64,000 nucleotides of DNA from Celeribacter ethanolicus. Lineage in GTDB: Bacteria > Pseudomonadota > Alphaproteobacteria > Rhodobacterales > Rhodobacteraceae. The stretch spans positions 62,001 through 126,000 of the forward strand of contig NZ_LRUC01000006.1 in NCBI RefSeq assembly GCF_001550095.1, written 5' to 3'. A model generated the notes under the pieces. The model was not told the origin of the DNA. It did not search any database and was given only the letters and a program-made list of their open reading frames with translations. Position numbers and translations under genes: made by a program. Shown in pieces: positions 1 to 64,000 of this stretch. The first letter of the stretch is position 1. Each line of letters starts with the position of its first letter.

Positions 1-80
1 CCATCGCGCCGATCCTGATCATGGGCTGGTTCAGCCAGAAACAACTCGTCCGGGGCCTGACCTTCGGCGCAGTTAAATAA
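1..80 (+). CDS. sugar/polyol ABC transporter permease, 3' end only
   Basis: Only the last 25 residues are in the window, ending in a TAA stop at 78-80. The tail (a hydrophobic stretch, then QKQLVRGLTFGAVK) is what inner-membrane permeases of the MalG/SmoG type end with: the phrase 'LVRGLTxGAVK' is typical of carbohydrate ABC permeases. It lies 29 bp upstream of the ATP-binding subunit on the same strand and is most likely its membrane partner. The rest of the transporter, including the binding protein, should be to the left of the window. Confidence 0.75.
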   Translation, partial: IAPILIMGWFSQKQLVRGLTFGAVK

Positions 81-109
81 TGCTGTGAAATAAGAAAAGG
101 ACCTTCGAC

Positions 110-1114
110 ATGGGACGCATCACACTTGATAAAGTGCGCAAGGCCTTCGGCGACATCGAAGTCATTCCGCCCCTGGACCTGACCATCGAAGATGGCGAAT
201 TCGTGGTCTTCGTCGGCCCGTCGGGCTGCGGCAAATCCACATTGTTGCGCCTGATCGCAGGGCTCGAAGATGTCTCAGGTGGCCAGATCCGTATCGACCG
301 CGAAGACGCCACCAACCTGCCGCCCGCGAAACGCGGTCTGGCGATGGTGTTCCAGTCTTACGCGCTCTATCCCCATATGTCCGTGCGCAAGAACATCGCC
401 TTTCCGATGAAAATGGCGGGTCTGCCGCAAGACGAACAGGAGCGCCGGATCGAATCCGCCGCCAAGGCGCTCAACCTCACCGATTATCTTGACCGCAAGC
501 CCGGGCAACTGTCGGGCGGTCAGCGTCAGCGCGTCGCCATCGGCCGCGCCATCGTGCGTGAACCGGCGGCGTTTCTGTTCGATGAACCGCTTTCCAACCT
601 CGACGCCGCGCTGCGGGTGGGGATGCGATTGGAAATCTCCGAGCTGCACAAACGCCTCGCCACCACGATGGTCTACGTCACCCACGATCAGGTCGAAGCC
701 ATGACCATGGCCGACAAGATCGTCGTCCTGCGTGCCGGCAATATCGAACAGGTCGGCTCTCCGCTTGAACTCTATAATCGCCCCCGAAATGTCTTCGTCG
801 CGGGCTTCATCGGTTCGCCAAAAATGAACCTGATCACCGGGGCAGAGGCGGCCAAACATGGCGCGACCACCATCGGCATCCGTCCCGAACACCTTGTGAT
901 TTCGACCGAAGGCGGCGCGTGGAAGGGTGAGATTGGCGTGTCCGAACATCTGGGCTCCGACACCTTCTTTCACGTCACGGTCAACGGTTTTGAGGCGCCT
1001 CTGACAGTGCGCGCCTCTGGCGAGGTGTCTCTGTCCTATGGCGACACCGTTTGGCTGACGCCGAATGAGGCCAATCTTCATCGTTTCGACGCCGAGGGGC
1101 TGCGGATCGCATGA
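110..1114 (+). CDS. polyol/sugar ABC transporter ATP-binding protein (SmoK/UgpC type)
   Basis: 334-residue cytoplasmic ATPase that should power uptake of a sugar alcohol or sugar. Walker A GPSGCGKS lies at residues 36-43, the signature LSGGQRQR starts near 134, Walker B FLFDEP near 155 and the H-loop VTHDQ near 190. A C-terminal TOBE-like regulatory domain follows ('[11 protein letters not shown]'). Length is normal for the MalK/UgpC family. The ATG has an AAGG ribosome site about 9 bp upstream. Downstream is a mannitol dehydrogenase, the same order as the smoEFGK-mtlK polyol operon of Rhodobacter sphaeroides, so mannitol/sorbitol/arabitol uptake is the likely role. Substrate is inferred from context only. 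Confidence 0.9.
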
Positions 1115-1221
1115 CACGGCTTGCGGGGGAAACGGCACTCATAACGGTGAGGCCGATTACATCGCAGACCAGACCGATAACGTCGACGGTGGGCAATGGA
1201 TGAGCTGAGGTGAGGCATATC

Positions 1222-2685
1222 ATGAAACTATCCAACATAACCCTCAGGGACTTACCCGAAACGATCAAGCGCCCGGAGTATGACCGGAGCGTGCTCACGC
1301 CCGGCATCGTTCATATCGGTCTCGGCAATTTCCACCGCGCGCATCAATCCTGGTATCTGCACCGGTTGATGCAGATGGGATTGGCGCAGGATTGGGCCAT
1401 CGTCGGCGCGGGTGTGCGGCCCTATGATGAGGAGATGCGTCAGAAATTTGTGGCGCAGGATTATCTGACCACACTGATCGAGCTGGACCCCGCGGGGTCT
1501 TCGGCGGAGGTCGTGGGCGCGATGATCGACTATGTTCCGGTCGAAGACGGCAACGGCGCGCTGATCGAACGCATGGCGCAGCCCGACATTCGCATCGTCG
1601 CGCTCACCGTCACGGAGGGCGGCTACTATATCGACCCGGCGACCAAAGGTTTTGACGCCACGCATCCGGATATTGTCCATGACGCCGAAAACCCCTGGCG
1701 CCCGCGCACGGCCTTTGGCGCCATGGTCGCGGCGTTGAAGCTGCGCCGGGATCGCGGGGTGGGGCCTTTCACGGGGCAGTCTTGCGACAACTTGCAAGGC
1801 AATGGCGCGGTGCTGCGCCAGACCGTTGTGTCGCTTGCGCGGCTCTCCGATCCCGATCTGGCGGATTGGATCAATGCCAAGTGTAGTTTTCCCAACGCCA
1901 TGGTCGATTGCATCGTGCCGGCCACGGGGCCGCAGGAGCTGGAACTGGCGAAGAGCTTTGGCATCGAGGATGCTGTGCCCGTCACGCATGAGAATTTTCG
2001 GCAATGGGTGATCGAGGATGCGTTTTGCGCAGGTCGTCCCGACTGGGACAAGGCGGGGGCGGTGTTTTCCAAGGATGTGCACTCTTACGAGACGATGAAA
2101 ATTCGCATCCTCAACGGTGGGCATCAGGTGATCGCCCCGGTCGGGGAGTTGCTCTCCGTGGTGACGATTTCCGGCTGTATGGAGCATCCTCTGATCGGCC
2201 AGTTGTTCGAAAAAGTCGAGCGCGAAGAGATCATGCCCCATGTCGCGCCTGTGCCCGAGTTCACGCCGCAGACCTATGTCGCGCTGATCAAAAAGCGGTT
2301 CTCCAATCCGAAGATCGTCGATACCACACGGCGCGTCGCCTTTGACGGTTCCTCGCGTCAGCCGGGGTTCATCGTGCCGTCGATCCGTGCCTGTCTTGCG
2401 CGCGGGATCGCGCCGGAGGGGCTGGCGCTGACCTCTGCGCTTTGGGCGCGTTATTGCCTTGGAACACGCGAAGACGGGTTCGAGATTGCGCCCAACGATC
2501 CGTTCTGGTCCGATCTGAGGGCTCTGGCCGCACAGGCCAAAGATGAGCCGAAGGTCTGGCTGTCCATGCGCCATATCTATGGCGATCTGGGCGAAGATGT
2601 GCGGTTCGCGGCGGCCTTCGAGCGCTGGCTGACGACGATCTGTCGCGAGGGTGTCGAGGCGGCGCTCAGGTCTTATTTGACCTGA
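1222..2685 (+). CDS. mtlK: mannitol dehydrogenase family protein (polyol 2-dehydrogenase)
   Basis: 487-residue NAD-dependent oxidoreductase of the long-chain mannitol dehydrogenase family, expected to oxidise D-mannitol to fructose (or a related polyol) in the cytoplasm. The Rossmann start GIVHIGLGNFHRAHQ is near residues 29-43, and the catalytic-lysine motif K-I-R-I-L-N-G-G-H is at about residue 293. I chose the ATG at 1222 because a strong GAGGTGAGG lies just upstream (1207-1215). An in-frame GTG at 1210 would add four residues but falls inside that ribosome site. It probably belongs to the upstream transporter operon. Its 3' end overlaps the convergent znuB by 13 bp, so no intergenic terminator exists here. 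Confidence 0.88.
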   Translation: MKLSNITLRDLPETIKRPEYDRSVLTPGIVHIGLGNFHRAHQSWYLHRLMQMGLAQDWAIVGAGVRPYDEEMRQKFVAQDYLTTLIELDPAGSSAEVVGAMIDYVPVEDGNGALIERMAQPDIRIVALTVTEGGYYIDPATKGFDATHPDIVHDAENPWRPRTAFGAMVAALKLRRDRGVGPFTGQSCDNLQGNGAVLRQTVVSLARLSDPDLADWINAKCSFPNAMVDCIVPATGPQELELAKSFGIEDAVPVTHENFRQWVIEDAFCAGRPDWDKAGAVFSKDVHSYETMKIRILNGGHQVIAPVGELLSVVTISGCMEHPLIGQLFEKVEREEIMPHVAPVPEFTPQTYVALIKKRFSNPKIVDTTRRVAFDGSSRQPGFIVPSIRACLARGIAPEGLALTSALWARYCLGTREDGFEIAPNDPFWSDLRALAAQAKDEPKVWLSMRHIYGDLGEDVRFAAAFERWLTTICREGVEAALRSYLT

Positions 2686-3476
2686 GAGCGCAGCAGTCGC
2701 ACCAGATTGGCCAGCACGAAGATCAGTGCGGCAACCGTCACGATGGTCGGGCCGGTCGGCGTGTCAAAGGTGAACGCGCCCTGAATGCCGCCCAACACCG
2801 CCAGCATACCAATGAGCGTGGCGATCAGCGCCATGCGCTCCGGCGTGCGGGAAAACGGCCGCGCACTCGCCGCTGGAATCAACAGCATCGCGGCAATCAG
2901 CAGCGTGCCGACCACCTTGATCGCCACCGCGACGACCATCGCCAGCGCCAGCGACAGGATCAACTGTTCGCGCCGGGGCGAAAGTCCCGAGGCCATGGCG
3001 AGATCGGGGTTGAGTGTCGTGGTCAAAAGTGCCGACCAGCGCCAGTACAGCAGAACGGAGACCAGCACCGCACCGCCCCAGATCACCGCAAGATCGCTGC
3101 GCCCGACGGCGAGAATGTCGCCGAACAGATAGGCGTTGAGATCGACCCGCACGTTGGGAACGAAGGACACGGCAACAAGCCCGAAGGCCAGTGCGCTATG
3201 CGCCATCACGCCCAGCATTGTGTCCATGGCAAAGCCGCGCCCCGAGAGGGTCGAGACGGTGAACGCCATCAACAGAGCAATCACAAGGACGCCCGCGAAG
3301 ATCGACACGTTGAACGCCAGCGCCAGCGCCACCCCCAACAGAGCGGCATGCGCCGTGGCATCGCCGAAATAGGCCATTCGCCGCCAGACGACAAAACAGC
3401 CGAGGGGGGCTGCGGCCAGCACAAGTCCGATCCCGGCGAGGATCGCCCGGACCAGAAAGTCATCGAGAAGGCTCAT
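2673..3476 (-). CDS. znuB: zinc ABC transporter permease ZnuB
   Basis: 267-residue inner-membrane permease of the ABC-3 (zinc/manganese) family with about eight hydrophobic segments. The N-terminal 'LAAAPLGCFVVWRRMAYFGDATAHAALLGVALAL' region (shown here by its GDATAHAALLG core) is the family hallmark. It pairs with ZnuC, whose stop overlaps the znuB start in a 4-bp ATGA, so the two are translationally coupled. The gene reads zur-znuC-znuB. Zinc rather than manganese specificity is inferred from the neighbouring Zur and ZnuA. Confidence 0.93.
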   Translation of the reverse strand: MSLLDDFLVRAILAGIGLVLAAAPLGCFVVWRRMAYFGDATAHAALLGVALALAFNVSIFAGVLVIALLMAFTVSTLSGRGFAMDTMLGVMAHSALAFGLVAVSFVPNVRVDLNAYLFGDILAVGRSDLAVIWGGAVLVSVLLYWRWSALLTTTLNPDLAMASGLSPRREQLILSLALAMVVAVAIKVVGTLLIAAMLLIPAASARPFSRTPERMALIATLIGMLAVLGGIQGAFTFDTPTGPTIVTVAALIFVLANLVRLLRSQVK

Positions 3477-4279
3477 GCGGAAGTTACCTTGTCCTGCGGT
3501 TGGTTCTGGCTGTGGTTCTGACCGTGGTCATGCGTGTGCGCATGCGCATGGTCCTGCGCATGGTCGTGATCGCAATGATCAAGGCTGTGGTCGTGCCGGT
3601 AGAGCGCCAGTGCGCCATGCGTGCCGGTGCCGAACAGCGCCCGGTATTCCGGCGCGGAGGCGACATGTTCCGGCGCGCCATGGCAACAGACATGGCCATT
3701 AAGACAGATCACCCGATCCGAGGTGGACATCACCACATGCAGCTCGTGGCTGACCATCAGCACCGCAACGCCCTTGTTCTGACGTAGCCGCTCGATCTGG
3801 CTGTAGAAATCGGCGGAGCCGGTCTGGTCCAACCCCTGTGTCGCCTCGTCGAGGATCAGGAGATCCGGCTCGGACAGAAGCGCACGGGCCAGCAGCACGC
3901 GCTGGAACTGCCCGCCCGACAGGTCGGTCATCTGCCGCATGCAAAGATGGCCCGCACCGGCATCGTCGAGCGCGGCATGGGCGGCTTCGTTGCTCACCCG
4001 TTTCGGCAGCGACAGGAAGCGCCGTACGGTGAGCGGCAGGGTCGGGTCGATATGCAGCTTTTGCGGCACGTAGCCGATGCGCAGCCCGGGTTTGCGGATG
4101 ACGGCACCGCTGTCCGGCTGCAAGGCACCGATCACCACTTTCATCAGCGTCGATTTGCCGGAGCCGTTCGGTCCCACGATGGTCACGATCTCGCCCGGTT
4201 CGACCGTCATCGACACGTCGTCCAGTACCAGACGCCCGCCGAGATGCAGGGTCACATTGTCGATCTCAATGAGGCTCAT
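3473..4279 (-). CDS. znuC: zinc ABC transporter ATP-binding protein ZnuC, with histidine-rich tail
   Basis: 268-residue ATPase driving zinc import with ZnuA and ZnuB. Walker A GPNGSGKS is at residues 36-43, the signature DLSGGQFQR is near 118-126, Walker B is LLILDEAT, and the switch His is in VSHELH. The last 45 or so residues are strongly enriched in His and Asp (HDHSLDHCDHDHAQDHAHAH and on), a tail likely to bind zinc. This part is an extra beyond the ATPase fold. The gene overlaps zur upstream by 4 bp (ATGA at 4276-4279) and znuB downstream by 4 bp, so all three are one operon under the divergent zinc-responsive promoter. Confidence 0.95.
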   Translation of the reverse strand: MSLIEIDNVTLHLGGRLVLDDVSMTVEPGEIVTIVGPNGSGKSTLMKVVIGALQPDSGAVIRKPGLRIGYVPQKLHIDPTLPLTVRRFLSLPKRVSNEAAHAALDDAGAGHLCMRQMTDLSGGQFQRVLLARALLSEPDLLILDEATQGLDQTGSADFYSQIERLRQNKGVAVLMVSHELHVVMSTSDRVICLNGHVCCHGAPEHVASAPEYRALFGTGTHGALALYRHDHSLDHCDHDHAQDHAHAHTHDHGQNHSQNQPQDKVTSA

Positions 4280-4764
4280 CGCTTTTCACTCGCCAGACAA
4301 TTGGGGCAGGTGCCCTCGGCTTCGAGAACCGCCCGCGAAATGCGAAAGCCGGTGGTTTCGGCGATGTTTGCCAGCAGGCTGTGCGACGGATCTGTCTCGG
4401 CCTCCGCCACTGCCTGACAGGTGGTGCAGATCAGGAAGGCAGGCGTGTGCAACTCGCCGGGGTGGGCACAGGCGATGAAGGCGTTGAGCTTCTCGATCTT
4501 GTGCACGAAGCCGTGTTTCGTGAGGAAATCGAGCGCGCGGTAAGCCACCGGCGGCTGGCTGCCGAACCCGTCCTCGGCCAGACGGGCGAGCACGTCATAA
4601 GCCCCGAGCGCGCGGTGTTCCTCAAGCAGGATTTCCAGCGCCCGTTTGCGCACCGGCGTCAGTTGCAGCCCCGCCTCGCGACAGGACCGGTCCGCCGCGG
4701 CGACGGCGTCCGCGACGCAATGGCTGTGATCGTGGTGCTGAAATCCGATCGGGTTCGGGTCCAT
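4276..4764 (-). CDS. zur: Fur-family zinc uptake regulator Zur
   Basis: 162-residue repressor of the Fur family, expected to bind DNA when zinc-loaded and shut off znuA and its own operon. A winged-helix part (QLTPVRKRALEILLEEH, then PVAYRALDFLTKHGFVHKIE) is followed by the dimerisation domain with HPGELHTPAFLIC and two structural zinc CxxC pairs, CTTC and CPNC at the C-terminus. The N-terminus HHDHSHC may also bind metal. I start at the ATG at 4764 (MDPNPIGF), preceded by CGGAG; a longer frame upstream reads through the operator and is unlikely. It is the first gene of zur-znuC-znuB. Confidence 0.93.
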   Translation of the reverse strand: MDPNPIGFQHHDHSHCVADAVAAADRSCREAGLQLTPVRKRALEILLEEHRALGAYDVLARLAEDGFGSQPPVAYRALDFLTKHGFVHKIEKLNAFIACAHPGELHTPAFLICTTCQAVAEAETDPSHSLLANIAETTGFRISRAVLEAEGTCPNCLASEKR

Positions 4765-4815
4765 GGCATCGCTCCGGTATGACGAGTCGCGCGATTGGTT
4801 TCGCGACAGAGGCTC

Positions 4816-4844
4816 TTGATATGTTATCACCTCTGTTATATCAA
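4816..4844. promoter_or_regulatory. symmetric divergent promoter/Zur operator between zur and znuA
   Basis: A 29-bp imperfect palindrome with perfect 7-bp arms TTGATAT (4816-4822) and ATATCAA (4838-4844). Read on either strand it gives TTGATA, 17 bp, TATCAA: a plausible sigma-70 -35/-10 pair facing znuA on the + strand and another facing zur-znuCB on the - strand. The half-site GATATGTTAT matches the AT-rich GTTAT-containing Zur boxes I remember from alphaproteobacteria, and a second related sequence TAATAACATAACAT follows at 4855-4868. Implied 5' leaders are about 33 nt for znuA and 45 nt for zur. Binding by Zur is inferred. Confidence 0.6.
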
Positions 4845-4883
4845 GCCCGAGACGTAATAACATAACATGCACCAGAGGCCAGA

Positions 4884-5942
4884 ATGACCCTTCGTCCCTC
4901 CCTTCTCTCCGCCACGCTCCTTGCCGGGGCACACTTCGCCGCCGCACAGGCCGCCTTTGCCGAGGTGCCGAATGTCGTCACCGACATGGCGCCGATCGAT
5001 TCGCTCGTGGCCCAGGTCATGGGAGATCTCGGCTCCTCGACCCAGTTGATGCCTCAGGGCAGCTCGCCGCACGGCTATTCCCTGCGCCCGTCGGAGGCCA
5101 AGGCGCTGCAAGCCGCCGATATCGTGTTCTGGACCGGTCCGCGCATCGAACCGTGGCTCGATGAGATGATCGACGAGGTGGGGCAAGACGCCCATTCCGT
5201 GCCGCTGACGCTTGCCGAAGGCAGCACGATCCTGCCGCTGCGCGAAGGCGCGACTTTTGAGCGCCACGTCCATGGCGACGACGAGCATGATCACGATCAT
5301 GACGAGGCGGGCCACGATGATCACGACGATCACGCCGAAGAGACACATGACGCGCATGACCACGACGATTATGAACATGACCACGAAGAGGTCCATGATC
5401 ACGACCATGACGAGGCCGATCTTTCCGGCTCCGACGGCCATGCCTGGCTCGACCCGATGAACGCCCGCCTCTGGCTCGGTGTCATCGCCGAGGAGCTGTC
5501 GGAACTCGACCCGGAAAACGCCGGCACCTATGCCGCCAATGCCGCCGCCGGTCAGGCCGCGCTGGACGCACAGATCGCCCGCGTTGAGGCCGAACTGGCA
5601 CCGCTCTCCGATCTGCGTTTCATCGTCTTCCACGACTCCTTCCAGTATTTTGAAAACCGCTTCGGTCTTCAGGCGACCGGCTCCATCTCGCTTTCGGACG
5701 CCACCGCGCCGAGCCCGGCCCGCGTCAAGGAAATTCAGGACAAGATCAAATCCGAAGGCGTCACCTGCGTCTTCTCTGAACCGCAGTTCAACGCCGGTCT
5801 CGTGGCTACTGTGCTTGACGGAACCGAGGCAAAGACGACCGTGATCGACCCGCTGGGCGTAGACTTGACGCCGGGTGTCGGATTTTACGGCGATCTAATC
5901 GACGCTGCGGCAGAGGCATTCAAAACCTGCGCTGGCGAATAA
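4884..5942 (+). CDS. znuA: periplasmic zinc-binding protein ZnuA
   Basis: 352-residue cluster A-I solute-binding protein that captures Zn2+ in the periplasm for ZnuBC. A signal peptide spans about residues 1-27 (ending AAFA-EVP). Conserved metal ligands include His in SSPHGYSLRPS, the GHAWLDP motif after the loop, and HDSFQYFENRFGL. A long His/Asp-rich loop (roughly residues 129-183, many DHDHD and HDDHDDH runs) precedes GHAWLDP, as in other ZnuA proteins, and probably acts as a zinc sponge. Transcribed divergently from zur. AGAGG precedes the ATG. Confidence 0.96.
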   Translation: MTLRPSLLSATLLAGAHFAAAQAAFAEVPNVVTDMAPIDSLVAQVMGDLGSSTQLMPQGSSPHGYSLRPSEAKALQAADIVFWTGPRIEPWLDEMIDEVGQDAHSVPLTLAEGSTILPLREGATFERHVHGDDEHDHDHDEAGHDDHDDHAEETHDAHDHDDYEHDHEEVHDHDHDEADLSGSDGHAWLDPMNARLWLGVIAEELSELDPENAGTYAANAAAGQAALDAQIARVEAELAPLSDLRFIVFHDSFQYFENRFGLQATGSISLSDATAPSPARVKEIQDKIKSEGVTCVFSEPQFNAGLVATVLDGTEAKTTVIDPLGVDLTPGVGFYGDLIDAAAEAFKTCAGE

Positions 5943-5971
5943 TCCGGTTTCAAATGACCGACCGATAAAAA

Positions 5972-6004
5972 AAGGGCGCGTGGCAAGGCCTCGCGCCCTT
6001 GTTT
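5972..6004 (+). terminator. intrinsic terminator after znuA
   Basis: Perfect 9-bp stem AAGGGCGCG (5972-5980) / CGCGCCCTT (5992-6000) with an 11-nt loop, 29 bp after the znuA stop, followed by GTTTGTG. The run of T is short, so efficiency is uncertain. A run of seven A on the 5' side (5967-5973) makes it potentially bidirectional. Confidence 0.7.
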
Positions 6005-6034
6005 GTGCGGGGGGCTGACTTTACATCCCAAGGC

Positions 6035-6829
6035 ATGAGCCTCAGCATCCCCTTCCTCGCCTCGCCGCCGAAGGTCAATGTCATCCGCCTGAACGGCGCG
6101 ATCATGACCCGTCAGGGCGGTTTGAACGACCAAAGCCTCGCCCCCGCGATTGAGCGCGCCTTTCGCAAGGGCAAACCCGCCGCCGTCGCGCTGTCGATCA
6201 ATTCGCCGGGCGGTTCGCCAGTGCAATCCTCGCTGATCGCGGCGCGGATCATGCGTCTGGCGGCGGAAAAAGAGCTTCCGGTCTATGCGTTTGTCGAGGA
6301 TGTCGCGGCCTCGGGCGGCTATTGGCTGGCCTGTGCCGCCGACAAGATTTTCGTCGATCCAAGCTCCATCGTCGGGTCCATCGGGGTGATCTCCGCCGGT
6401 TTCGGCTTTGATCAGCTTATTGGCAAATACGGTATCGAACGGAGGGTCTATACCTCGGGAAAATCCAAGAGCCAGATGGACCCGTTCCGTCCCGAAAATC
6501 CCGAGGACGTCGCCCGGATCAAGTCGCTTCAGGAAGAGATCCATCAGGCCTTCATCGCTCATGTTACCGAATCCCGTGCCGAGCGACTGTCGAAAGAGGC
6601 GGAACTCTTCGACGGCTCCTTCTGGACCGGGGCGAAGGGTGTCGACCTCGGGCTCGCCGATGGCATCGGACATCTCGTGCCGACCATGAAGAAGATCTAT
6701 GGCGACAAGGTCAGACTTGCGGTTTTCGGCCCGAAACGCCCGCTGTTCCGCCGCTTCGGCACCGAACTCGCCTCCGGTCTTACCGCGCAGGTCGAGGAAC
6801 AGGCCCTTTGGGCCAGATTCGGACTCTGA
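6035..6829 (+). CDS. S49 family signal-peptide-peptidase-like serine protease (short SppA/SohB type)
   Basis: 264-residue protease of the ClpP-like S49 family. SINSPGGSPVQSS forms the oxyanion region; the nucleophile serine is expected in DVAASGGYWLACAADKI (around residues 89-105) and the general-base lysine in the SGKSKSQMDPFRP stretch. It lacks the N-terminal transmembrane segment of full-size SppA, so it is either soluble or peripherally membrane bound. I start at ATG 6035; the frame is open further upstream through a TTG at 5999, but that lies in the znuA terminator. Start is uncertain because the ribosome site is poor. Followed directly by a small zinc-ribbon gene. Confidence 0.85.
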   Translation: MSLSIPFLASPPKVNVIRLNGAIMTRQGGLNDQSLAPAIERAFRKGKPAAVALSINSPGGSPVQSSLIAARIMRLAAEKELPVYAFVEDVAASGGYWLACAADKIFVDPSSIVGSIGVISAGFGFDQLIGKYGIERRVYTSGKSKSQMDPFRPENPEDVARIKSLQEEIHQAFIAHVTESRAERLSKEAELFDGSFWTGAKGVDLGLADGIGHLVPTMKKIYGDKVRLAVFGPKRPLFRRFGTELASGLTAQVEEQALWARFGL

Positions 6830-6833
6830 ACAG

Positions 6834-7001
6834 ATGGTTTTCAAGATCATCAGCGTCTTTCTGATCTTCATGATGGTGCTCGCCCTTTTCGGCCGCCTGC
6901 GCTTTCCGGGTCAGCAAAAGCTGAACGATATCAAATGTCCGAAATGCGGGCGTTACAGAATTGGTAAAGGCCCGTGCGCCTGTGAAAAGGACAGATCCTG
7001 A
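6834..7001 (+). CDS. small single-pass membrane protein with zinc ribbon
   Basis: 55-residue protein. Residues 1-21 form one hydrophobic membrane segment (VFKIISVFLIFMMVLALFG), followed by a basic linker and a cytosolic CPKCGRYRIGKGPCAC zinc ribbon (two Cys pairs). It starts 4 bp after the S49 peptidase stop and its TGA overlaps the ATG of the calcium/sodium antiporter by one base, so the three are co-translated. The family is unknown to me. Plausible roles are an adaptor for the protease or antiporter, but that is only context. Confidence 0.8.
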   Translation: MVFKIISVFLIFMMVLALFGRLRFPGQQKLNDIKCPKCGRYRIGKGPCACEKDRS

Positions 7002-7945
7002 TGGATTTCATTTATGCGGTTGCCGGTCTGATCATCCTGCTGATTGCGGGCGACATGTTGGTGCGTGGCGCCGTGAACCTGTCCCTGCGACTGGGTATTC
7101 CGGCGCTGATCGTCTCGCTCACCGTCGTGGCCTTCGGCACCTCCGCGCCGGAGTTGTTGGTGTCCGTGTCGGCGATTTACGACGGCGCGCCGGGGCTGGC
7201 GCTCGGCAATGTCATCGGGTCGAACACCGCCAACGTGTTGTTGGTGCTGGGGATTCCGGCACTGATCTCGACGCTGCATGTGATCGACAATTCCACCCGC
7301 GCCTCTTACCTCCAGATGATCGGTGCGACCGTGTTGTTCATCCTTCTGGCTCTGCGTGGACGTTTCGATTGGATCGCCGGGGTGATTTTGCTCTTGGCGC
7401 TGTTCTCGATGATCGGCCATGCGATCTACAAGGCCCGCTGTCACCGCGTTGCCCAGCGTGAAGTTGCAGCCGAAGAGGTCGAGGGCGCCGATCCCGACAT
7501 GCCCTGGATCAAGATCGTCGGTTTCCTGCTCGTCGGTCTCATCGGTCTGCCTCTGGGGGCGGATATTCTCGTCGATGCCTCCACCAATATTGCCCGCGCT
7601 TTCAATGTGTCCGACGAGGTGATCGGCCTCACCCTCGTGGCACTTGGCACCTCCCTGCCGGAACTCGCCACCACCGTCATGGCCGCACTCAGGAAACAGG
7701 CCGATGTCGCCTTCGGCAACGTCATCGGCTCCAACATGTTCAACCTTCTCGGCATCATCGGTGTATCGAGCCTCGTCGGCCAGCTTCCGGTCGACAAGGA
7801 CCTTATGGATTTCGACATCTGGGTGATGCTCGGAGTTTCCCTCCTGCTCGGCCTGTTCGTGCTCAAACGCATCGACATCACCCGGGTTTGGGGGGGCGTC
7901 CTTTCCGTCCTATATGTGCTCTATGTATTGGCTGTTCTGGGCTGA
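7001..7945 (+). CDS. calcium/sodium antiporter, CaCA family (YrbG type)
   Basis: 314-residue inner-membrane cation antiporter with about ten membrane segments. The two inverted alpha repeats are clear: AFGTSAPELLVSVSA with GNVIGSNTANVLL in the first half and ALGTSLPELATTVMA with GNVIGSNMFNLLG in the second. The acidic residues of both GTSxPEL motifs, which line the ion path in the family, are present. Expected to exchange Ca2+ (or K+) for Na+. The ATG overlaps the preceding stop by one base. The ion preferred is not visible from sequence. Confidence 0.9.
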   Translation: MDFIYAVAGLIILLIAGDMLVRGAVNLSLRLGIPALIVSLTVVAFGTSAPELLVSVSAIYDGAPGLALGNVIGSNTANVLLVLGIPALISTLHVIDNSTRASYLQMIGATVLFILLALRGRFDWIAGVILLLALFSMIGHAIYKARCHRVAQREVAAEEVEGADPDMPWIKIVGFLLVGLIGLPLGADILVDASTNIARAFNVSDEVIGLTLVALGTSLPELATTVMAALRKQADVAFGNVIGSNMFNLLGIIGVSSLVGQLPVDKDLMDFDIWVMLGVSLLLGLFVLKRIDITRVWGGVLSVLYVLYVLAVLG

Positions 7946-7954
7946 GGAAGACCT

Positions 7955-8740
7955 ATGATGTCGCGTAAGGCGCTTGTGACCGGGGCCGGGAAACGGCTGG
8001 GCCGTGCCATGGCCCTGTATCTGGGGGAGATGGGCTTTGACGTGGCCGTGCATTGTCATCGCTCGCGTGCCGAGGCCGCCGATCTGGTTGAAACCTTGCG
8101 CGCCATGGGGCGCAAGGCCTCCGTGTTGCAGGCCGATCTGCTCGATGAGGCGCAGGTGGAGACCCTCGTGCCGCGTGCCGTGGACGCGCTCGGCGGACCT
8201 TTGACGCTTCTCGTCAACAACGCCTCGATTTTCGAAGACGACACGGTTGAGACCGCCACCCGGCAAAGCTGGGACCGGCATTTCGGGAGCAACCTGCGGG
8301 CGCCCTTCGTGTTGATCCAACAGTTCGCCACGCAGGCTCCCGATCCGGTGTGCGATCCCGACGGTCGCCCGCACGCGCAGGCGCTTGTGGTCAACATGAT
8401 CGACCAGCGGGTGCGCAAGCTCACGCCGCAATTCATGTCCTACACGCTTGCCAAATCCGCGCTCTGGACGCTCACACAAACCGCGGCTCAGGCTCTCGCG
8501 CCCCGCGTGCGTGTCAACGGCATCGGTCCCGGCCCGACGCTTCAGGGCGCGCGCCAGAGCCCGGAGGACTTTGCGGAGCAGCAGAAATCAACCCTTTTGG
8601 CGCGTGGTGTCGCCCCGTCCGACGTCACTGCCGCACTGGCCTATCTGATCGCCGCTCCTGCGGTGACGGGGCAGCTCATTTGTCCCGATAGCGGTCAGCA
8701 TCTGGCTTGGGAAACGGCGGATGTCCGGGGGCGGGAGTAA
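7955..8740 (+). CDS. SDR family oxidoreductase, pteridine-reductase-like
   Basis: 261-residue short-chain dehydrogenase. The cofactor motif is TGAGKRLG (residues 9-16): the Arg in place of the usual second glycine is the TGxxxRxG form of NADPH-dependent pteridine reductases (PTR1/FolM). NNAS and the catalytic YTLAK follow in order. A folate/pterin reductase role is therefore a reasonable guess, but other SDRs share this motif and no folate gene is adjacent. Starts 9 bp after the antiporter with GAGGAAG as ribosome site, so likely in the same transcript. Confidence 0.82.
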   Translation: MMSRKALVTGAGKRLGRAMALYLGEMGFDVAVHCHRSRAEAADLVETLRAMGRKASVLQADLLDEAQVETLVPRAVDALGGPLTLLVNNASIFEDDTVETATRQSWDRHFGSNLRAPFVLIQQFATQAPDPVCDPDGRPHAQALVVNMIDQRVRKLTPQFMSYTLAKSALWTLTQTAAQALAPRVRVNGIGPGPTLQGARQSPEDFAEQQKSTLLARGVAPSDVTAALAYLIAAPAVTGQLICPDSGQHLAWETADVRGRE

Positions 8741-9037
8741 GTCCCGTTAGCCTTTCCAGGCAAAAGTTTTGCACGGCTCGCAGATTTGTTTCATTTTCGT
8801 TACTAAAATGTAAATAATATCAAGGGTTTGCGGGATGTGTCGAAAAATATCCTTTGAAATCAAAGCGCTAAAAACGAGGTCATTTTTTGTGCAAACGGGT
8901 GAACGCGCATGAATCCAAGGGGAAATCCGTGTTCACGAAAACTTATAAGCAAGGTTATCCACAGAAACGGTGGATGAGTTTGCTCTTGCCCTTGGCGCGA
9001 TAAGATTGCAGCCAGAGGGGGAATCGGAGGCAGGCAG
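8741..9037 (+). other. AT-rich intergenic region before uvrC, with one DnaA-box-like 9-mer
   Basis: 297 bp without a gene. The middle (about 8780-8890) is much more AT-rich than the surroundings (for example ACTAAAATGTAAATAATATC) and probably carries the uvrC operon promoter, though I cannot assign -35/-10 boxes with confidence. TTATCCACA, the consensus DnaA box, is at 8955-8963. I looked for the alphaproteobacterial LexA pattern GTTC-N7-GTTC and did not find it. Confidence 0.5.
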
Positions 9038-10939
9038 ATGAGTGACGCGACAGGCGCTGAAAAAACCGACCAGACGTCCGACATGTCCCACAAGGACGTG
9101 CCGCGCGGCCATGAGGTGATCGCCGATTACGTCAGGAAACTCGACGGTTCGCCCGGCGTGTATCGCATGCTCGATCCCGAACATAACGTGCTCTACGTCG
9201 GCAAGGCGAAGAACCTCAAGAACCGTGTGTCGAACTATGCCCGCCCCTCGGGCCATTCCGCCCGCATCGCCCGGATGATCTCCGAGACCTCGCAGATGAT
9301 GTTCCTCACGACCCGGACAGAGACCGAGGCGCTTCTGCTCGAACAGAACCTGATCAAACAGCTCAAGCCGCGCTACAACGTATTGCTGCGCGACGACAAG
9401 AGCTTCCCGAACATCATGTTGACGAAGGACAGCGATTTCCCGCAGTTGTCCAAGCACCGCGGTGCGCGCAAGCGCAAGGCCGCCTATTTTGGCCCCTTCG
9501 CTTCTGCCTCCGCTGTGAACCGCACGCTGAACCAGTTGCAGAAGGTCTTTCTTCTGCGCACCTGTTCCGACCCGGATTTCGAGTCCCGTACGCGCCCCTG
9601 TCTTCAGTATCAGATCAAACGGTGCACCGCGCCCTGCGTCGGCAAGATCTCGAAAGAGGACTATGCCGAGCTGGTGAACGAGGCCGAACGCTTCCTTCAG
9701 GGCCGTCACTCCGGCCTTCAGGAAAAGCTCGCCCATGAGATGCAAACGGCCTCCGACGCAATGGAATTCGAACGCGCCGCCGCCTTCCGCGACCGCATCC
9801 GCGCCCTGACACAGGTTCAGACCGCGCAGGGCATCAACCCGCGCACCGTGGGCGAGGGCGATGTGATTGGGCTTCATATGGAGGGCGGGCAGGCCTGTGT
9901 GCAGGTGTTCTTCATCCGCGCGCATCAGAACTGGGGCAACAAGGATTTCTACCCGAAAACCAATGGCGCGGAGGCGGAGGAAGTGCTCGCCAGCTTCATT
10001 GGCCAGTTCTATGAGAAACGCGATCCGCCCCGTCAGCTCATCCTGTCGCATGACATCGAAGAGCGGGATCTGATGGCCGAAGCGCTGTCGGAAAAAGCGG
10101 GCAAGAAGATCGAAATCCTTGTCCCTCAGAGGGGCGAGAAACAGGAACTTGTCGCCTCTGCGCTCCGTAATGCCCGCGAAAGTCTGGGCCGCAAAATGTC
10201 CGAGGGGGCCGCGCAGGAAAAACTGCTCGAAGGTCTCAAAGAGGCCTTCGACCTGCCGCGTGTGCCCGCGCGCATCGAGGTCTACGACAACTCCCATATT
10301 CAGGGCGCGCATGCGGTTGGCGCGATGATCGTCGCGGGGCCGGAAGGTTTCATGAAGAACCACTACCGCAAATACGACATTCGCGGCGATGACATCACCC
10401 CCGGCGACGATTTCGGCATGATGAAAGAGGTTCTGACCCGTCGTTTCAAGCGTCTGTTCAAAGACGATCCCGACCGCTCAAAAGGCCTCTGGCCCGATCT
10501 TCTGTTGATCGACGGCGGCGCGGGGCAGGTCTCTGCCGTGCATGAGATCATGGTCAAAGAGGGGGTCACAGACATTCCGATGATCGGCGTCGCCAAGGGC
10601 ATCGACCGCGATCAGGGCAAGGAAGAATTCCACCGCATCGGCCACCGTGTCATGGCGCTGCGGCGCAACGATCCGGTGCTCTATTTCATCCAGCGCATGC
10701 GCGACGAGGCCCACCGCTTTGTCATCGGCACCCACCGCGCGAAACGCTCCAAGGCCATGGGTCTCACCAAGCTCGACGACATTCCCGGCATCGGCGCCAC
10801 CCGCAAACGTGCGCTTCTGGAGCATTTCGGCTCCGCCAAGGCGGTGGAGGGCGCGCATCTCGACGATCTGATGGCCGTCGACGGAATTTCCGAGAAAGTG
10901 GCGCAGACCGTCTACGACTTCTTCCATGAGCACGGGTGA
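9038..10939 (+). CDS. uvrC: excinuclease ABC subunit C
   Basis: 633-residue nuclease that makes both incisions in nucleotide excision repair with UvrAB. Domains in order: GIY-YIG nuclease (SPGVYRM...VLYVGKAKNLKNR, about residues 38-66), a Cys-containing middle region, the UvrB-binding UVR helix (MEFERAAAFRDRIRAL), the RNase H-like 3' nuclease (IEVYDNSHIQGAHAVG onward) and a tandem helix-hairpin-helix tail (LDDIPGIGATRKRALLEHFG ... VDGISEKVA). GGAGG precedes the ATG. First gene of a probable uvrC-pgsA-moaD-moaE operon. Confidence 0.97.
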   Translation: MSDATGAEKTDQTSDMSHKDVPRGHEVIADYVRKLDGSPGVYRMLDPEHNVLYVGKAKNLKNRVSNYARPSGHSARIARMISETSQMMFLTTRTETEALLLEQNLIKQLKPRYNVLLRDDKSFPNIMLTKDSDFPQLSKHRGARKRKAAYFGPFASASAVNRTLNQLQKVFLLRTCSDPDFESRTRPCLQYQIKRCTAPCVGKISKEDYAELVNEAERFLQGRHSGLQEKLAHEMQTASDAMEFERAAAFRDRIRALTQVQTAQGINPRTVGEGDVIGLHMEGGQACVQVFFIRAHQNWGNKDFYPKTNGAEAEEVLASFIGQFYEKRDPPRQLILSHDIEERDLMAEALSEKAGKKIEILVPQRGEKQELVASALRNARESLGRKMSEGAAQEKLLEGLKEAFDLPRVPARIEVYDNSHIQGAHAVGAMIVAGPEGFMKNHYRKYDIRGDDITPGDDFGMMKEVLTRRFKRLFKDDPDRSKGLWPDLLLIDGGAGQVSAVHEIMVKEGVTDIPMIGVAKGIDRDQGKEEFHRIGHRVMALRRNDPVLYFIQRMRDEAHRFVIGTHRAKRSKAMGLTKLDDIPGIGATRKRALLEHFGSAKAVEGAHLDDLMAVDGISEKVAQTVYDFFHEHG

Positions 10940-10957
10940 GAGAGTAAGGAGAAAACC

Positions 10958-11524
10958 ATGACATGGAACCTGCCCAATATCCTCACCGTCTTCCGGTTGC
11001 TCTGCGCGCCCGGCGTGGCGCTCGTTTTCCTCATCCTGCCGCGCCCCGTCGCCGACTGGGCCGCGCTGATCCTGTTCGCTTCCGCCTCGATCACCGATTT
11101 CCTCGATGGCTATCTGGCGCGCAAATGGGATCAGATGTCGAAATTCGGTGCCATGCTTGACCCGATCGCGGACAAGGCGATGGTGGTCACGGCCATCGCG
11201 GTACTGACGATGATTCATGGCGCGAACCCGCTGATCGTGATCCCTGCCGCTTTCATCCTTCTGCGCGAAACCTTCGTCTCCGGCCTGCGCGAATTCCTTG
11301 GCGATACCGCCGGGACGCTCAAGGTCACCAAGCTCGCCAAGTGGAAAACCACGTTTCAGATGGTCGCCATCGCCGTGCTCTTCGCCTATGGCGCGACCCT
11401 GATTGCGCCGCTCTTCACCCTCGGGGTCGTGATCTTCTGGATCGCGGGCCTTCTGACCGTGATCACCGGCTGGGATTACCTGACCAAGGCCATGCCTTAC
11501 CTGCGAGATCACCATGAAGATTGA
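10958..11524 (+). CDS. pgsA: CDP-diacylglycerol--glycerol-3-phosphate 3-phosphatidyltransferase
   Basis: 188-residue integral membrane enzyme making phosphatidylglycerol phosphate, the committed step to phosphatidylglycerol and cardiolipin. The CDP-alcohol phosphotransferase signature is complete around residues 47-71: DFLDGYLARKWDQMSKFGAM then LDPIAD, with the four metal-binding Asp. Four or more membrane segments follow. AAGGAG lies upstream of the ATG. Its end overlaps moaD by 11 bp. Confidence 0.95.
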   Translation: MTWNLPNILTVFRLLCAPGVALVFLILPRPVADWAALILFASASITDFLDGYLARKWDQMSKFGAMLDPIADKAMVVTAIAVLTMIHGANPLIVIPAAFILLRETFVSGLREFLGDTAGTLKVTKLAKWKTTFQMVAIAVLFAYGATLIAPLFTLGVVIFWIAGLLTVITGWDYLTKAMPYLRDHHED

Positions 11525-11765
11525 GGTGCTCTATTTCGCATGGGTGCGCGAGCGCATCGGCGAACCGCGCGAGACGGTCGAGACCGACGCCGCGACGGTG
11601 ATGGATTTGGTCGAGGAATTGAAATCCCGCGAAGAGCGCTATGATCTTGCCTTCTCCGATCTCAAATCCTTGCGCGTCGCTCTCGATCAGGAACTGATGG
11701 AGTTCGACTCTCCTCTCGAAGGCGTGCGCGAGGTGGCCTTCTTCCCGCCGATGACCGGCGGGTGA
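11514..11765 (+). CDS. moaD: molybdopterin synthase sulfur carrier subunit MoaD
   Basis: 83-residue ubiquitin-fold protein ending in the obligatory Gly-Gly (FFPPMTGG), the C-terminal glycine that carries the thiocarboxylate donated to precursor Z. Starts inside the pgsA 3' end and is followed at once by moaE, its partner subunit. Length is normal. Confidence 0.94.
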   Translation: MKIEVLYFAWVRERIGEPRETVETDAATVMDLVEELKSREERYDLAFSDLKSLRVALDQELMEFDSPLEGVREVAFFPPMTGG

Positions 11766-11779
11766 GTGGGAGCGAAACC

Positions 11780-12217
11780 ATGCGCATCTCCGTCCAGTCC
11801 GAAGATTTCGAACTCGCTCAGGTCCTCAAGGGCTTCGGCAAAGCCCCGAACACTGGCGCGACGGTCAGCTTCACCGGGCTGGTGCGCGACGACACCGGCA
11901 CACTCGATCATATGGAGATCGAGCACTATCCCGGCATGTGCGAAGCCGCGATCACCAAGATTGCGGAGGAGGCCGGAACGCGCTGGTCCCTCACAGATTG
12001 CCTCGTCATCCACCGTTACGGCCAGCTCCGCCCCGGGGATCAGATCATGATGGTCGCCACCGCCGCCCGGCATCGGGTCGAGGCGTTCGAGGCCGCCGAA
12101 TATCTGATGGACTACCTGAAATCCCGCGCGCCGTTCTGGAAAAAGGAAGTGACGCGCGAGGGGGCCGATTGGGTCGCGGCGAAAGAGGCCGACGAAGACG
12201 CGCTCAAGCGCTGGTAG
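11780..12217 (+). CDS. moaE: molybdopterin synthase catalytic subunit MoaE
   Basis: 145-residue catalytic subunit that inserts two sulfurs into precursor Z. Family features include GATVSFTGLVRD near the start, IHRYGQLRPGD, and the active-site K-S-R-A-P-F-W-K-K-E segment near the C-terminus. I choose ATG 11780, preceded by GGGAG at 11768-11772; an in-frame GTG at 11762 would overlap the moaD stop and is the alternative. The start codons suggest co-translation with moaD. Confidence 0.94.
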   Translation: MRISVQSEDFELAQVLKGFGKAPNTGATVSFTGLVRDDTGTLDHMEIEHYPGMCEAAITKIAEEAGTRWSLTDCLVIHRYGQLRPGDQIMMVATAARHRVEAFEAAEYLMDYLKSRAPFWKKEVTREGADWVAAKEADEDALKRW

Positions 12218-12284
12218 GCCGTTCTGGCGGCTGCGTTACGTGCCCGACAAAAGTCCGACGCAAATCCGACGCTTTGCCGACAGC

Positions 12285-12310
12285 AAAAACGCGGGGGGTC
12301 AGCCCGCGTT
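12285..12310 (-). terminator. intrinsic terminator overlapping the end of the 12299-12625 gene
   Basis: On the - strand: stem AACGCGGG / CCCGCGTT (12303-12310 and 12288-12295, 8 perfect pairs, 7-nt loop) followed by TTTTTG. The stop codon of the leftward gene (12299-12301) lies in the loop, so the terminator is built into the 3' end of the gene. It also separates the convergent moaE transcript. Confidence 0.75.
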
Positions 12311-12625
12311 CATCCGCTCGATATAGGCCCGAAGTTCCTCTGCCTCCTGACGCGCTTCCCGCAGACCGTCCATCGCCGCGCGCAGCTCCGCCTCGGTCTG
12401 GTTGGTCTGCGTCGTCATCTCCGCCTCGCGATGCTGATAATAGGCAATCGCCTGATCGCGTTCTTCCTCCGCCTCGTGCAACTGCTGCGCCATGGTGTCG
12501 AGATCGTTCATCTCGCCCTGACCCACCCGCACGAACCGATGCACAAGCCAATGCGCAAACCATCCCATCAGGAAGGCAATGAAAAGCACGATCGCCGTGG
12601 CGATGATCAATTCGGTTCCGTTCAT
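12299..12625 (-). CDS. small membrane-anchored coiled-coil protein, function unknown
   Basis: 108 residues. One N-terminal membrane segment (residues 5-27, IIATAIVLFIAFLMGWFAHW), then a long charged helix rich in Glu, Gln, Ala and Arg (residues 38-105) that looks like a coiled coil. The start overlaps the stop of the OmpA-domain gene by 4 bp (12622-12625), so it is made together with it. An envelope-associated accessory of the OmpA-like protein is a reasonable guess; I do not recognise the family. Confidence 0.8.
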   Translation of the reverse strand: MNGTELIIATAIVLFIAFLMGWFAHWLVHRFVRVGQGEMNDLDTMAQQLHEAEEERDQAIAYYQHREAEMTTQTNQTEAELRAAMDGLREARQEAEELRAYIERMNAG

Positions 12626-14535
12626 TCCGTATCCCCGTTCTCTGTCCCATCCGTACCGGTGTCCGCCGTGTCATCGGTGTCCGCATTTTCCCCCTGCGTC
12701 TCCTCCGATGGTACCGTTTGCGGCGCCTCTGCGTTCAGAAGTTTGAATTCGATCCGACGATTTTCCTCACGGCCCTCCTCGGTGCCGTTGTCGGCAATCG
12801 GTTCGCTTTCGCCATAGCCTTTCGCGGTGAAGCTCACCCCTGCCACCCGGCGCATCAAAAGCCCGTCGAGCACGGAATTGGCCCGCTGTGTCGAGAGGTT
12901 TAGATTCATCGTCTCACCGCCCTGGCTGTCGGTATGGCCGCCGATTTCCATCTCGACCTCCTCGCAATCCTTGAGCGCCTCGGCAATGCGGTCGAGCGTG
13001 TCATTGGCCTCGACATTCAACTCGACCGACCCCGGATCGAACACGATCTTGGAACTGGCGACAATGGCGTTGGCCTCGGCGACGCATTCCTCGGGCGTCG
13101 GCAGGTCGAGCACCGGATCGAGTTTCTTCACATAGGTCACGTCGATGGTGAATTTCGCGCCATCGCCCAGCTTGTCGGACAGGATGCCGGCGATGGCCGC
13201 TTTGGCGTTTTCGTTGCCGGTCTCGCCCCGGATCTCAACCATGTCCTCGCTCATGATCGCCGAGCCGCGGGTCACCTCGCCAAGCGCTTCGATCACCGCC
13301 ATGGCGCGCATCGCCCAGCCGGAGGGCAGGGTGTCGTCGATGCGCATGGCGGAGTAGACCGAATGAGACCCGAACTCGGCCCGCGCGAGCGCTTCGGTCG
13401 CCTGCTTGCTGCGGTCGTCGGGAATGCGTCCACGCAACTGGGTCTGACCTTCGGGCGAACGGGTGACGATGAATTCGGCCCGCTCGTCTTCGGCCTCGGC
13501 CTGTTCCGCCTCCGGCAGGGAGGCGTGCAGGACGAAGGTCGGCGGCAGGTCGGCCTCAAGCTCGCCCACCACCGTGTCGAACAAGGCGGGGGAGGTGCCC
13601 TCGGCGGCGATCAGGTTCACGTCGCCATCGGTGAAGGTGATGCTGCCCTGACCGAGTTTCGACAGTGCCCGCATGCCGGTTTCTACCGCCACGGCCCATT
13701 GCGCCGACGGGGCGCCGAGCCCCACCGTGCAATGCGGATCGTCGATGCCAAGCGATTTTGCCGCGGCCAGAATGCGCAGATGACCCTGCGCGGTCTCGGC
13801 GACGCAGGCGTCGAAATGCGGCCCGGTCTCGTCGATCAGGAAGCGCGCGGTAAAGGGCGTGATCACCGGTCGCGGTGCGGCGATGTCGAGCCTGGTGCGG
13901 ATCGTCTCCGGCAGCTCGGCTTTGAGTTCTTTCTCGAAGGCAGCCTTCTGCGCCTTGCTTTCGGCGAGTGCCGTGACGGTGATCCCATCGGCGGCCAGCG
14001 AGATTTTCGAACGCGGCAAAAGCGCGATGGCCTCGAGCCCGAAGTCCATGGCCTCGTCCCAGGCGTCGGGTTGGGGATAATCCGCCTGTTCCATCAGATC
14101 GGCGATGGAGCCGGTGCCGCTGGCTTTCTTCAGGTTCTCGATGAAACGGGCGCGGTCCCAGGAGGTGGGCACGAGACCGATCAGGGAGATGCCACTGTCG
14201 TTGCGCAGGATCTCGATGGAAAAGCGCGGCGCGGGGATGGCTTCCTGCTGGACCACGTTCATCACGTTGATCACGCGGGCCGGATCGACCACATGGCCCG
14301 CCGCACGCTGGGCGGCAAGCTGGGTCTGTTCGTCCGGGGCCACCCCGGTCAGCACGATCTGCAACCCGTCGCCTTCGACATTGACCCAATCGTAGCCCTG
14401 CAAAGTCAATTCGTTCCCGACCGCCTTGGTCGATGTGTTCTCGATGAACCGGGCACCGATCGCGGCCCCGGCCAGACAGAGAATGGCACCGATGATCAGC
14501 GCGGCGAAGACGGGCAGAAAGTTGGATATACGCAT
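12622..14535 (-). CDS. OmpA-family envelope protein with BON-like repeats
   Basis: 637 residues. An N-terminal membrane segment (about 6-30) anchors a periplasmic region with several repeated units resembling BON domains (for example residues near LTGVAPDEQTQLAAQRAAG and LVPTSWDRARFIENLKKASG). The C-terminus is an OmpA/Pal peptidoglycan-binding domain, with GGHTDSQGG and NLSTQRANSVLDGL followed by KGYGESEPIADNGTEEGREE-N-R-R-I-E. Likely links inner membrane to cell wall. The ATG at 14535 puts the membrane segment at the N-terminus; a TTG at 14598 would add 21 residues. No strong ribosome site. Confidence 0.8.
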   Translation of the reverse strand: MRISNFLPVFAALIIGAILCLAGAAIGARFIENTSTKAVGNELTLQGYDWVNVEGDGLQIVLTGVAPDEQTQLAAQRAAGHVVDPARVINVMNVVQQEAIPAPRFSIEILRNDSGISLIGLVPTSWDRARFIENLKKASGTGSIADLMEQADYPQPDAWDEAMDFGLEAIALLPRSKISLAADGITVTALAESKAQKAAFEKELKAELPETIRTRLDIAAPRPVITPFTARFLIDETGPHFDACVAETAQGHLRILAAAKSLGIDDPHCTVGLGAPSAQWAVAVETGMRALSKLGQGSITFTDGDVNLIAAEGTSPALFDTVVGELEADLPPTFVLHASLPEAEQAEAEDERAEFIVTRSPEGQTQLRGRIPDDRSKQATEALARAEFGSHSVYSAMRIDDTLPSGWAMRAMAVIEALGEVTRGSAIMSEDMVEIRGETGNENAKAAIAGILSDKLGDGAKFTIDVTYVKKLDPVLDLPTPEECVAEANAIVASSKIVFDPGSVELNVEANDTLDRIAEALKDCEEVEMEIGGHTDSQGGETMNLNLSTQRANSVLDGLLMRRVAGVSFTAKGYGESEPIADNGTEEGREENRRIEFKLLNAEAPQTVPSEETQGENADTDDTADTGTDGTENGDTE

Positions 14536-14598
14536 CAAACGAAGTGGCCTGTTGTGAGATGTGGCCTTTTTCTTAGGGGGTTCAGCCCATGGCTGCAA

Positions 14599-15564
14599 TC
14601 AAAGGAACACCGCAATGGCAAGAAACAGCGCAGCCAGAAGCCCTGTGTCGCGGTTGGCCCTGAAAAGTTTCAGGCAGACATCGGGATTGTCCGTGTCAAG
14701 CCGTGCCATCTGCCAGGTCATGTGCAGCCCCATCGCCCAGGGCGCGCCCAGGGCCACGACAAGGGCCAGAACGGAGCGATCCGAGAGCGCTTCGATGATG
14801 CCCGCGGCCATCAGCACGACAGTGATGACGAGAAAGCGCTTGAGCCAGCGCGGTGTTTCTTCGCCAAAGCGCCGCGCGGTGGATTTCACCCCGATCAGCG
14901 CATCGTCTTCCTTGTCCTGATGGGCATAGATCGTGTCGTAGAAAATCGTCCAGGCAATGCCCGCGAGATAGAGAAACACCGGCGCCATGCTCAGCTTGCC
15001 CGCCACAGCGGCATAGGCCAGAAGCGCGCCCCAGTTGAAGGCGATGCCGAGAAACACCTGCGGCCACCAGGTAAAGCGTTTGGCGAAGGGATAGATCGCG
15101 ACCGGAAGAAGCGACACAATGCCGAGCAGAATGGCGAGCTTGCCGAAGGTCAGAAGGATGACACAGGCGATGAGGCTCTGAACGATCATCCATGTGGCGG
15201 CCTGTTTGACCGTGACCTGCCCCGAGGGGATCGGGCGGCTTTTGGTGCGTTCCACCTTGTCGTCGAAATCCCGATCCGTGATGTCGTTCCATGTACAGCC
15301 CGCGCCGCGCATCAGCCACGCCCCCAGAGCACAGCCGATCATGATCCAGATCGTGCGCAGGCTCAGCGTGCCGGCCTCGGCCGACGCCAGAAGCGCGCCC
15401 CACCAGCACGGGATCAGCAACAACCATGTGCCCACCGGCCGATCCGCCCGCGACAGCCGAAGATAGGGCCGGGTCCAGGCCGGGGCGCGATGGTCCACCC
15501 AATTTCCCTTGACGGCATCGGCAACTTGCCCGTTCATCTCTGGCGTCACGCGGTCATCGGTCAT
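14599..15564 (-). CDS. ubiA: 4-hydroxybenzoate polyprenyltransferase
   Basis: 321-residue integral membrane prenyltransferase that attaches the polyprenyl tail to 4-hydroxybenzoate in ubiquinone synthesis. The first Asp-rich motif is NDITDRDFDDKVERTKSRPI and the second is YDTIYAHQDKEDD; seven to nine membrane segments surround them. The polyprenyl diphosphate synthase at 43550-44548 would supply the tail. Starts only 11 bp from the divergent rsmE start, so its promoter must overlap rsmE coding sequence or the transcript is nearly leaderless. ATG 15564 is most likely; M10 is an alternative. Confidence 0.95.
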   Translation of the reverse strand: MTDDRVTPEMNGQVADAVKGNWVDHRAPAWTRPYLRLSRADRPVGTWLLLIPCWWGALLASAEAGTLSLRTIWIMIGCALGAWLMRGAGCTWNDITDRDFDDKVERTKSRPIPSGQVTVKQAATWMIVQSLIACVILLTFGKLAILLGIVSLLPVAIYPFAKRFTWWPQVFLGIAFNWGALLAYAAVAGKLSMAPVFLYLAGIAWTIFYDTIYAHQDKEDDALIGVKSTARRFGEETPRWLKRFLVITVVLMAAGIIEALSDRSVLALVVALGAPWAMGLHMTWQMARLDTDNPDVCLKLFRANRDTGLLAALFLAIAVFL

Positions 15565-15575
15565 ATGTAGGGTCC

Positions 15576-16313
15576 ATGGTTGAAGCGAAAATCAGGCTCT
15601 ATGTAGATCACCCACTGTCGGTGGGGCAATCCATTCCTCTGGAACGGGAGCAAGCGCATTACCTTTTCGGGGTGATGCGGCTGGCGGAGGGCGCATTTGT
15701 CGCGCTGTTCAATTCCCGGGATGGCGAATTCGTGGCCGAAGTCACCGAGGCGGGCAAGCGCGGCGGGGTTCTCACCTGCGTCGAGAAGACGCGCGAACTG
15801 CAAATGCCGCCAGATCTCTGGCTCCTGTTCGCGCCGATCAAAAAGGCTCGCACCGATTTCATTGTCGAGAAAGCCGCCGAGATGGGGGCCAAGCGCATTT
15901 GCCCGGTACAGACCGAGTTCACCAATTCCGAACGCATCCGGCAGGACCGGTTGCAGGCCCACGCTGTCGAGGCCGCAGAGCAATGCGGCGGGACCTATGT
16001 GCCCGAGGTGGCCGATCTGCAAAAGCTCGACCGCCTTCTCGCCGACTGGGACCCGGAGCGTCAGATCATGTTCTGCGACGAAACGCTGGTGGGCGCGGCA
16101 GAGGCACTTGGCGCGAAAGAGGGCGATGCCAAAGGCGGCAAATGGGCCATTCTGATCGGACCCGAAGGTGGGTTCTCGGAGACGGAGCGCAAACGCCTTC
16201 ATGCGCTGCCCTGTGCTCATGCTGTCTCGCTCGGTCCCCGCATCCTGCGTGCCGACACGGCGGCGGTGGCGGCACTGACGGTCTGGCAGCAAAAGCTTGG
16301 GGACTGGTCGTGA
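15576..16313 (+). CDS. rsmE: 16S rRNA (uracil1498-N3)-methyltransferase
   Basis: 245-residue SPOUT methyltransferase that methylates U1498 of 16S rRNA. Motifs of the trefoil knot are present: LLFAPIKKARTDFIVEKAAE, LIGPEGGFSETE and LGPRILRADTAAVAAL. An N-terminal PUA-like domain precedes. No clear ribosome site lies upstream, because only 11 bp separate it from ubiA. The stop overlaps the next gene's GTG start (GTGA). Confidence 0.95.
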   Translation: MVEAKIRLYVDHPLSVGQSIPLEREQAHYLFGVMRLAEGAFVALFNSRDGEFVAEVTEAGKRGGVLTCVEKTRELQMPPDLWLLFAPIKKARTDFIVEKAAEMGAKRICPVQTEFTNSERIRQDRLQAHAVEAAEQCGGTYVPEVADLQKLDRLLADWDPERQIMFCDETLVGAAEALGAKEGDAKGGKWAILIGPEGGFSETERKRLHALPCAHAVSLGPRILRADTAAVAALTVWQQKLGDWS

Positions 16314-16816
16314 GGCCGGAAGTGCGCGCGGCACTGGTCCGCTGGCGCGAGGTGATTGTCGGGCTTGTGGTCGTGGCGCTTTTCGCCTGGTGGGCGGCGT
16401 CCTCTTATGGCGTGATGCGCTGGATCGCCCTGACCGGCATGGCCCTTGCCGTAACCTTTGCTTTCGCCGCCGTGCAACGCGCCCGGTTCTCGCAAGGCGG
16501 CGGCGGCTTTGGCGCGGTCGAGGTGGACGAAGGTGTCGTCAGCTTCTTTTCGCCCCTCACTGGCGGTCAGATCGAGATCGAGGCGATCTCTTCCGTGACC
16601 CTGCTGCCCGGTCCGAAAGGCCACGCCCACTGGCAACTCGATGCCTATGGTCAGACGCCGCTGATTATTCCGCTCAATGCCCATGGCGCGGAGGTTCTGT
16701 TCGATGTCTTCGTCGGGCTCGACGGGCTGGAGACCGAAAAAATGCTGCGCGAGATCAAATCCAACCCCGACAGGCCCGTGGTGATCTGGCGCAAACGCAC
16801 AGCCGTTCTGCACTGA
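16310..16816 (+). CDS. two-pass membrane protein of unknown function
   Basis: 168 residues starting at a GTG that overlaps the rsmE stop by 4 bp. Two adjacent hydrophobic segments (about residues 15-33 and 37-54) form a hairpin, then a cytosolic region of about 110 residues (GAVEVDEGVVSFFSPLTGGQ, later PLIIPLNAHGAEVLFDVFVG) whose pattern of short beta strands resembles pleckstrin-homology-like bacterial domains. Conserved-looking but unassigned. Probably co-translated with rsmE. Confidence 0.8.
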   Translation: MRPEVRAALVRWREVIVGLVVVALFAWWAASSYGVMRWIALTGMALAVTFAFAAVQRARFSQGGGGFGAVEVDEGVVSFFSPLTGGQIEIEAISSVTLLPGPKGHAHWQLDAYGQTPLIIPLNAHGAEVLFDVFVGLDGLETEKMLREIKSNPDRPVVIWRKRTAVLH

Positions 16817-16907
16817 GGCAACGACCGGGAATGCCTTGGCCGCATTGACTTCCGTGGGCGCTTGCCACATCTCTACCGGACCAAGAAACGCTTCGGAGTA
16901 TCCCTAA

Positions 16908-18278
16908 ATGTCCATTCCTCAATCCGGCGGCGGCCCGATCGAAAGCTATGACGACCTCGTTGGGTATTTCGAAGAGGGCTGCAAGCCCAAGGATCAGTGG
17001 AAGATCGGCACCGAGCACGAGAAGTTCGGCTATTGCGAAGATAAGCTCATGCCTCTGCCCTATGCGGGCGAGCGTTCGATCAAGGCGATCCTCGAAGGCT
17101 TGCAGGACCGCTACGGCTGGAACCCGATCTTCGAGGGTGAATATCTCATCGGGCTTGAACTCAACGGCGCGAATATCTCGCTTGAGCCGGGCGGGCAACT
17201 GGAGCTTTCCGGCGCGCCCTTGGACAACATCCACCAGACCTGCGACGAGGTGAACGAGCATCTCAAGGAAGTGCATACGGTGGCCGACGAGATCGGCGCG
17301 CGGTTCATCGGGCTCGGCATGGCGCCGACCTGGACCCATGAAGACATGCCGCTGATGCCCAAGGGGCGTTACAAGCTGATGGATTCCTATATGGCGACCG
17401 TGGGGGAGACCGGCAAAGACATGATGCGCCGCACCTGCACCGTGCAGGTGAACCTCGATTTCGCCTCAGAGGCCGACATGGTGCAGAAATTCCGCACCGC
17501 TCTGGCGCTGCAACCCGTGGCGACCGCTCTGTTTGCCAATTCGCCTTTCAAGGAGGGCAAGCTCAACGGTCATAAATCCTGGCGGTCGCGCATCTGGCGT
17601 CACCTCGACGCGTCGCGCACCGGCATGCTGCCCTTCGTGTTCGAGGACGGCATGGGGTTTGAGCGCTACGTCGAATACGCCCTCGATGTGCCGATGTATT
17701 TCGTCTACCGCGACGGTAAATATATCAACGCGCTGGGCCAGTCCTTCCGCGATTTCCTCAAGGGCGAACTGCCCGCGATGCCGGGCGAAAAGCCGACGAT
17801 GTCCGACTGGGCCGATCATCTCACGACGCTCTTCCCGGAAGCCCGGATCAAGAAATACATGGAAATGCGCGGTGCCGATGGCGGCCCGTGGCGTCGTCTC
17901 TGCGCGCTTCCGGCCTTCTGGGTCGGGCTGATGTACGATCAGGCCGCGCTCGATGCGACCACCGACCTGATCAAGGGCTGGACTCCCGAATTCCGCGAGG
18001 AGCTGCGGGTGGCCGCCTCCGTCGATGGGCTTCAGGCCGAGGTGGCTGGCGTCAGGATGCTCGATCTGGCGCGCGAATGCGTGGCGATTGCCGAAAGCGG
18101 CCTAAAGGCGCGCGGGCGCGCGGGCGCGGGCGGCATGGTGCCGGACGAGACCCATTTTCTCAATGCGCTCAAAGACAGTATCGAAACCGGCCATTCCCCG
18201 GCGGCGGAACTGATCGAGCGGTTCAACAGCGACTGGAATGGCGACGCGTCAAAGGTCTTCGGCGAATATTCCTATTGA
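16908..18278 (+). CDS. gshA: glutamate--cysteine ligase (plant/alphaproteobacterial type)
   Basis: 456-residue ligase making gamma-glutamylcysteine, the first step to glutathione. It matches the GCS2-family form shared by alphaproteobacteria and plants: FKIGTEHEKFG-like opening (residues 25-35, WKIGTEHEKFGY), ISLEPGGQLELSGAP, and TCTVQVNLDFASE. Length is typical. Preceded by a 90-bp gap and followed by a strong terminator, so it is probably a single-gene transcript. Confidence 0.95.
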   Translation: MSIPQSGGGPIESYDDLVGYFEEGCKPKDQWKIGTEHEKFGYCEDKLMPLPYAGERSIKAILEGLQDRYGWNPIFEGEYLIGLELNGANISLEPGGQLELSGAPLDNIHQTCDEVNEHLKEVHTVADEIGARFIGLGMAPTWTHEDMPLMPKGRYKLMDSYMATVGETGKDMMRRTCTVQVNLDFASEADMVQKFRTALALQPVATALFANSPFKEGKLNGHKSWRSRIWRHLDASRTGMLPFVFEDGMGFERYVEYALDVPMYFVYRDGKYINALGQSFRDFLKGELPAMPGEKPTMSDWADHLTTLFPEARIKKYMEMRGADGGPWRRLCALPAFWVGLMYDQAALDATTDLIKGWTPEFREELRVAASVDGLQAEVAGVRMLDLARECVAIAESGLKARGRAGAGGMVPDETHFLNALKDSIETGHSPAAELIERFNSDWNGDASKVFGEYSY

Positions 18279-18304
18279 AAAAGGGGCCGGCAGGCCCCTT
18301 TTCC
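18279..18304. terminator. bidirectional intrinsic terminator between gshA and the DUF805 gene
   Basis: AAAAGGGGCC GGCA GGCCCCTTTT: perfect 10-bp stem with a 4-nt loop, immediately after the gshA stop. T-runs flank both sides, so it can end gshA (+) and the convergent DUF805 gene (-). Confidence 0.9.
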
Positions 18305-18306
18305 TT

Positions 18307-18762
18307 TTACTGGCGAGTGACCGAAGGGATCGCACTGTCTTCATAGGACAGGGGACCGCCCTCTCCCGAGATCGGATCGGGGCCGAACCGGTTCGGCCCT
18401 GTGGTGCCGCGGCTGACCAGCCAGATGAAGAGGACGATGGGGCCGACCAGCGGAATGAGCACGAGCCAGTACCACCAGCCCGATTTGTCACGGTCATGCA
18501 GGCGGCGGACCAGAGCGGAAATGCTGGGCAGGAACAGGGCGAGCGAAACGATCGGATAGAAGATCACGATGTCGGAGGTGCGCAAGAAGCTCCCCGGCTC
18601 GCTGACCTGAGTCTGGCCGAAAAGTGTCAGGTCGATGATGCTCGCGATGATACTGACGAGAAAGACGAAAAGTGCCCACCACCAATATTCCGCCCGCCGC
18701 GCGCGGCCGGAAAAGGTGACGTATTTCTGAAAGCAAATTTTGACGGAGTCGATGAATGTCAT
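18307..18762 (-). CDS. DUF805 family membrane protein (copy 1)
   Basis: 151 residues. DUF805 signature: FQKYVTFSGRARRAEYWWW at the N-terminus and RRLHDRDKSGWWYWLVLIPLVG near the middle, with about four membrane segments. Function of the family is unknown. I start at ATG 18762 (MTFIDSVKICF) because AAGGGACAG precedes it; a longer frame reaches 18816. A second, shorter-spaced relative lies just upstream on the same strand, suggesting an old tandem duplication. Confidence 0.85.
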   Translation of the reverse strand: MTFIDSVKICFQKYVTFSGRARRAEYWWWALFVFLVSIIASIIDLTLFGQTQVSEPGSFLRTSDIVIFYPIVSLALFLPSISALVRRLHDRDKSGWWYWLVLIPLVGPIVLFIWLVSRGTTGPNRFGPDPISGEGGPLSYEDSAIPSVTRQ

Positions 18763-18870
18763 GGAGCTGTCCCTTGTTGTTTTCATCAGTCTTCGGTCAA
18801 CCGGAGTGTGAAACAAGGGGAAATTATGCCGGGAAACAGACGCTCACTCTCCCGGGGCCTTTATGCCGCA

Positions 18871-19386
18871 TCACCCGTTCTGGCCAAGCACCTGACGCCG
18901 GTAATACTCGTGTATTTCCTGCCGGCGGGCTTCCTCGAATTCCTCCGAATGGGCTTGTCCGGCCTCCGGAATGCGCATCAGGGCGGCATAACCGGACTGG
19001 GCGGAACTGCCTGAAAACCGGTCTTTGGGCCGCGCGCCGCCACCATTTTCGCGATCGCCCCAGCTATTGCGATGCGGCTCTGACGGCAGCACGTAGAAGA
19101 TCAGCAGAATGATCGGGCCGACGATGGGGGCGAAGGAGATGAAAAACCAGAGTCCTGAACGCCCGATGTCGTGCAATCGCCGGATGGTCATCGACAGGTT
19201 GGGGATGATGTTCAGGAGCCAGAACCAGATCAGAAGTGTGCCCCCCTTGGCCAGATCCAGCGCGAGCAGGAGCGTGACGAGCGCGTAATAGGCTGCAAAC
19301 CACCAGAATTCCGAACGCGAGGCGCGCCCCGAGAAGTTGAAAGCTCTGAAATAGCCGTTTTCTACGGCTTTTAACGGACCGGCCAT
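18871..19386 (-). CDS. DUF805 family membrane protein (copy 2)
   Basis: 171 residues with the DUF805 landmarks FRAFNFSGRASRSEFWWF and IRRLHDIGRSGLWFFISFAP, about four membrane segments and an extra charged C-terminal tail of roughly 55 residues (EEFEEARRQEIHEYYRRQ) absent from copy 1. ATG 19386 has GGGGG 6 bp upstream. Same strand as copy 1, separated by 108 bp; the two proteins share fold but are clearly diverged. Confidence 0.85.
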   Translation of the reverse strand: MAGPLKAVENGYFRAFNFSGRASRSEFWWFAAYYALVTLLLALDLAKGGTLLIWFWLLNIIPNLSMTIRRLHDIGRSGLWFFISFAPIVGPIILLIFYVLPSEPHRNSWGDRENGGGARPKDRFSGSSAQSGYAALMRIPEAGQAHSEEFEEARRQEIHEYYRRQVLGQNG

Positions 19387-19471
19387 ACTGTCCCCCGACA
19401 CATCGTTACAGGATGAAATTCGGTGCGGATTCGGGCGGGAATGCGGCGTTGATCGTGCGATTTTGGGAAAA

Positions 19472-20065
19472 TCAGCCCTTTTGCCCGATCTTCGTTTCCG
19501 TTCCGGCCTTGAGCCGTGCGATGTTCTCGCGGTGCTTGTAGAAAATCAGCGCCGTCAGCACGAGCACCAGAAGCGCGCCGTACAGAGGATAGAAAAATGC
19601 CGTGTAGATCGGCGCCATCAGCGCCGCGACCAGTGCCGAGAGGCTCGAATACCGGGTGATCACCGCCACCAGCAGCCATGTGCCACAGGCCAGAAGCCCG
19701 GCAGGGAAACTCAGCGCCAACAATGTGCCGAGGAAAGTCGCAACGCCCTTACCGCCTTTGAAACGCAGGAACACCGGGTAGAGATGCCCGAGCATGGCGA
19801 AGAGCCCGGCGATCCCCGCCGCCGGTTCCCCCACGAGCATTCGTGCCAGAACCACCGCCAGCGCGCCTTTGCCGCTGTCGCCCAGAAGGGTGAGAAATGC
19901 CGCAAGCTTGTTGCCGGTGCGCAAAACATTCGTTGCGCCGATGTTGCCCGAGCCGATCTTGCGCAGATCGCCAAGGCCAAAGAGCCGCGCCATGACGATG
20001 CCAAAGGGGATCGAGCCGAGGAGATAGGCCAAAATGGCGGTAAAGATCAGCATCAGAAGCGTCAT
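19472..20065 (-). CDS. plsY: glycerol-3-phosphate acyltransferase PlsY
   Basis: 197-residue membrane acyltransferase that uses acyl-phosphate to make lysophosphatidic acid. The three family motifs are intact: [19 protein letters not shown] and [11 protein letters not shown], plus the C-terminal [17 protein letters not shown]. About five membrane segments. It is the last gene of the leftward pyrB-orf-orf-pyrC-plsY series, 45 bp after pyrC. PlsC for the next acylation is at 60293-61033. Confidence 0.95.
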
Positions 20066-20110
20066 CAGGTTTTCCGTGGTTCAAATACTCAAATCGCGTC
20101 AGCGGAAGGC

Positions 20111-21376
20111 TCAGCCCTCGAAGACCCGCATGCCATCGACCCAGGTGCCCTTCACCTTGCCTTGCATCTTGGCGCCGTCAAAGGGGGTATTTTTCGATTT
20201 CGATTTGAGCGTGAAGCGATCCATCACAAAAGGCGCATCCGGGTCGAACAGCACAAGATCGGCGGGCGCGCCTTCGACGAGACGCCCACTGGCGAGTCCC
20301 AATCGTTTCGCAGGATTGAGCGCCATGGCACGGAACAGCTCCGGCAGGGTCAGTTGACCTGCATGATAAAGCCGCATCGCGGCAGGCAGCAGCGTTTCGA
20401 GCGCCACAGCCCCGGAGGCGGCTTCTTCAAACGGCAGGCGTTTGCTTTCCTCGTCCTGCGGCGTGTGCATCGAGGAGATGACGTCGATCAGCCCGGAGGC
20501 CACGGCCTCGACCATCGCCAGACGGTCGTCCTCGGAGCGCAGAGGCGGCTTCACCTTGAAGAAGGTGCGATAATTGCCGACGTCCAGCTCATTGAGCGTC
20601 AGGTGATGGATCGACACGCCTGCGGTGACGTCAAAGCCATTCTGTTTCGCCCGCTCCAGCGCCGGAAGAGCGCGGGCGGTGGTGATCTGGTCGAAGTGAT
20701 AGGAGACATTGGTCATCTCAATGAGCGCCAGATCGCGATCGAGCCCCATGCGTTCGGCCATGGGCGACACGGCTGGAAGACCGCGCAGAGCTGCGAATTT
20801 GCCAGAGGTCGCAGCGGCGCCGTTCGACAGGCCCGGCTCTTGCGGATGCCCGATCACCAGTGCACCGGTGGATTTCGCATAGGTCAGGGCGCGTTGCAAA
20901 ACCTTGGTGTCAGCGACCACATGATCGCAATCGGTAAAGGCCACCGCGCCCGCATCGCGCATAAAGCCGATCTCGACCATCTCACGCCCTTCACGTCCCT
21001 TGGTCAGCGCCGACATGTGTTTGACCTTGACCACCGCGTCAGAGGCTGCGCGGCGCTGGACGAATTCCAGAACCTCGGGGCTGTCGATGGCGTTCATCGT
21101 ATCGGGGCGGGTGATCATCGTCGTGACCCCGCCCGCCGCCGCCGCACGCCCTGCGGAGGCAAAGCTTTCCTTGTGCCGCTCACCCGGTTCCGAGACTTTC
21201 ACCCCCAGATCGACGATCCCCGGCGCAAGACAAAGGCCCCCGCAGTCAATGCTCTCGCCCATCGGCGGCTTGCCTGTGCCGCGCTCGGCAATCATCGGGC
21301 CTTCGACACGAAGCCAGCCGATCTCATCGGTCATCGCCTCGGGGTCGATCAGTCGGGCATTGGTGAAAATGGTCAT
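20111..21376 (-). CDS. pyrC: dihydroorotase-like protein (PyrC'), metal site degenerate
   Basis: 421-residue amidohydrolase-fold protein of the dihydroorotase family. The metal-binding HxH after beta-strand 1 is replaced: DLGVKVSEPG at residues 56-65 has Gly58 and Lys60 where DxHxH is expected. The catalytic Asp of the usual TDHAPH-type motif is also lost (SSMHTPQ, Met303). It is therefore probably not catalytic, like the PyrC' subunits that support aspartate transcarbamoylase assembly in pseudomonads. Its place in the pyrB operon fits that role; an active dihydroorotase should exist elsewhere. The ATG overlaps the upstream stop by 4 bp. Confidence 0.88.
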   Translation of the reverse strand: MTIFTNARLIDPEAMTDEIGWLRVEGPMIAERGTGKPPMGESIDCGGLCLAPGIVDLGVKVSEPGERHKESFASAGRAAAAGGVTTMITRPDTMNAIDSPEVLEFVQRRAASDAVVKVKHMSALTKGREGREMVEIGFMRDAGAVAFTDCDHVVADTKVLQRALTYAKSTGALVIGHPQEPGLSNGAAATSGKFAALRGLPAVSPMAERMGLDRDLALIEMTNVSYHFDQITTARALPALERAKQNGFDVTAGVSIHHLTLNELDVGNYRTFFKVKPPLRSEDDRLAMVEAVASGLIDVISSMHTPQDEESKRLPFEEAASGAVALETLLPAAMRLYHAGQLTLPELFRAMALNPAKRLGLASGRLVEGAPADLVLFDPDAPFVMDRFTLKSKSKNTPFDGAKMQGKVKGTWVDGMRVFEG

Positions 21377-21888
21377 ACTGAGCCTTTCTGGATGTCACGG
21401 ATCAGCCCGTAGATGGAGCGGGCGTCGTGAATAAGCGAAAACGAGGGCGTGCTGTCGAACCGGTCTCCGACGATCGGTTCGGCGCGCCCGCGAAACAGGA
21501 TGGTGCCGGGGTCCTCGCCGTCGAACTCGACACCCAGCGAGGGGCGCAGATCGAGCGCCAAAAGGGTTTTGCCGGCGAATGGCAGATCATTGGCAAAGAA
21601 GGCACGGCGGGTGGTGAGGGAATACCATGTGCGCCGGGCGATGAAGGGCCCGATCAGCATCGGCCCGAGTGCGACCAGAAGACCCGCGACGAAATGAATG
21701 AGGCCAAAGAGCCAGAAATCGCCCGCACGATAGGCCATCACCATCCAGAACAGCGCGAAGGCGGCAAAGATCACGCCGAAAAAGGCAAAGGGCAGGGCGG
21801 GGCCACGCCACTGGATGCGCAAATCCGGCTGTCCCTGCCAGAGCACCCGCTCATTGGGAAACAGGATATCGCCCCAGCCCTCGGTCAT
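21373..21888 (-). CDS. membrane protein with PH-like domain, in the pyrimidine operon
   Basis: 171 residues. Two membrane segments (about 31-52 and 62-84) follow an N-terminal NERVLWQGQPD stretch; the C-terminal part (TWYSLTTRRAFFANDLPFAG ... GTILFRGRAEP) resembles bacterial PH-like (bPH2/YdbT-type) domains, where 'Y.LT.RR' is usual. Function unknown. It overlaps pyrC by 4 bp downstream and the next gene by 4 bp upstream, so it is tightly coupled to pyrimidine genes. Confidence 0.82.
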   Translation of the reverse strand: MTEGWGDILFPNERVLWQGQPDLRIQWRGPALPFAFFGVIFAAFALFWMVMAYRAGDFWLFGLIHFVAGLLVALGPMLIGPFIARRTWYSLTTRRAFFANDLPFAGKTLLALDLRPSLGVEFDGEDPGTILFRGRAEPIVGDRFDSTPSFSLIHDARSIYGLIRDIQKGSV

Positions 21889-22412
21889 CCGCCGATCCAG
21901 ACAAAGGCCGCGACGAAGAGCGCGAGGAAGATCAACACGACGGTGGCCACCATGCCGGATATGCGCGCTGCGGATTTCGGCGGTTTGCCCTGCGCCAGTC
22001 GACCCTTGGCGCTTTCCGTCTCGATTCCAACAACAGGCGGCAGGTCGATGGGCATGCCATAGCGACCGATCAACGCAAAAGGCGGCTCCGGCGACAGGCG
22101 GGTGTCCTTGTCATTGAGGCCCGTCGAATAGAGCATCACAACGACACCTGTGAGCGCGTCGAGCCTGGCGGCGTCCTCGCCAATGTCGAACCCGCTGGCT
22201 TCGCCGAGATAGCGGGCAAAACCATAGTCCTTCATCGCGGCCAGATCGAACCATTCCACCGCCTCTGTCGCGGGTGGGGTCCAGAGGCCAAGCGCCTCGG
22301 CAAAACTCGCGGACGAGATCAGATCGGTGTTCAAATCCTCCACCGGCCCGTCATAGGACAGGACCCAGACATAGCGTCCGCCGCCGTTCGGAATGTCCTC
22401 GGGTTGGTTCAA
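21885..22412 (-). CDS. tail-anchored protein of unknown function, in the pyrimidine operon
   Basis: 175 residues. The soluble N-terminal part (about 1-145) has no motif I recognise ([17 protein letters not shown], then [20 protein letters not shown]); the last 22 residues form one membrane helix ([22 protein letters not shown]), so the protein is probably anchored by its C-terminus. The start overlaps the pyrB stop by 4 bp, and the stop overlaps the next gene. Confidence 0.8.
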
Positions 22413-23368
22413 ACCATGACCCCCTTGTCGGCCTCGCGCGATGCCCGAAGGTTGCGGGCCAGCAAATCCATCGCCGCCATGCGCACGGCGACCCCCATTT
22501 CGACCTGTTCCTGAATGACCGAGCGATTGATGTCGTCGGCGATGGTGCCGTCGATTTCGACGCCGCGGTTCATCGGCCCGGGGTGCATGACGATGGCGTC
22601 CGGTTTGGCATGCGCCAGTTTCTCGGCGTCCAATCCGTAACGATAGAAATATTCGCGCTCAGACGGGATGAATCCGCCGTCCATGCGCTCTTTTTGCAGG
22701 CGAAGCATCATGACCACATCGACGTCCTTGAGCCCCTCGGCCATGTCGTCGTAAATCTCACAGCCAAACTCACGGAACTGCTGCGGCACCAGAGTGGGCG
22801 GGCCGACAAGGCGCACGCGGTTTTCCATCTTGCCCAGCAGGATCAGGTTCGAGCGCGCGACGCGTGAGTGGGTGACATCGCCGCAAATCGCGATGTTGAG
22901 GCGATGCAGCCGCCCCTTGGCGCGGCGGATCGTCAGGGCATCGAGCAGGGCCTGCGTCGGGTGTTCGTGTTTGCCGTCGCCTGCGTTCAGCACGGCGCAG
23001 TTGACCTTTTGCGACAAAAGATCGACCGCCCCGGAATGCGGGTGCCGCACCACCAGAAGGTCGGGATGCATGGCGTTGAGCGTCAGGGCGGTGTCGATCA
23101 GGGTCTCGCCCTTCTTGATCGAGCTGGCCTGCATCGACATGTTCATCACATCCGCGCCAAGCCGTTTGCCCGCCAGTTCGAAAGACGACTGGGTCCGCGT
23201 CGAGTTCTCGAAGAACATGTTGATCTGGGTGAGCCCCCGAAGCGCGTCGGCGTGTTTTTCCGACTGCCGGTTCAGATCGACATAACGCTCTGCCACGTCG
23301 AGCACGGCTGTGATCTCGTCGGGGTGAAGCGGCTCGATCCCCAAAAGGTGTTTTTGCCGGAATGCCAT
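22409..23368 (-). CDS. pyrB: aspartate carbamoyltransferase catalytic subunit
   Basis: 319-residue transcarbamoylase forming carbamoyl-aspartate in pyrimidine synthesis. The carbamoyl-phosphate site [15 protein letters not shown] is present, followed by [12 protein letters not shown] and the C-terminal [14 protein letters not shown] start at ATG 23368 ([10 protein letters not shown]), preceded by GGGGG; the frame stays open to 23425 but that would include the promoter. First gene of a five-gene leftward series. Confidence 0.96.
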
Positions 23369-23396
23369 GGTGCCCCCTTCTGGTATCTTTGACCCG

Positions 23397-23425
23397 CTTA
23401 TAGAAAGCTGCGCCGGAGCGGGCAA
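23397..23425 (-). promoter_or_regulatory. sigma-70-type promoter for pyrB
   Basis: On the - strand TTGCCC (23425-23420), 17-bp spacer, TATAAG (23402-23397). The implied start near 23390 gives a leader of about 22 nt before the pyrB ATG, so no room for an attenuator. It sits in the 117-bp gap shared with the divergent UDG gene. Confidence 0.55.
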
Positions 23426-23485
23426 TGCGCGTTATCGTGCTCACGAGTGATTTACCTCTGCGGGTCCCGCCTGTAGCTTGGCCTC

Positions 23486-24292
23486 ATGGAGACTCAGATC
23501 GACTATTGGCAGGCGCACGCTCTGTTGGAGTGGCAGGTGGACCTCGGCGTGACCGAGGCCATCATGGATGCGCCGGTCAATCGCTATGAATTGCCAGATC
23601 ACAAGCCGAAATCCGCGAAGGCGCAGGCTGCCAGACAGGCCGGGCAGGCTCCGGTCAATCCGGGGCCGAAACCCTCGCGTGCTGAAGAGGGTATCGAGAT
23701 CGCATCCCGGCTTGCAAAGGGCGCGACCTCTCTGGAGGCTCTGCGGGAGGCGCTGGCGGGGTTCGAGCATTGCGATCTGAAACGCGGCGCGCGCAATCTG
23801 GTGTTCTCGGACGGCAATCCCAAGGCGCGTGTGATGATCGTCGGCGAAGCACCGGGACGGGACGAGGACATTCAGGGGAAACCGTTCGTCGGACGCTCGG
23901 GGCAGCTTCTCGACAAGATGTTCGCGGCGATCGGCATGGATCGCCACTCACCCGACAGCGAACACGGCCTCTACATCACCAACCCGATCCCGTGGCGCCC
24001 GCCGGAGAACCGCGATCCGACGCCCGCCGAGATTGCCATGCTGAAACCGTTTCTCATCCGCCATATCGAGCTGGCCGATCCGGATGTGATCGTGCTCATG
24101 GGCAACTGGGCCTGCACCGCGTTGCTTGGCCGTGCGGGGATCACCCGGCTTCGGGGCAACTGGCAGACGGTGCTGGGCAAGCCCGCCATGCCGATGACCC
24201 ATCCGGCCTATCTGTTGCGCAACCCGATTGCCAAACGCGACGCCTGGGCCGATCTCCTGGACATTCAGGCCCGGCTCAGAGGTGCATCATGA
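23486..24292 (+). CDS. family-4-like uracil-DNA glycosylase lacking most Fe-S cysteines
   Basis: 268 residues. The UDG superfamily core is clear: GEAPGRDEDIQGKPFVGRSG (118-139) and a late HPAYLLR motif. In family 4 enzymes four Cys hold a 4Fe-4S cluster. Here only Cys96 remains; the partner positions read Phe93, Trp170 (PIPWRPP) and Leu186. So it should not carry the usual cluster. An N-terminal extension of about 85 residues (rich in Ala, Lys, Pro) precedes the core. Role in removing uracil from DNA is likely but not assured. First gene of UDG-lysE-moaB, each joined by 4-bp overlaps. Confidence 0.82.
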   Translation: METQIDYWQAHALLEWQVDLGVTEAIMDAPVNRYELPDHKPKSAKAQAARQAGQAPVNPGPKPSRAEEGIEIASRLAKGATSLEALREALAGFEHCDLKRGARNLVFSDGNPKARVMIVGEAPGRDEDIQGKPFVGRSGQLLDKMFAAIGMDRHSPDSEHGLYITNPIPWRPPENRDPTPAEIAMLKPFLIRHIELADPDVIVLMGNWACTALLGRAGITRLRGNWQTVLGKPAMPMTHPAYLLRNPIAKRDAWADLLDIQARLRGAS

Positions 24293-24918
24293 TCGTCGAT
24301 CCGCTGACGCTTGCGGCCTTTCTTCCCGCTGCTCTGGCGCTCAACCTGACGCCGGGGGCGGATATGATGTTTTGTCTGGCGCAAGGGCTCCGGGGCAATC
24401 GCAAGGCTGCCGTCGCCGCGAGCGCCGGGATTTCTGCGGGCTCCCTCGTCAACGTGACCCTCGCGGGGCTCGGCCTGGGGGCGTTGGTGGCCGCCAGCCC
24501 GCATCTGTTTGCAACGATCCGTTGGATCGGGGTCGCCTATCTGGTCTGGCTTGCGATCCGCACCCTGCGCAGCCCGCATGAGGTCGGAACCACGGGAAAG
24601 GCGATGAAATCCCCGGCGCGGGCGTTTCGCGAGGGGTTTTTCGTCAATGTCTCGAACCCGAAAGTGATCCTGTTCATCCTTGCTTTCATTCCGCAATTCG
24701 TCGACCCGGAACGCGGCAGTGTTCTGGCTCAATTCCTCATGTTCGGCGCGGTGATCTCGCTCGGCGGCTTTTTCATCAACGCCGCCGTCGGCTGGTTCGC
24801 CGTGGGCCTGGGCGGCGTTTTGGCACGCAGTCCGCGCGCTGAACGTCTGTTACGCTATCTTTCCGCATCCGTTTTCGGATTGCTCGCCCTGAAACTCGCC
24901 ACGGAGCGCCGCGCATGA
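24289..24918 (+). CDS. LysE/RhtB family amino-acid exporter
   Basis: 209-residue inner-membrane exporter with six membrane segments. The family signature LNLTPGADMMFCLAQGLRGN is at residues 18-37, followed by GISAGSLVN and the SNPKVILFILAFIPQFV segment. Exported substrate (a neutral or basic amino acid) cannot be told. Start overlaps the UDG stop by 4 bp and the stop overlaps moaB. Confidence 0.9.
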   Translation: MIVDPLTLAAFLPAALALNLTPGADMMFCLAQGLRGNRKAAVAASAGISAGSLVNVTLAGLGLGALVAASPHLFATIRWIGVAYLVWLAIRTLRSPHEVGTTGKAMKSPARAFREGFFVNVSNPKVILFILAFIPQFVDPERGSVLAQFLMFGAVISLGGFFINAAVGWFAVGLGGVLARSPRAERLLRYLSASVFGLLALKLATERRA

Positions 24919-25457
24919 GCCGCATTGACGACAGCCTCGACTTCATTCCCGTCCGCATCGCCGTGCTGACCGTGTCAGATACGCGCACGCTTGCGGATGA
25001 CAAGTCCGGCGACACTCTGGTGAAGATGATCGAAGAGGCAGGGCATAAACTCGCAGATCGCAGGGTCGTCACCGATGATCGCCCGCTGATCCGCCACACG
25101 CTTCAGGCGTGGATCGAGGACAAGGGCGTCGATGTTGTGATCTCCACAGGCGGCACCGGGCTGACCGGGCGCGATGTCACCGTTGAGGCGCATCGTGATG
25201 TCTATGAAAAAGAAATCGACGCTTTCGGCACGGTCTTCACAATTGTGTCCATGCAGAAAATTGGCACCTCCGCCATTCAGTCGCGCGCCACAGGCGGCGT
25301 TGCCGGTGGCACCTATCTCTTTGCGCTTCCGGGCTCTACAGGGGCCTGCAAGGATGCGTGGAACGAGATTCTGAAGTTCCAGCTCGATTATCGCCATCGC
25401 CCCTGCAATTTCGTGGAAATCTTCCCGCGGCTCGAAGAGCACAAACGCCGTAAGTGA
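24915..25457 (+). CDS. moaB: molybdenum cofactor biosynthesis protein B
   Basis: 180-residue MoCF-fold protein expected to adenylylate molybdopterin. It has VLTVSDTRT near residue 18, the substrate loop ISTGGTGLTGRDVT and the conserved LPGSTGACKDAW. Length fits MoaB. Its start overlaps the exporter gene stop. The synthase genes moaD and moaE are at 11.5-12.2 kb, in a separate operon. Confidence 0.93.
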   Translation: MSRIDDSLDFIPVRIAVLTVSDTRTLADDKSGDTLVKMIEEAGHKLADRRVVTDDRPLIRHTLQAWIEDKGVDVVISTGGTGLTGRDVTVEAHRDVYEKEIDAFGTVFTIVSMQKIGTSAIQSRATGGVAGGTYLFALPGSTGACKDAWNEILKFQLDYRHRPCNFVEIFPRLEEHKRRK

Positions 25458-25588
25458 CCAACATTCCCGTGAGGTGACGAAAAAGCGCGTCGGGTTTTCC
25501 AATTCCCAACGTATGATGTCCATTCACAGGTGCGACAGTTTCGTCCGCTTTCCAGAACCACAGCCAGGCCAGCCAAGGGTTTCCCTGA

Positions 25589-27046
25589 ATGCGATTTCTC
25601 CGCCGTTCCCTGATCGGACTTTTCCTCACAGCCGCCACGCTCGCTCTGCTCGCAGGGGCCGGATATAAGGTCAGCTCCGCACTCGAGGCGCGCCGCGCCG
25701 CCGAGGCCATGCCGCCGCAGGCCCGTGAGCGGCAGTTCGCAGTCAATGTCACCGAGGTGCGCCCGGAGCGCATCGTGCCGGTGTTGACGAGCTATGGCGA
25801 AGTGTCCGCGCGGCGCAGTCTCGAACTGCGCGCGCCGGAGGCCGGGCGGATTGTGGACCTCTCCGAGGCGTTCGAGGAAGGCGGCGTGGTCAAGGCCGGT
25901 GACGTGATCCTGAAAATCGACACGGCGGATGCCGAGGCGGCGGTGCGGGTGTCGGAGGCCGATCTGCTGGAGGCCGAGGCCGATCTGCGCGAGGCCGAAC
26001 GTGCCAAAGACATCGCCGCAGACGATCTCGCGGCGGCTCAGGCGCAGCTCGATCTGCGCAAGGCCGCGCTCGACCGGCAACAGGGGCTGTTCGACCGTGG
26101 GGTCGGTTCCGCGGCCTCGCTTGAAGAGGCCGCACTGTCGCATGCCGCTGCGGGACAATCCGTGCTGTCGAAACGTCAGGCGCTTGCCGACAAGGAAGCC
26201 GCTGTGGACAGTGCCAGAACCGCCGTGCTGCGGGCGGAGATCGACCTCGACGAGGTGAAGCGCACGCTTGAGGACATGACGGTTACGGCGGCGTTCGACG
26301 GGGTGCTGAGCGATGTGTCCGGCGCGCTGGGCACGCTTTTGAGCAACAACGAACAATTCGCGACCCTGATTGCGCCGGAGGAGCTGGAGGTCGCGTTCCG
26401 CATTTCCACCGAACAATATGCCCGTCTGGTTCAGGATCGGGGCGCGTTGCCGCAGATGGAGGTCACGGTGACGCTCGACGTGGCGGGGCTTGCGCTGTCG
26501 GCCAAGGGGCAGGTGGTGCGCGAAAGCGCCGCCGTAGCAACGGGGCAGAGCGGGCGCACGCTTTACGCCCGTCTCGAAGAGGCACCGGGGTTTCGGCCCG
26601 GCGATTTCGTCACGGTTCAGCTCGAGGAGCCTGAACTTTCCGACGTGGCGCTTGTGCCCGCGACTGCCGTGGCGGCGAACGAGACCGTTCTGGCCGTCAC
26701 GGAGCAGAGCCGCCTGGAGGAGATCCCGGGGCCGGTGCTGCGGCGGCAGGGCGATCATGTGATCATCGGCGCGGAGGCGCTCGCCGGGCGTCAGATCGTG
26801 GCCGAACGCACCCCGCTTCTGGGGGCGGGAATCCGGGTCAAGGTGAATGGCGCGGACCCCTCCGCCGCAGGGGCTGGCGTGGAGATGGTCGCGTTGAGCG
26901 ACGAACGCCGCGCCGCGCTGATCGCATTCGTATCGGGCAACACGAAGATGCCCGAAGAGATGCGCACGCGCGTGCTGGAACAGCTCGCGGCCGAAAAAGT
27001 GCCTGCCGATCTTCTGGAGCGGCTTGAACAGCGGATGGGGAGCTGA
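25589..27046 (+). CDS. RND efflux periplasmic adaptor (membrane fusion protein)
   Basis: 485-residue HlyD/AcrA-type adaptor. One N-terminal membrane segment (about 6-26) and then the usual order: lipoyl half (ELRAPEAGRIVDLSEAFEEG), a long alpha-helical hairpin with Ala/Glu repeats (roughly residues 110-220), the second lipoyl half (VTAAFDGVLSDVSGALGTLL), and beta-barrel and membrane-proximal domains. An extra C-terminal helical extension of about 60 residues follows. Only 5 bp before the pump gene, so coupled. No outer-membrane channel gene is nearby. Confidence 0.9.
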   Translation: MRFLRRSLIGLFLTAATLALLAGAGYKVSSALEARRAAEAMPPQARERQFAVNVTEVRPERIVPVLTSYGEVSARRSLELRAPEAGRIVDLSEAFEEGGVVKAGDVILKIDTADAEAAVRVSEADLLEAEADLREAERAKDIAADDLAAAQAQLDLRKAALDRQQGLFDRGVGSAASLEEAALSHAAAGQSVLSKRQALADKEAAVDSARTAVLRAEIDLDEVKRTLEDMTVTAAFDGVLSDVSGALGTLLSNNEQFATLIAPEELEVAFRISTEQYARLVQDRGALPQMEVTVTLDVAGLALSAKGQVVRESAAVATGQSGRTLYARLEEAPGFRPGDFVTVQLEEPELSDVALVPATAVAANETVLAVTEQSRLEEIPGPVLRRQGDHVIIGAEALAGRQIVAERTPLLGAGIRVKVNGADPSAAGAGVEMVALSDERRAALIAFVSGNTKMPEEMRTRVLEQLAAEKVPADLLERLEQRMGS

Positions 27047-27051
27047 GCCCC

Positions 27052-30000
27052 ATGAGTGCGCGCAGCCTTGTGAATGCCAGGGGCCTCCTGTCCTATTTCA
27101 CCCGCCACCGGACGGCGGCGAACCTCGTGCTGGTGCTGCTTCTGGCGGCGGGGCTTGCCTCCCTGCCGAAGATGCGGTCGCAGTTCTTCCCGGATGTGGT
27201 GGTCGACACCGTGCGGGTCTCCGTCGCCTGGGAGGGCGCGGGGCCGGAGGATGTCGACAGCGCCATCGTGCAGTTGCTCGAGCCGACGCTGATCGCGGTC
27301 GAGGGCGTGCTGGAAAGCAGCGCCACCTCGATCGAGGGGCGGGGCAACATCACGCTGGAATTCGAACCGGGCTGGGATATCCAGCGCGCTGCCGACGATG
27401 TGAACGCCGCCCTCGACACCGTGACCGACCTGCCCGAGGGCGCGGACGATCCGGTGGTGCAATGGGGCGGTTGGACCGACAGCGTGACGGATGTGGCGAT
27501 CACCGGCCCGGTGGGGCTGGACCAATTGGCTCGGTTTGCCGATGAACTCGTGGCGCGGCTCTTTGCCAAGGGCGTGACGCGGACGACGATTTCCGGGGTC
27601 GCGGCGCCCGAGACCATCGTCGAAGTGCCGACCCTGAGCCTGATCGAACACGACATTTCCATGGCGGAGATCGCCAGCGCGATTGCCGCCGAGGCGGACA
27701 CCAGTCCTGCGGGCAGCGTTGGCTCCGGTGGCGCACGGGTGCGTGCGGGCGTGGAAAAGCGCGATGCGGCGGATATCGCGGGGATCGTGCTGCGGACCAA
27801 TGACGACGGTTCGAAACTGACCATCGGCGACGTGGCGCAGATTCGCGTCGAGGGCGTGGATCGCAAAGAGGCGTTCTTCGTCGGCGACAATCCGGCGGTC
27901 TCGGTGCAGGTCGCGCGGTCGGATCAGGGCGATTCCATTGAGATTCAGGGCATCGTCGAGGATGTCACCGCCGAAATGGTCTCGACCCTGCCCGAAGGTG
28001 TGAGCCTCGATCTTTACCGCACCCGGGCAGAGTCGATCCAGGCGCGGCTCGATCTCTTGCTGTCGAACGGGGCGATGGGACTTGGGCTTGTCCTCGTGCT
28101 GCTGTTCCTGTTCCTGAACGCGCGCACCGCGATCTGGGTGGCGGCGGGGATTCCGGTGGCGATGCTGTCTGCGATTGCGCTGATGTATGCCGCCGGCATC
28201 ACCATCAACATGATTTCGCTGTTCGCGCTGATCATCACGCTGGGCATCGTGGTCGATGACGCCATCGTCGTGGGTGAACATGCCGATTTTCGCGTCAGGC
28301 GGCTGGGCGAGAGCGCTGTCGAAGCCTCGGAGAATGCGGCGAAGCGGATGTTCGCGCCGGTGTTTTCCTCGACCATCACCACGATCATCGCCTTTCTCGG
28401 GCTGACGGCCATTTCGGGCCGGTTCGGGGACATGATCTCCGACATTCCCTTCACGGTCATCGTGGTGCTGATTGCGTCCCTGATGGAATGTTTCATCATC
28501 CTGCCCAATCACCTCAGCCATTCTTTGGCGGCCCATGCGAAAACCCATTGGTACGACTGGCCGTCACGGCAGGTCGACAAAGGGTTTCGGGTGTTCCGCG
28601 AACGGCTGTTCCGGCCAGTGGTCACCTGGTCGATTCGTCTGCGCTATCCGGTGGTGGCCATGGGCATTCTCCTGTTGATGACACAAGTGTCGCTTTTGAT
28701 CTCGGGACAGGTGCAATGGCGTTTCTTCAACTCCCCGGAGCAGCCGGTGATCAGCGGCAATATCGCCATGGCTCCGACCGCCGTGCGTAGCGACACGCTG
28801 GCGATGTTGCAGGAATTGCAGCGGGCGACCGATGCGGTCGCGGCGCGTTACGAAGAGGACTACGGCACCAACCCGCTGGCCTATGCGGTGGCGCAGATCG
28901 GATCGAACGCCGGGCGGGGCCTGTCGGGGACGAGCACCAAGGAAGATTATCAACTGGGCGGCATCACCATCGAACTGATCGACGCCGATCTGCGGCCCTA
29001 TTCTTCCGTGGCCTTCGTCACCGATCTTCAGGAAGAGGTGGTCAACCATCCGCTTGCCGAAACCGTGTCCTTCCGGCGCGGGCGGTTCGGACCGGGGGGC
29101 GATGCCATCGACGTCGATCTCTATGGTGCGGATTCGGTGACGCTCAAGGCGGCGGCCGAGGCACTCAAGCTGCGGCTTGGGCAATTCGCGGAGGTCTCGG
29201 CGCTTGAGGACAACCTGTCCTACGACAAGGAGGAGATGGTTCTCGAACTGACGCCGCAGGGTGAGGCACTCGGTTTCAACATCAACGATCTGGGCAGCGT
29301 TCTGGCCCATCGTCTCGGCGGGATCGAGGCGGCGACCTATCCTTCGGGCATCCGCACGGCAACGATTCAGGTGGAGCTGCCGGAAGAAGACCTGACCGCC
29401 GATTTCCTGAGCCGGACCCGGATGCGCACGGCGTCTGGCGCCTATGTGCCGTTGTCGGACATCGTGACGGTGACGCGCACGACCGGATTTTCGACCATCC
29501 GGCGCGAAAACGGGCTTCGGATCATTTCCGTCACCGGCGACATGAGCGAGGACAACGCCGCGCGCGCCAGTGAAATTCAGGACGAGATCACCAATGAGAT
29601 CCTGCCGGAGATCGACGAAACCTTCGGCGTGACCCATCGGATTTCCGGCCTCTCGGAACAGGAAAACCGCTTTCTCTCCGATGCGGTTCTGGGGCTCGCC
29701 GGGGTGCTTCTGGGCATTTACCTGACGCTCGCATGGATTTTCTCGAGCTGGACGCGCCCCGTGGTGGTGATGTCGGTCATTCCCTTCGGGTTGATCGGGG
29801 CGATTCATGGCCATGCGATCTGGGATGTGCCGCTGTCGATGTTCTCCGTCGTCGGCCTCATCGGCATGACCGGGATCATCATCAACGACTCGATCGTTCT
29901 GGTGTCGACCGTGGACGAATATGCCTATGAGCGCGGTCTCGTGCCCGCGATGATCGACGCGGCGGTGGACCGGTTGCGGCCCGTGATGCTGACCACGCTG

Positions 30001-30429
30001 ACCACGGTTCTGGGGCTTGCTCCCTTGCTCTACGAGACCTCCGCCGATGCGCAGTTTCTCAAGCCGACGGTGATCACGCTGGCTTACGGGTTGGGCTTTG
30101 GCATGGTCATCGTTCTGGTGATGGTGCCCGCCATCCTGGCGATGCAGCTCGATGTCGGGCGGCAGGTGGCGGCGTTTCGCCGTGGCCTGCGCCATCCCAA
30201 ACGCAGCGGTGTGGTGGGTAAGGTCCTGATCGGTGCAACTGCGTTTGCCGTATTGTGGTTCGCGCTGACCGTCGGGCCTGTGGTCCTGCCCGGCATGCTG
30301 CCCGCGCTCTTTGACGTCACGGGATTTGCCGCCGCACTTGGGCTGTTCCTTCTGGGGCTCCTGGTGGTGTTCTCGGCGATCTATGCGGTTCTTGCCGTGA
30401 CATCCCACCGCGGACATGAGGTCGCTTGA
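27052..30429 (+). CDS. RND efflux transporter permease (AcrB/HAE1-like)
   Basis: 1125-residue inner-membrane pump expected to export drugs or hydrophobic compounds using the proton gradient. The hallmark GIVVDDAIVVGEH, with two Asp in the fourth membrane segment, is present, as are two large periplasmic loops and the C-terminal half with GMTGIIINDSIVL. It is about 70-90 residues longer than typical pumps; the extra is C-terminal and carries two more hydrophobic segments (near 1060-1080 and 1090-1115). Substrate unknown. Confidence 0.92.
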   Translation: MSARSLVNARGLLSYFTRHRTAANLVLVLLLAAGLASLPKMRSQFFPDVVVDTVRVSVAWEGAGPEDVDSAIVQLLEPTLIAVEGVLESSATSIEGRGNITLEFEPGWDIQRAADDVNAALDTVTDLPEGADDPVVQWGGWTDSVTDVAITGPVGLDQLARFADELVARLFAKGVTRTTISGVAAPETIVEVPTLSLIEHDISMAEIASAIAAEADTSPAGSVGSGGARVRAGVEKRDAADIAGIVLRTNDDGSKLTIGDVAQIRVEGVDRKEAFFVGDNPAVSVQVARSDQGDSIEIQGIVEDVTAEMVSTLPEGVSLDLYRTRAESIQARLDLLLSNGAMGLGLVLVLLFLFLNARTAIWVAAGIPVAMLSAIALMYAAGITINMISLFALIITLGIVVDDAIVVGEHADFRVRRLGESAVEASENAAKRMFAPVFSSTITTIIAFLGLTAISGRFGDMISDIPFTVIVVLIASLMECFIILPNHLSHSLAAHAKTHWYDWPSRQVDKGFRVFRERLFRPVVTWSIRLRYPVVAMGILLLMTQVSLLISGQVQWRFFNSPEQPVISGNIAMAPTAVRSDTLAMLQELQRATDAVAARYEEDYGTNPLAYAVAQIGSNAGRGLSGTSTKEDYQLGGITIELIDADLRPYSSVAFVTDLQEEVVNHPLAETVSFRRGRFGPGGDAIDVDLYGADSVTLKAAAEALKLRLGQFAEVSALEDNLSYDKEEMVLELTPQGEALGFNINDLGSVLAHRLGGIEAATYPSGIRTATIQVELPEEDLTADFLSRTRMRTASGAYVPLSDIVTVTRTTGFSTIRRENGLRIISVTGDMSEDNAARASEIQDEITNEILPEIDETFGVTHRISGLSEQENRFLSDAVLGLAGVLLGIYLTLAWIFSSWTRPVVVMSVIPFGLIGAIHGHAIWDVPLSMFSVVGLIGMTGIIINDSIVLVSTVDEYAYERGLVPAMIDAAVDRLRPVMLTTLTTVLGLAPLLYETSADAQFLKPTVITLAYGLGFGMVIVLVMVPAILAMQLDVGRQVAAFRRGLRHPKRSGVVGKVLIGATAFAVLWFALTVGPVVLPGMLPALFDVTGFAAALGLFLLGLLVVFSAIYAVLAVTSHRGHEVA

Positions 30430-30442
30430 GACCGTCGCGGGC

Positions 30443-31237
30443 TCAGTTCCCGGAGCAGCCCTGCGCCTCATAGGCGCTGCCACGGCCGATCACGGTGATT
30501 GTCAGTTGCGAGCGGTCGATGAAGAAGGGCTGGGCATCCGAGGGCACGAGATCGCTTTCGACCTGGACCTTGCCGCCGGTCCGGGCAAGCTCGGCTTCCG
30601 ACACCCAGACGGAGCGGTCGGGATGTTCGATCACCGCGACCTCGTAGGGGCCAAGCTCCGGGACAGACATATCGACGGACACGCGCATGCCATCGGAGAT
30701 CGGCGCCGCCTTGCAGGTGGCGTTGATGACGCGTTTCGGCTGATCGGCCAGAGCGCTTTCGATTTCGGCGCGCGCACCGTTCGGCCCCCCGGGCGTGAGT
30801 GTCGCGTCGAGCGTGGCCTGAAGCGGCATGCAGATGTCCTTGCACACGCCAAGATCCATCGTGCCCGACAGGCGAATGTCGCCATTTCCTTCGGGGATCA
30901 GCTCGATCGGCAGGATCAGTTCATGCTCATAGCCCAGATACCACATGCCATTCTCGGAAAAGAGTTCGGGCACCGGCCAGTGCAAATCCATCCGGGCAAG
31001 GTTCTCGGACCCGCTCAGTTCGAATGTCGGCGGAATGCCGGTCTCGCCTGGGGTGCGCCAGTAGGTATGCCAGCCCGGGGCAAGCTGCACCCGGATCGCG
31101 GCCATGCGGTGACCGTTGTCCATCTGCCATCCGGGCAGAATGTCGATCCGGGCCATATCCGCCGGGTCCTGCGCCAGGGCAGGAGCGGTCAGACCAAGGA
31201 AGAGGGCGGAGGCGAGAGGGGCAAGGGATCGGATCAT
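30443..31237 (-). CDS. secreted DsbD alpha-domain-like protein
   Basis: 264 residues with a signal peptide (about 1-22, cut after APALA). The body matches the periplasmic N-terminal DsbD/ScsB-like domain: APGWHTYWRTPGETGIPP, and the Cys pair in DLGVCKDICMP (CxxxC) that passes electrons. It lacks the membrane DsbD part, so it may receive electrons from a separate CcdA or serve copper-tolerance thiol chemistry as ScsB does. Convergent with the RND gene 13 bp away. Confidence 0.82.
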   Translation of the reverse strand: MIRSLAPLASALFLGLTAPALAQDPADMARIDILPGWQMDNGHRMAAIRVQLAPGWHTYWRTPGETGIPPTFELSGSENLARMDLHWPVPELFSENGMWYLGYEHELILPIELIPEGNGDIRLSGTMDLGVCKDICMPLQATLDATLTPGGPNGARAEIESALADQPKRVINATCKAAPISDGMRVSVDMSVPELGPYEVAVIEHPDRSVWVSEAELARTGGKVQVESDLVPSDAQPFFIDRSQLTITVIGRGSAYEAQGCSGN

Positions 31238-31401
31238 ATGTCCGATATAGGCAGGCAGGGGCGTGCCGCAAACTCACATTTGGACGATCCCGGTGTGATC
31301 GCGCATCTGTGTTGCCGCAGGAGCGCGACTGGGGCAGTGAAATCGTCGCTTTCGTCGCGCGAAGCCTTGCACCCCGGCGCGTCATGCGGTGAGGTGGGGG
31401 C

Positions 31402-31971
31402 ATGAAAGCTCAATCGTCTGACCTCACCGGAAAACTTCTCATCGCGATGCCCGGCATCGGCGACCCGCGTTTCGACGGCGCGGTGGTGTTCATGTGTGCG
31501 CATTCCGAGGAAGGCGCGATGGGGCTGATGATCAACAAGGTGTCGCAGGAAATTTCCGTCTCCGATGTGTTTTCCCAGCTCGAGATTCGCGCTACCCCGG
31601 ATATGCGCCCCCTGCCGGTGCATTTCGGCGGACCGGTCGAGGTGGGGCGGGGATTCGTGCTGCACAGCACGGATTACGACGCCGATCACGCCTCGATGGA
31701 CGTGGGGCCGGGCTATGCCATGACCGCCTCGCGCGAGATTCTGCGCGACATGGCGCGCGGGGACGGGCCGGCCGAGCGGCTCTTGTGCCTCGGCTATGCC
31801 GGTTGGGGGCCGGGGCAGCTCGAGGGCGAGATCGGGCAAAACGGCTGGCTCAGCTGCGATGCGACGACTGAGATCGTGTTCCATACGCCCGATGCTCAGA
31901 AATGGCAGGCTGCGCTCCTGTCGCTGGGGGTGAGCCCGGCGCTTTTGTCGGCGGATGCCGGGCGGGCGTGA
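31402..31971 (+). CDS. YqgE/AlgH family protein (UPF0301)
   Basis: 189 residues. Family opening LTGKLLIAMPGIGDPRFDGAVV, then EEGAMGLMINK and FGGPVEVGRGFVLHS, and CLGYAGWGPGQLEGEI. Cytoplasmic, function not established. Divergent from the DsbD-like gene across 164 bp that probably hold both promoters. Confidence 0.93.
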   Translation: MKAQSSDLTGKLLIAMPGIGDPRFDGAVVFMCAHSEEGAMGLMINKVSQEISVSDVFSQLEIRATPDMRPLPVHFGGPVEVGRGFVLHSTDYDADHASMDVGPGYAMTASREILRDMARGDGPAERLLCLGYAGWGPGQLEGEIGQNGWLSCDATTEIVFHTPDAQKWQAALLSLGVSPALLSADAGRA

Positions 31972-32058
31972 CGCAGCGTTCGGGTTGGGCCTGCGATCCG
32001 GCTTCGCTACTCTGAGGACCAAGTTGCAGAACCGTCTGCGCCTGACGAGGAGACAGCC

Positions 32059-33768
32059 ATGACCTATCGCGCCCCGGTTTCGGATTATCAGTTCATTTTC
32101 GACCAGATCGTCGATTTCACGGCTGTGCTCGACAGCAGCCCCTTCGAAGAGGTCGACGCGGACACGGTCTCGGCGATTCTCGAAGAGGCGGGCAAGCTTG
32201 CGAGCGATGTGATCGCACCGCTGGATCGCGGTGGCGATCTGACGCCTGCCGCGCTTGTGGATGGGGTGGTCAGGACCTCGCCGGGCTTTGCCGCGGCCCA
32301 TGGCCAGATCGCGGAGGGCGGCTGGATCGGTATGCTGGCGCAGCCGGAGAATGGCGGGATGGGGCTGCCGCTGAGCGTGGCGACGGCGATCAACGAGATG
32401 ATGTCGGGCGGCTGCCTGTCGCTGTCGTTGCAACCGCTGATGACGCAGGGCCAGATCGAGGCGCTGGAGCATCACGCCTCCGATGCGATCAAGGAGCTTT
32501 ATATCCCGAAACTCATCTCCGGCGAATGGACCGGCACGATGAACCTGACGGAGCCGGGGGCCGGTTCGGATGTCGGCGCGCTTCGGACCAAAGCGGAACG
32601 CAACGACGATGGCTCCTATGCCATCACCGGCCAGAAGATTTTCATCACCTGGGGCGATAACGATTTCTCTGACAACGTCTGTCACCTGGTGCTGGCGCGC
32701 CTGCCCGACGGGGGGGCGGGGACGAAGGGCATTTCGCTCTTCATGGTGCCGAAGATGATCCCGGATGCCGAGGGCAATCCCGGCGCGGCCAACAGCCTCA
32801 AGGTTGTGAGCCTCGAGCACAAGCTGGGCATTCATGGCTCTCCGACCTGTGTGATGCAATATGACGGTGCGACCGGCTGGCTCGTGGGCGAAGAGCATCA
32901 GGGCATGAAATGCATGTTCACCATGATGAACAATGCACGCCTCGGTGTGGGCGTTCAGGGCGTCGGCGTGGCCGAGGCGTCGACGCAAAAGGCGCTGGCC
33001 TATGCCCAGGATCGGGTGCAGGGCAAATCGCCCATCGGCACGGAAAACGGCACGATCATCGACCATGCCGACGTGCGCCGGATGCTGGCCCATATGCGCG
33101 CGGACACCTTTGTGGCGCGCTCGATTGCGCTGGCCTGCGGTGTGGCGCTCGATCTCGGGCGCACCGACCCGGAGCAACAGGCGCGTGGCGCCTTCCTGAT
33201 CCCGATTGCCAAGGCCTTCTCCACCGACATCGGCCATGAAGTGGCCCAGCTCGGCGTGCAGGTGCATGGCGGTATGGGCTATATCGAGGAAACCGGAGCG
33301 GCACAGTATGCCCGCGATGCCCGGATTACCTCGATCTATGAGGGCACCAACGGTATTCAGGCGATGGACCTTGTCGGCCGCAAGCTGATGGACGGCGGCG
33401 AGGCCGGGTTCGCCATTTTGGACGAGATCGAGAGCTTTGCCGAGGCGGCGCGGGCGACCCTGCCGAAACGGGCGATTGCCGTCTGGAATGCCGCCGAGAC
33501 CCTGCGCGAAGGCATGGAGGCGATGCTCGCCCTGCCGATGAACGACCGGTTTGGCGGTGCCGTGCCCTTCCTGCGCGCCTTTGCGCGGGTGTTGGGCGGG
33601 CATTATCACCTCAAGGCGGCGATTGCCGAAGGCGGTGAGGGGCCGCGTTCGCGTCTTGCAGCTTTTTACATCAAACGTATGCTGCCGGAACACGCGGCCC
33701 TGTTGGCGCAGGTGCGCCTTGGGGCCGCGGATATTTACGCCCTGAGCCCAGAGGACCTGACCGCCTGA
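32059..33768 (+). CDS. acyl-CoA dehydrogenase, long DmdC-like type
   Basis: 569 residues, longer than the standard 380-residue enzymes. It has an N-terminal helical cap, the FAD site MNLTEPGAGSDVGALRTKA and FITWGDND, the active-site region ITSIYEGTNGIQAMDL with the base Glu, and an added C-terminal domain of about 120 residues. This build is shared with 3-methylmercaptopropionyl-CoA dehydrogenase DmdC of the DMSP demethylation pathway and its many paralogues in roseobacters. Substrate cannot be fixed here. Electrons would go to ETF and then to the ETF-QO at 39226-40878. Overlaps the next gene by one base. Confidence 0.88.
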   Translation: MTYRAPVSDYQFIFDQIVDFTAVLDSSPFEEVDADTVSAILEEAGKLASDVIAPLDRGGDLTPAALVDGVVRTSPGFAAAHGQIAEGGWIGMLAQPENGGMGLPLSVATAINEMMSGGCLSLSLQPLMTQGQIEALEHHASDAIKELYIPKLISGEWTGTMNLTEPGAGSDVGALRTKAERNDDGSYAITGQKIFITWGDNDFSDNVCHLVLARLPDGGAGTKGISLFMVPKMIPDAEGNPGAANSLKVVSLEHKLGIHGSPTCVMQYDGATGWLVGEEHQGMKCMFTMMNNARLGVGVQGVGVAEASTQKALAYAQDRVQGKSPIGTENGTIIDHADVRRMLAHMRADTFVARSIALACGVALDLGRTDPEQQARGAFLIPIAKAFSTDIGHEVAQLGVQVHGGMGYIEETGAAQYARDARITSIYEGTNGIQAMDLVGRKLMDGGEAGFAILDEIESFAEAARATLPKRAIAVWNAAETLREGMEAMLALPMNDRFGGAVPFLRAFARVLGGHYHLKAAIAEGGEGPRSRLAAFYIKRMLPEHAALLAQVRLGAADIYALSPEDLTA

Positions 33769-34799
33769 TGACTGCCCCGATCCGCACGCCCTTCGAGCCT
33801 CCCGAGATCGGGGGCGTGGTGGAGATCGCCGAAGGCGTTCTTTGGTCGCGCATGCCGCTCCCGGTGCCGCTGGCGCATGTGAATGTGTACGCTTTCGATG
33901 AGGGCGACGGTTGGACCATCGTCGATACGGGTGTCGATACGGGGAAGTCCCGCGCGCTCTGGCAGGCGCTGATCGAGGGGCCGATGGGCGGCAAACCGAT
34001 CCGTCGGGTGATCGTGACGCATCACCATCTCGATCACGTTGGCCTTGCCGGGTGGTTCGTGACGGAGCATGGCGCGGAGCTTGTGACAACGCGGACCTCT
34101 TACCTGATGGCGCGGATGTTGCAGCTCGATGTGCAGGAGGCGCCGACGCCGGAGATGCTCGCGTTTTGGCGCTCCTGTGGCATGAGCCCGGAGATTTATG
34201 AGAAACGCCTCACCGAGCGCCCGTTCAATACTGCCGATGCGGTGCACCCCTTGCCGCTGGGCTATACGCGGATTGTCGACGGGCAGGAGATCGAGCTCGG
34301 CGGGCGCCTCTGGACCGTACGCATGGGGGACGGCCATGCGCCGGAGCACGGGACCTTTTGGTCCGGCGACGGGGAACTGGTGATCGGAGGCGATCAGCTT
34401 CTCGGCTCGATCTCTCCCAATCTCGGGGTTTCCGCCACCGAGCCGATGGCCGATCCGGTGGGCGATTGGCTGCGGTCCTGCGAAAAATTCGTGCCGCATG
34501 CCCGCGACAGTCAGTTGATCCTGACCGGGCACAAACTGCCCTACACCGGGCTGCCCGCACGGCTTCGGCATCTGATCGACAATCACCGCCATGCGCTCGA
34601 ACGCTTGCGTGAAGTGCTGCATGAACCGCGCACGGCCTGCGACTGTTTCGACGTGCTGTTCAAACGGCCGATCAAGGAGGGCGAATATGGCCTTGCGATG
34701 GTCGAGGCCATGGCGCATTGCCGTCATCTCGAGCGGCGCGGCCTTATCACTGGACGAGAGCGGGAGGATGGTGCGATCCTGTGGCAAACAGGAGAGTGA
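33768..34799 (+). CDS. MBL-fold metallo-hydrolase
   Basis: 343-residue metallo-beta-lactamase-fold hydrolase. The zinc motif THHHLDHVG (residues 84-92) is intact, with further His in DGHAPEH and Asp in IGGDQLL. A C-terminal helical domain (DNHRHALERLREVL) resembles the extra winged-helix part of LACTB2-like proteins. Coupled to the acyl-CoA dehydrogenase (TGATG overlap), so a thioesterase or other acyl-CoA hydrolysis step is an attractive but unproven idea. Confidence 0.87.
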   Translation: MTAPIRTPFEPPEIGGVVEIAEGVLWSRMPLPVPLAHVNVYAFDEGDGWTIVDTGVDTGKSRALWQALIEGPMGGKPIRRVIVTHHHLDHVGLAGWFVTEHGAELVTTRTSYLMARMLQLDVQEAPTPEMLAFWRSCGMSPEIYEKRLTERPFNTADAVHPLPLGYTRIVDGQEIELGGRLWTVRMGDGHAPEHGTFWSGDGELVIGGDQLLGSISPNLGVSATEPMADPVGDWLRSCEKFVPHARDSQLILTGHKLPYTGLPARLRHLIDNHRHALERLREVLHEPRTACDCFDVLFKRPIKEGEYGLAMVEAMAHCRHLERRGLITGREREDGAILWQTGE

Positions 34800-34801
34800 G
34801 C

Positions 34802-35290
34802 ATGTCCCAGGGGGATCAGATCCGCACCACCGCCGAGGCGCATGAAGACGCCGCTTTGCCACAGGCTCGGGTGGCCCATGCCGACCCCGGTGCCTGCACC
34901 GCCGAACAGAAACCTCTGCCCGAAGCGGTGGCGCGCAAGCCGCTTGAGGAAAAAAGCCCCGCAGAATGGGCCTATGAGCGCCTTATTCTCTATATCCAGA
35001 ATTTCGAAGAACAGCTCGACAGCGAACATGAGATCGCCATGGGGTTTGCCGGTTCCGACACCGGGGTGCTCCGGATCGAGGGCATCGGCTTTTTCGACCC
35101 GGATATCGTGACGTTTTACGGGATGGACGAGGAGGGGACCAGGACCCAGCTCATCCAGCATGTCACCCAGCTCAACGTCATGTTGCAGGCCATGCCGAAA
35201 CAGACGGAAGACGCGACGCCCGCGCGGATCGGTTTTCGCCTTGCCGCCGACCTGGAACAGGAACTGAACGAGGAACGTCCTGACGGGTGA
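34802..35290 (+). CDS. DUF6173-like cytoplasmic protein
   Basis: 162 residues, no membrane segment. A variable N-terminus (about 45 residues) precedes a conserved-looking core SPAEWAYERLILYIQNFEEQ, IAMGFAGSDTGVLRIEGIGF and GTRTQLIQHVTQLNVML that I recall as DUF6173; assignment is from memory. Starts 2 bp after the MBL gene stop, so it is likely the third gene of that operon. Confidence 0.75.
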   Translation: MSQGDQIRTTAEAHEDAALPQARVAHADPGACTAEQKPLPEAVARKPLEEKSPAEWAYERLILYIQNFEEQLDSEHEIAMGFAGSDTGVLRIEGIGFFDPDIVTFYGMDEEGTRTQLIQHVTQLNVMLQAMPKQTEDATPARIGFRLAADLEQELNEERPDG

Positions 35291-35346
35291 CAGGCGATGA
35301 CGAGTCATCTACCGTGGCGGAAGGCATATAAGGGAGGAACCGCAGA

Positions 35347-35481
35347 ATGTCTGAGCACAAGCATGGGGATATGGATATTTCCGTTCAGGAGAAAACCTTT
35401 GAAGGTTTTGTGAAATGGGCCACCTGGGTCGCGGGTGTGTCCGTTTTTGTTTTGATCATCCTCGCGGTTTTCAATAGTTAA
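35347..35481 (+). CDS. aa3-type cytochrome c oxidase subunit IV
   Basis: 44-residue single-pass membrane protein: short polar N-terminus MSEHKHGDMD, then EKTFEGFVKWATWVAGVSVF and a hydrophobic helix to the C-terminus. This matches the alphaproteobacterial COX4_pro_2 family, the small fourth subunit seen in the aa3 oxidases of Paracoccus and Rhodobacter. GGGAGG lies 12-17 bp upstream of the ATG. The other oxidase subunits are not in the window, which is usual. Confidence 0.85.
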   Translation: MSEHKHGDMDISVQEKTFEGFVKWATWVAGVSVFVLIILAVFNS

Positions 35482-35520
35482 CCCCCGTAAGCGTTTCACA
35501 AAGGACCGGAGCCCCAAATC

Positions 35521-36153
35521 GTGTCGTTTCTGTATCGAGCCGTCGGGCTCCTGTCCCTTCTTGTGCTGACCGCCTGCGGGGCGGCCGAACCGAAATGGGC
35601 GCCTGACGCCGATGTGGCGCGGTCGCATTACGTGCATGGCGCACCTTATCAACTGACGCTGTTCACCGTGATCAGCAATCGCACAGGCGGCGGCGGGCAC
35701 AGCGCGCTGATGGTCAATGCCCCGTCCGAGCGGGTGATCTTCGATCCGGCGGGGACCTTTTATCACCCGCATCTGCCGGAACGGAACGATGTGCACTACG
35801 GCATGTCCGACGCGGCGGTGGAGTTCTACATCGACTATCACGCCCGCATCACCTGGCATGTGGTGGAACAGACCATCACGGTGAGCCCCGAGGTCGCGAC
35901 ACTGGCGCTGGCCAAGGTTCAGTCCTACGGTGCCGTGCCCAAGGCGATGTGTGCCACCAGCGTGTCGAGCATTCTCGGTGATCTGCCGGGCTTCGAGCGC
36001 GCGCCGCAAACCATGTCGCCGAAGAAGCTCATGCAATGGTTCGGGGAGCAGCCGGGGGTGAGTGAGCGCAAGATCTACGATGACAGCCCTGATGAGAACG
36101 GCCAGCTCATTCAGGCTCCGCCGCTGCTTCTGCATCACAGCGGCAGTTCCTGA
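35521..36153 (+). CDS. lipoprotein of unknown function, possible permuted papain-like fold
   Basis: 210 residues starting at GTG with GGAG upstream. A lipobox LTAC puts the lipid Cys near residue 19. The body has GGGGHSALMVNAPSERVIFD (a His in a beta-hairpin setting) and, about 85 residues later, AMCATSVSSIL. A His followed by a Cys in this order is seen in permuted NlpC/P60-type (YiiX-like) hydrolases, but I cannot confirm this. Anchored in the outer or inner membrane facing the periplasm. Confidence 0.78.
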   Translation: MSFLYRAVGLLSLLVLTACGAAEPKWAPDADVARSHYVHGAPYQLTLFTVISNRTGGGGHSALMVNAPSERVIFDPAGTFYHPHLPERNDVHYGMSDAAVEFYIDYHARITWHVVEQTITVSPEVATLALAKVQSYGAVPKAMCATSVSSILGDLPGFERAPQTMSPKKLMQWFGEQPGVSERKIYDDSPDENGQLIQAPPLLLHHSGSS

Positions 36154-36165
36154 TCGGGGGGGCGG

Positions 36166-36489
36166 TCAGCCGATTACCGCGCCGAGGCCGAAGAACAGGC
36201 CCAGACCGGTGATGATCGCCCAGAGCACGTTTTTCGTCCAGACGCCCACAAGGATCGTCGCCGCCGCGCAAAAGAGGCGCAGCGGATCCATGTCCGCCTT
36301 GGCGCCCAGAAGCATGGGCGCGACCACGGCGGGCAGAACCGCGACGGGTGTATAGCGCAACAGGCGCAACAGCCATGCGGGCAGCGGACGGTCGCCGACG
36401 AGGCCGAGGAAGGAAAACCGGATCAGGAAGGTGCCAATGGCCATTCCGACGATGATGATCCAGATTTGCGTGCTGCTCGCTTCGATCAT
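36166..36489 (-). CDS. azlD: branched-chain amino-acid exporter small subunit AzlD
   Basis: 107-residue hydrophobic protein with about four membrane segments (IIIVGMAIGTFLIRFSFLGL at the start). Pairs with AzlC to export branched-chain amino acids or analogues. ATG 36489 overlaps the azlC stop by 4 bp; an upstream in-frame start at 36516 would add nine residues inside azlC. Confidence 0.9.
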   Translation of the reverse strand: MIEASSTQIWIIIVGMAIGTFLIRFSFLGLVGDRPLPAWLLRLLRYTPVAVLPAVVAPMLLGAKADMDPLRLFCAAATILVGVWTKNVLWAIITGLGLFFGLGAVIG

Positions 36490-37202
36490 GCCGCGGCCTT
36501 TCTCTTGTCCATCCATATCTCGACCCGCGCGCCCACCACCAGTGCGGCGGCAGCGGCGACCAGAAGCCCGGTGCCATAGGGCATGAACCCGAGGATCAGC
36601 ACCAGAACGACGGAGGTCAGCGCCGAGGCGACATGCGCGAGCGTCTTGAGCATCGGGGCCACCACCGCCAGGAACGTCACGGGCACGGCGAAATCGACGC
36701 CGATGTCGGTCGGGATTTTCTCCCCCAGAAGCGCCCCGGCGAGCGTCATGGCATACCAGGCAATGGCAATCGGGATTGCTGAGCCGAAGAAATAGCCGGT
36801 CTTTTCCGAAAGGCTCAGGTCCGGCTCTTTCTCGAACTTGATCGTAGACAGCGCATAGGGCTGATCGTAGAGCATGTAGGAGGCAAAAGCGCGGGTCAGC
36901 AGAGACGACTTGCCCAGATGCGGCGTGATCGAAGCCGAATACATGCCCATCCGCAGGTTCACCGCCAGTGCCGTGGCGAGAACGATCAGCGTCGGTGCGT
37001 TCTCCGTCATGAGTTGTAATGCGGCAAGTTGGGCCGAGCCCGCGATGACGAGAATCGAAAACCCCATGACTTCAACGACATTGAGGCCCGCCTGGGTGGC
37101 AATGGCACCAAAGATCGCGGCGAAGGGCCAGATCACGATGTGAAACGGCAGCCCGTCCTTGGCGCCTTTGAGAAATTGCTGGGCAGCAGGGGAAAGCGAC
37201 AT
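36486..37202 (-). CDS. azlC: branched-chain amino-acid exporter large subunit AzlC
   Basis: 238-residue membrane protein with about seven segments. Family pattern: KGAKDGLPFHIVIWPFAAIF at the N-terminus and SILVIAGSAQLAALQLM, then NLRMGMYSASITPHLG. Works with AzlD. Its substrate is assigned by family only. Confidence 0.92.
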   Translation of the reverse strand: MSLSPAAQQFLKGAKDGLPFHIVIWPFAAIFGAIATQAGLNVVEVMGFSILVIAGSAQLAALQLMTENAPTLIVLATALAVNLRMGMYSASITPHLGKSSLLTRAFASYMLYDQPYALSTIKFEKEPDLSLSEKTGYFFGSAIPIAIAWYAMTLAGALLGEKIPTDIGVDFAVPVTFLAVVAPMLKTLAHVASALTSVVLVLILGFMPYGTGLLVAAAAALVVGARVEIWMDKRKAAA

Positions 37203-37308
37203 GGGACTCCGGGGAAACGTCAGGAAGCAAGCTCGCGTACCCTACGATAAGACAGTGACACTTACCAATGTCGATTTGCGAAAGCGGGGTATGCGCAAGC
37301 GAAGCGGA

Positions 37309-38319
37309 TCAGTCGAAAGTGCCGGTCACGCGGCCCAGCAACATGAACCCGCGCGCGGTGCGGGTGTCGGTCAGAGCGGCGATTTCTTCATCCGTGGCGG
37401 AGTGTTCGAACTCGGCGAAGGTCTTGTCGAACTTGCGCAGGAAATGGTGCACCGCATCGCGGAAGATCGCGTCCTGTTTCATTCGCGCAGAGGCCAGAGC
37501 CAGAGACGACCGGTCGCGCACGCCGCCAAGCGGGGCGACGGCATGGCCGCGCTCGCCCTTGGCGAACCGGCGCCAGACTTCGGGCTTGGCGCGGTCCGGG
37601 CGCAGATCGTCCATGTAGATACCGTCCTGCGACAGCAGCGTGAGCACGTCCTGCGCCGCATGGATGAGCTGGCTGACCTTGCGATCCGAGAGTGCTCGGC
37701 GCAGCGCCCGGAAGCCTTCCTTGTCATCGGCGGTTTCGGGGAAATTCATCGCCTTGATGAAATCCGCGACCGACAGCGGCGGCGCGAGGCTTTCCGAGGG
37801 CGTGCCGAGCGCAAGGCTCGCCTGTTCCTCGACAAGCATGGGCGCCGGGATTGCGAGCTTGTCCTCCGGCGGCGTCTGGCCGGGACGGATCGAGGTGAAC
37901 ATCGCCAGTGTCGATTCGGTCTTGCGTTGGGCTGCGGCGATCTCTTCGAGTTTCTTCTCGACCGTGGCGTTCGAGGTGCCACCGCCCTGACCGGAGAGAT
38001 AGGACTGGCGCATGGCGGAAATCGCGGCCTGGAGCCGACGGCTTTCCTCGCGCATCGTGCGCGATGCGCGCACGGCCAGCGCGCCGACCCAGATCATCGC
38101 AATCGGCATGAAAATCGCGATCAGGATCATCACGAAACGGATCGAGGCCAAATCGTCCGGATCGGAGCCGGAGCTTGCAATCATGAAATAGCCGGATGTC
38201 AGCGCCAGCCATACCAGAGAGAGCACCGCGGCGATCATCTCCGTCGCGGTGATCCTGGGTTCTTCCTCGGGGCGCTGATAGACGCCCAGTTCGACTTTTT
38301 TGGGACCTTCGGTTGCCAA
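37309..38319 (-). CDS. membrane protein with coiled coil, function unknown
   Basis: 336 residues. Two membrane segments (about 26-47 and 61-82), then a coiled-coil stretch (SRRLQAAISAMRQSY and KKLEEIAAAQRKTE) and a C-terminal helical domain of about 150 residues (VSQLIHAAQDVLTLLSQDGI, RRFAKGERG, RDAVHHFLRKFDKTFAEFE). I do not know the family. The start is a TTG at 38319, supported by GAGGAG six bases upstream; no ATG is nearby. It lies 27 bp downstream of greA on the same strand. Confidence 0.82.
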   Translation of the reverse strand: MATEGPKKVELGVYQRPEEEPRITATEMIAAVLSLVWLALTSGYFMIASSGSDPDDLASIRFVMILIAIFMPIAMIWVGALAVRASRTMREESRRLQAAISAMRQSYLSGQGGGTSNATVEKKLEEIAAAQRKTESTLAMFTSIRPGQTPPEDKLAIPAPMLVEEQASLALGTPSESLAPPLSVADFIKAMNFPETADDKEGFRALRRALSDRKVSQLIHAAQDVLTLLSQDGIYMDDLRPDRAKPEVWRRFAKGERGHAVAPLGGVRDRSSLALASARMKQDAIFRDAVHHFLRKFDKTFAEFEHSATDEEIAALTDTRTARGFMLLGRVTGTFD

Positions 38320-38346
38320 AGGGATCTCCTCGACCGCGTTTACAAA

Positions 38347-38817
38347 TCAGATATACGCGATCTTGAGGATTTCGTAGGACTTTTCGCCGCCAGGGGTGCG
38401 CACTTCGACGCTGTCGCCTTCGTCCTTGCCGATCAGGGCGCGAGCGAGCGGAGATTTGATGTTCAGAAGACCGCGTTCGATGTCGGCTTCGTGCTCGCCG
38501 ACGATCTGATAGGTCTTTTCCTCATCCGTGTCCTCGTCGACGATGGTCACCGTGGCGGCAAATTTCACCGCGCCGGAGAGGGTTTTCGGGTCAATCACAT
38601 CGGTCAGCGACAGGATGCCTTCAAGCTCCTTGATCCGGCCCTCGATGAAGCTCTGTTTCTCACGCGCCGAATGGTATTCGGCATTCTCCGAGAGATCGCC
38701 AAGCTCGCGGGCTTCGGCAATGGCCTGAATGATCGCCGGGCGTTCGACGGATTTCAGGGTTTTCAGCTCGTCGTTCAGCGCGGTGTAGCCCGCGCGGGTC
38801 ATGAGGATCTTTTCCAT
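38347..38817 (-). CDS. greA: transcription elongation factor GreA
   Basis: 156-residue factor that rescues backtracked RNA polymerase by stimulating transcript cleavage. The N-terminal coiled coil holds the acidic tip [17 protein letters not shown]; the C-terminal FKBP-like domain has [21 protein letters not shown] choose ATG 38817 ([11 protein letters not shown]), the usual family start. In-frame ATG 38829 and GTG 38835 would add four or six residues. A strong terminator hairpin lies just upstream, so expression may depend on read-through. Confidence 0.96.
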
Positions 38818-38836
38818 CAGGGCACTCATCTGCACG

Positions 38837-38872
38837 AAAAAAGCACTGCGGGGCCGTCTGGCCCCGGGTGCT
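38837..38872 (-). terminator. intrinsic terminator in the greA leader
   Basis: On the - strand: AGCAC / GTGCT outer stem (5 pairs), a small bulge, then a 7-bp GC stem ending in GGGGCC / GGCCCC with a 4-nt loop, followed directly by six T (38842-38837). The last T is 20 bp upstream of the greA ATG. No leftward gene lies upstream before 39226, so it terminates a leader transcript, not a preceding gene. Confidence 0.8.
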
Positions 38873-39160
38873 CTCAGGTTTTGTCATTGTCGGACTACCT
38901 GACCCGGAACGGGGGAGCATTGCAAGGGGGCAGTGTGCGGTTTGTCGCCCTAGTGCCGGAAAATCGCCGCCCACCACATGTCTTTGCTTGGAGCGGCCTG
39001 CGACAAAGCCCCCCCGATTCTCGATGGTTCCGGTCTCGCAAGCCGTCCGTATTGCAGGCAGTTTTCGGAGGGAGGTTAACGCGTGTCGCATTTTTTGCCT
39101 TCCGGCGAGTTTTTCTGCGTCGTGGGGCCTTCCGGACGTTACGAAATCGTGTCGCGCAAA
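38873..39160. other. non-coding region between greA and ETF-QO
   Basis: About 290 bp, no credible gene on either strand. Leftward transcription from here would give a leader of up to 350 nt ending at the terminator before greA. An 8-bp inverted repeat, TTTGTCGC at 38941-38948 and GCGACAAA at 39000-39007, could fold into a stem-loop. Poly-T runs occur near 39090-39120. I could not define a greA promoter. Confidence 0.5.
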
Positions 39161-39189
39161 TTGACCAGACCTCACATCGGGGTTACTTA
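39161..39189 (+). promoter_or_regulatory. sigma-70-type promoter for the ETF-QO gene
   Basis: TTGACC (39161-39166), 17-bp spacer, TACTTA (39184-39189). Start near 39196 leaves a leader of about 30 nt with GGGAG at 39214-39218 before the ATG at 39226. Confidence 0.5.
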
Positions 39190-39225
39190 GGCCTTCAATC
39201 ACCGCCTGAGCCAGGGAGAACAAAG

Positions 39226-40878
39226 ATGTCAGCAATCGAGCGTGAGGCGATGGAATATGACGTTGTGATCGTTGGGGCAGGGCCTGCCGGCCTGTCCGCT
39301 GCGATCCGTTTGAAGCAACTGGATGCCGATCTGAGCGTCGTCGTGTTGGAAAAAGGCTCCGAAGTTGGCGCACATATTCTCTCCGGCGCGGTGCTCGATC
39401 CGGTGGGGCTGAACGCTTTGATTCCGGATTGGAAAGAGCGTGGCGCGCCGATCACCACTGAGGTGAAGGAAGATCATTTCCATGTGTTGGGCGAAGCCGG
39501 TTCGATCCGCATCCCGAACTTCCCTCTGCCGCCTCTGATGTCGAACCACGGCAAATACATCGTGTCGATGGGCAATGTTTGCCGCTGGATGGCGGAGCAG
39601 GCTGAGGAACTGGGCGTCGAGATTTTCCCGGGCATGGCGTGCTCTGAGCTGGTTTATGGTGACAATGGCGAGGTCAAAGGCGTCGTTGCCGGTGTTTTCG
39701 GGCTTGAGGCCGACGGCACCATCGGGCCGGACACCGAGCCGGGGATGGAGTTGCACGGCAAATACGTGCTGATTTCCGAGGGCGTGCGCGGATCTCTGGC
39801 GAAAGAGATCATCGCGAAATACGACCTGCAAAAAGGCCGCGACGTGCAGAAATTCGGTCTCGGCATGAAAGAGATCTGGGAGATCGACCCCGAGAAGCAC
39901 CGCGAAGGCAAGGTCTGGCACTCGATGGGCTGGCCTCTGGGGTCGAACGCGGGTGGTGGTGGCTTTGTCTACCACGCGGAAAACAATCAGCTTTATCTGG
40001 GGTTCGTGGTGCACCTGAACTACAAGAACCCCTACCTCTTCCCCTATATGGAATTCCAGCGCTTCAAACAGCACCCGCTGGTGAAGGAGCTTTTGGAGGG
40101 CGGCAAACGCGTCGCTTACGGCGCGCGCGCGATCTCCGAAGGCGGCTATCAGTCGATGCCGAAAGCGGTGTTTCCGGGTGGCGCTTTGCTCGGCTGTTCC
40201 GTCGGCCTCGTCAACGTGCCGCGGATCAAGGGCAACCACAACGCGATGCTGTCGGGCAAAGCGGCGGCGGAGCATGCCTTTGCCGCCATTCAAGAGGGGC
40301 GCTCCGGCGACACGCTTGAAGGCTACGAGACCGAATTGCGGACCGGTGCGGTCGGCAAGGATCTGAAGCGTGTGCGCAACGTCAAACCGCTATGGTCGAA
40401 GTTCGGCCTCACCGCGTCGCTGGCCTTGGGTGGCTTCGACATGTGGACCAACCAACTCTTTGGCGTGTCGCTGTTCGGCACGGTGAAACACGGCAAGACC
40501 GACGCGCAATCGACCGGCAAGGTGGCGAAGTTCAAGCCGATCGACTATCCGAAACCCGATGGTGTGATCTCGTTCGACCGGCTCACCAACGTGTCCTTCG
40601 CGGCGACGAACCACGAGGAAAGTCAGCCCTGTCACCTGAAACTCAAGGACCCGCAGGTGGCCATCGACGTCGATTACAAGGAATTCGGCGGTCCGTCGCA
40701 GCGCTATTGCCCGGCGGGCGTCTACGAATATCTGACGCCCGAAGGAGAAGAGCCGAAGTTCGTGATCAACTTCCAGAACTGCGTGCACTGCAAGACCTGC
40801 GACATCAAGGAAACCAGCCAGAACATCACCTGGACGGTGCCCCAAGGCGGCGACGGCCCGAACTATCCGAACATGTAA
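39226..40878 (+). CDS. electron-transfer flavoprotein:ubiquinone oxidoreductase
   Basis: 550-residue membrane-associated FAD/4Fe-4S enzyme that passes electrons from reduced ETF (fed by acyl-CoA dehydrogenases) to ubiquinone. FAD-binding VVIVGAGPAGLSAAIRL starts near residue 12; a later GGYQSMPKAVFPGGALLGCS belongs to the FAD domain. The C-terminal cluster has CPAGVYEY and NCVHCKTCDIK. The frame is open far upstream (to about 37160), but MSAIEREAMEYDVV with GGGAG ahead is the family start. Ends at a clear terminator. Confidence 0.96.
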   Translation: MSAIEREAMEYDVVIVGAGPAGLSAAIRLKQLDADLSVVVLEKGSEVGAHILSGAVLDPVGLNALIPDWKERGAPITTEVKEDHFHVLGEAGSIRIPNFPLPPLMSNHGKYIVSMGNVCRWMAEQAEELGVEIFPGMACSELVYGDNGEVKGVVAGVFGLEADGTIGPDTEPGMELHGKYVLISEGVRGSLAKEIIAKYDLQKGRDVQKFGLGMKEIWEIDPEKHREGKVWHSMGWPLGSNAGGGGFVYHAENNQLYLGFVVHLNYKNPYLFPYMEFQRFKQHPLVKELLEGGKRVAYGARAISEGGYQSMPKAVFPGGALLGCSVGLVNVPRIKGNHNAMLSGKAAAEHAFAAIQEGRSGDTLEGYETELRTGAVGKDLKRVRNVKPLWSKFGLTASLALGGFDMWTNQLFGVSLFGTVKHGKTDAQSTGKVAKFKPIDYPKPDGVISFDRLTNVSFAATNHEESQPCHLKLKDPQVAIDVDYKEFGGPSQRYCPAGVYEYLTPEGEEPKFVINFQNCVHCKTCDIKETSQNITWTVPQGGDGPNYPNM

Positions 40879-40911
40879 GCCTCTCACGGCAACGTGTTTT
40901 TAAACAATGAG

Positions 40912-40937
40912 ACGGGGGCCAGCACGGCTCCCGTTTG
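40912..40937 (+). terminator. intrinsic terminator after ETF-QO
   Basis: Stem ACGGGGGCC (40912-40920) / GGCTCCCGT (40926-40934), nine pairs including one G-T, 5-nt loop, followed by TTTGCG after the stop by 34 bp. Confidence 0.75.
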
Positions 40938-40998
40938 CGTTGCGGTGGGGCGGTTAGGGCGATACTCTCTGCGGGACGAAGCATAAGGGAGACGACAG

Positions 40999-42705
40999 GT
41001 GACAGATCGCGCCGGACGCATGATTTCCGCCCTCACCGCCATGGGGCTTTTGTTCGGAAGCGTGGCCCTGCCATCTCCGGGTCTCGCCGATGCCGGCCCC
41101 TATCTGGCCGCGCGGCAAGCGACCATGGACCGCACCTTTCCTGAGCTTGCCGTCTACGCGACGCGGGCGCTGGCGGGGGACCCGGACAATCCGGTGCTGC
41201 TCGAATCCGTGATTTCCTCCCGGATTTCCATGGGCGATTTCGATGCGGTGAAAGGCTATGCCAGTCTGCTCAAACAAATCGAGCCCGACAACCAGATCGC
41301 GGCCATGGCGCATCTGACCCTTCTGGCGCGGAGCGGCGATTACGAAGGCCTGGTGGCTGCGCTTGACGAAGGGGAAAGCATCAGCGCCGTGGTCGACGGG
41401 CTCATGCGCGCCTGGGCGCATGTCGGGTTGGGCAATATGTCCGGGGCGCTTGATCTCTTCGATCAGGGGGCCGGTATGGGGCAGGGGTTCGAGAATTTCG
41501 GCGCCTATAACAAAGGGCTCGCGCTCGCATTGGTCGGCGATTACGAAGGCGCGCTTGCGACCCTGTCGCAGCCGAATATGCCGCAAAGCCGGTTTTCCGT
41601 GATCGCGCGGATGGAAATCCTCAGCCAGCTCGAACGCAATGAAGAAGCGCTGGCACTTTTGAATGACAGCTTCGGCGAGGGGCCTTTGGACCTCGAACTG
41701 GAACACCTGCGCGAGGCTTTGGCGGAGGGCGAGGCCGTGCCCTTCGACGTCGTGCACAGCGCGCGTGACGGCATTGCGGATGTGTTCTTCGCGGTGGCCT
41801 CTGCGCTCGATGGCGGTCTGGATGATGCCTATACGCTGCTCTATGCGCGGATCGCCGAGGCGTTGCGCCCGGAGGAGGCGAGCTATGTGCTGAGCGTGGC
41901 GACGCTTCTGGAGCGGTTGGAGAATTACGACCTTGCGAACCAGGCACTGGATCGGATTCCGGCGGACGATCCGGCCTTTCCGGTCGCCAGTCTTGCCCGC
42001 GCCGAGGCACTCAGATCGTCGGGCAAGACCGAGGCTTCGCTTGAGGTCTTGCGGCAACTGGCGAAATCCCACCCGGAACTGGACGAGGCGCATACCGCTC
42101 TGGGCGATGCGCTGCGGCGTCAGGAAGATTATAGCGATGCGGTGAAAGCCTATTCCGTTGTGATCGACCGTCACCAGCCACCGACCCGCGGGCAATGGCC
42201 GCTCTATTTCACCCGGGGGACGGCCTATGAACGCATGGGCGAATGGGACAAGGCGGAAGCCGATCTGCGGCAGGCTCTGGCGCTGGAACCGGATCAGCCG
42301 CGTGTGCTGAACTATCTCGGGTACTCCTATCTCGAGATGAAAACCAATCTCGACGAGGCCATGGAGATGATCCGTAAGGCGGTCGAGGCGCGCCCCGAGG
42401 ACGGCTATATCACCGACAGCCTGGCCTGGGGGCTCTACCGGCTGCGGCGTTACGACGAGGCGGTGGAGCCGATGGAGCGGGCGGTCGAGCTGATGCCGGT
42501 CGATCCGATCATCAACGATCACCTGGGCGATGTTTACTGGGCCGTTGGGCGCGAGCGAGAGGCGCGGTTCCAGTGGCGGCGCGCGTTGTCGTTCGAGCCG
42601 GAAGAGGACGAGGCCAATCGCATTCGCAAGAAACTCGACATCGGTCTTGACCGTGTCTTGAGCGAAGAGGGCGAAGAGCCGACACGGGGCGGCAATGACG
42701 GTTAA
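40999..42705 (+). CDS. secreted tetratricopeptide repeat protein
   Basis: 568 residues. GTG start with AGGGAG at 40986-40991; a signal peptide spans about residues 8-31 (ending SPGLADA). The rest is helical TPR-type repeats from about residue 45 to 555, most obvious in the C-terminal third (YFTRGTAYERMGEWDKAEAD, LNYLGYSYLEMKTNLDEAME, DSLAWGLYRLRRYDEAVEPM). Likely a periplasmic scaffold. The conserved place just before ispE is seen in related bacteria as I remember. Overlaps ispE by 11 bp. Confidence 0.88.
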   Translation: MTDRAGRMISALTAMGLLFGSVALPSPGLADAGPYLAARQATMDRTFPELAVYATRALAGDPDNPVLLESVISSRISMGDFDAVKGYASLLKQIEPDNQIAAMAHLTLLARSGDYEGLVAALDEGESISAVVDGLMRAWAHVGLGNMSGALDLFDQGAGMGQGFENFGAYNKGLALALVGDYEGALATLSQPNMPQSRFSVIARMEILSQLERNEEALALLNDSFGEGPLDLELEHLREALAEGEAVPFDVVHSARDGIADVFFAVASALDGGLDDAYTLLYARIAEALRPEEASYVLSVATLLERLENYDLANQALDRIPADDPAFPVASLARAEALRSSGKTEASLEVLRQLAKSHPELDEAHTALGDALRRQEDYSDAVKAYSVVIDRHQPPTRGQWPLYFTRGTAYERMGEWDKAEADLRQALALEPDQPRVLNYLGYSYLEMKTNLDEAMEMIRKAVEARPEDGYITDSLAWGLYRLRRYDEAVEPMERAVELMPVDPIINDHLGDVYWAVGREREARFQWRRALSFEPEEDEANRIRKKLDIGLDRVLSEEGEEPTRGGNDG

Positions 42706-43525
42706 GGTCTTTGCGCCCGCCAAGATCAACCTGAGCCTGCATGTCTCCGGACAGCGGGAAGACGGCTATCACCTGCTCGACAGTCTGGTGGCCTTCGTCG
42801 ATCTCGGCGATCAGGTCACGGCCTCTCTGGCCGTACGTTCGGAGCTGAGCGTGACCGGGCCCTTTGCCGAAGGTGTGCCGACGGACGGTAGCAATCTCGT
42901 TCTCAAGGCGGCGGAGCTTGCGGGCCTTCCGATGTCCCTGACGCTCGACAAACACCTGCCGCCTGCTTCCGGGATCGGTGGCGGATCTGCCGATGCGGCG
43001 GCCACGCTGCGCGCGGCGGCGCGGCTTGGGGCGAGTCCCGTCACCGCGGAGCGTGCGCTGGCGCTCGGTGCGGATGTCCCGGTGTGCCAGCGTTCGAAGC
43101 CGATGCGGATGCGCGGGATTGGGGATGTGCTGGAGCCGGTGACGATGCCCGCGTTGCATATGGTTCTGGTCAATCCGAAGGTCGAGGTCTCGACGCCCGA
43201 AGTGTTCAAGCGTCTGGAACGCAAGAACAATCTGGAGATGCCGGACCTGCTGCCGCGTTGGCCGGACACGCTTGCTTTCGTCGACTGGCTTTCGACCCAG
43301 CGCAACGATCTTGAGAAACCTGCGGTGAAACTCGTGCCCGAAGTGGCGGCGGCTCTGGCGGCGCTGGCCCTGACGCCCGGCGCGCTCATGGTGCGCATGT
43401 CCGGCTCAGGCGCGACCTGTTTCGGTCTTTTCGCGGATCGCTATGCGGCGGATGTGGCGGCGTTGCAACTGGCCGAAGGCAATCCGTGGTGGTGGGTCAA
43501 ATCCGCCAGCACATTGCCGGGATAA
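42695..43525 (+). CDS. ispE: 4-diphosphocytidyl-2-C-methyl-D-erythritol kinase
   Basis: 276-residue GHMP kinase of the MEP isoprenoid pathway. FAPAKINLSLHVSGQREDGY opens the protein, the ATP loop PPASGIGGGSADAAATL lies near residues 88-104, and the C-terminal MVRMSGSGATCFGLF motif is intact. Its product feeds prenyl diphosphates for the convergent polyprenyl synthase. Translationally coupled to the TPR gene. Confidence 0.95.
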   Translation: MTVKVFAPAKINLSLHVSGQREDGYHLLDSLVAFVDLGDQVTASLAVRSELSVTGPFAEGVPTDGSNLVLKAAELAGLPMSLTLDKHLPPASGIGGGSADAAATLRAAARLGASPVTAERALALGADVPVCQRSKPMRMRGIGDVLEPVTMPALHMVLVNPKVEVSTPEVFKRLERKNNLEMPDLLPRWPDTLAFVDWLSTQRNDLEKPAVKLVPEVAAALAALALTPGALMVRMSGSGATCFGLFADRYAADVAALQLAEGNPWWWVKSASTLPG

Positions 43526-43549
43526 GCGCTTCAGCGCGGGGCGAGCGCC

Positions 43550-44548
43550 TCAGCGCAGTCGCGCGACCACGTAATCGGCAATGTCGGAGAGCATCTCGAC
43601 GATTTCGCCCTCGGGCAGGGCCGAAAGCACTTCCTTTGCCTTGTCCGCCCATTCGAGCGCGATCACACGGGTTTCTTCCAGAGCGTCGTGTTTGTTCAAA
43701 AGCGCGATGGCGTGTTCCAGATCGCCTTCGTCCTGCTTGCCCTTCTCGATGGTTTTCACCCAGAAGGCGCGCTCTTCCGCATCGGCCTTGGCCACCGCCT
43801 TGATCAGCGGCAGGGTCAGTTTGCGTTCGCGGAAATCGTCGCCGATATTCTTGCCGGTCTGCTCGGAGCCCCAGTAATCCAGAAGGTCGTCGACGATCTG
43901 GAAGGAAATCCCAAGCGCATCGCCGTAATCGAACAGCGCTTTCACAACCGTCTCATCGGCCCCGGCCAACACACCACCGACTTCGGTCGCGGCGGCAAAG
44001 AGCGCTGCGGTTTTGCCGCGCACTACTTGGATATAGATGGCTTCGTCGGTCTTTAGGTCTTGCGCGGCGGTCAGCTGCAGCACTTCGCCTTCGGCAATCG
44101 TTGCAGAGGCATTCGACAGGATGCGCAGCACGCGCATGTTGTCGGCATCGGTCATCAACTGGAACGACCGGGCAAAGAGATAGTCGCCGACCAGAACCGA
44201 AGATTTGTTGTCCCACAGCAGGTTGGCCGTCGGTCGCCCGCGCCGTTGCGCGCTTTCGTCGACCACATCGTCATGCAAAAGCGTGGCGGTGTGGATGAAT
44301 TCGACCGTGGCCGCGAGATGGATGTGATAGGGGCCGTCATAGCCGCAGGCCTTGGCGGCTGCCAGGGTCAGCATCGGGCGAAGGCGTTTGCCCCCAGCCT
44401 CGATCAGATGCGCGGTTACCTCGGGAATGCGCGGCGCATGTTCCGACGACATCCGCTCCCGGATCAGCGCGTTGACGGCCTTGAGTTCGGGCGCCAGAGC
44501 GGCGGCCAGTCTTTCGTGCGGCTTCACGGCGGCTTTATCCAGTCCCAT
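43550..44548 (-). CDS. all-trans polyprenyl diphosphate synthase (ubiquinone side chain)
   Basis: 332-residue trans-prenyltransferase. Both Asp-rich motifs are present: LLHDDVVDESAQRRG (residues 87-100) and FQIVDDLLDYWG (about 218). GGKRLRPML near residue 52 binds diphosphate. By organism group it probably makes the C50 (decaprenyl) chain for ubiquinone-10, used by UbiA. ATG 44548 has GAGGAGG upstream; a longer in-frame start at 44569 would overlap the ribosome site. Confidence 0.92.
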   Translation of the reverse strand: MGLDKAAVKPHERLAAALAPELKAVNALIRERMSSEHAPRIPEVTAHLIEAGGKRLRPMLTLAAAKACGYDGPYHIHLAATVEFIHTATLLHDDVVDESAQRRGRPTANLLWDNKSSVLVGDYLFARSFQLMTDADNMRVLRILSNASATIAEGEVLQLTAAQDLKTDEAIYIQVVRGKTAALFAAATEVGGVLAGADETVVKALFDYGDALGISFQIVDDLLDYWGSEQTGKNIGDDFRERKLTLPLIKAVAKADAEERAFWVKTIEKGKQDEGDLEHAIALLNKHDALEETRVIALEWADKAKEVLSALPEGEIVEMLSDIADYVVARLR

Positions 44549-44598
44549 GGGACCTCCTCGGCTCGACAAACCTTGCGGTCTGCTCTTTAATCATCGCG

Positions 44599-44817
44599 AT
44601 GAAACAGCTTCTGCGCACCACCGACCCCCCCCAGATCGTCTACGCCAAAGCGCTCTTGTCCGGAGAGGATATAGACTGCTTTGAAATGGACGTCCATATG
44701 AGCGTCCTCGAAGGCAGCATCGGCATTTTGCCGCGCCGCCTGATGGTGCGCGACGAGGACCTCGCGCAGGCCCGGCGCATTCTCAAGGACAACGATTTCG
44801 AGTTGGAGGATTTGTGA
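44599..44817 (+). CDS. DUF2007 domain protein
   Basis: 72-residue soluble protein. The family pattern is visible: YAKALLSGEDIDCFEMDVHM then GILPRRLMVRDEDLAQARRIL, a small PII-like signal-transducing fold. Function unknown. Its stop overlaps the GTG of the methyltransferase by 4 bp. Divergent from the polyprenyl synthase. Confidence 0.88.
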   Translation: MKQLLRTTDPPQIVYAKALLSGEDIDCFEMDVHMSVLEGSIGILPRRLMVRDEDLAQARRILKDNDFELEDL

Positions 44818-45575
44818 ACGGGTCTTCTGAGTGCAGCCGCGATGCGTTTCTGGGTGGGCGGCTTCATATATTTCAACCGCGCAAAGGCTATCGCGCCGGG
44901 GTCGATCCGGTGCTTCTGGCTGCGGCCACGCCGGCGACTCCCGGTCAGTCCGTGCTGGAGCTTGGCTGCGGCGCGGGTGTCGCGTCCTTCTGTCTGGCCG
45001 CGCGCGTGGCGGGGCTGGCACTCACCGGGGTCGAGTTGCAGGGCGTCTATGCCGATCTCGCGCGCCGCAATGCCATGGAGAACGGCACGGAGATGAGCGT
45101 GTTCGAAGCCGATCTGCGTCACCTGCCCGGTGCGGTGAAAGAGCAGACTTTCGATCACGTCATCGCCAATCCGCCCTATTACGAACGCCATCGCTCGACA
45201 GCCTCCGACGATGCCGGGCGCGATGTGGCGCTCGCCGGGGCGACGCCTTTGTCGGACTGGATCGACGCGGCCACGCGCCGCCTCAAACCCAAGGGATACC
45301 TGACGATGATCCAGAAGGCCGATCGCCTGCCGGATATTATGGCCGCCTGTGATGCGCGTCTCGGATCGCTCCGTGTCCGTCCGGTTCAGCCACGTGCGGG
45401 GCGCGCGGCGGAGCTTGTGATCCTTCAGGCGCGCAAGGGCGGACGGGCTGCTTTTGTCCTGGACGCACCGCTCGTGATGCATGAGGGCGCGTCACATAAG
45501 TACGATTGCGACGATTACACCTCGCAGGTCGTCAAGATTTTGCGAGGCGGCGACGCCTTGCCGTGGGGCACCTAG
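44814..45575 (+). CDS. tRNA1(Val) A37 N6-methyltransferase-like (TrmN6/YfiC)
   Basis: 253-residue SAM-dependent methyltransferase. It opens with FLGGRLHIFQPRKGYRAGVD as TrmN6 does; SAM motif LELGCGAGVASFCLAARV, and the adenine-N6 catalytic NPPYYE (about residue 119) match the class. A GTG start overlaps DUF2007 (GTGA). The substrate (A37 of valine tRNA) is by family analogy. Confidence 0.88.
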   Translation: MNGSSECSRDAFLGGRLHIFQPRKGYRAGVDPVLLAAATPATPGQSVLELGCGAGVASFCLAARVAGLALTGVELQGVYADLARRNAMENGTEMSVFEADLRHLPGAVKEQTFDHVIANPPYYERHRSTASDDAGRDVALAGATPLSDWIDAATRRLKPKGYLTMIQKADRLPDIMAACDARLGSLRVRPVQPRAGRAAELVILQARKGGRAAFVLDAPLVMHEGASHKYDCDDYTSQVVKILRGGDALPWGT

Positions 45576-45613
45576 ATTTTGGCGATATTTCGCAAAGGCT
45601 AATATTCTGGTCA

Positions 45614-45631
45614 CTTTGTTTCAAAACAAAG
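45614..45631. repeat. 18-bp palindrome upstream of the DUF465 gene
   Basis: CTTTGTTT CA AAACAAAG: perfect 8-bp arms around a 2-bp centre, 78 bp upstream of the DUF465 ATG, in an AT-rich gap. It looks like a binding site for a dimeric regulator. No T-run follows on either side, so a terminator is unlikely. Confidence 0.7.
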
Positions 45632-45708
45632 CCGTGACACGACTCGAATTCTATGCTGCACTTGTCACACAGCTTTTACATGGCTGACACACTCAGAGAG
45701 GAGAAATC

Positions 45709-45876
45709 ATGAGCTTGACGTCCCACATCCAGGAACTGAAGAAAAAGCACCAATCCCTCTCGGAGGCCGTTGAACATGCCCAGCGTTCGCCCGGCGCCGA
45801 TGGCCTTCGGATCGCAGATCTGAAGAAACAGAAACTCCGCATCAAAGAAGAAATCGCACGCCTCAGCATGGCCTGA
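45709..45876 (+). CDS. small DUF465 (YdcH-like) coiled-coil protein
   Basis: 55 residues, two basic-acidic helices: MSLTSHIQELKKKHQSLSEA and DLKKQKLRIKEEIARLS with a short SPGADGL linker, the DUF465 pattern. GAGAGGAG lies just upstream of the ATG. Function unknown; family members are small abundant cytoplasmic proteins. Separated by 133 bp from the methyltransferase, so probably has its own promoter. Confidence 0.88.
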   Translation: MSLTSHIQELKKKHQSLSEAVEHAQRSPGADGLRIADLKKQKLRIKEEIARLSMA

Positions 45877-45885
45877 CGCGTCACA

Positions 45886-46749
45886 TCATCCGGTCTGGCG
45901 GCTTTGATAAGCGGCCAGACCGGCTCCGGTCGTGATCAGCAACGCCGACACGATCAGCGCGGTCGAAGGTGCCGCGATTCCAGCTAAAATCAGAACCAGT
46001 GTCGACAGAAGCGGAGCCGCATAGGACGCGGTACCCAAGAGCTGAATGTTGCCGCGTTTCACGCCGATATCCCAGACATAGAACGCCGCGCCCACCGGGC
46101 CGAGTCCGAGGCCGATCATGCTGGCCCAGCCCATGCCGGTCGAGGGCCAGACGGTCTCTTCCAAAGCCAGATGCGCCAGCAGCGACAGTCCGGCGGTGGC
46201 GAGGCAATAGACCGTAACCACCATGCTCGGGATGGTGCCAAGACGCCGCGACAGGACGGAATACCCCGCCCAGGTCACGGCACAGGCCAGCGCTAGCGCA
46301 TATCCAAGCCCGTGTTCGCCGGAAAAGGACGCGCCTTTGGCCACGATCAGCGCCGCTCCTGCAAAGGACAGAGCTGCGCCGAGTAGGTGCAGCGGGCGCA
46401 GCCGTTCGCCGGGCAGAAGGCCGGAAAACAGCACGATCAGCAGGGGCCACAGATAGGCGATCAACCCGGCTTCGGCGGGCGGAGCCGCTCTGAGAGCCGA
46501 GAAATAGAGGAAGTGATAGCCGAAAAGGCCGACAGTGCCGAAGGCATAGACCGAAAGCGGAATTCCCTTAAGCTCGCCCCAGCGCCCGGAAGCCGTGGTC
46601 CAGATGACCCCGATACTGCCGCCAATGCCAAAACACACCGCGTTCAGTTGAAGCGGTGGCACCTCCGAAGCGCCGACGGTGAAAAGTGCGAGCAGGGCCC
46701 AGAGCAGGACGGCGAGAAAGCCGATGGTGGTGGCGGATTGGCGTGTCAT
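45886..46749 (-). CDS. EamA/DMT family transporter
   Basis: 287-residue inner-membrane protein with ten membrane segments in two EamA repeats (SALRAAPPAEAGLIAYLWPL in the first; GLGLGPVGAAFYVWDIGVKR in the second). Exporter of small metabolites, substrate unknown; resembles YddG-type aromatic amino-acid exporters. ATG 46749 is the best start (MTRQSATT); a longer frame to 46821 crosses the upstream terminator. Confidence 0.88.
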   Translation of the reverse strand: MTRQSATTIGFLAVLLWALLALFTVGASEVPPLQLNAVCFGIGGSIGVIWTTASGRWGELKGIPLSVYAFGTVGLFGYHFLYFSALRAAPPAEAGLIAYLWPLLIVLFSGLLPGERLRPLHLLGAALSFAGAALIVAKGASFSGEHGLGYALALACAVTWAGYSVLSRRLGTIPSMVVTVYCLATAGLSLLAHLALEETVWPSTGMGWASMIGLGLGPVGAAFYVWDIGVKRGNIQLLGTASYAAPLLSTLVLILAGIAAPSTALIVSALLITTGAGLAAYQSRQTG

Positions 46750-46787
46750 GTGGGCGATTAAGCCGGAGCGCACGGTGGCTGCAATAC

Positions 46788-46814
46788 AAAAAGGGCCGCC
46801 CAATGGGCGACCCT
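46788..46814 (-). terminator. intrinsic terminator after phaB
   Basis: On the - strand: AGGG-T-CGCCC / GGGCG-G-CCCT stem, nine pairs with one internal mismatch and 3-nt loop, then TTTTTG. Sits 22 bp beyond the phaB stop and ahead of the EamA gene. Confidence 0.8.
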
Positions 46815-46836
46815 GCGTCATGCGACCCTGAAACGC

Positions 46837-47559
46837 TCAGGTGAGATACTGTCCGCCATTGGCGGTGATGGTCGAGCCGGTGACGAACCCCGCATCGTCG
46901 GAAGCAAGGAAGACCACGCAGCGTGCGATGTCTTCCGGCTCGCCCAGACGTCCCACGGGGATCGTCGCGATGATGGCTTCGCGGACTTTTTCCGGCACGG
47001 CCATGACCATTTCGGTGGCGACATAGCCCGGGCAGATCACGTTCACGGTGATGCCCGCGCGCGCGCCTTCCTGCGCTAGCGCCTTGGTAAAGCCGATGTC
47101 ACCGGCCTTGGCGGCGGAGTAGTTCGCCTGACCGAACTGGCCTTTCTGACCGTTGATCGAGCTGATGTTGATGACGCGCCCAAACTTGCGGTCACGCATG
47201 CCCGGCCACAGCGGGTGGGTCATGTTGAACACGCCCGACAGGTTGGTGTCCATAACTTGCTGCCACTGTTCGCGGGTCATCTTGTGGAACGGCGCGTCGC
47301 GGGTGATGCCCGCGTTGTTCACAAGCACGTCGATCGGACCCAGCTCGGCCTCGACCTTGGCGATACCTTCGACGCAGGCGTCGTAATCGGCCACGGACCA
47401 TTTGTAGGTCTTGATGCCGGTTTCCTCGGTAAATTTCGCGGCGGCCTCGTCATTGCCCGCATAGTTGGCGGCGACGGTATAGCCCGCAGCTTGCAATGCT
47501 TTGGCGATGGCGGCGCCGATGCCGCGCGATCCGCCGGTCACAAGAGCGACTCTGGACAT
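46837..47559 (-). CDS. phaB: acetoacetyl-CoA reductase
   Basis: 240-residue SDR that reduces acetoacetyl-CoA to (R)-3-hydroxybutyryl-CoA for polyhydroxybutyrate. VTGGSRGIGAAIA at the N-terminus, NNAGITRDAPFHKMTREQW, INISSINGQKGQFGQANYSA with the YSAAK catalytic pair. ATG 47559 has AAGGAGGAG upstream; the longer frame to 47667 crosses the operator. Directly downstream of phaA but with its own promoter-like region. Confidence 0.95.
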   Translation of the reverse strand: MSRVALVTGGSRGIGAAIAKALQAAGYTVAANYAGNDEAAAKFTEETGIKTYKWSVADYDACVEGIAKVEAELGPIDVLVNNAGITRDAPFHKMTREQWQQVMDTNLSGVFNMTHPLWPGMRDRKFGRVINISSINGQKGQFGQANYSAAKAGDIGFTKALAQEGARAGITVNVICPGYVATEMVMAVPEKVREAIIATIPVGRLGEPEDIARCVVFLASDDAGFVTGSTITANGGQYLT

Positions 47560-47608
47560 GATACTCCTCCTTATCAATCCTGAATTGGTAATCTTGTTAT
47601 ATATAATA

Positions 47609-47646
47609 TTCTGCATTCGCAACAATATTGCTATGCGAATGCAGAA
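47609..47646. promoter_or_regulatory. phaB operator/promoter region with 13-bp inverted repeat
   Basis: Perfect arms TTCTGCATTCGCA (47609-47621) and TGCGAATGCAGAA (47634-47646) around 12 bp. On the - strand TTGTTG (47625-47620) and TATAAC (47601-47596), 18 bp apart, can serve as -35/-10, so the repeat covers the -35. The 18-mer ATTCGCAACAATATTGCT at 47615-47632 is nearly repeated upstream of phaA. TGC-rich sites of this kind are bound by PhaR in Paracoccus and Rhodobacter; the link here is inferred. Confidence 0.6.
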
Positions 47647-47700
47647 AAATCTTTGCGGATGAGGCAAAAAATCCGTCGCGGGGGCGTGCCCGCTCAGGGA

Positions 47701-48876
47701 TCAATCGCGCTCAATGCAGACCGCAACCCCCATGCCGCCGCCGATGCAGAGCGTGGCGAGGCCTTTCTTGGCATCGCGGCGCACCATTTCGAACAGCAAC
47801 GTGTTGAGGATGCGGGCCCCGGAGGCGCCGATCGGGTGACCGATGGCAATCGCGCCGCCGTTCACGTTGACGATGGCCGGATCCCAGCCCATGTCCTTGT
47901 TCACGGCACAGGCCTGCGCGGCGAAGGCTTCGTTGGCTTCGACCAGATCGAGATCACTGGCCTTCCAACCGGCTTTCGCCAGTGCCTTTTGCGACGCAAA
48001 GATCGGGCCTGCACCCATGATCGACGGGTCGAGGCCGACGGTGGCATAAGAGGCGATGCGCGCCATCGGGGCGATCCCGCGTTTCGCGGCGTTTTCGGCG
48101 GACATCAGAAGCACACCGGCGGCGCCATCGTTGATGCCGGAGGCGTTGCCCGCAGTGACAGACCCGTCCTTGTCGAAGGCCGGGCGCAGTTTCTGCATGG
48201 CCTCGATGGTGGCGCCGTGACGGATGTATTCGTCCTGATCGACCACAATGTCGCCCTTGCGGGTCTTCACTGTGAAGGGCACGATCTCATCGGAGAATTT
48301 CCCGGCCTTTTGCGCGGCTTCGGCCTTGTTCTGGGAGGCAAGGGCGAATTCGTCCTGCATTTCGCGGGAGATTTGCCATTGATTGGCGACGTTCTCGGCG
48401 GTGATCCCCATGTGGTAGCCGTTAAACGCATCCCAGAGGCCGTCCTTGATCATCGAATCGATGAATTTCATATCGCCCATCTTGTGACCGGCACGCAGGT
48501 TGGCGACATGGGGGGACATGGACATGTTTTCCTGACCGCCGGCACATACGATGTCGGCATCGCCGAGCAGGATGTGTTGGGCGGCCAAAGCAACGGTGCG
48601 CAGGCCGGAGCCACAGACCTGATTGATGCTCCAGGCGGCGGATTCGATCGGCAGACCGGCTTTGATATGGGCCTGACGGGCGGGGTTCTGGCCTTGGCCT
48701 GCGGTCAGCACCTGACCGAGAATGGTTTCCGACACTTCGGCTTTTTCAATTCCGGCTCGTTCCACGAGGGCTTCGAGCACGCAAGCGCCGAGATCGTGCG
48801 CGGGGGTGTTGGCGAAAGCACCGGAAAAGCTGCCGACGGCGGTCCGTGCTGCGGATGCGATAACGACATTGGTCAT
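47701..48876 (-). CDS. phaA: acetyl-CoA acetyltransferase (beta-ketothiolase)
   Basis: 391-residue thiolase condensing two acetyl-CoA to acetoacetyl-CoA. The nucleophile Cys is in [16 protein letters not shown] (near 88-91); the [12 protein letters not shown] motif and the second Cys in [14 protein letters not shown] complete the site. Length is standard. phaC is not in the window. Confidence 0.96.
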
Positions 48877-48930
48877 GATAATAGTCTCTCTCCCATTTTG
48901 GTTATGGGGAGATTGCCCAAAGGCCGCAAT

Positions 48931-48948
48931 ATTTGCAACAAAGTTGCT
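48931..48948. promoter_or_regulatory. 18-bp motif upstream of phaA matching one upstream of phaB
   Basis: ATTTGCAACAAAGTTGCT: differs at three positions from ATTCGCAACAATATTGCT before phaB. The distance to the start codon is almost the same (55 bp here, 56 bp there). The core GCAAC-AAA-GTTGC is itself palindromic. Confidence 0.6.
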
Positions 48949-48968
48949 CGCTCCCCAATGAAAGCTCT

Positions 48969-48986
48969 ATGCTGCGTCCGCAGCAT
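48969..48986. repeat. inverted repeat containing CTGC-N4-GCAG upstream of phaA
   Basis: ATGCTGC GTCC GCAGCAT, perfect 7-bp arms, 43 bp after the EAL gene stop and 93 bp before the phaA start. CTGC-N4-GCAG resembles the PhaR-type site. No T-run follows on the - strand, so I prefer an operator over a terminator for the EAL gene. Confidence 0.55.
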
Positions 48987-49028
48987 TTTCAACCTTCATG
49001 GGGAGGCTGAGGCGCTTTGACGCCGATT

Positions 49029-49856
49029 TCAACCCGCTTTTTTGCGAATTTCGCGATTGCGCCAGACCGGGTCGATCGTTGCAGCTCCGAAATAATGCCC
49101 CTGCATGCAATCGATTCCGATTCCCGTCAGATATTCCGCATCTGCGGCGTTTTCCACGAATTCGGCGACCGTATACATGTCGAAATGCTTCGCCACGGAA
49201 ACGAGGGCCTGAGTCAGCACCTGATTGTCGGGGCATGAGGCGATGCCACGGATGAACTCTCCGTCGATCTTCACCATGTCGAAATAGAAGTCCTTGAGAT
49301 AGCGGAAGGCGGTGTAGCCCGCGCCGAAATCGTCCAACGCAAAGGAAATCCCCATGGCCTGGAGTTCGGACATGAAAACGGAAACCAGATCGGGGATCGC
49401 CATGGCCGAGCTTTCGGTGATTTCGAGAATCAAACGCTCCGCGATGGTCTGGTCCCTGTGCAGCCCGGTCGTCAGGGTCTCCTTCCAGCGCGGATAGCCG
49501 ATGGAGCGCGCGGACATGTTGATGGCGAGGCGCAGATCCTTGTGATCGTCGAGGGCCTTGAGGCCGAGTTCGAGCGCGAGGCAGTCGAGTTGACGCCCGG
49601 TTTCCGTCGTTTCCGCCACGTCGATGAATTCCCGGGCGGGAATCACGCGACCGCTTTGGTCCAGGACACGGATCAGTCCCTCGTAAAAGGCCGGTCGGTC
49701 GGGGCGCAGGGTCTGGACGATGGGTTGGTAGGCCAGCATCACCTGTTTCTTGCGAAGCGCCTCCTGAACCATTTCCATCGTGTTGCGGTCCCGGTTGGCA
49801 ACCGCCACGGAGAGCGGACTTCCGAATTCATTGTCGTCATAGCCAGAATCGATCAT
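49029..49856 (-). CDS. EAL-domain cyclic di-GMP phosphodiesterase
   Basis: 275 residues, EAL domain from about residue 28 to the end, no GGDEF and no membrane segment. All catalytic residues are visible: YEGLIRV (the EAL Glu), INMSARS, ITESSAM, LDDFGAGYT, VKIDGEFI, AEFVENA and MQGHYFG. So it should hydrolyse c-di-GMP. The N-terminal 27 residues have no recognised sensor. Divergent from the PAS gene. Confidence 0.92.
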   Translation of the reverse strand: MIDSGYDDNEFGSPLSVAVANRDRNTMEMVQEALRKKQVMLAYQPIVQTLRPDRPAFYEGLIRVLDQSGRVIPAREFIDVAETTETGRQLDCLALELGLKALDDHKDLRLAINMSARSIGYPRWKETLTTGLHRDQTIAERLILEITESSAMAIPDLVSVFMSELQAMGISFALDDFGAGYTAFRYLKDFYFDMVKIDGEFIRGIASCPDNQVLTQALVSVAKHFDMYTVAEFVENAADAEYLTGIGIDCMQGHYFGAATIDPVWRNREIRKKAG

Positions 49857-50198
49857 CCCGTCACCTTGTCTCGCTTTGGTCGTGCAAGGACCACTTTCGC
49901 GCGGTTGGGATAACGGCGGGTAAATTGGCGAATTTATCTAAAAAGAACGTCAAAATAGAATTAAATTGCCAAAGCCTTGTTTGCGCGACAGGTTTCGCAT
50001 GAGACGAGGAAAGCGTCGCGTGATCGCTCGGATTTTCCAAGAATTCTATCTTCTTTCTCACTGTGACGTTTGGGTCGTCTTCTTTCGCCAGGGCGTGCCA
50101 AGCGACCGATCTGAAATTTTCAGATCCGCGGCACGGATTAACCAGATCGCAATCTCGTTCTGGTCCACTGCGATCAAACCGACAGAACAGGACTGGCG
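49857..50198. other. divergent intergenic region between EAL and PAS genes
   Basis: 342 bp, partly AT-rich (49920-49965, with TAAATTGGCGAATTTA, a 6-bp-arm repeat at 49921-49936). It must hold both promoters. A perfect palindrome lies at 50108-50126. I find no gene. Confidence 0.6.
50108..50126. repeat. 19-bp palindrome upstream of the PAS gene
   Basis: GATCTGAAA T TTTCAGATC: perfect 9-bp arms, 72 bp before the PAS gene ATG. No T-run follows. Likely operator or leader hairpin. Confidence 0.7.
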
Positions 50199-51494
50199 AT
50201 GACGCTCCAATATTCCGACGCGCATATGGCGGAAAAGGCCGACGAAGCGGCTTTCGACATCGAAGAGCTCTTTTTTTCCCGCACGGACGCGCGCGGGGTG
50301 ATTGCGGCTGGCAACGAGGTGTTTCGCCGGATTTCCGGGTATTCATGGGACGAACTCGTTGGCGCTCCACACAAGATTATCCGGCATTCGGATATGCCCA
50401 AGGGCGTGTTCTACATCCTTTGGGAACGCATCAAGCAGGGGATGGCCACCGGCGCTTATGTGAAAAACCGCGCCAAGGACGGGCGATATTACTGGGTCTA
50501 TGCCGTCGTCTCCCCGATCGAGGGGGGCTTTGTCTCCGTTCGGATGAAACCGACGTCGGCGACATTCGAGGGAGCGAAGGCCGCCTACAAGGCTTTTCTG
50601 AAACTCGAACAGAGCGAGGGGTTAAGCCCCGAGGAGAGCGCGGTCGCCATTCGTGCCAGGCTTAAGGACCTCGGGTTTCCCAACTATGGCGCCTATAGTT
50701 CCTATGCTATTGCACAGGAAATGAGTGCCCGTGATGCGGCGTTGTCCCGGATGGAAGACGGCCGGTTGCGCAGCCTCAAGGAGTTGTTGCCGACCCTGGT
50801 CGAACTCGACAAGGAACAGCAGGCGCTGTTTGCGGCTTTTGCGAAAATCCGTGGCATTCCATCGAATATGCGAATCGTCGCGTCGCGTCTTGAGCCGGCG
50901 GGGGGGCCGATTTCGGCGATTTCGCAAAATTACCGGTTGATGTCGGATGAGGTTACCAATCATCTTGGCGGCTTTCGGGTCGAGAACGGCACGAGAAGCC
51001 TGTCCGAATCCGTCATGCTGCGGATCTACCGCGGGCTGTTCATGATGGCCGCCTCCCGGTTGCAGCGCGAAGTCAAGGAAGTGTCCATGGCCGCGCTGGG
51101 CAAACATGCGGAGCAGGACGGGTTCCAGACTGAAGTGGAGATCCTGACTACGATGCTCGACGATTACATGATCGAATCGGGCTCGGTGCTCGTGTCGGTG
51201 TTCAATGATGTCACCGCGCTGACACGTTCGGCCAAGGATCTGCGCCAGCTCGTCACGGGACTCGATTCGATCCGCGTTCTGTGCCGGGTCGAGGCGGGGC
51301 GTCTTGGCGCCCAATCGGCCTCACTCATGCCGGTGATCAATCAGCTCGATACGTTTCATGTCGAGATTGATGCGACGCTCGAGCGGATCATGTCGCTGGC
51401 CGAGCGGATCAAGGGGCTGGTCGAGGCGGCTATGCCGCGCACCTTCAATGGTTCTCTGCACTATCATTCTGCGACGGGGGCGTTGTCGCGCTGA
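50199..51494 (+). CDS. Aer-type PAS sensor with degenerate chemoreceptor-like module
   Basis: 431 residues, no membrane segment. The N-terminal PAS domain (about 25-120) is of the aerotaxis type: EVFRRISGYSWDELVGAPHK, IRHSDMPKGVFYILWERIKQ, VKNRAKDGRYYWVYAVVSPI. After a helical linker, IRGIPSNMRIVASRLEPAGG-P-I-S-A-I-S-Q-N-Y (about 222-248) looks like a worn version of the chemoreceptor tip hairpin, followed by more helices. The usual conserved tip residues are largely lost. Probably an oxygen/redox sensor; output unknown. Its last 50 bp overlap the convergent TlpA gene. Confidence 0.85.
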   Translation: MTLQYSDAHMAEKADEAAFDIEELFFSRTDARGVIAAGNEVFRRISGYSWDELVGAPHKIIRHSDMPKGVFYILWERIKQGMATGAYVKNRAKDGRYYWVYAVVSPIEGGFVSVRMKPTSATFEGAKAAYKAFLKLEQSEGLSPEESAVAIRARLKDLGFPNYGAYSSYAIAQEMSARDAALSRMEDGRLRSLKELLPTLVELDKEQQALFAAFAKIRGIPSNMRIVASRLEPAGGPISAISQNYRLMSDEVTNHLGGFRVENGTRSLSESVMLRIYRGLFMMAASRLQREVKEVSMAALGKHAEQDGFQTEVEILTTMLDDYMIESGSVLVSVFNDVTALTRSAKDLRQLVTGLDSIRVLCRVEAGRLGAQSASLMPVINQLDTFHVEIDATLERIMSLAERIKGLVEAAMPRTFNGSLHYHSATGALSR

Positions 51495-52059
51495 GCGCAT
51501 AGGAGGTGAGCAGTTCGGCGACGATGCTCTGGGCCGAGGGTGAGAACCACTCCGCATCCCCGGTCATGCGGGCAATCTCCTTGCCCTCGGGCGAAATCAG
51601 AATTGACACCGGCAGGCCAAGCACGCCCATGTCGCGGGCCATGGCGCCCTTGCCATCCATCCTGAGCGGCAGGGACTGGATGCCCGCCTTTTCATAGAAG
51701 GACCGGATCGCCGGAAGCGGGTTGTGCCCGGTCGCCACCGGCAACACCACCAGACCCTGATCGCCATAGGCGGCGGCAAGCTGATCGAGTGCCGGCATTT
51801 CCTTGCGGCAGGGGGCACACCATGTGGCCCAGAAGTTCAGCAGTACGAGTTTGCCCCGATAATCGGCAAGGGTTTCCTCCACGCCGTCCGCCGCGGTGAA
51901 GGGCAGGGGGCTCACGTGCTTAGCCGCATCATGAAAGCCGAGTTTTTGCAGGCTGCCTTCGCGCAGAGCCGCAGCTGCGCTCAGGTCCGTTGCGGAGGCG
52001 GGAATTGCACCGAGGCTCAGGGCCGTATAAAGGGTGGCGGCAATCAGCTTTTTCAACAT
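51445..52059 (-). CDS. TlpA-like thiol:disulfide oxidoreductase
   Basis: 204-residue periplasmic thioredoxin-fold protein. A signal peptide or anchor spans residues 1-22 ([20 protein letters not shown]). The redox motif is [14 protein letters not shown] (WCxxC). Likely supplies reductant for cytochrome c or other disulfide targets. ATG 52059 puts the signal at the N-terminus, and leaves 13 bp to the divergent argH start. An in-frame start at 52074 would overlap the argH ATG. Confidence 0.9.
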
Positions 52060-52072
52060 GCGGGACACGTCC

Positions 52073-53464
52073 ATGACCGATAAGAAATCCAACGCGATGT
52101 GGGGCGGGCGCTTCGCTGCCGGACCCGACGCCATCATGGAAGCCATCAACGCCTCCATTGATTTCGACAAGCGGCTGGCATCCCAGGACATCGCAGGCTC
52201 ACGTGCTCATGCTTCGATGCTTGCGAAACAGGGCATCCTTACGGATACCGATGCGGAAGCCATTCGGGAAGGCCTGCTCACGGTTTTGTCAGAGATCGAG
52301 CGCGGCGAGTTCGTGTTTTCGACCGCTCTCGAAGACATTCACATGAATGTCGAGTCGCGTCTCAAGGACATTATCGGCGAGGCCGCGGGCCGTCTGCACA
52401 CCGCACGTTCGCGCAACGATCAGGTGGCGACCGATTTCAAACTCTGGACGCGTGATCAATATGATGCCGCCATTTCGGGTCTCGACGCGCTCATTCGCGC
52501 GCTGATCGTACAGGCGGAAAAAGGTGCGGATTGGGTGATGCCGGGTTTCACCCACCTGCAAACCGCGCAACCCGTGACCTGGGGCCATCACATGATGGCC
52601 TATGTCGAGATGTTCGGCCGCGATATGTCCCGTTTCAAGGATGCCCGCGTGCGGATGAATGAAAGCCCGCTGGGCTCCGCCGCATTGGCGGGCACCGGCT
52701 TCCCGATCGACCGGCACATGACGGCGGAGGCGCTGGGCTTTGATCGTCCGACGGCGAACTCTCTCGATGCCGTGGCGGATCGCGATTTCGCGCTGGAATT
52801 CCTGTCCTGCGCCTCGATCTGCGCCATGCACCTGTCGCGCTTTGCCGAAGAGCTGGTGATCTGGTCCTCCGCGCAATTCCGCTTCGTGGCTCTGTCGGAC
52901 CGGTTTTCCACCGGCTCCTCGATCATGCCGCAAAAGAAAAACCCCGACGCCGCCGAGCTGATCCGCGCCAAGATCGGGCGCATCTTCGGGGCGAACGTGG
53001 CGCTCATGACGGTGATGAAAGGTCTTCCGCTCGCCTATTCCAAGGACATGCAGGAAGACAAGGAGCAGGTCTTTGACGCCGCCGACAACCTGATGCTGGC
53101 GCTGGCCGCGATGACCGGGATGGTGTCGGACATGACCGCCAATGTCGACAATCTGCGCGCCGCCGCCGCTTCAGGCTTTTCGACCGCAACCGATCTCGCC
53201 GACTGGCTGGTGCGCGAGGCGGGGCTGCCGTTCCGGGATGCCCACCATGTCACTGGTGCGCTGGTCGCCATGGCCGAGAAAAAGGGCGTCGATCTGCCGG
53301 ATCTGAGCCTTGAAGAGATGAAATCCGTTCACGAAGCGATCACCGAAAGCGTCTATGACGTCTTGACGGTTGAAAACTCGGTCGCTTCGCGCACAAGCTA
53401 CGGGGGAACCGCACCCGCGCAGGTGCGTGCGCAGATTACCCGTTGGAAAGAGGTGCTCGGATGA
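52073..53464 (+). CDS. argH: argininosuccinate lyase
   Basis: 463-residue lyase releasing arginine and fumarate. Family motifs: [15 protein letters not shown] near the start, the active-site [16 protein letters not shown], and [19 protein letters not shown] 52073 gives the usual N-terminus; frame open upstream to 52034. Stop overlaps the lipoprotein start (ATGA). argH-lipoprotein-lysA is a common order in the group, as I remember. Confidence 0.97.
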
Positions 53465-53628
53465 AACGTGTTGTTATGGCTTTGGTTCTGTTGGCCGGGC
53501 TGACCGCCTGTGGCGTGAATGGTGAGCCGGTGGCACCGGAGGTGGGGGTGTCAACCACCGTGGGGGTGAACTCTCATGCCGGGGCCTATACCGACACGGC
53601 GATCAACATCCATTTCCCGGCGAACTGA
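53461..53628 (+). CDS. small lipoprotein between argH and lysA
   Basis: 55 residues with a lipobox LTAC, lipid Cys at 17, and a short mature part ending INIHFPAN. Coupled to argH by a 4-bp overlap. Such 'LptM/LPLAT-like' small lipoproteins before lysA are common in proteobacteria; in E. coli-type bacteria LptM assists LptD, but I cannot say if this one is homologous. Confidence 0.82.
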
Positions 53629-53679
53629 TTTTCGAGACCTGATCCGGGGCGCGCCTGCCCCTGAAAGTGAAAGACCCAG

Positions 53680-54945
53680 ATGGACCATTTCCTCTACAAA
53701 GACGGCGTGCTCCATGCCGAAGACGTGGCCGTGAGCGATATTGCGGCCCAGGTCGGTACGCCGTTCTACGTCTATTCCACCGCGACGCTGACCCGGCATT
53801 TCAAACTGTTCGATGACGCACTGTCCGGCATGGACCATCTCGTCTGTTTCGCGATGAAATCGAATTCTAACCTCGCGGTGCTCAAGCTCATGTGCGAGCT
53901 GGGCTCCGGGGTCGATGTGGTGTCCATCGGCGAATATCTCAAGGCGAAGGCGGCGGGATTTCCGGGCGAACGCATCGTGTTTTCGGGGGTCGGCAAGACG
54001 CGCGAGGAAATGCGCATCGCCCTCGAAGGCGGCATTCGCCAGTTCAACGTCGAGAGCGAGCCGGAGCTTGCGGCGCTCAACGAGGTGGCGACCTCTCTCG
54101 GGATGAAGGCGCCCATCGCGCTGCGGGTGAACCCGGATGTGGATGCCAAGACCCATGCGAAAATCGCCACCGGCAAATCCGAGAACAAGTTCGGTATTCC
54201 GATCGCCACCTGTCGCGACGTGTACAAGCGTGCGGGTGAAATGCCGGGCATCGACGTGATCGGTATCGACGTGCATATCGGGTCGCAACTGACCCAGCTC
54301 GAGCCGTTCGAGTTGGCCTTCACCAAGGTCGCCGAACTGACCGAAGCGCTGCGGGCCGATGGTCATGACATCCGCCGTCTCGATCTGGGGGGCGGGCTCG
54401 GCATTCCTTACGAGCGTTCGAACTCCGCGCCGCCGCTGCCGGTAGAGTATACCGACGTGATCCGGCGCACCGTCGGGCATCTCGGCTGCGAGATCGAGAT
54501 CGAGCCGGGGCGACTGATCTCCGGCAATGCCGGAATTCTCGTGTCCTCCGTGATTTATCTCAAACATGGCGAGGGCCGCGATTTCCTGATCGTCGATGCG
54601 GCGATGAACGACCTTGTGCGTCCCTCGATGTATGACGCCTATCACGACATCATCCCGGTGACGGAGCCCGAGGCCGGAGAGGATCAGACCCCGATGGACA
54701 TCGTCGGTCCGGTCTGTGAAACCGGCGACACCTTTGCCAAGGCGCGCAACATGCCCGGTCTTGGCGAGGGCGATTTGGTCGCCTTCCGTTCGGCGGGAGC
54801 TTATGGCGCGGTGATGGCCTCGGAGTATAATTCCCGGCCGCTTATCCCCGAGGTTCTGGTGAAGGGCGATCAATTCGCTGTCATTCGCAAGCGTCCGAGC
54901 TTTGACGAGATGATAAACCGCGATACCATCCCTGCGTGGCTCTGA
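53680..54945 (+). CDS. lysA: diaminopimelate decarboxylase
   Basis: 421-residue PLP enzyme making lysine from meso-diaminopimelate. The PLP lysine is in VCFAMKSNSNLAVLKL (about residue 60), the glycine loop is RLDLGGGLGIPY, and the active-site Cys is in GPVCETGDTFAK. Standard length. Its end overlaps a possible GTG start of the next gene. Confidence 0.97.
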   Translation: MDHFLYKDGVLHAEDVAVSDIAAQVGTPFYVYSTATLTRHFKLFDDALSGMDHLVCFAMKSNSNLAVLKLMCELGSGVDVVSIGEYLKAKAAGFPGERIVFSGVGKTREEMRIALEGGIRQFNVESEPELAALNEVATSLGMKAPIALRVNPDVDAKTHAKIATGKSENKFGIPIATCRDVYKRAGEMPGIDVIGIDVHIGSQLTQLEPFELAFTKVAELTEALRADGHDIRRLDLGGGLGIPYERSNSAPPLPVEYTDVIRRTVGHLGCEIEIEPGRLISGNAGILVSSVIYLKHGEGRDFLIVDAAMNDLVRPSMYDAYHDIIPVTEPEAGEDQTPMDIVGPVCETGDTFAKARNMPGLGEGDLVAFRSAGAYGAVMASEYNSRPLIPEVLVKGDQFAVIRKRPSFDEMINRDTIPAWL

Positions 54946-54989
54946 GCGCGGATCATCCCGATGCGCGCCCGAAGCCCCGGGCGAGACGT

Positions 54990-57539
54990 ATGGAATTTGA
55001 CCGACAGCTCCGAGACAGCCTTGGCCAGAGCCTTGCCCGACGGGTGAGGCACGCCTTGCGTGTGACACAGGCCGGGCTGTTGTACGAACGCTTGGGTACG
55101 GCCTTCTGGCCGCTGTTTTCGCTGCTCGTCTTTGTGGTCGGTCTGGCGCTTCTTGGGGTGCAGGAGGCCTTGCCGCCTTCTGGGCTTTGGGTCGCCGGAG
55201 GGCTGGTCGCCGTTCTGGCGCTTCTGTCCGTGATCTATGCGATACGCCATCTGCGCCTGCCCTATGCGGCGGAGGCCATGGCGCGGGTCGATGCGGACCT
55301 GCCGGGACGGCCCTTGCAGGCGCTGTCCGACACGCCGTTGATCGGGGCAGGAAACGACGCCTCCGAAGCGCTCTGGGCTGCGCATCGCAAGCGTATGGCG
55401 GAACGTCTGCGCGGCGTGCATGCCATCGCGCCGATGCTGCGGTTGTCCTCCGCCGATCCGTTCGCGCTGCGCCTCATTGCCCTGACGACTTTGGGGATGG
55501 GACTTGTGTTCGGATCGTTTGAAAAGGCCGGAAGCCTGCGCGATCTCGGGGGGAGCGGGCAGGAGATCGCCGTCGGTCCAACCTGGGAAGGCTGGGTGCG
55601 CCCGCCCGCCTATGCCGGCAAGCCGACGCTCTATCTCGGCGATCTCGATCCGGAATTCGAAGTACCGAAGGGCTCGGGCGTAACCCTGCGGTTTTACGGT
55701 GCGGATGGCACGCTGACGCTGCGTGAGACCGTCTCCGGCGATGACGACATGACCTTGCACGATTTCATCATCCGTCAGGCGGGCGAGATCGAGATCGACG
55801 GACCCACCGGTCGGCTCTGGGATGTGGCGCTGCAACCGGATCAGCCTCCCGTGGCCGAGCTTGTGGGCGAGATGACCCGCGCACCGTCGGGCGAGGCACG
55901 GCAGGAATTTCGGCTGAGCGACGATTTCGGTGTGGCGCGGGCCGAGTTGACGATCACCCGAGATCCGGAGGCCGTGGAAAAACGCTATGGCTTTGCCCTG
56001 CCGCCCGAGCCGCGCGAGGCGATCACTCTGCCGGTGATGTTGCCGCAAACCGGCGACCGTACCGAGATCGAGGGGCTGATTGCCGAAAATCTGGCTGAGC
56101 ATCCTTTCGCGGGGCTGCCCGTGCGTTTGAGCCTCACGGCCTGGGATGCGGCCGGGCAGGAAAGCGCCGCCACGCTGGGGGAAAGTATCCTGCCGACGCG
56201 GCGGTTCTTCGATCCTCTGGCGGCGGCTATCGTGGACCAGCGCCGGGAGCTTTTGTGGAACCGCGACAACGCCGCGCGCACGGCGCAGGTGCTGCGCGCG
56301 GTGTCGGTGAACCCGACCGAGATGTTCGACGAGATGACGACTTATTTCCGTCTTCGCGAAACCATCGGCCAGATTGAGGGACGCGCGGGGCGCCTGACGG
56401 ATGAGCAGCTCGACAGTATCGCGGCGAACCTCTGGGAGATCGCGCTGGAACTCGAAGACGGTCAGCTCAAGGAAGCGCTTGCCCGCCTGCACCGGGCGCA
56501 GGAGCGCCTGTCGCAGGCGATGCGCGACGGTGCGACGCCGGAAGAGATCGAACAGTTGATGCAGGAGCTGCGCGAGGCCACCCGCGATTACATGCAGCAA
56601 CTGGCGGAACAGCAGGGCGATGAAAACGACGGCACCGACATGCCGGATCAGGGCCAGCAAGATGGGCAGGAGATCACCCAGGATCAGTTGCAGCAACTGA
56701 TGGACCGCATTCAGGAGCTGATGGAGCAAGGCCGCATGGCCGAAGCGCAGCAGCTTATGGATATGCTGGCCGAAATGCTCGAGAACATGCGTGTCACCAA
56801 GGGCGAGGGCCAGGGCGGGCAGGGCCAGCAAGGCATGCAGGGCCTTCAGGACATGCTGCGCGATCAACAGCAGCTCAACGATGACACGTTTTCGGACCTT
56901 CAGGACCGGTTCGGGGAAAACAGCCAACAGGGGCAAACTCAGCGACCCGGACAACAGCCGGGACAGCAAGAAGGGCCATCGGGCGATGCAGAGACAAATC
57001 CGGGAGAGGACGGCACGCGACCCGGCGAGGCGCCGAACGGCCAGTCTCTTTCCGAACGTCAGCAGGCCCTTCGCGATCAGTTGCAACGTCAGCGTGGCAG
57101 TATTCCCGGCGGCCAGGGCGGCGGGGACGACAGTGTCGGCGGCTCGCTCGAACGGGCCGACCGGGCGATGGAAGAGGCCGAAGACGCGCTGCGCGAGGGG
57201 GATCTCAACGGCGCGCTCGGGCGCCAGGCCGAGGCGATGGAAGCACTCCGCGAGGGCATGCGTCGCCTTGGCGAACAACAGGCGCAGAGCCAGCAGAACG
57301 AGGACGGGCAACAGGGCGAGGCCGGTGGCCAGTCCGGCAGTGACGCGGCGCGGCGCGATCCGCTCGGGCGCAAACCTGGCGACGCGGGGCGTTTCGGCAG
57401 CGATGACGAGCTCTATCAGGGCGAAGATGTCTATCGTCGGGCGGAGGAACTTCTGGACGAAATCCGGCGCCGCTCAGGCGAACAACAGCGCCAGGCCGAA
57501 GAACGCGATTACCTGAACCGGCTACTGGATCAGTACTGA
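54990..57539 (+). CDS. TIGR02302/DUF4175 family membrane protein
   Basis: 849 residues. Two membrane segments near the N-terminus (about 38-57 and 66-84) and a third (about 162-180), then a large beta-rich periplasmic region (VGPTWEGWVRPPAYAGKPTL) and a C-terminal half dominated by helical Gln/Glu-rich sequence (QELMEQGRMAEAQQLMDMLA; DNSRD-free repeats such as QQGMQGLQDMLRDQQQ). Fits the alphaproteobacterial TIGR02302 family after lysA; function unknown. A GTG at 54936 overlapping lysA would add 18 residues; ATG 54990 has GGGCGAG ahead. Confidence 0.85.
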   Translation: MEFDRQLRDSLGQSLARRVRHALRVTQAGLLYERLGTAFWPLFSLLVFVVGLALLGVQEALPPSGLWVAGGLVAVLALLSVIYAIRHLRLPYAAEAMARVDADLPGRPLQALSDTPLIGAGNDASEALWAAHRKRMAERLRGVHAIAPMLRLSSADPFALRLIALTTLGMGLVFGSFEKAGSLRDLGGSGQEIAVGPTWEGWVRPPAYAGKPTLYLGDLDPEFEVPKGSGVTLRFYGADGTLTLRETVSGDDDMTLHDFIIRQAGEIEIDGPTGRLWDVALQPDQPPVAELVGEMTRAPSGEARQEFRLSDDFGVARAELTITRDPEAVEKRYGFALPPEPREAITLPVMLPQTGDRTEIEGLIAENLAEHPFAGLPVRLSLTAWDAAGQESAATLGESILPTRRFFDPLAAAIVDQRRELLWNRDNAARTAQVLRAVSVNPTEMFDEMTTYFRLRETIGQIEGRAGRLTDEQLDSIAANLWEIALELEDGQLKEALARLHRAQERLSQAMRDGATPEEIEQLMQELREATRDYMQQLAEQQGDENDGTDMPDQGQQDGQEITQDQLQQLMDRIQELMEQGRMAEAQQLMDMLAEMLENMRVTKGEGQGGQGQQGMQGLQDMLRDQQQLNDDTFSDLQDRFGENSQQGQTQRPGQQPGQQEGPSGDAETNPGEDGTRPGEAPNGQSLSERQQALRDQLQRQRGSIPGGQGGGDDSVGGSLERADRAMEEAEDALREGDLNGALGRQAEAMEALREGMRRLGEQQAQSQQNEDGQQGEAGGQSGSDAARRDPLGRKPGDAGRFGSDDELYQGEDVYRRAEELLDEIRRRSGEQQRQAEERDYLNRLLDQY

Positions 57540-57546
57540 TCGGGTC

Positions 57547-58560
57547 TCAGGCGCTGAGCTGGCTCAACAGGGCGTTGAGCCGCACGCTCGCTGCGGACAA
57601 CAGGCGGTCGAGCCAGGCGCGGAAGCCGTTGGCTGCGGTGACATAGCTTTCCATGACGCCTGCAAGTGCGGGGACTTTTTCCGCAATCACCGGAGCCAGA
57701 ACGTAAAGCGCCACGAGCATGATGGCCGCAAGCACCAGAACGAGGAACACGGAGCGGAAGCCAGAGCGTTCCGCACGGGCGCGGCGGGTGTCCTCGTCGG
57801 GCACCGTGCCGTCCTCATTGCGCTCGGAGGCCGCGCTGAGCGTCGAGTTGATTTCCTCGATGTCCGGCAAGAGATCGCGCCGCTTGCCGGTGGCCGCTGC
57901 GACGCTTCCCGCGACGATGCCGCTGTCGGCGGGGTCGAGGCCCCGAAGCCGCGCCATGCGGTCGCGCAGGCTTTTCTTGGCACTGTCCTGTGCCGGTTCT
58001 TCGAGCCCGAGATCGGGCTGGGTTTCAAGCGTTTCCCCCTGCGACTGGCGCATGGCCTGATCGAACTCGACCTCGGCGCGCAGGATGTCACGCACGCTGT
58101 CCTTGAGCGCAGAACTTTGTGCGGCGGGGCGAACAGAGGAGGTCTTAGCTGTCTCGTCTCTAGGTTCCGCGACTGTGTCTTCGGCTTCGAAAACGGGGGG
58201 GATCTCAGTGGGTTCGGGCGTCGGTTCTTCGATCGGCTCCGGAATGTGCAAATCTTCTTCGGGCTCGGCGACGACCGCGACGGTTTCGCTGTCCTCGACT
58301 GAGACGGAGGGTTCGAACTCCGGCGTCTCCTCGAATTCAGGGACGGTGTGCGCGGTCTCTTCCGGCGCGACATGACCCGGCACCGGGTCTTCGTGCGGAA
58401 TCTCATATCCAAGCTCTTCGGCGAGGTCCTGATCGAGATGCGCGGGGCGCTGGAACCAGGTGTGACCGCAATTCGAGCACTGAACATCCCGACCCGCGTC
58501 GGGAATGACACGAGCATCGACCTCGTATTGAGCGCCACAATTGGGACAGATCAGCCGCAT
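57547..58560 (-). CDS. MJ0042-type zinc-ribbon membrane protein
   Basis: 337 residues. The N-terminal zinc ribbon LICPNCGAQYEVDARVIPDA ... VQCSNCGHTWFQ (residues 3-37) is the MJ0042 finger. An acidic, low-complexity linker (Glu/Pro rich, about 60-150) follows, then a basic helical stretch (KKSLRDRMARLRGLDP) and a single membrane helix (VFLVLVLAAIMLVALYVLAP) near residue 285. Convergent with the TIGR02302 gene, divergent from ftsE. GGGGA precedes ATG 58560. Confidence 0.85.
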   Translation of the reverse strand: MRLICPNCGAQYEVDARVIPDAGRDVQCSNCGHTWFQRPAHLDQDLAEELGYEIPHEDPVPGHVAPEETAHTVPEFEETPEFEPSVSVEDSETVAVVAEPEEDLHIPEPIEEPTPEPTEIPPVFEAEDTVAEPRDETAKTSSVRPAAQSSALKDSVRDILRAEVEFDQAMRQSQGETLETQPDLGLEEPAQDSAKKSLRDRMARLRGLDPADSGIVAGSVAAATGKRRDLLPDIEEINSTLSAASERNEDGTVPDEDTRRARAERSGFRSVFLVLVLAAIMLVALYVLAPVIAEKVPALAGVMESYVTAANGFRAWLDRLLSAASVRLNALLSQLSA

Positions 58561-58582
58561 GTTTTCCCCTGCCACCGAGAGA

Positions 58583-58633
58583 TTGTGCGCATGCTTGTGC
58601 GCGATTTTCCGTAATTCTTAACGCACATGTGCG
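58583..58633. promoter_or_regulatory. GTGCGC repeat cluster between the zinc-ribbon gene and ftsE
   Basis: TTGTGCGC occurs twice as a 12-bp-spaced direct repeat (58583-58590, 58595-58602), and CGCACATGTGCG (58622-58633) is a perfect 12-bp palindrome with the same GTGCG core. All three lie within 75 bp upstream of the zinc-ribbon gene start, in the 165-bp divergent gap. Likely operators of one regulator; none known to me. Confidence 0.5.
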
Positions 58634-58725
58634 AATTGTCCATGTTTTTGCGACAGTTGGATTGAAAGCTTTTGACCGGTGAGGCAAAACTGTCGCGAAT
58701 ACATAGAGGTTCGCAGAGGTGCCGT

Positions 58726-59397
58726 GTGATCGAGTTTCATGATGCTGGCTACGGCTACGGGGGGCGTGAGCTTCTGACAGAGATGTCCCTGACGCTGGCT
58801 CCGGGGTCGTTTCATTTCCTGACCGGGCCTTCGGGCACGGGCAAGACGACCTTTCTCAAGCTGTGTTATCGCGAACTGCAGGCGACCGCCGGGCGGGTCT
58901 CGATTTTTGACGAGGACACCCGGGGCATGGAGCGCGACGACGTGGCGCAACTTCGCCGCCGGATCGGGGTGGTGCATCAGGACTGCCAGTTCCTAGATCA
59001 CCTGAGTGTTGCCGAGAATGTCGCCCTGCCGCTGACAGTGTCGGGTCAGCCGCGTGACGACGGCGATCTCTCCGATCTGCTGTCCTGGGTCGGCCTGTCG
59101 GAACAGATCAACGCCCGCCCGCCGGAGCTGTCCGGGGGGGAGCGTCAGCGTGCGGCTCTTGCCCGCGCGGTGATCATGTCGCCCGATGTGATCCTCGCGG
59201 ATGAGCCCACCGGCAACGTCGATTGGGAGATGTCGCTGCGGCTCTTGCAACTGCTCATCGAACTGAACCGGATGGGGAAGACCGTGGTGATCGCGACCCA
59301 CGACCTGCATCTGATCCGTCAGGCCAAATCCCAGGTCGCGGCCCGGGTGTTGCGCATTTCCAACCGGCGCATCCAGCAATCGGGGGCAGATCTGTGA
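58726..59397 (+). CDS. ftsE: cell division ATP-binding protein FtsE
   Basis: 223-residue ATPase of the FtsEX complex, which activates cell-wall hydrolases at the division site. Walker A TGPSGTGKTT, signature ELSGGERQRAALARA, Walker B VILADEPTGNVD. I start at GTG 58726 (reads MIEFHDAGYGYGG), the usual FtsE start, with GAGG ahead; a longer frame begins at 58672. Overlaps ftsX by 4 bp. Confidence 0.93.
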   Translation: MIEFHDAGYGYGGRELLTEMSLTLAPGSFHFLTGPSGTGKTTFLKLCYRELQATAGRVSIFDEDTRGMERDDVAQLRRRIGVVHQDCQFLDHLSVAENVALPLTVSGQPRDDGDLSDLLSWVGLSEQINARPPELSGGERQRAALARAVIMSPDVILADEPTGNVDWEMSLRLLQLLIELNRMGKTVVIATHDLHLIRQAKSQVAARVLRISNRRIQQSGADL

Positions 59398-60293
59398 AAA
59401 CCATTCTTCTGCCCTTTCTGAATTTCAGCGAAAGCACTTCTGGGCGCGTGGTGCCGCCGTCGGGTTTCACGGCGCAGCTCACCGTGATCACCTCTGCCGC
59501 CATGGCGTTCCTCGCCGTCTTCGCGCTGGCGCTTTCCATGGCGACCGGGCGTCTGGCGGAGCGTTGGGGCAATGAGCTGGCGCGCGGCTCCACCGTGCGC
59601 ATCTCCGCCCCCGCCGAGCAGGTCGACGCGCAGGTCGCAGCAGCTCTCAAGGTTTTGGAAACCACGCCGGGGGTCGCGGCGGCGCGATTGTTGTCGGAAG
59701 AGGAGGAGACTCTCCTTCTCGAGCCATGGTTCGGTCCCGATTTGCCACTCGACACGTTGCCCTTGCCCGCCCTGATTGATGTGCAGGAAACCTCCGACGG
59801 CTTTGATGCCGAAGGTTTGCGCCTGCGTCTTGCGGGCGAAGCGCCCGGCGCGGTGCTCGACGATCACAGCCGTTGGCGCAAACCCCTGCTGCGCGCCGCC
59901 GAACGTCTGCGGTTTCTGGGCGTGCTGTCTCTGATCCTGATTGCGGGGGTCACCGGCGGGATGATCACGCTTGCGGCCAATGCGGCCCTTGCCGCCAACG
60001 GCCAGGTGATCCGCACGCTGCGGCTTGTCGGTGCCACCGACCGTTTCATCGCCGGCGCTTTCGTGCGACGTTTTACCCTGCGGGGGCTGAGCGGGGCGCT
60101 CATCGGAACCTTCCTCGGTATGATCGCGGTCGCTCTTCTTCCGAGCGCGGATGAGGCGGGGAGTTTCCTCACCGGTCTGGGCTTTGTCGGTGCGCAATGG
60201 CTCTGGCCTCTGGCAATCCCGGTCCTGGCGGCGCTCGTGGCCTTCGCGGCCACCCGTGTCGCGGCCAGCCAAACCCTTCGGAGGTTGATGTGA
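59394..60293 (+). CDS. ftsX: cell division protein FtsX
   Basis: 299-residue membrane partner of FtsE with one N-terminal segment (about 28-48), a periplasmic domain (residues 50-165) and three C-terminal segments. LRLVGATDRFIAGAFVRRF after the second segment matches the FtsX/MacB loop. GTG start inside ftsE stop (GTGA). The stop overlaps the plsC ATG by one base. Confidence 0.9.
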   Translation: MKTILLPFLNFSESTSGRVVPPSGFTAQLTVITSAAMAFLAVFALALSMATGRLAERWGNELARGSTVRISAPAEQVDAQVAAALKVLETTPGVAAARLLSEEEETLLLEPWFGPDLPLDTLPLPALIDVQETSDGFDAEGLRLRLAGEAPGAVLDDHSRWRKPLLRAAERLRFLGVLSLILIAGVTGGMITLAANAALAANGQVIRTLRLVGATDRFIAGAFVRRFTLRGLSGALIGTFLGMIAVALLPSADEAGSFLTGLGFVGAQWLWPLAIPVLAALVAFAATRVAASQTLRRLM

Positions 60294-61033
60294 TGCCCTA
60301 TCCGATCCAGTGGCTCCTCTCGCTGATCTTCGTGATCCAGATGTATCTGGCCATGGCGATCCTTGCGGTTTTCTTCACGCCCCTGGCGATGATCAAACGC
60401 GAATATGCCTATCTGGCCTGCTGGACCTATTGCCATTGGGTGCGTTTCTCGGCGCACTGGCTTGTGGGGCTCAAATCCGAAATCCGGGGCGAGGTGCCCA
60501 ATGATGAGGTGCTGATCGGGGCCAAACACCAGAGTTTTTTCGACATCATCCTGATCGTCTCTGCCGTTCCGCGACCGAAATTCATCATGAAGAAGCAGCT
60601 CGTCTGGGCCCCCATTGTCGGCTATTACGCCAAACGCATCGGCTGCGTGGCGGTGGATCGCGGCAAGCGGGGGCAGGCAATCAAGAAGATGATCGCGGAT
60701 GTCAAATCCGGTGCCGCCCTGCCGGGGCAGTTGATCATCTTCCCGCAAGGCACCCGTGTCGCCGCCGGTGCCCATCTGCCCTACAAGATCGGCACCGGTG
60801 TGCTTTATGAGCAGACCGGGCAGGACCTCGTGCCCGCCGCCACCAATGTCGGCGTGTTCTGGCCGCGTCACGGCATCTACCGGGCGCGGGGCACGGCAGT
60901 GGTCGAATTCCTGCCGCGCATTCCGGCGGGGCAAGAGATGAAAAAGGTCATGGCCGAGCTGGAGAAGGTGGTCGAAAGTGCCTCGGACCGGCTCATGCTC
61001 GATGCTGGCTTCACACTGCCGGCGAAAGGCTGA
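60293..61033 (+). CDS. plsC: 1-acyl-sn-glycerol-3-phosphate acyltransferase PlsC
   Basis: 246-residue membrane-bound enzyme making phosphatidic acid, the step after PlsY. The catalytic HX4D motif is KHQSFFD (about residue 79) and the second motif reads FPQGTR rather than the usual FPEGTR. N-terminal hydrophobic helix. TGATG overlap with ftsX shows co-translation. Confidence 0.92.
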   Translation: MPYPIQWLLSLIFVIQMYLAMAILAVFFTPLAMIKREYAYLACWTYCHWVRFSAHWLVGLKSEIRGEVPNDEVLIGAKHQSFFDIILIVSAVPRPKFIMKKQLVWAPIVGYYAKRIGCVAVDRGKRGQAIKKMIADVKSGAALPGQLIIFPQGTRVAAGAHLPYKIGTGVLYEQTGQDLVPAATNVGVFWPRHGIYRARGTAVVEFLPRIPAGQEMKKVMAELEKVVESASDRLMLDAGFTLPAKG

Positions 61034-61045
61034 ACGTCATCTTGT

Positions 61046-61087
61046 CGTGATCTTGTGCGGCTAAGGCGTGATCTTGTGCGGCTAAGG
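61046..61087 (+). repeat. perfect 21-bp tandem duplication
   Basis: Two exact copies (61046-61066 and 61067-61087) of a 21-bp unit beginning CGTGATCTTGTGCG and ending GCTAAGG, between plsC and the next gene. The second copy leads directly into AAGGAGAG, the ribosome site, so it duplicates part of the leader. Confidence 0.9.
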
Positions 61088-61095
61088 AGAGCGAC

Positions 61096-61701
61096 ATGAA
61101 ACATCTGGCCGAGATTTCCGAACTGGAAGCCCTTTACGGCGTACCGGGTCCCGCTGCGACGGAAAAGGTCGCGCGACGCATGACGCCGGAGTTTCGGCCC
61201 TGGCTTGAACGGTGCCGGTTCTGCATCCTCTCCACTGTCGGCCCGGAGGGCACAGACGCCTCGCCGCGCGGCGACAAGGAGCCTGTGCTGCGGGAACTCG
61301 ACCCGGGTACGCTCGCGATGCCCGACTGGATGGGCAACAACCGCATCGACAGTCTGCGCAACATCGTGCGCGATCCGCGTGCGTCCTTGATGCTGTTTGT
61401 TCCTGGCTCGAACAATGTCGTGCGGATGAATGGGCGGGCGTTCGTGACGGCGGACGAAGGGCTACGCCAGTCCTTCGAGGTGGGAGGCAAACATCCCCGC
61501 TCCGTGATCGTCTTCGAGATCGCTGAGATCTACACCCAATGCGCCCGAGCCCTGATGCGCGCCGGGCTTTGGGAGGGGCGCGACGACAGCGAGGGTCTGC
61601 CGAGCGTCGGTCAAATCCTCGAGGCACTCACCGTGGGTCGCGTCGGCGGCAAAGCCTATGACGAGGAATGGCCGGAGCGCGCCGCCAAGAGCATGTGGTA
61701 A
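61096..61701 (+). CDS. pyridoxamine 5'-phosphate oxidase-related protein (MSMEG_1061-like)
   Basis: 201 residues, split-barrel flavin-binding fold. CRFCILSTVGPEGTDASPRG, then PDWMGNNRIDSLRNIVRDPR and VRMNGRAFVT are typical of the PNPOx-like subfamily named after MSMEG_1061. Probably an FMN or F420-using reductase with unknown substrate. AAGGAGAG lies upstream. Last gene of the ftsEX-plsC run. Confidence 0.87.
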   Translation: MKHLAEISELEALYGVPGPAATEKVARRMTPEFRPWLERCRFCILSTVGPEGTDASPRGDKEPVLRELDPGTLAMPDWMGNNRIDSLRNIVRDPRASLMLFVPGSNNVVRMNGRAFVTADEGLRQSFEVGGKHPRSVIVFEIAEIYTQCARALMRAGLWEGRDDSEGLPSVGQILEALTVGRVGGKAYDEEWPERAAKSMW

Positions 61702-61706
61702 CGAAG

Positions 61707-61733
61707 AAGGCCATGCAATCGCACGGCCCCTTT
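61707..61733. terminator. hairpin terminator between PNPOx-like gene and accA
   Basis: AAGGCC-A-TGC / GCA-C-GGCCCCTT stem with one mismatch and a 4-nt loop, between convergent genes, followed by TTTC on + and TTCTTC on -. Moderate strength. Confidence 0.55.
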
Positions 61734-61773
61734 CTCGGTGTTTCCTTTGTGCCCGAAATACTCAGGCCGCCCG

Positions 61774-62736
61774 TTAGGCCGCCAGGCCCTTCGATCCCAT
61801 GTCGAGGAACTTCTTGCGGCGGTCCTTGAGGATGGTCTCCGGCTTTTTCTTTTGCAGCGGGGCGAGCATCGCCTCAATCGCCTTGCCGACGGCGGCAATC
61901 GTCGCCTCGCGGTCGCGTTGCGCGCCGCCGAGCGGTTCGGGGATGATCTGGTCGATCACGCCGAGTTTGTGCAGGTCCTGCGCGGTCAGGCGTAGCGCTT
62001 CGGCGGCCTCGCGCATCTTCTCTGCATCTTTCCAGAGGATCGAGGCGCAGCCCTCCGGGGAGATCACCGAATAGACCGAATGTTCCAGCATCGCGAGTTT
62101 GTTGGCGGAGGCAAAGGCCACAGCGCCGCCGGAGCCACCTTCGCCGATGATGACAGAGATCATCGGCACCTTGAGATTGAGACATTTCTCGGTCGAGCGT
62201 GCAATCGCTTCCGATTGGCCGCGCTCTTCCGCGCCCTTGCCCGGATAGGCGCCGGGGGTGTCGACCAGCGCGATCACCGGCAGGCCGAAGCGGTCGGCGA
62301 GATCCATCAGACGGATGGCCTTGCGATAGCCTTCGGGACGCGCCATGCCGAAGTTGCGTTCGATGCGGGATTTGGTGTCATGGCCTTTTTCCTGACCGAT
62401 CACCACCACGGGCTGATCGTTGAACCGCGCCAGACCGCCCATGACGGCATGGTCATCGGCAAAGTTCCGGTCGCCGGCCAGCGGCGTGTATTCGGTAAAC
62501 AGCGCCTCGATGTAATCCTTGCAATGCGGCCGGTCGGGGTGGCGCGCGACCTGGCATTTGCGCCAAGGCGTCAGACCTTTGTAAAGGTCCTTGAGCATAT
62601 CCGCGGCTTTCTTGTCCAAAGCGGCGGCTTCTTTCTCGACATCCATCTCTTCGTTGGCGCGGGCCAATGCGCGCAGTTCCTCGGCTTTGCCCTCGATCTC
62701 GGCCAAAGGTTTTTCGAATTCGAGATAGTGAGTCAT
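61774..62736 (-). CDS. accA: acetyl-CoA carboxylase carboxyltransferase subunit alpha
   Basis: 320-residue subunit that forms malonyl-CoA for fatty-acid synthesis with AccD. N-terminal [18 protein letters not shown], central [20 protein letters not shown] and the oxyanion-loop [12 protein letters not shown] are family hallmarks. Standard length, no neighbours in a common operon. Confidence 0.97.
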
Positions 62737-62864
62737 GCGGACCTCCGAACGGTTTCGACCCCGTATATGGCTATTTTCGCGCGCGGGTGCAACTCAGCAA
62801 GATTTGTGATCTGCTGAAACGGTATCTCTCCCGCCAAGGACATGTTGAAAGGATACGGGGATTA

Positions 62865-63704
62865 ATGGCGCGGCACGCTTATGAAGATCGGCTCTTGCGG
62901 GTGCTTGATCATGTCTATGCCCATCTCGATGGCGATCTTTCGCTCGACACTTTGGCGGATGTCGCGGCCCTGTCGCGGTTTCATTTCCACCGGGTGTTTT
63001 CGGCGATGACCGGAGAGACGGTGGCGGGGTTCATCCGGCGGGTGCGGCTTTACAAAGCCTCACATCTTCTTGTGCGCAGCGAAGACGGGATCGAGCGCAT
63101 CGCGCAGCTTTGCGGCTACCCCAATCCGCGCAGTTTCGCCCGTGCCTTTCAGGATGCCTTTGGACTGACGCCCACCGCTTTTCGGGCGCGCGGCGTCGAG
63201 ATGCCGCCTCTGCGGCTCACGGAAAAAGGAGACTACGTTATGTATGAAATTAAGGTGGAAGACCGCGCGCCGGCGTCTTTTGCAGGTGTGGCGCATCGGG
63301 GTGATTACACGGAGATCGGGCAGGCCTTCGAGGTGGCCGCCAAAACCGCCCTGTCGCGCGGTATGGGGCCGGTGCTCGGGCCGATGGTCGGCGTGTATTT
63401 TTCCAACCCCGGCGAGGTGCCGGTCGAGGAGATGCGGAGCATGGCAGGGTTTATCCTGACGGGGGACGCGACGCTTGAGGCCCCGCTCGACCCCTTTGCG
63501 CTAACGGGCGGGCGTTACGCCGTGTTGCGCCATGTCGGGCCTTATACCGGGTTGCGTCAGGCCTATGATTATCTTTATGGCAAATGGTTGCCCGAAAGTG
63601 GTGAGGAGCCGCGCGACGGGCCGCCGTTCGAAATCTATGAAAACACCCCGATGGACACCGCGCCGGAGGATTTGGTGACGCTGATCTGCGCGCCGATCCA
63701 GTGA
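62865..63704 (+). CDS. AraC-family regulator fused to GyrI-like effector domain
   Basis: 279 residues. Residues 1-105 hold two helix-turn-helix units of the AraC type (LDTLADVAALSRFHFHRVFS and IAQLCGYPNPRSFARAFQDA). Residues about 125-279 form a GyrI/SbmC-like small-molecule domain (PASFAGVAHRGDYTEIGQAF, FALTGGRYAVLRHVGPYTGL). Such Rob-like fusions control drug or stress responses. ATG 62865 with GGGG upstream; an open frame runs further 5'. Confidence 0.9.
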   Translation: MARHAYEDRLLRVLDHVYAHLDGDLSLDTLADVAALSRFHFHRVFSAMTGETVAGFIRRVRLYKASHLLVRSEDGIERIAQLCGYPNPRSFARAFQDAFGLTPTAFRARGVEMPPLRLTEKGDYVMYEIKVEDRAPASFAGVAHRGDYTEIGQAFEVAAKTALSRGMGPVLGPMVGVYFSNPGEVPVEEMRSMAGFILTGDATLEAPLDPFALTGGRYAVLRHVGPYTGLRQAYDYLYGKWLPESGEEPRDGPPFEIYENTPMDTAPEDLVTLICAPIQ

Positions 63705-63713
63705 TCCAATAGA

Positions 63714-63746
63714 AACGCCCCGAAGCCTGAGCCTCGGGGCGTTATC
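63714..63746. terminator. bidirectional terminator after the AraC gene
   Basis: Perfect 10-bp stem AACGCCCCGA (63714-63723) / TCGGGGCGTT (63734-63743) with a 10-nt loop. A T-run of modest length follows on the - strand. Sits between convergent genes. Confidence 0.75.
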
Positions 63747-63756
63747 GCCTCAACGG

Positions 63757-63774
63757 CCGTGCCTCCCCGCACGG
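63757..63774 (-). terminator. second hairpin near the end of the CitE-type lyase gene
   Basis: CCGTGC CTCCCC GCACGG, perfect 6-bp stem, 12 bp after the lyase stop on the - strand. No T-run; may act with the stronger hairpin next to it. Confidence 0.35.
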
Positions 63775-63785
63775 TCGGAGGGATT

Positions 63786-64000
63786 TCAGGAGTTCGCGAT
63801 CAACTCGGATTGGGCCACGATGACCTCGGCCTGTTTGATCGAGGCGATGTCGACCAAACGGCCTTTGTAAACGGTCGCGCCTTCGCCATTGGCCTTGGCC
63901 TGTTCCATCGCGGCGAGGATTTCGCGGGCCTCGGTGACGGCCTCTTCGGAGGGGGTGAACACTTCGTTGGCCAGCGCGATCTGTTTCGGGTGGATCGCCC
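63786..64000 (-). CDS. CitE-type lyase, 3' part (L-malyl-CoA/beta-methylmalyl-CoA lyase-like)
   Basis: Only the last 70 codons are here, ending at TGA 63786-63788. The sequence AIHPKQIALANEVFTPSEEA, a helix, and KGRLVDIASIKQAEVIVAQS match the C-terminus of malyl-CoA lyases (Mcl1) of Rhodobacter and related CitE-family enzymes of the ethylmalonyl-CoA pathway. The exact substrate cannot be settled from this fragment. The start lies to the right of the window. Confidence 0.8.
   Translation of the reverse strand, partial: AIHPKQIALANEVFTPSEEAVTEAREILAAMEQAKANGEGATVYKGRLVDIASIKQAEVIVAQSELIANS

Follow-up and report, generated by a model that had tools for sequence, protein, structure and literature searches.

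Why should a strong intrinsic terminator stand directly upstream of greA and point into the gene? This question is raised by a stretch of 64,000 nucleotides from Celeribacter ethanolicus (hereafter the window, meaning the whole stretch of DNA analysed), in which the following features lie next to one another.

38871-38843, minus strand: terminator hairpin GCAC-C-CGGGGCC-AGAC-GGCCCCG-CA-GTGC, supported by sequence, fold, score and covariation.
38842-38837, minus strand: T6 tract (TTTTTT) of the terminator, read from the sequence.
38347..38817, minus strand: greA coding sequence, with its ATG at 38817-38815 and a product (MEKILMT...) that Pfam assigns to GreA.

The last T of the T6 tract lies 19 nt before the greA ATG at 38817, and a second in-frame ATG is present at 38829. 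The region 38880-38832 has a folding energy of -25.6 kcal/mol (z -3.77), with 1 of 200 shuffles equally or more stable. When terminators were scored across both strands of the 64-kb window with a d'Aubenton-Carafa-type score, a score above 0 being taken as a pass, the greA site reached 34.9 and ranked fourth among 25 sites above 0. Six sites in the window score above 30, and five of these (all but the greA site) lie no more than about 60 nt past an ORF stop codon on one or other strand, the adjoining ORFs having been judged by length and look rather than by annotation; the greA site is the sole one of the six without an adjoining gene end. The original prediction, that a GC stem with six T stands directly upstream of greA on the greA strand with no gene before it, is therefore confirmed by sequence, fold, score and gene order.

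One answer to the question would be that the hairpin simply terminates the transcript of a gene lying upstream or on the antisense strand, and in other alphaproteobacteria carB can indeed finish shortly ahead of such a terminator, with greA following. In the window, however, the nearest upstream gene is a divergent ETF-ubiquinone oxidoreductase on the plus strand (39226-40878, identified with Pfam), and no same-strand gene ends before the greA hairpin, as is expected of an attenuator. The longest upstream frame likewise lies on the opposite strand in 19 of 20 loci of the genus, where 12 such frames encode an ETF-ubiquinone oxidoreductase and seven encode a PAP2-like membrane protein, these names being read from the sequences, with Pfam run only for the window's ETF-ubiquinone oxidoreductase. 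The loci in which the PAP2-like protein replaces the oxidoreductase as divergent neighbor are L003-L006, L011, L018, and L020; in L017 a same-strand PAP2-like frame ends at -182. Because the hairpin persists while the identity of the neighbor changes, it belongs with greA. Furthermore, a promoter-like pair of elements stands between the upstream gene and the hairpin. For the window genome the gene order thus contradicts a 3' terminator, an explanation that we consider extremely improbable.

The promoter-like pair defines a putative leader RNA, for which we list the following features.

38920..38925, minus strand: TTGCAA, the -35-like element of a putative promoter for greA, from conservation and spacing.
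38897..38902, minus strand: -10-like element TCAGGT of the proposed greA promoter, likewise from conservation and spacing.
38887..38891, minus strand: predicted transcription start at about 38889, placed 7-8 nt past the -10-like element.
38837..38889, minus strand: predicted short leader RNA of about 53 nt, computed from the promoter and T-tract positions.

Read along the minus strand, the order is TTGCAA, 17 nt, TCAGGT, an A/C-rich segment, the stem, TTTTTT, CGTGCAGATGAGTGCCCTG and ATG GAA AAG of greA. A pair of the TTGCAA/TCAGGT type with exactly 17 nt of spacing was found by regular expression in 18 of the 20 genus loci; by eye, L015 carries a similar promoter-like pair and L021 a poorer one. 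Beyond the genus, CTTGCA occurs at -150..-60 in 95 of 171 loci of the family vs. 6 of 171 at -300..-210, and 45 of 171 carry GGTCAGGT within 180 nt of greA vs. none at -300..-180. An E. coli-type promoter scan misses the pair, so the proposed promoter rests on conservation; TCAGGT agrees poorly with the -10 element of E. coli. A transcription start within 38836-38818, between the T tract and the gene, would speak against the original prediction; the same scan finds none there, but, since it also misses the proposed promoter, it answers the point only weakly. The terminator itself lies within the greA leader as anticipated, its GC stem and T tract standing on the greA strand between the gene and a promoter-like pair proposed from conservation.

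The arrangement is maintained among close relatives. greA was found in all 20 genomes of the genus (Celeribacter/Pacificibacter), and a hairpin lies directly before it in 19 of the 20 loci, L015 being the one without. The terminator score is above 0 in 17 of 20 loci, compared with a mean of 0.1 and a maximum of 1 in 50 rounds of shuffling. Of the 19 hairpins, 17 have five or more T after the stem; in L016 and L017 the hairpin is present and is followed by GTTTT or TATT, and these two loci do not pass the score. Thus a loss of the hairpin in close relatives, which would have counted against the prediction, was not what we observed. The L015 genome (G006) has a size of 2.0 Mb and is 85% complete, in comparison with 3.1-5.0 Mb for the rest of the genus.

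Covariation further indicates that the stem is maintained as a structure. In an alignment of 19 sequences (A2), 10 of 15 base pairs have changed on both sides, and 40 alignment cells show both-side changes vs. a shuffle mean of 13.8, with none of 500 shuffles as high. Of the stem cells, 87.1% are paired, a value again reached by none of 500 shuffles and to be set against 31.5-58.0% in slid controls, although a single member of the aligned set supplied the structure, whereby the slid control leans towards it. L015 is absent from this alignment and from two further ones (A3 and A4); A3 also lacks L008 and L021, while A4 and the covariance model built from it (R1) also omit L008, L016, L017, L018, L020, and L021, leaving 13 genus sequences. 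RNAalifold on A3 proposed a 3-bp helix spanning the T tract; three sequences break it and four rows are poorly aligned, and it was not used. The window hairpin has a 1x2 internal loop at a position where, in 15 of the 19 sequences from the genus, just one base is bulged out of the 3' arm. Unpaired 3'-side stem bases thus number one in those 15 sequences, two in the window, L002 and L021 (in L021 elsewhere in the stem) and none in L008; such recurrent unpaired bases may make termination less efficient and let a share of the polymerases through.

Taken together, these observations lead us to regard the hairpin and T tract, with good though not full confidence, as a premature intrinsic terminator, that is, a transcription attenuator, in the greA 5' leader. 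RNA polymerase would start near 38889 at the conserved putative promoter, and the first RNA made would be an A/C-rich stretch of about 15 nt lacking structure, followed by the terminator. A part of the polymerases would then halt at about 38837 and release the predicted RNA of about 53 nt, while the remaining polymerases would pass the terminator and yield greA mRNA. Promoter activity, partial termination and the short RNA are all inferred here. The predicted length of the terminated RNA has a range of 42-58 nt and a mean of 52.5 nt among 19 genus sequences, the values for L016 and L017 omitting part of their broken T tracts.

What might control such an attenuator? Any control would most likely act through the state of the elongation complex, set by GreA activity as in E. 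coli or by another factor. The 5' part of the leader is unpaired in the folds, and the RNA preceding the 3' arm of the stem folds weakly, with energies between 0 and -4.4 kcal/mol across 19 leaders of the genus; no competing helix common to these leaders was noted in the folds made before the 3' arm, which were compared by their energies only. A conserved and mutually exclusive upstream structure, the mark of a classic attenuator, is accordingly not seen in the genus greA leaders, and no aptamer is recognizable in the 19. Because no alternative switching structure was found, control is most likely exerted through the elongation complex and not through a riboswitch-like antiterminator. A leader peptide was also considered and rejected, as congeners do not share the ATG that the 5' segment of the window's leader contains.

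The lack of a visible antiterminator or aptamer also fits a terminator that is not regulated at all and cuts greA expression by a constant factor. The sequences of the greA leader hairpins vary between lineages and genera, which is expected if termination strength alone matters. However, a weaker promoter would suffice for that purpose, and fixed damping leaves a conserved block after the T tract unexplained; on balance we find this explanation rather doubtful. The block is as follows.

38824..38836, minus strand: conserved block CGTGCAGATGAGT, identical in the 13 A4 sequences (13 of 20 genus loci).

The sequence TTTTTTCGTGCAGATGAGT is identical in the same 13 sequences, is more strongly conserved than the stem, and is altered in the remaining genus loci. 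The GTGC within CGTGCAGATGAGT repeats the GTGC of the stem 3' arm, and the 5' arm of the stem could therefore pair with either copy, which would matter only after read-through; the repeat may also be due to chance. An ATGAGTG in frame with greA is seen by eye in the window and most congeners, though not in L011, and is absent in L008. This motif may provide a start codon or a weak ribosome-binding site.

To place the genus in its wider setting, we scored 171 distinct greA leaders of the family. This set excludes the genus's own 20 loci, duplicates, three loci from outside the family (L026, L028, and L030), and L027 and L029, for which no start was found. The sample is biased to genera with a similar GreA, as it draws on 80 loci from the listed part of 394 matches and on the best 80 of 574. 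Thirty of the 171 leaders score above 0, compared with a shuffle mean of 1.45 and a maximum of 5 (20 rounds) and with 4, 8, and 2 of 171 in same-strand control windows further upstream, whereas 141, including that of Rhodobacter capsulatus (L209, score -54.7), do not pass. Leaders of Leisingera score 17-32. All counts refer to the interval -90..-1, in which terminators as distant as that of E. coli would be missed; in this respect the numbers for the family are minimum values. When the same intervals are scored on the antisense strand, 13 of 171 exceed 0, which indicates that part of the family signal reflects the hairpin alone. All 30 scoring leaders carry a motif of the CTTGCA or CTTGAA type upstream of the hairpin, 26 of them found by regular expression and four (L064, L147, L151, and L154) by reading.

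These family data bear on whether the hairpin acts instead within the mRNA, on stability or on translation start, with the T tract being secondary. Strong folding is indeed more frequent in these leaders than in a control region, with z below -2 in 41 of 171 family leaders vs. 9 of 171 in the control window; by eye some leaders (L023, L058, and L084) have no T tract directly after the stem; and in the genus the T tract ends just 16-29 nt before the ATG. Against this stands the retention of at least five T after nearly every genus stem, as counted above, and we hold such an action in the mRNA to be unlikely. As a separate observation, L023, L058, L079, L084, and L094 have strong GC hairpins between a similar promoter motif and greA, often of the form CGCCCCG...CGGGGCG, and by eye the T tract does not follow the hairpin directly in any of the five.

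Elsewhere among the alphaproteobacteria the score exceeds 0 for 25 of 78 greA leaders (85 loci, seven dropped), with a shuffle mean of 1.5 and a maximum of 4 (10 rounds) and with 3, 1, and 0 in control windows. For 14 of these 25, an open frame of 100 codons or more on the same strand stops between -60 and -100, and in the three that were read, L241, L242, and L251, that frame is CarB, the terminator-like hairpin lying between carB and greA. Such terminators may just end carB and are therefore not counted as attenuators. On a tree of 96 greA sequences, 32 of them positive, the terminator label must change 13 times or more, which suggests that presence of the terminator is evolutionarily labile, as far as one short gene viewed apart from a shuffled comparison can tell.

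The R1 model, built from the 13 genus leaders of A4, addressed whether related sequences occur away from greA, as might be the case if the leader were mainly a trans-acting small RNA and its terminator only incidentally placed before greA. The leader has its own promoter motif and terminator and a predicted length of about 53 nt, and in E. coli the product of the greA leader terminator, GraL, acts in trans on nudE (PMC6829880). Its 5' segment, however, is short and variable, and in the 20 genus genomes all 13 R1 matches of at least 65 bits lie at greA, all of them the model's own training sequences, with two further weak matches at greA (G011 and G010) and a best match elsewhere of 29.1 bits (G010). 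Within 394 family genomes, R1 gave weak matches (E 9e-7 to 9e-4) in 19 genomes outside the genus besides that of the window; none coincided with greA in the nine genomes compared, and we take these 19 to be ordinary terminators. A mainly trans-acting role is thus quite improbable in our estimation.

The preferred reading, a transcription attenuator, can be compared with the greA leader of E. coli. There, about one third of transcripts read through the leader terminator, and GreA represses greA via the leader, for which catalytically active GreA is required; this autoregulation is reported in vivo and not in vitro, and it depends on the sequence of leader and hairpin (PMC6829880). By analogy, active GreA could raise termination at its own leader hairpin in the window genome as well and hold greA mRNA constant, a refinement of the attenuator reading that does not exclude it. 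The gene and the order of promoter, terminator and gene are those of E. coli, the promoter here being the proposed one; the predicted 53-nt RNA (42-58 nt in the genus) would be similar in length to the 49-59 nt of the E. coli RNA from P1 (PMC6829880), about 37-59 nt being the range for GraL; and no other sensor is visible in the leader. On the other side, the E. coli leader family (RF01769) is unmatched, and the reported effect in E. coli, seen only in vivo, is tied to leader and hairpin sequences not shared here (PMC6829880). We therefore treat GreA feedback on this leader as plausible by analogy and speculative, a possibility to which we give somewhat less than even weight.

The two leaders differ in their distance from the gene. 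Whereas in the window only 19 nt separate the T tract from the ATG, the E. coli T run lies at -101..-95 and the hairpin taken for that of GraL at -130..-104, so that the window hairpin is far closer to the start codon. The same scorer detects the E. coli terminator, at 15.5 with 130-200 nt scanned, vs. 34.9 in the window. None of 11 genomes, that of the window included, matches the RF01769 covariance model, which in the control matched only E. coli among 14 genomes, and RF01769 is absent among Rfam matches with E up to 10 in 38300-39400. The sole Rfam match in that interval, to a xanthine riboswitch, is sub-threshold (E 0.23), lies on the other strand inside greA, and was taken as chance. The suggestion of an E. 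coli-like leader, either independent or conserved, thus holds for the shared layout, while no sequence relationship is detectable, and the two leaders may be either homologous or of independent origin. Autoregulation has been shown only in E. coli.

How the level of GreA is set is unsettled even there, given the discrepancy between in vivo and in vitro results (PMC6829880), and a second lineage with the same layout and no recognizable aptamer allows one to ask which features the feedback requires; leaders with, without and with weakened T tracts offer useful natural variants for this. A more general possibility is that greA has repeatedly come to stand behind a bare terminator near its start codon, with unrelated sequences in each lineage and no antiterminator, forming a minimal sensor: read-through would depend on how far the polymerase is backtracked or cleaving its RNA, a state set by GreA. 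We consider this generalization unlikely as it stands, but if it were true, the quickly changing hairpins of the Rhodobacteraceae would represent many natural replicates of one feedback loop.

Attenuation of greA-family genes has been described before. In the survey of Naville and Gautheret (2010, PMC2965389), greA/rnk is seventh among the attenuation-prone families, its attenuators ranging from Proteobacteria to Clostridia; greA- and rnk-leaders are described from Enterobacteria, Pseudomonas, Yersinia and bacilli. The main text of that paper names no Rhodobacter, Roseobacter or alphaproteobacteria ('alpha-proteobacteria' appears only in its references), the full lists being given in its supplements; among the literature matches listed, judged by titles and the beginnings of abstracts, there is no alphaproteobacterial greA leader, though one may have been listed before in supplements or transcriptome papers. 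Our leaders share with the published ones, which come from many lineages, a premature terminator ahead of a greA-family gene; they differ in that each published cluster has a clear antiterminator (PMC2965389), in contrast to the genus greA leaders, in which none was found. Alike in this respect is the rimP-leader, a terminator with no visible antiterminator before transcription-factor genes, for which a protein acting on termination was suggested (PMC2965389), although its conserved GGGc...gCCC stem signature is not seen in the greA leaders listed here. Attenuators before greA are therefore of a known kind, and what the Celeribacter leader adds is another lineage rather than a new mechanism.
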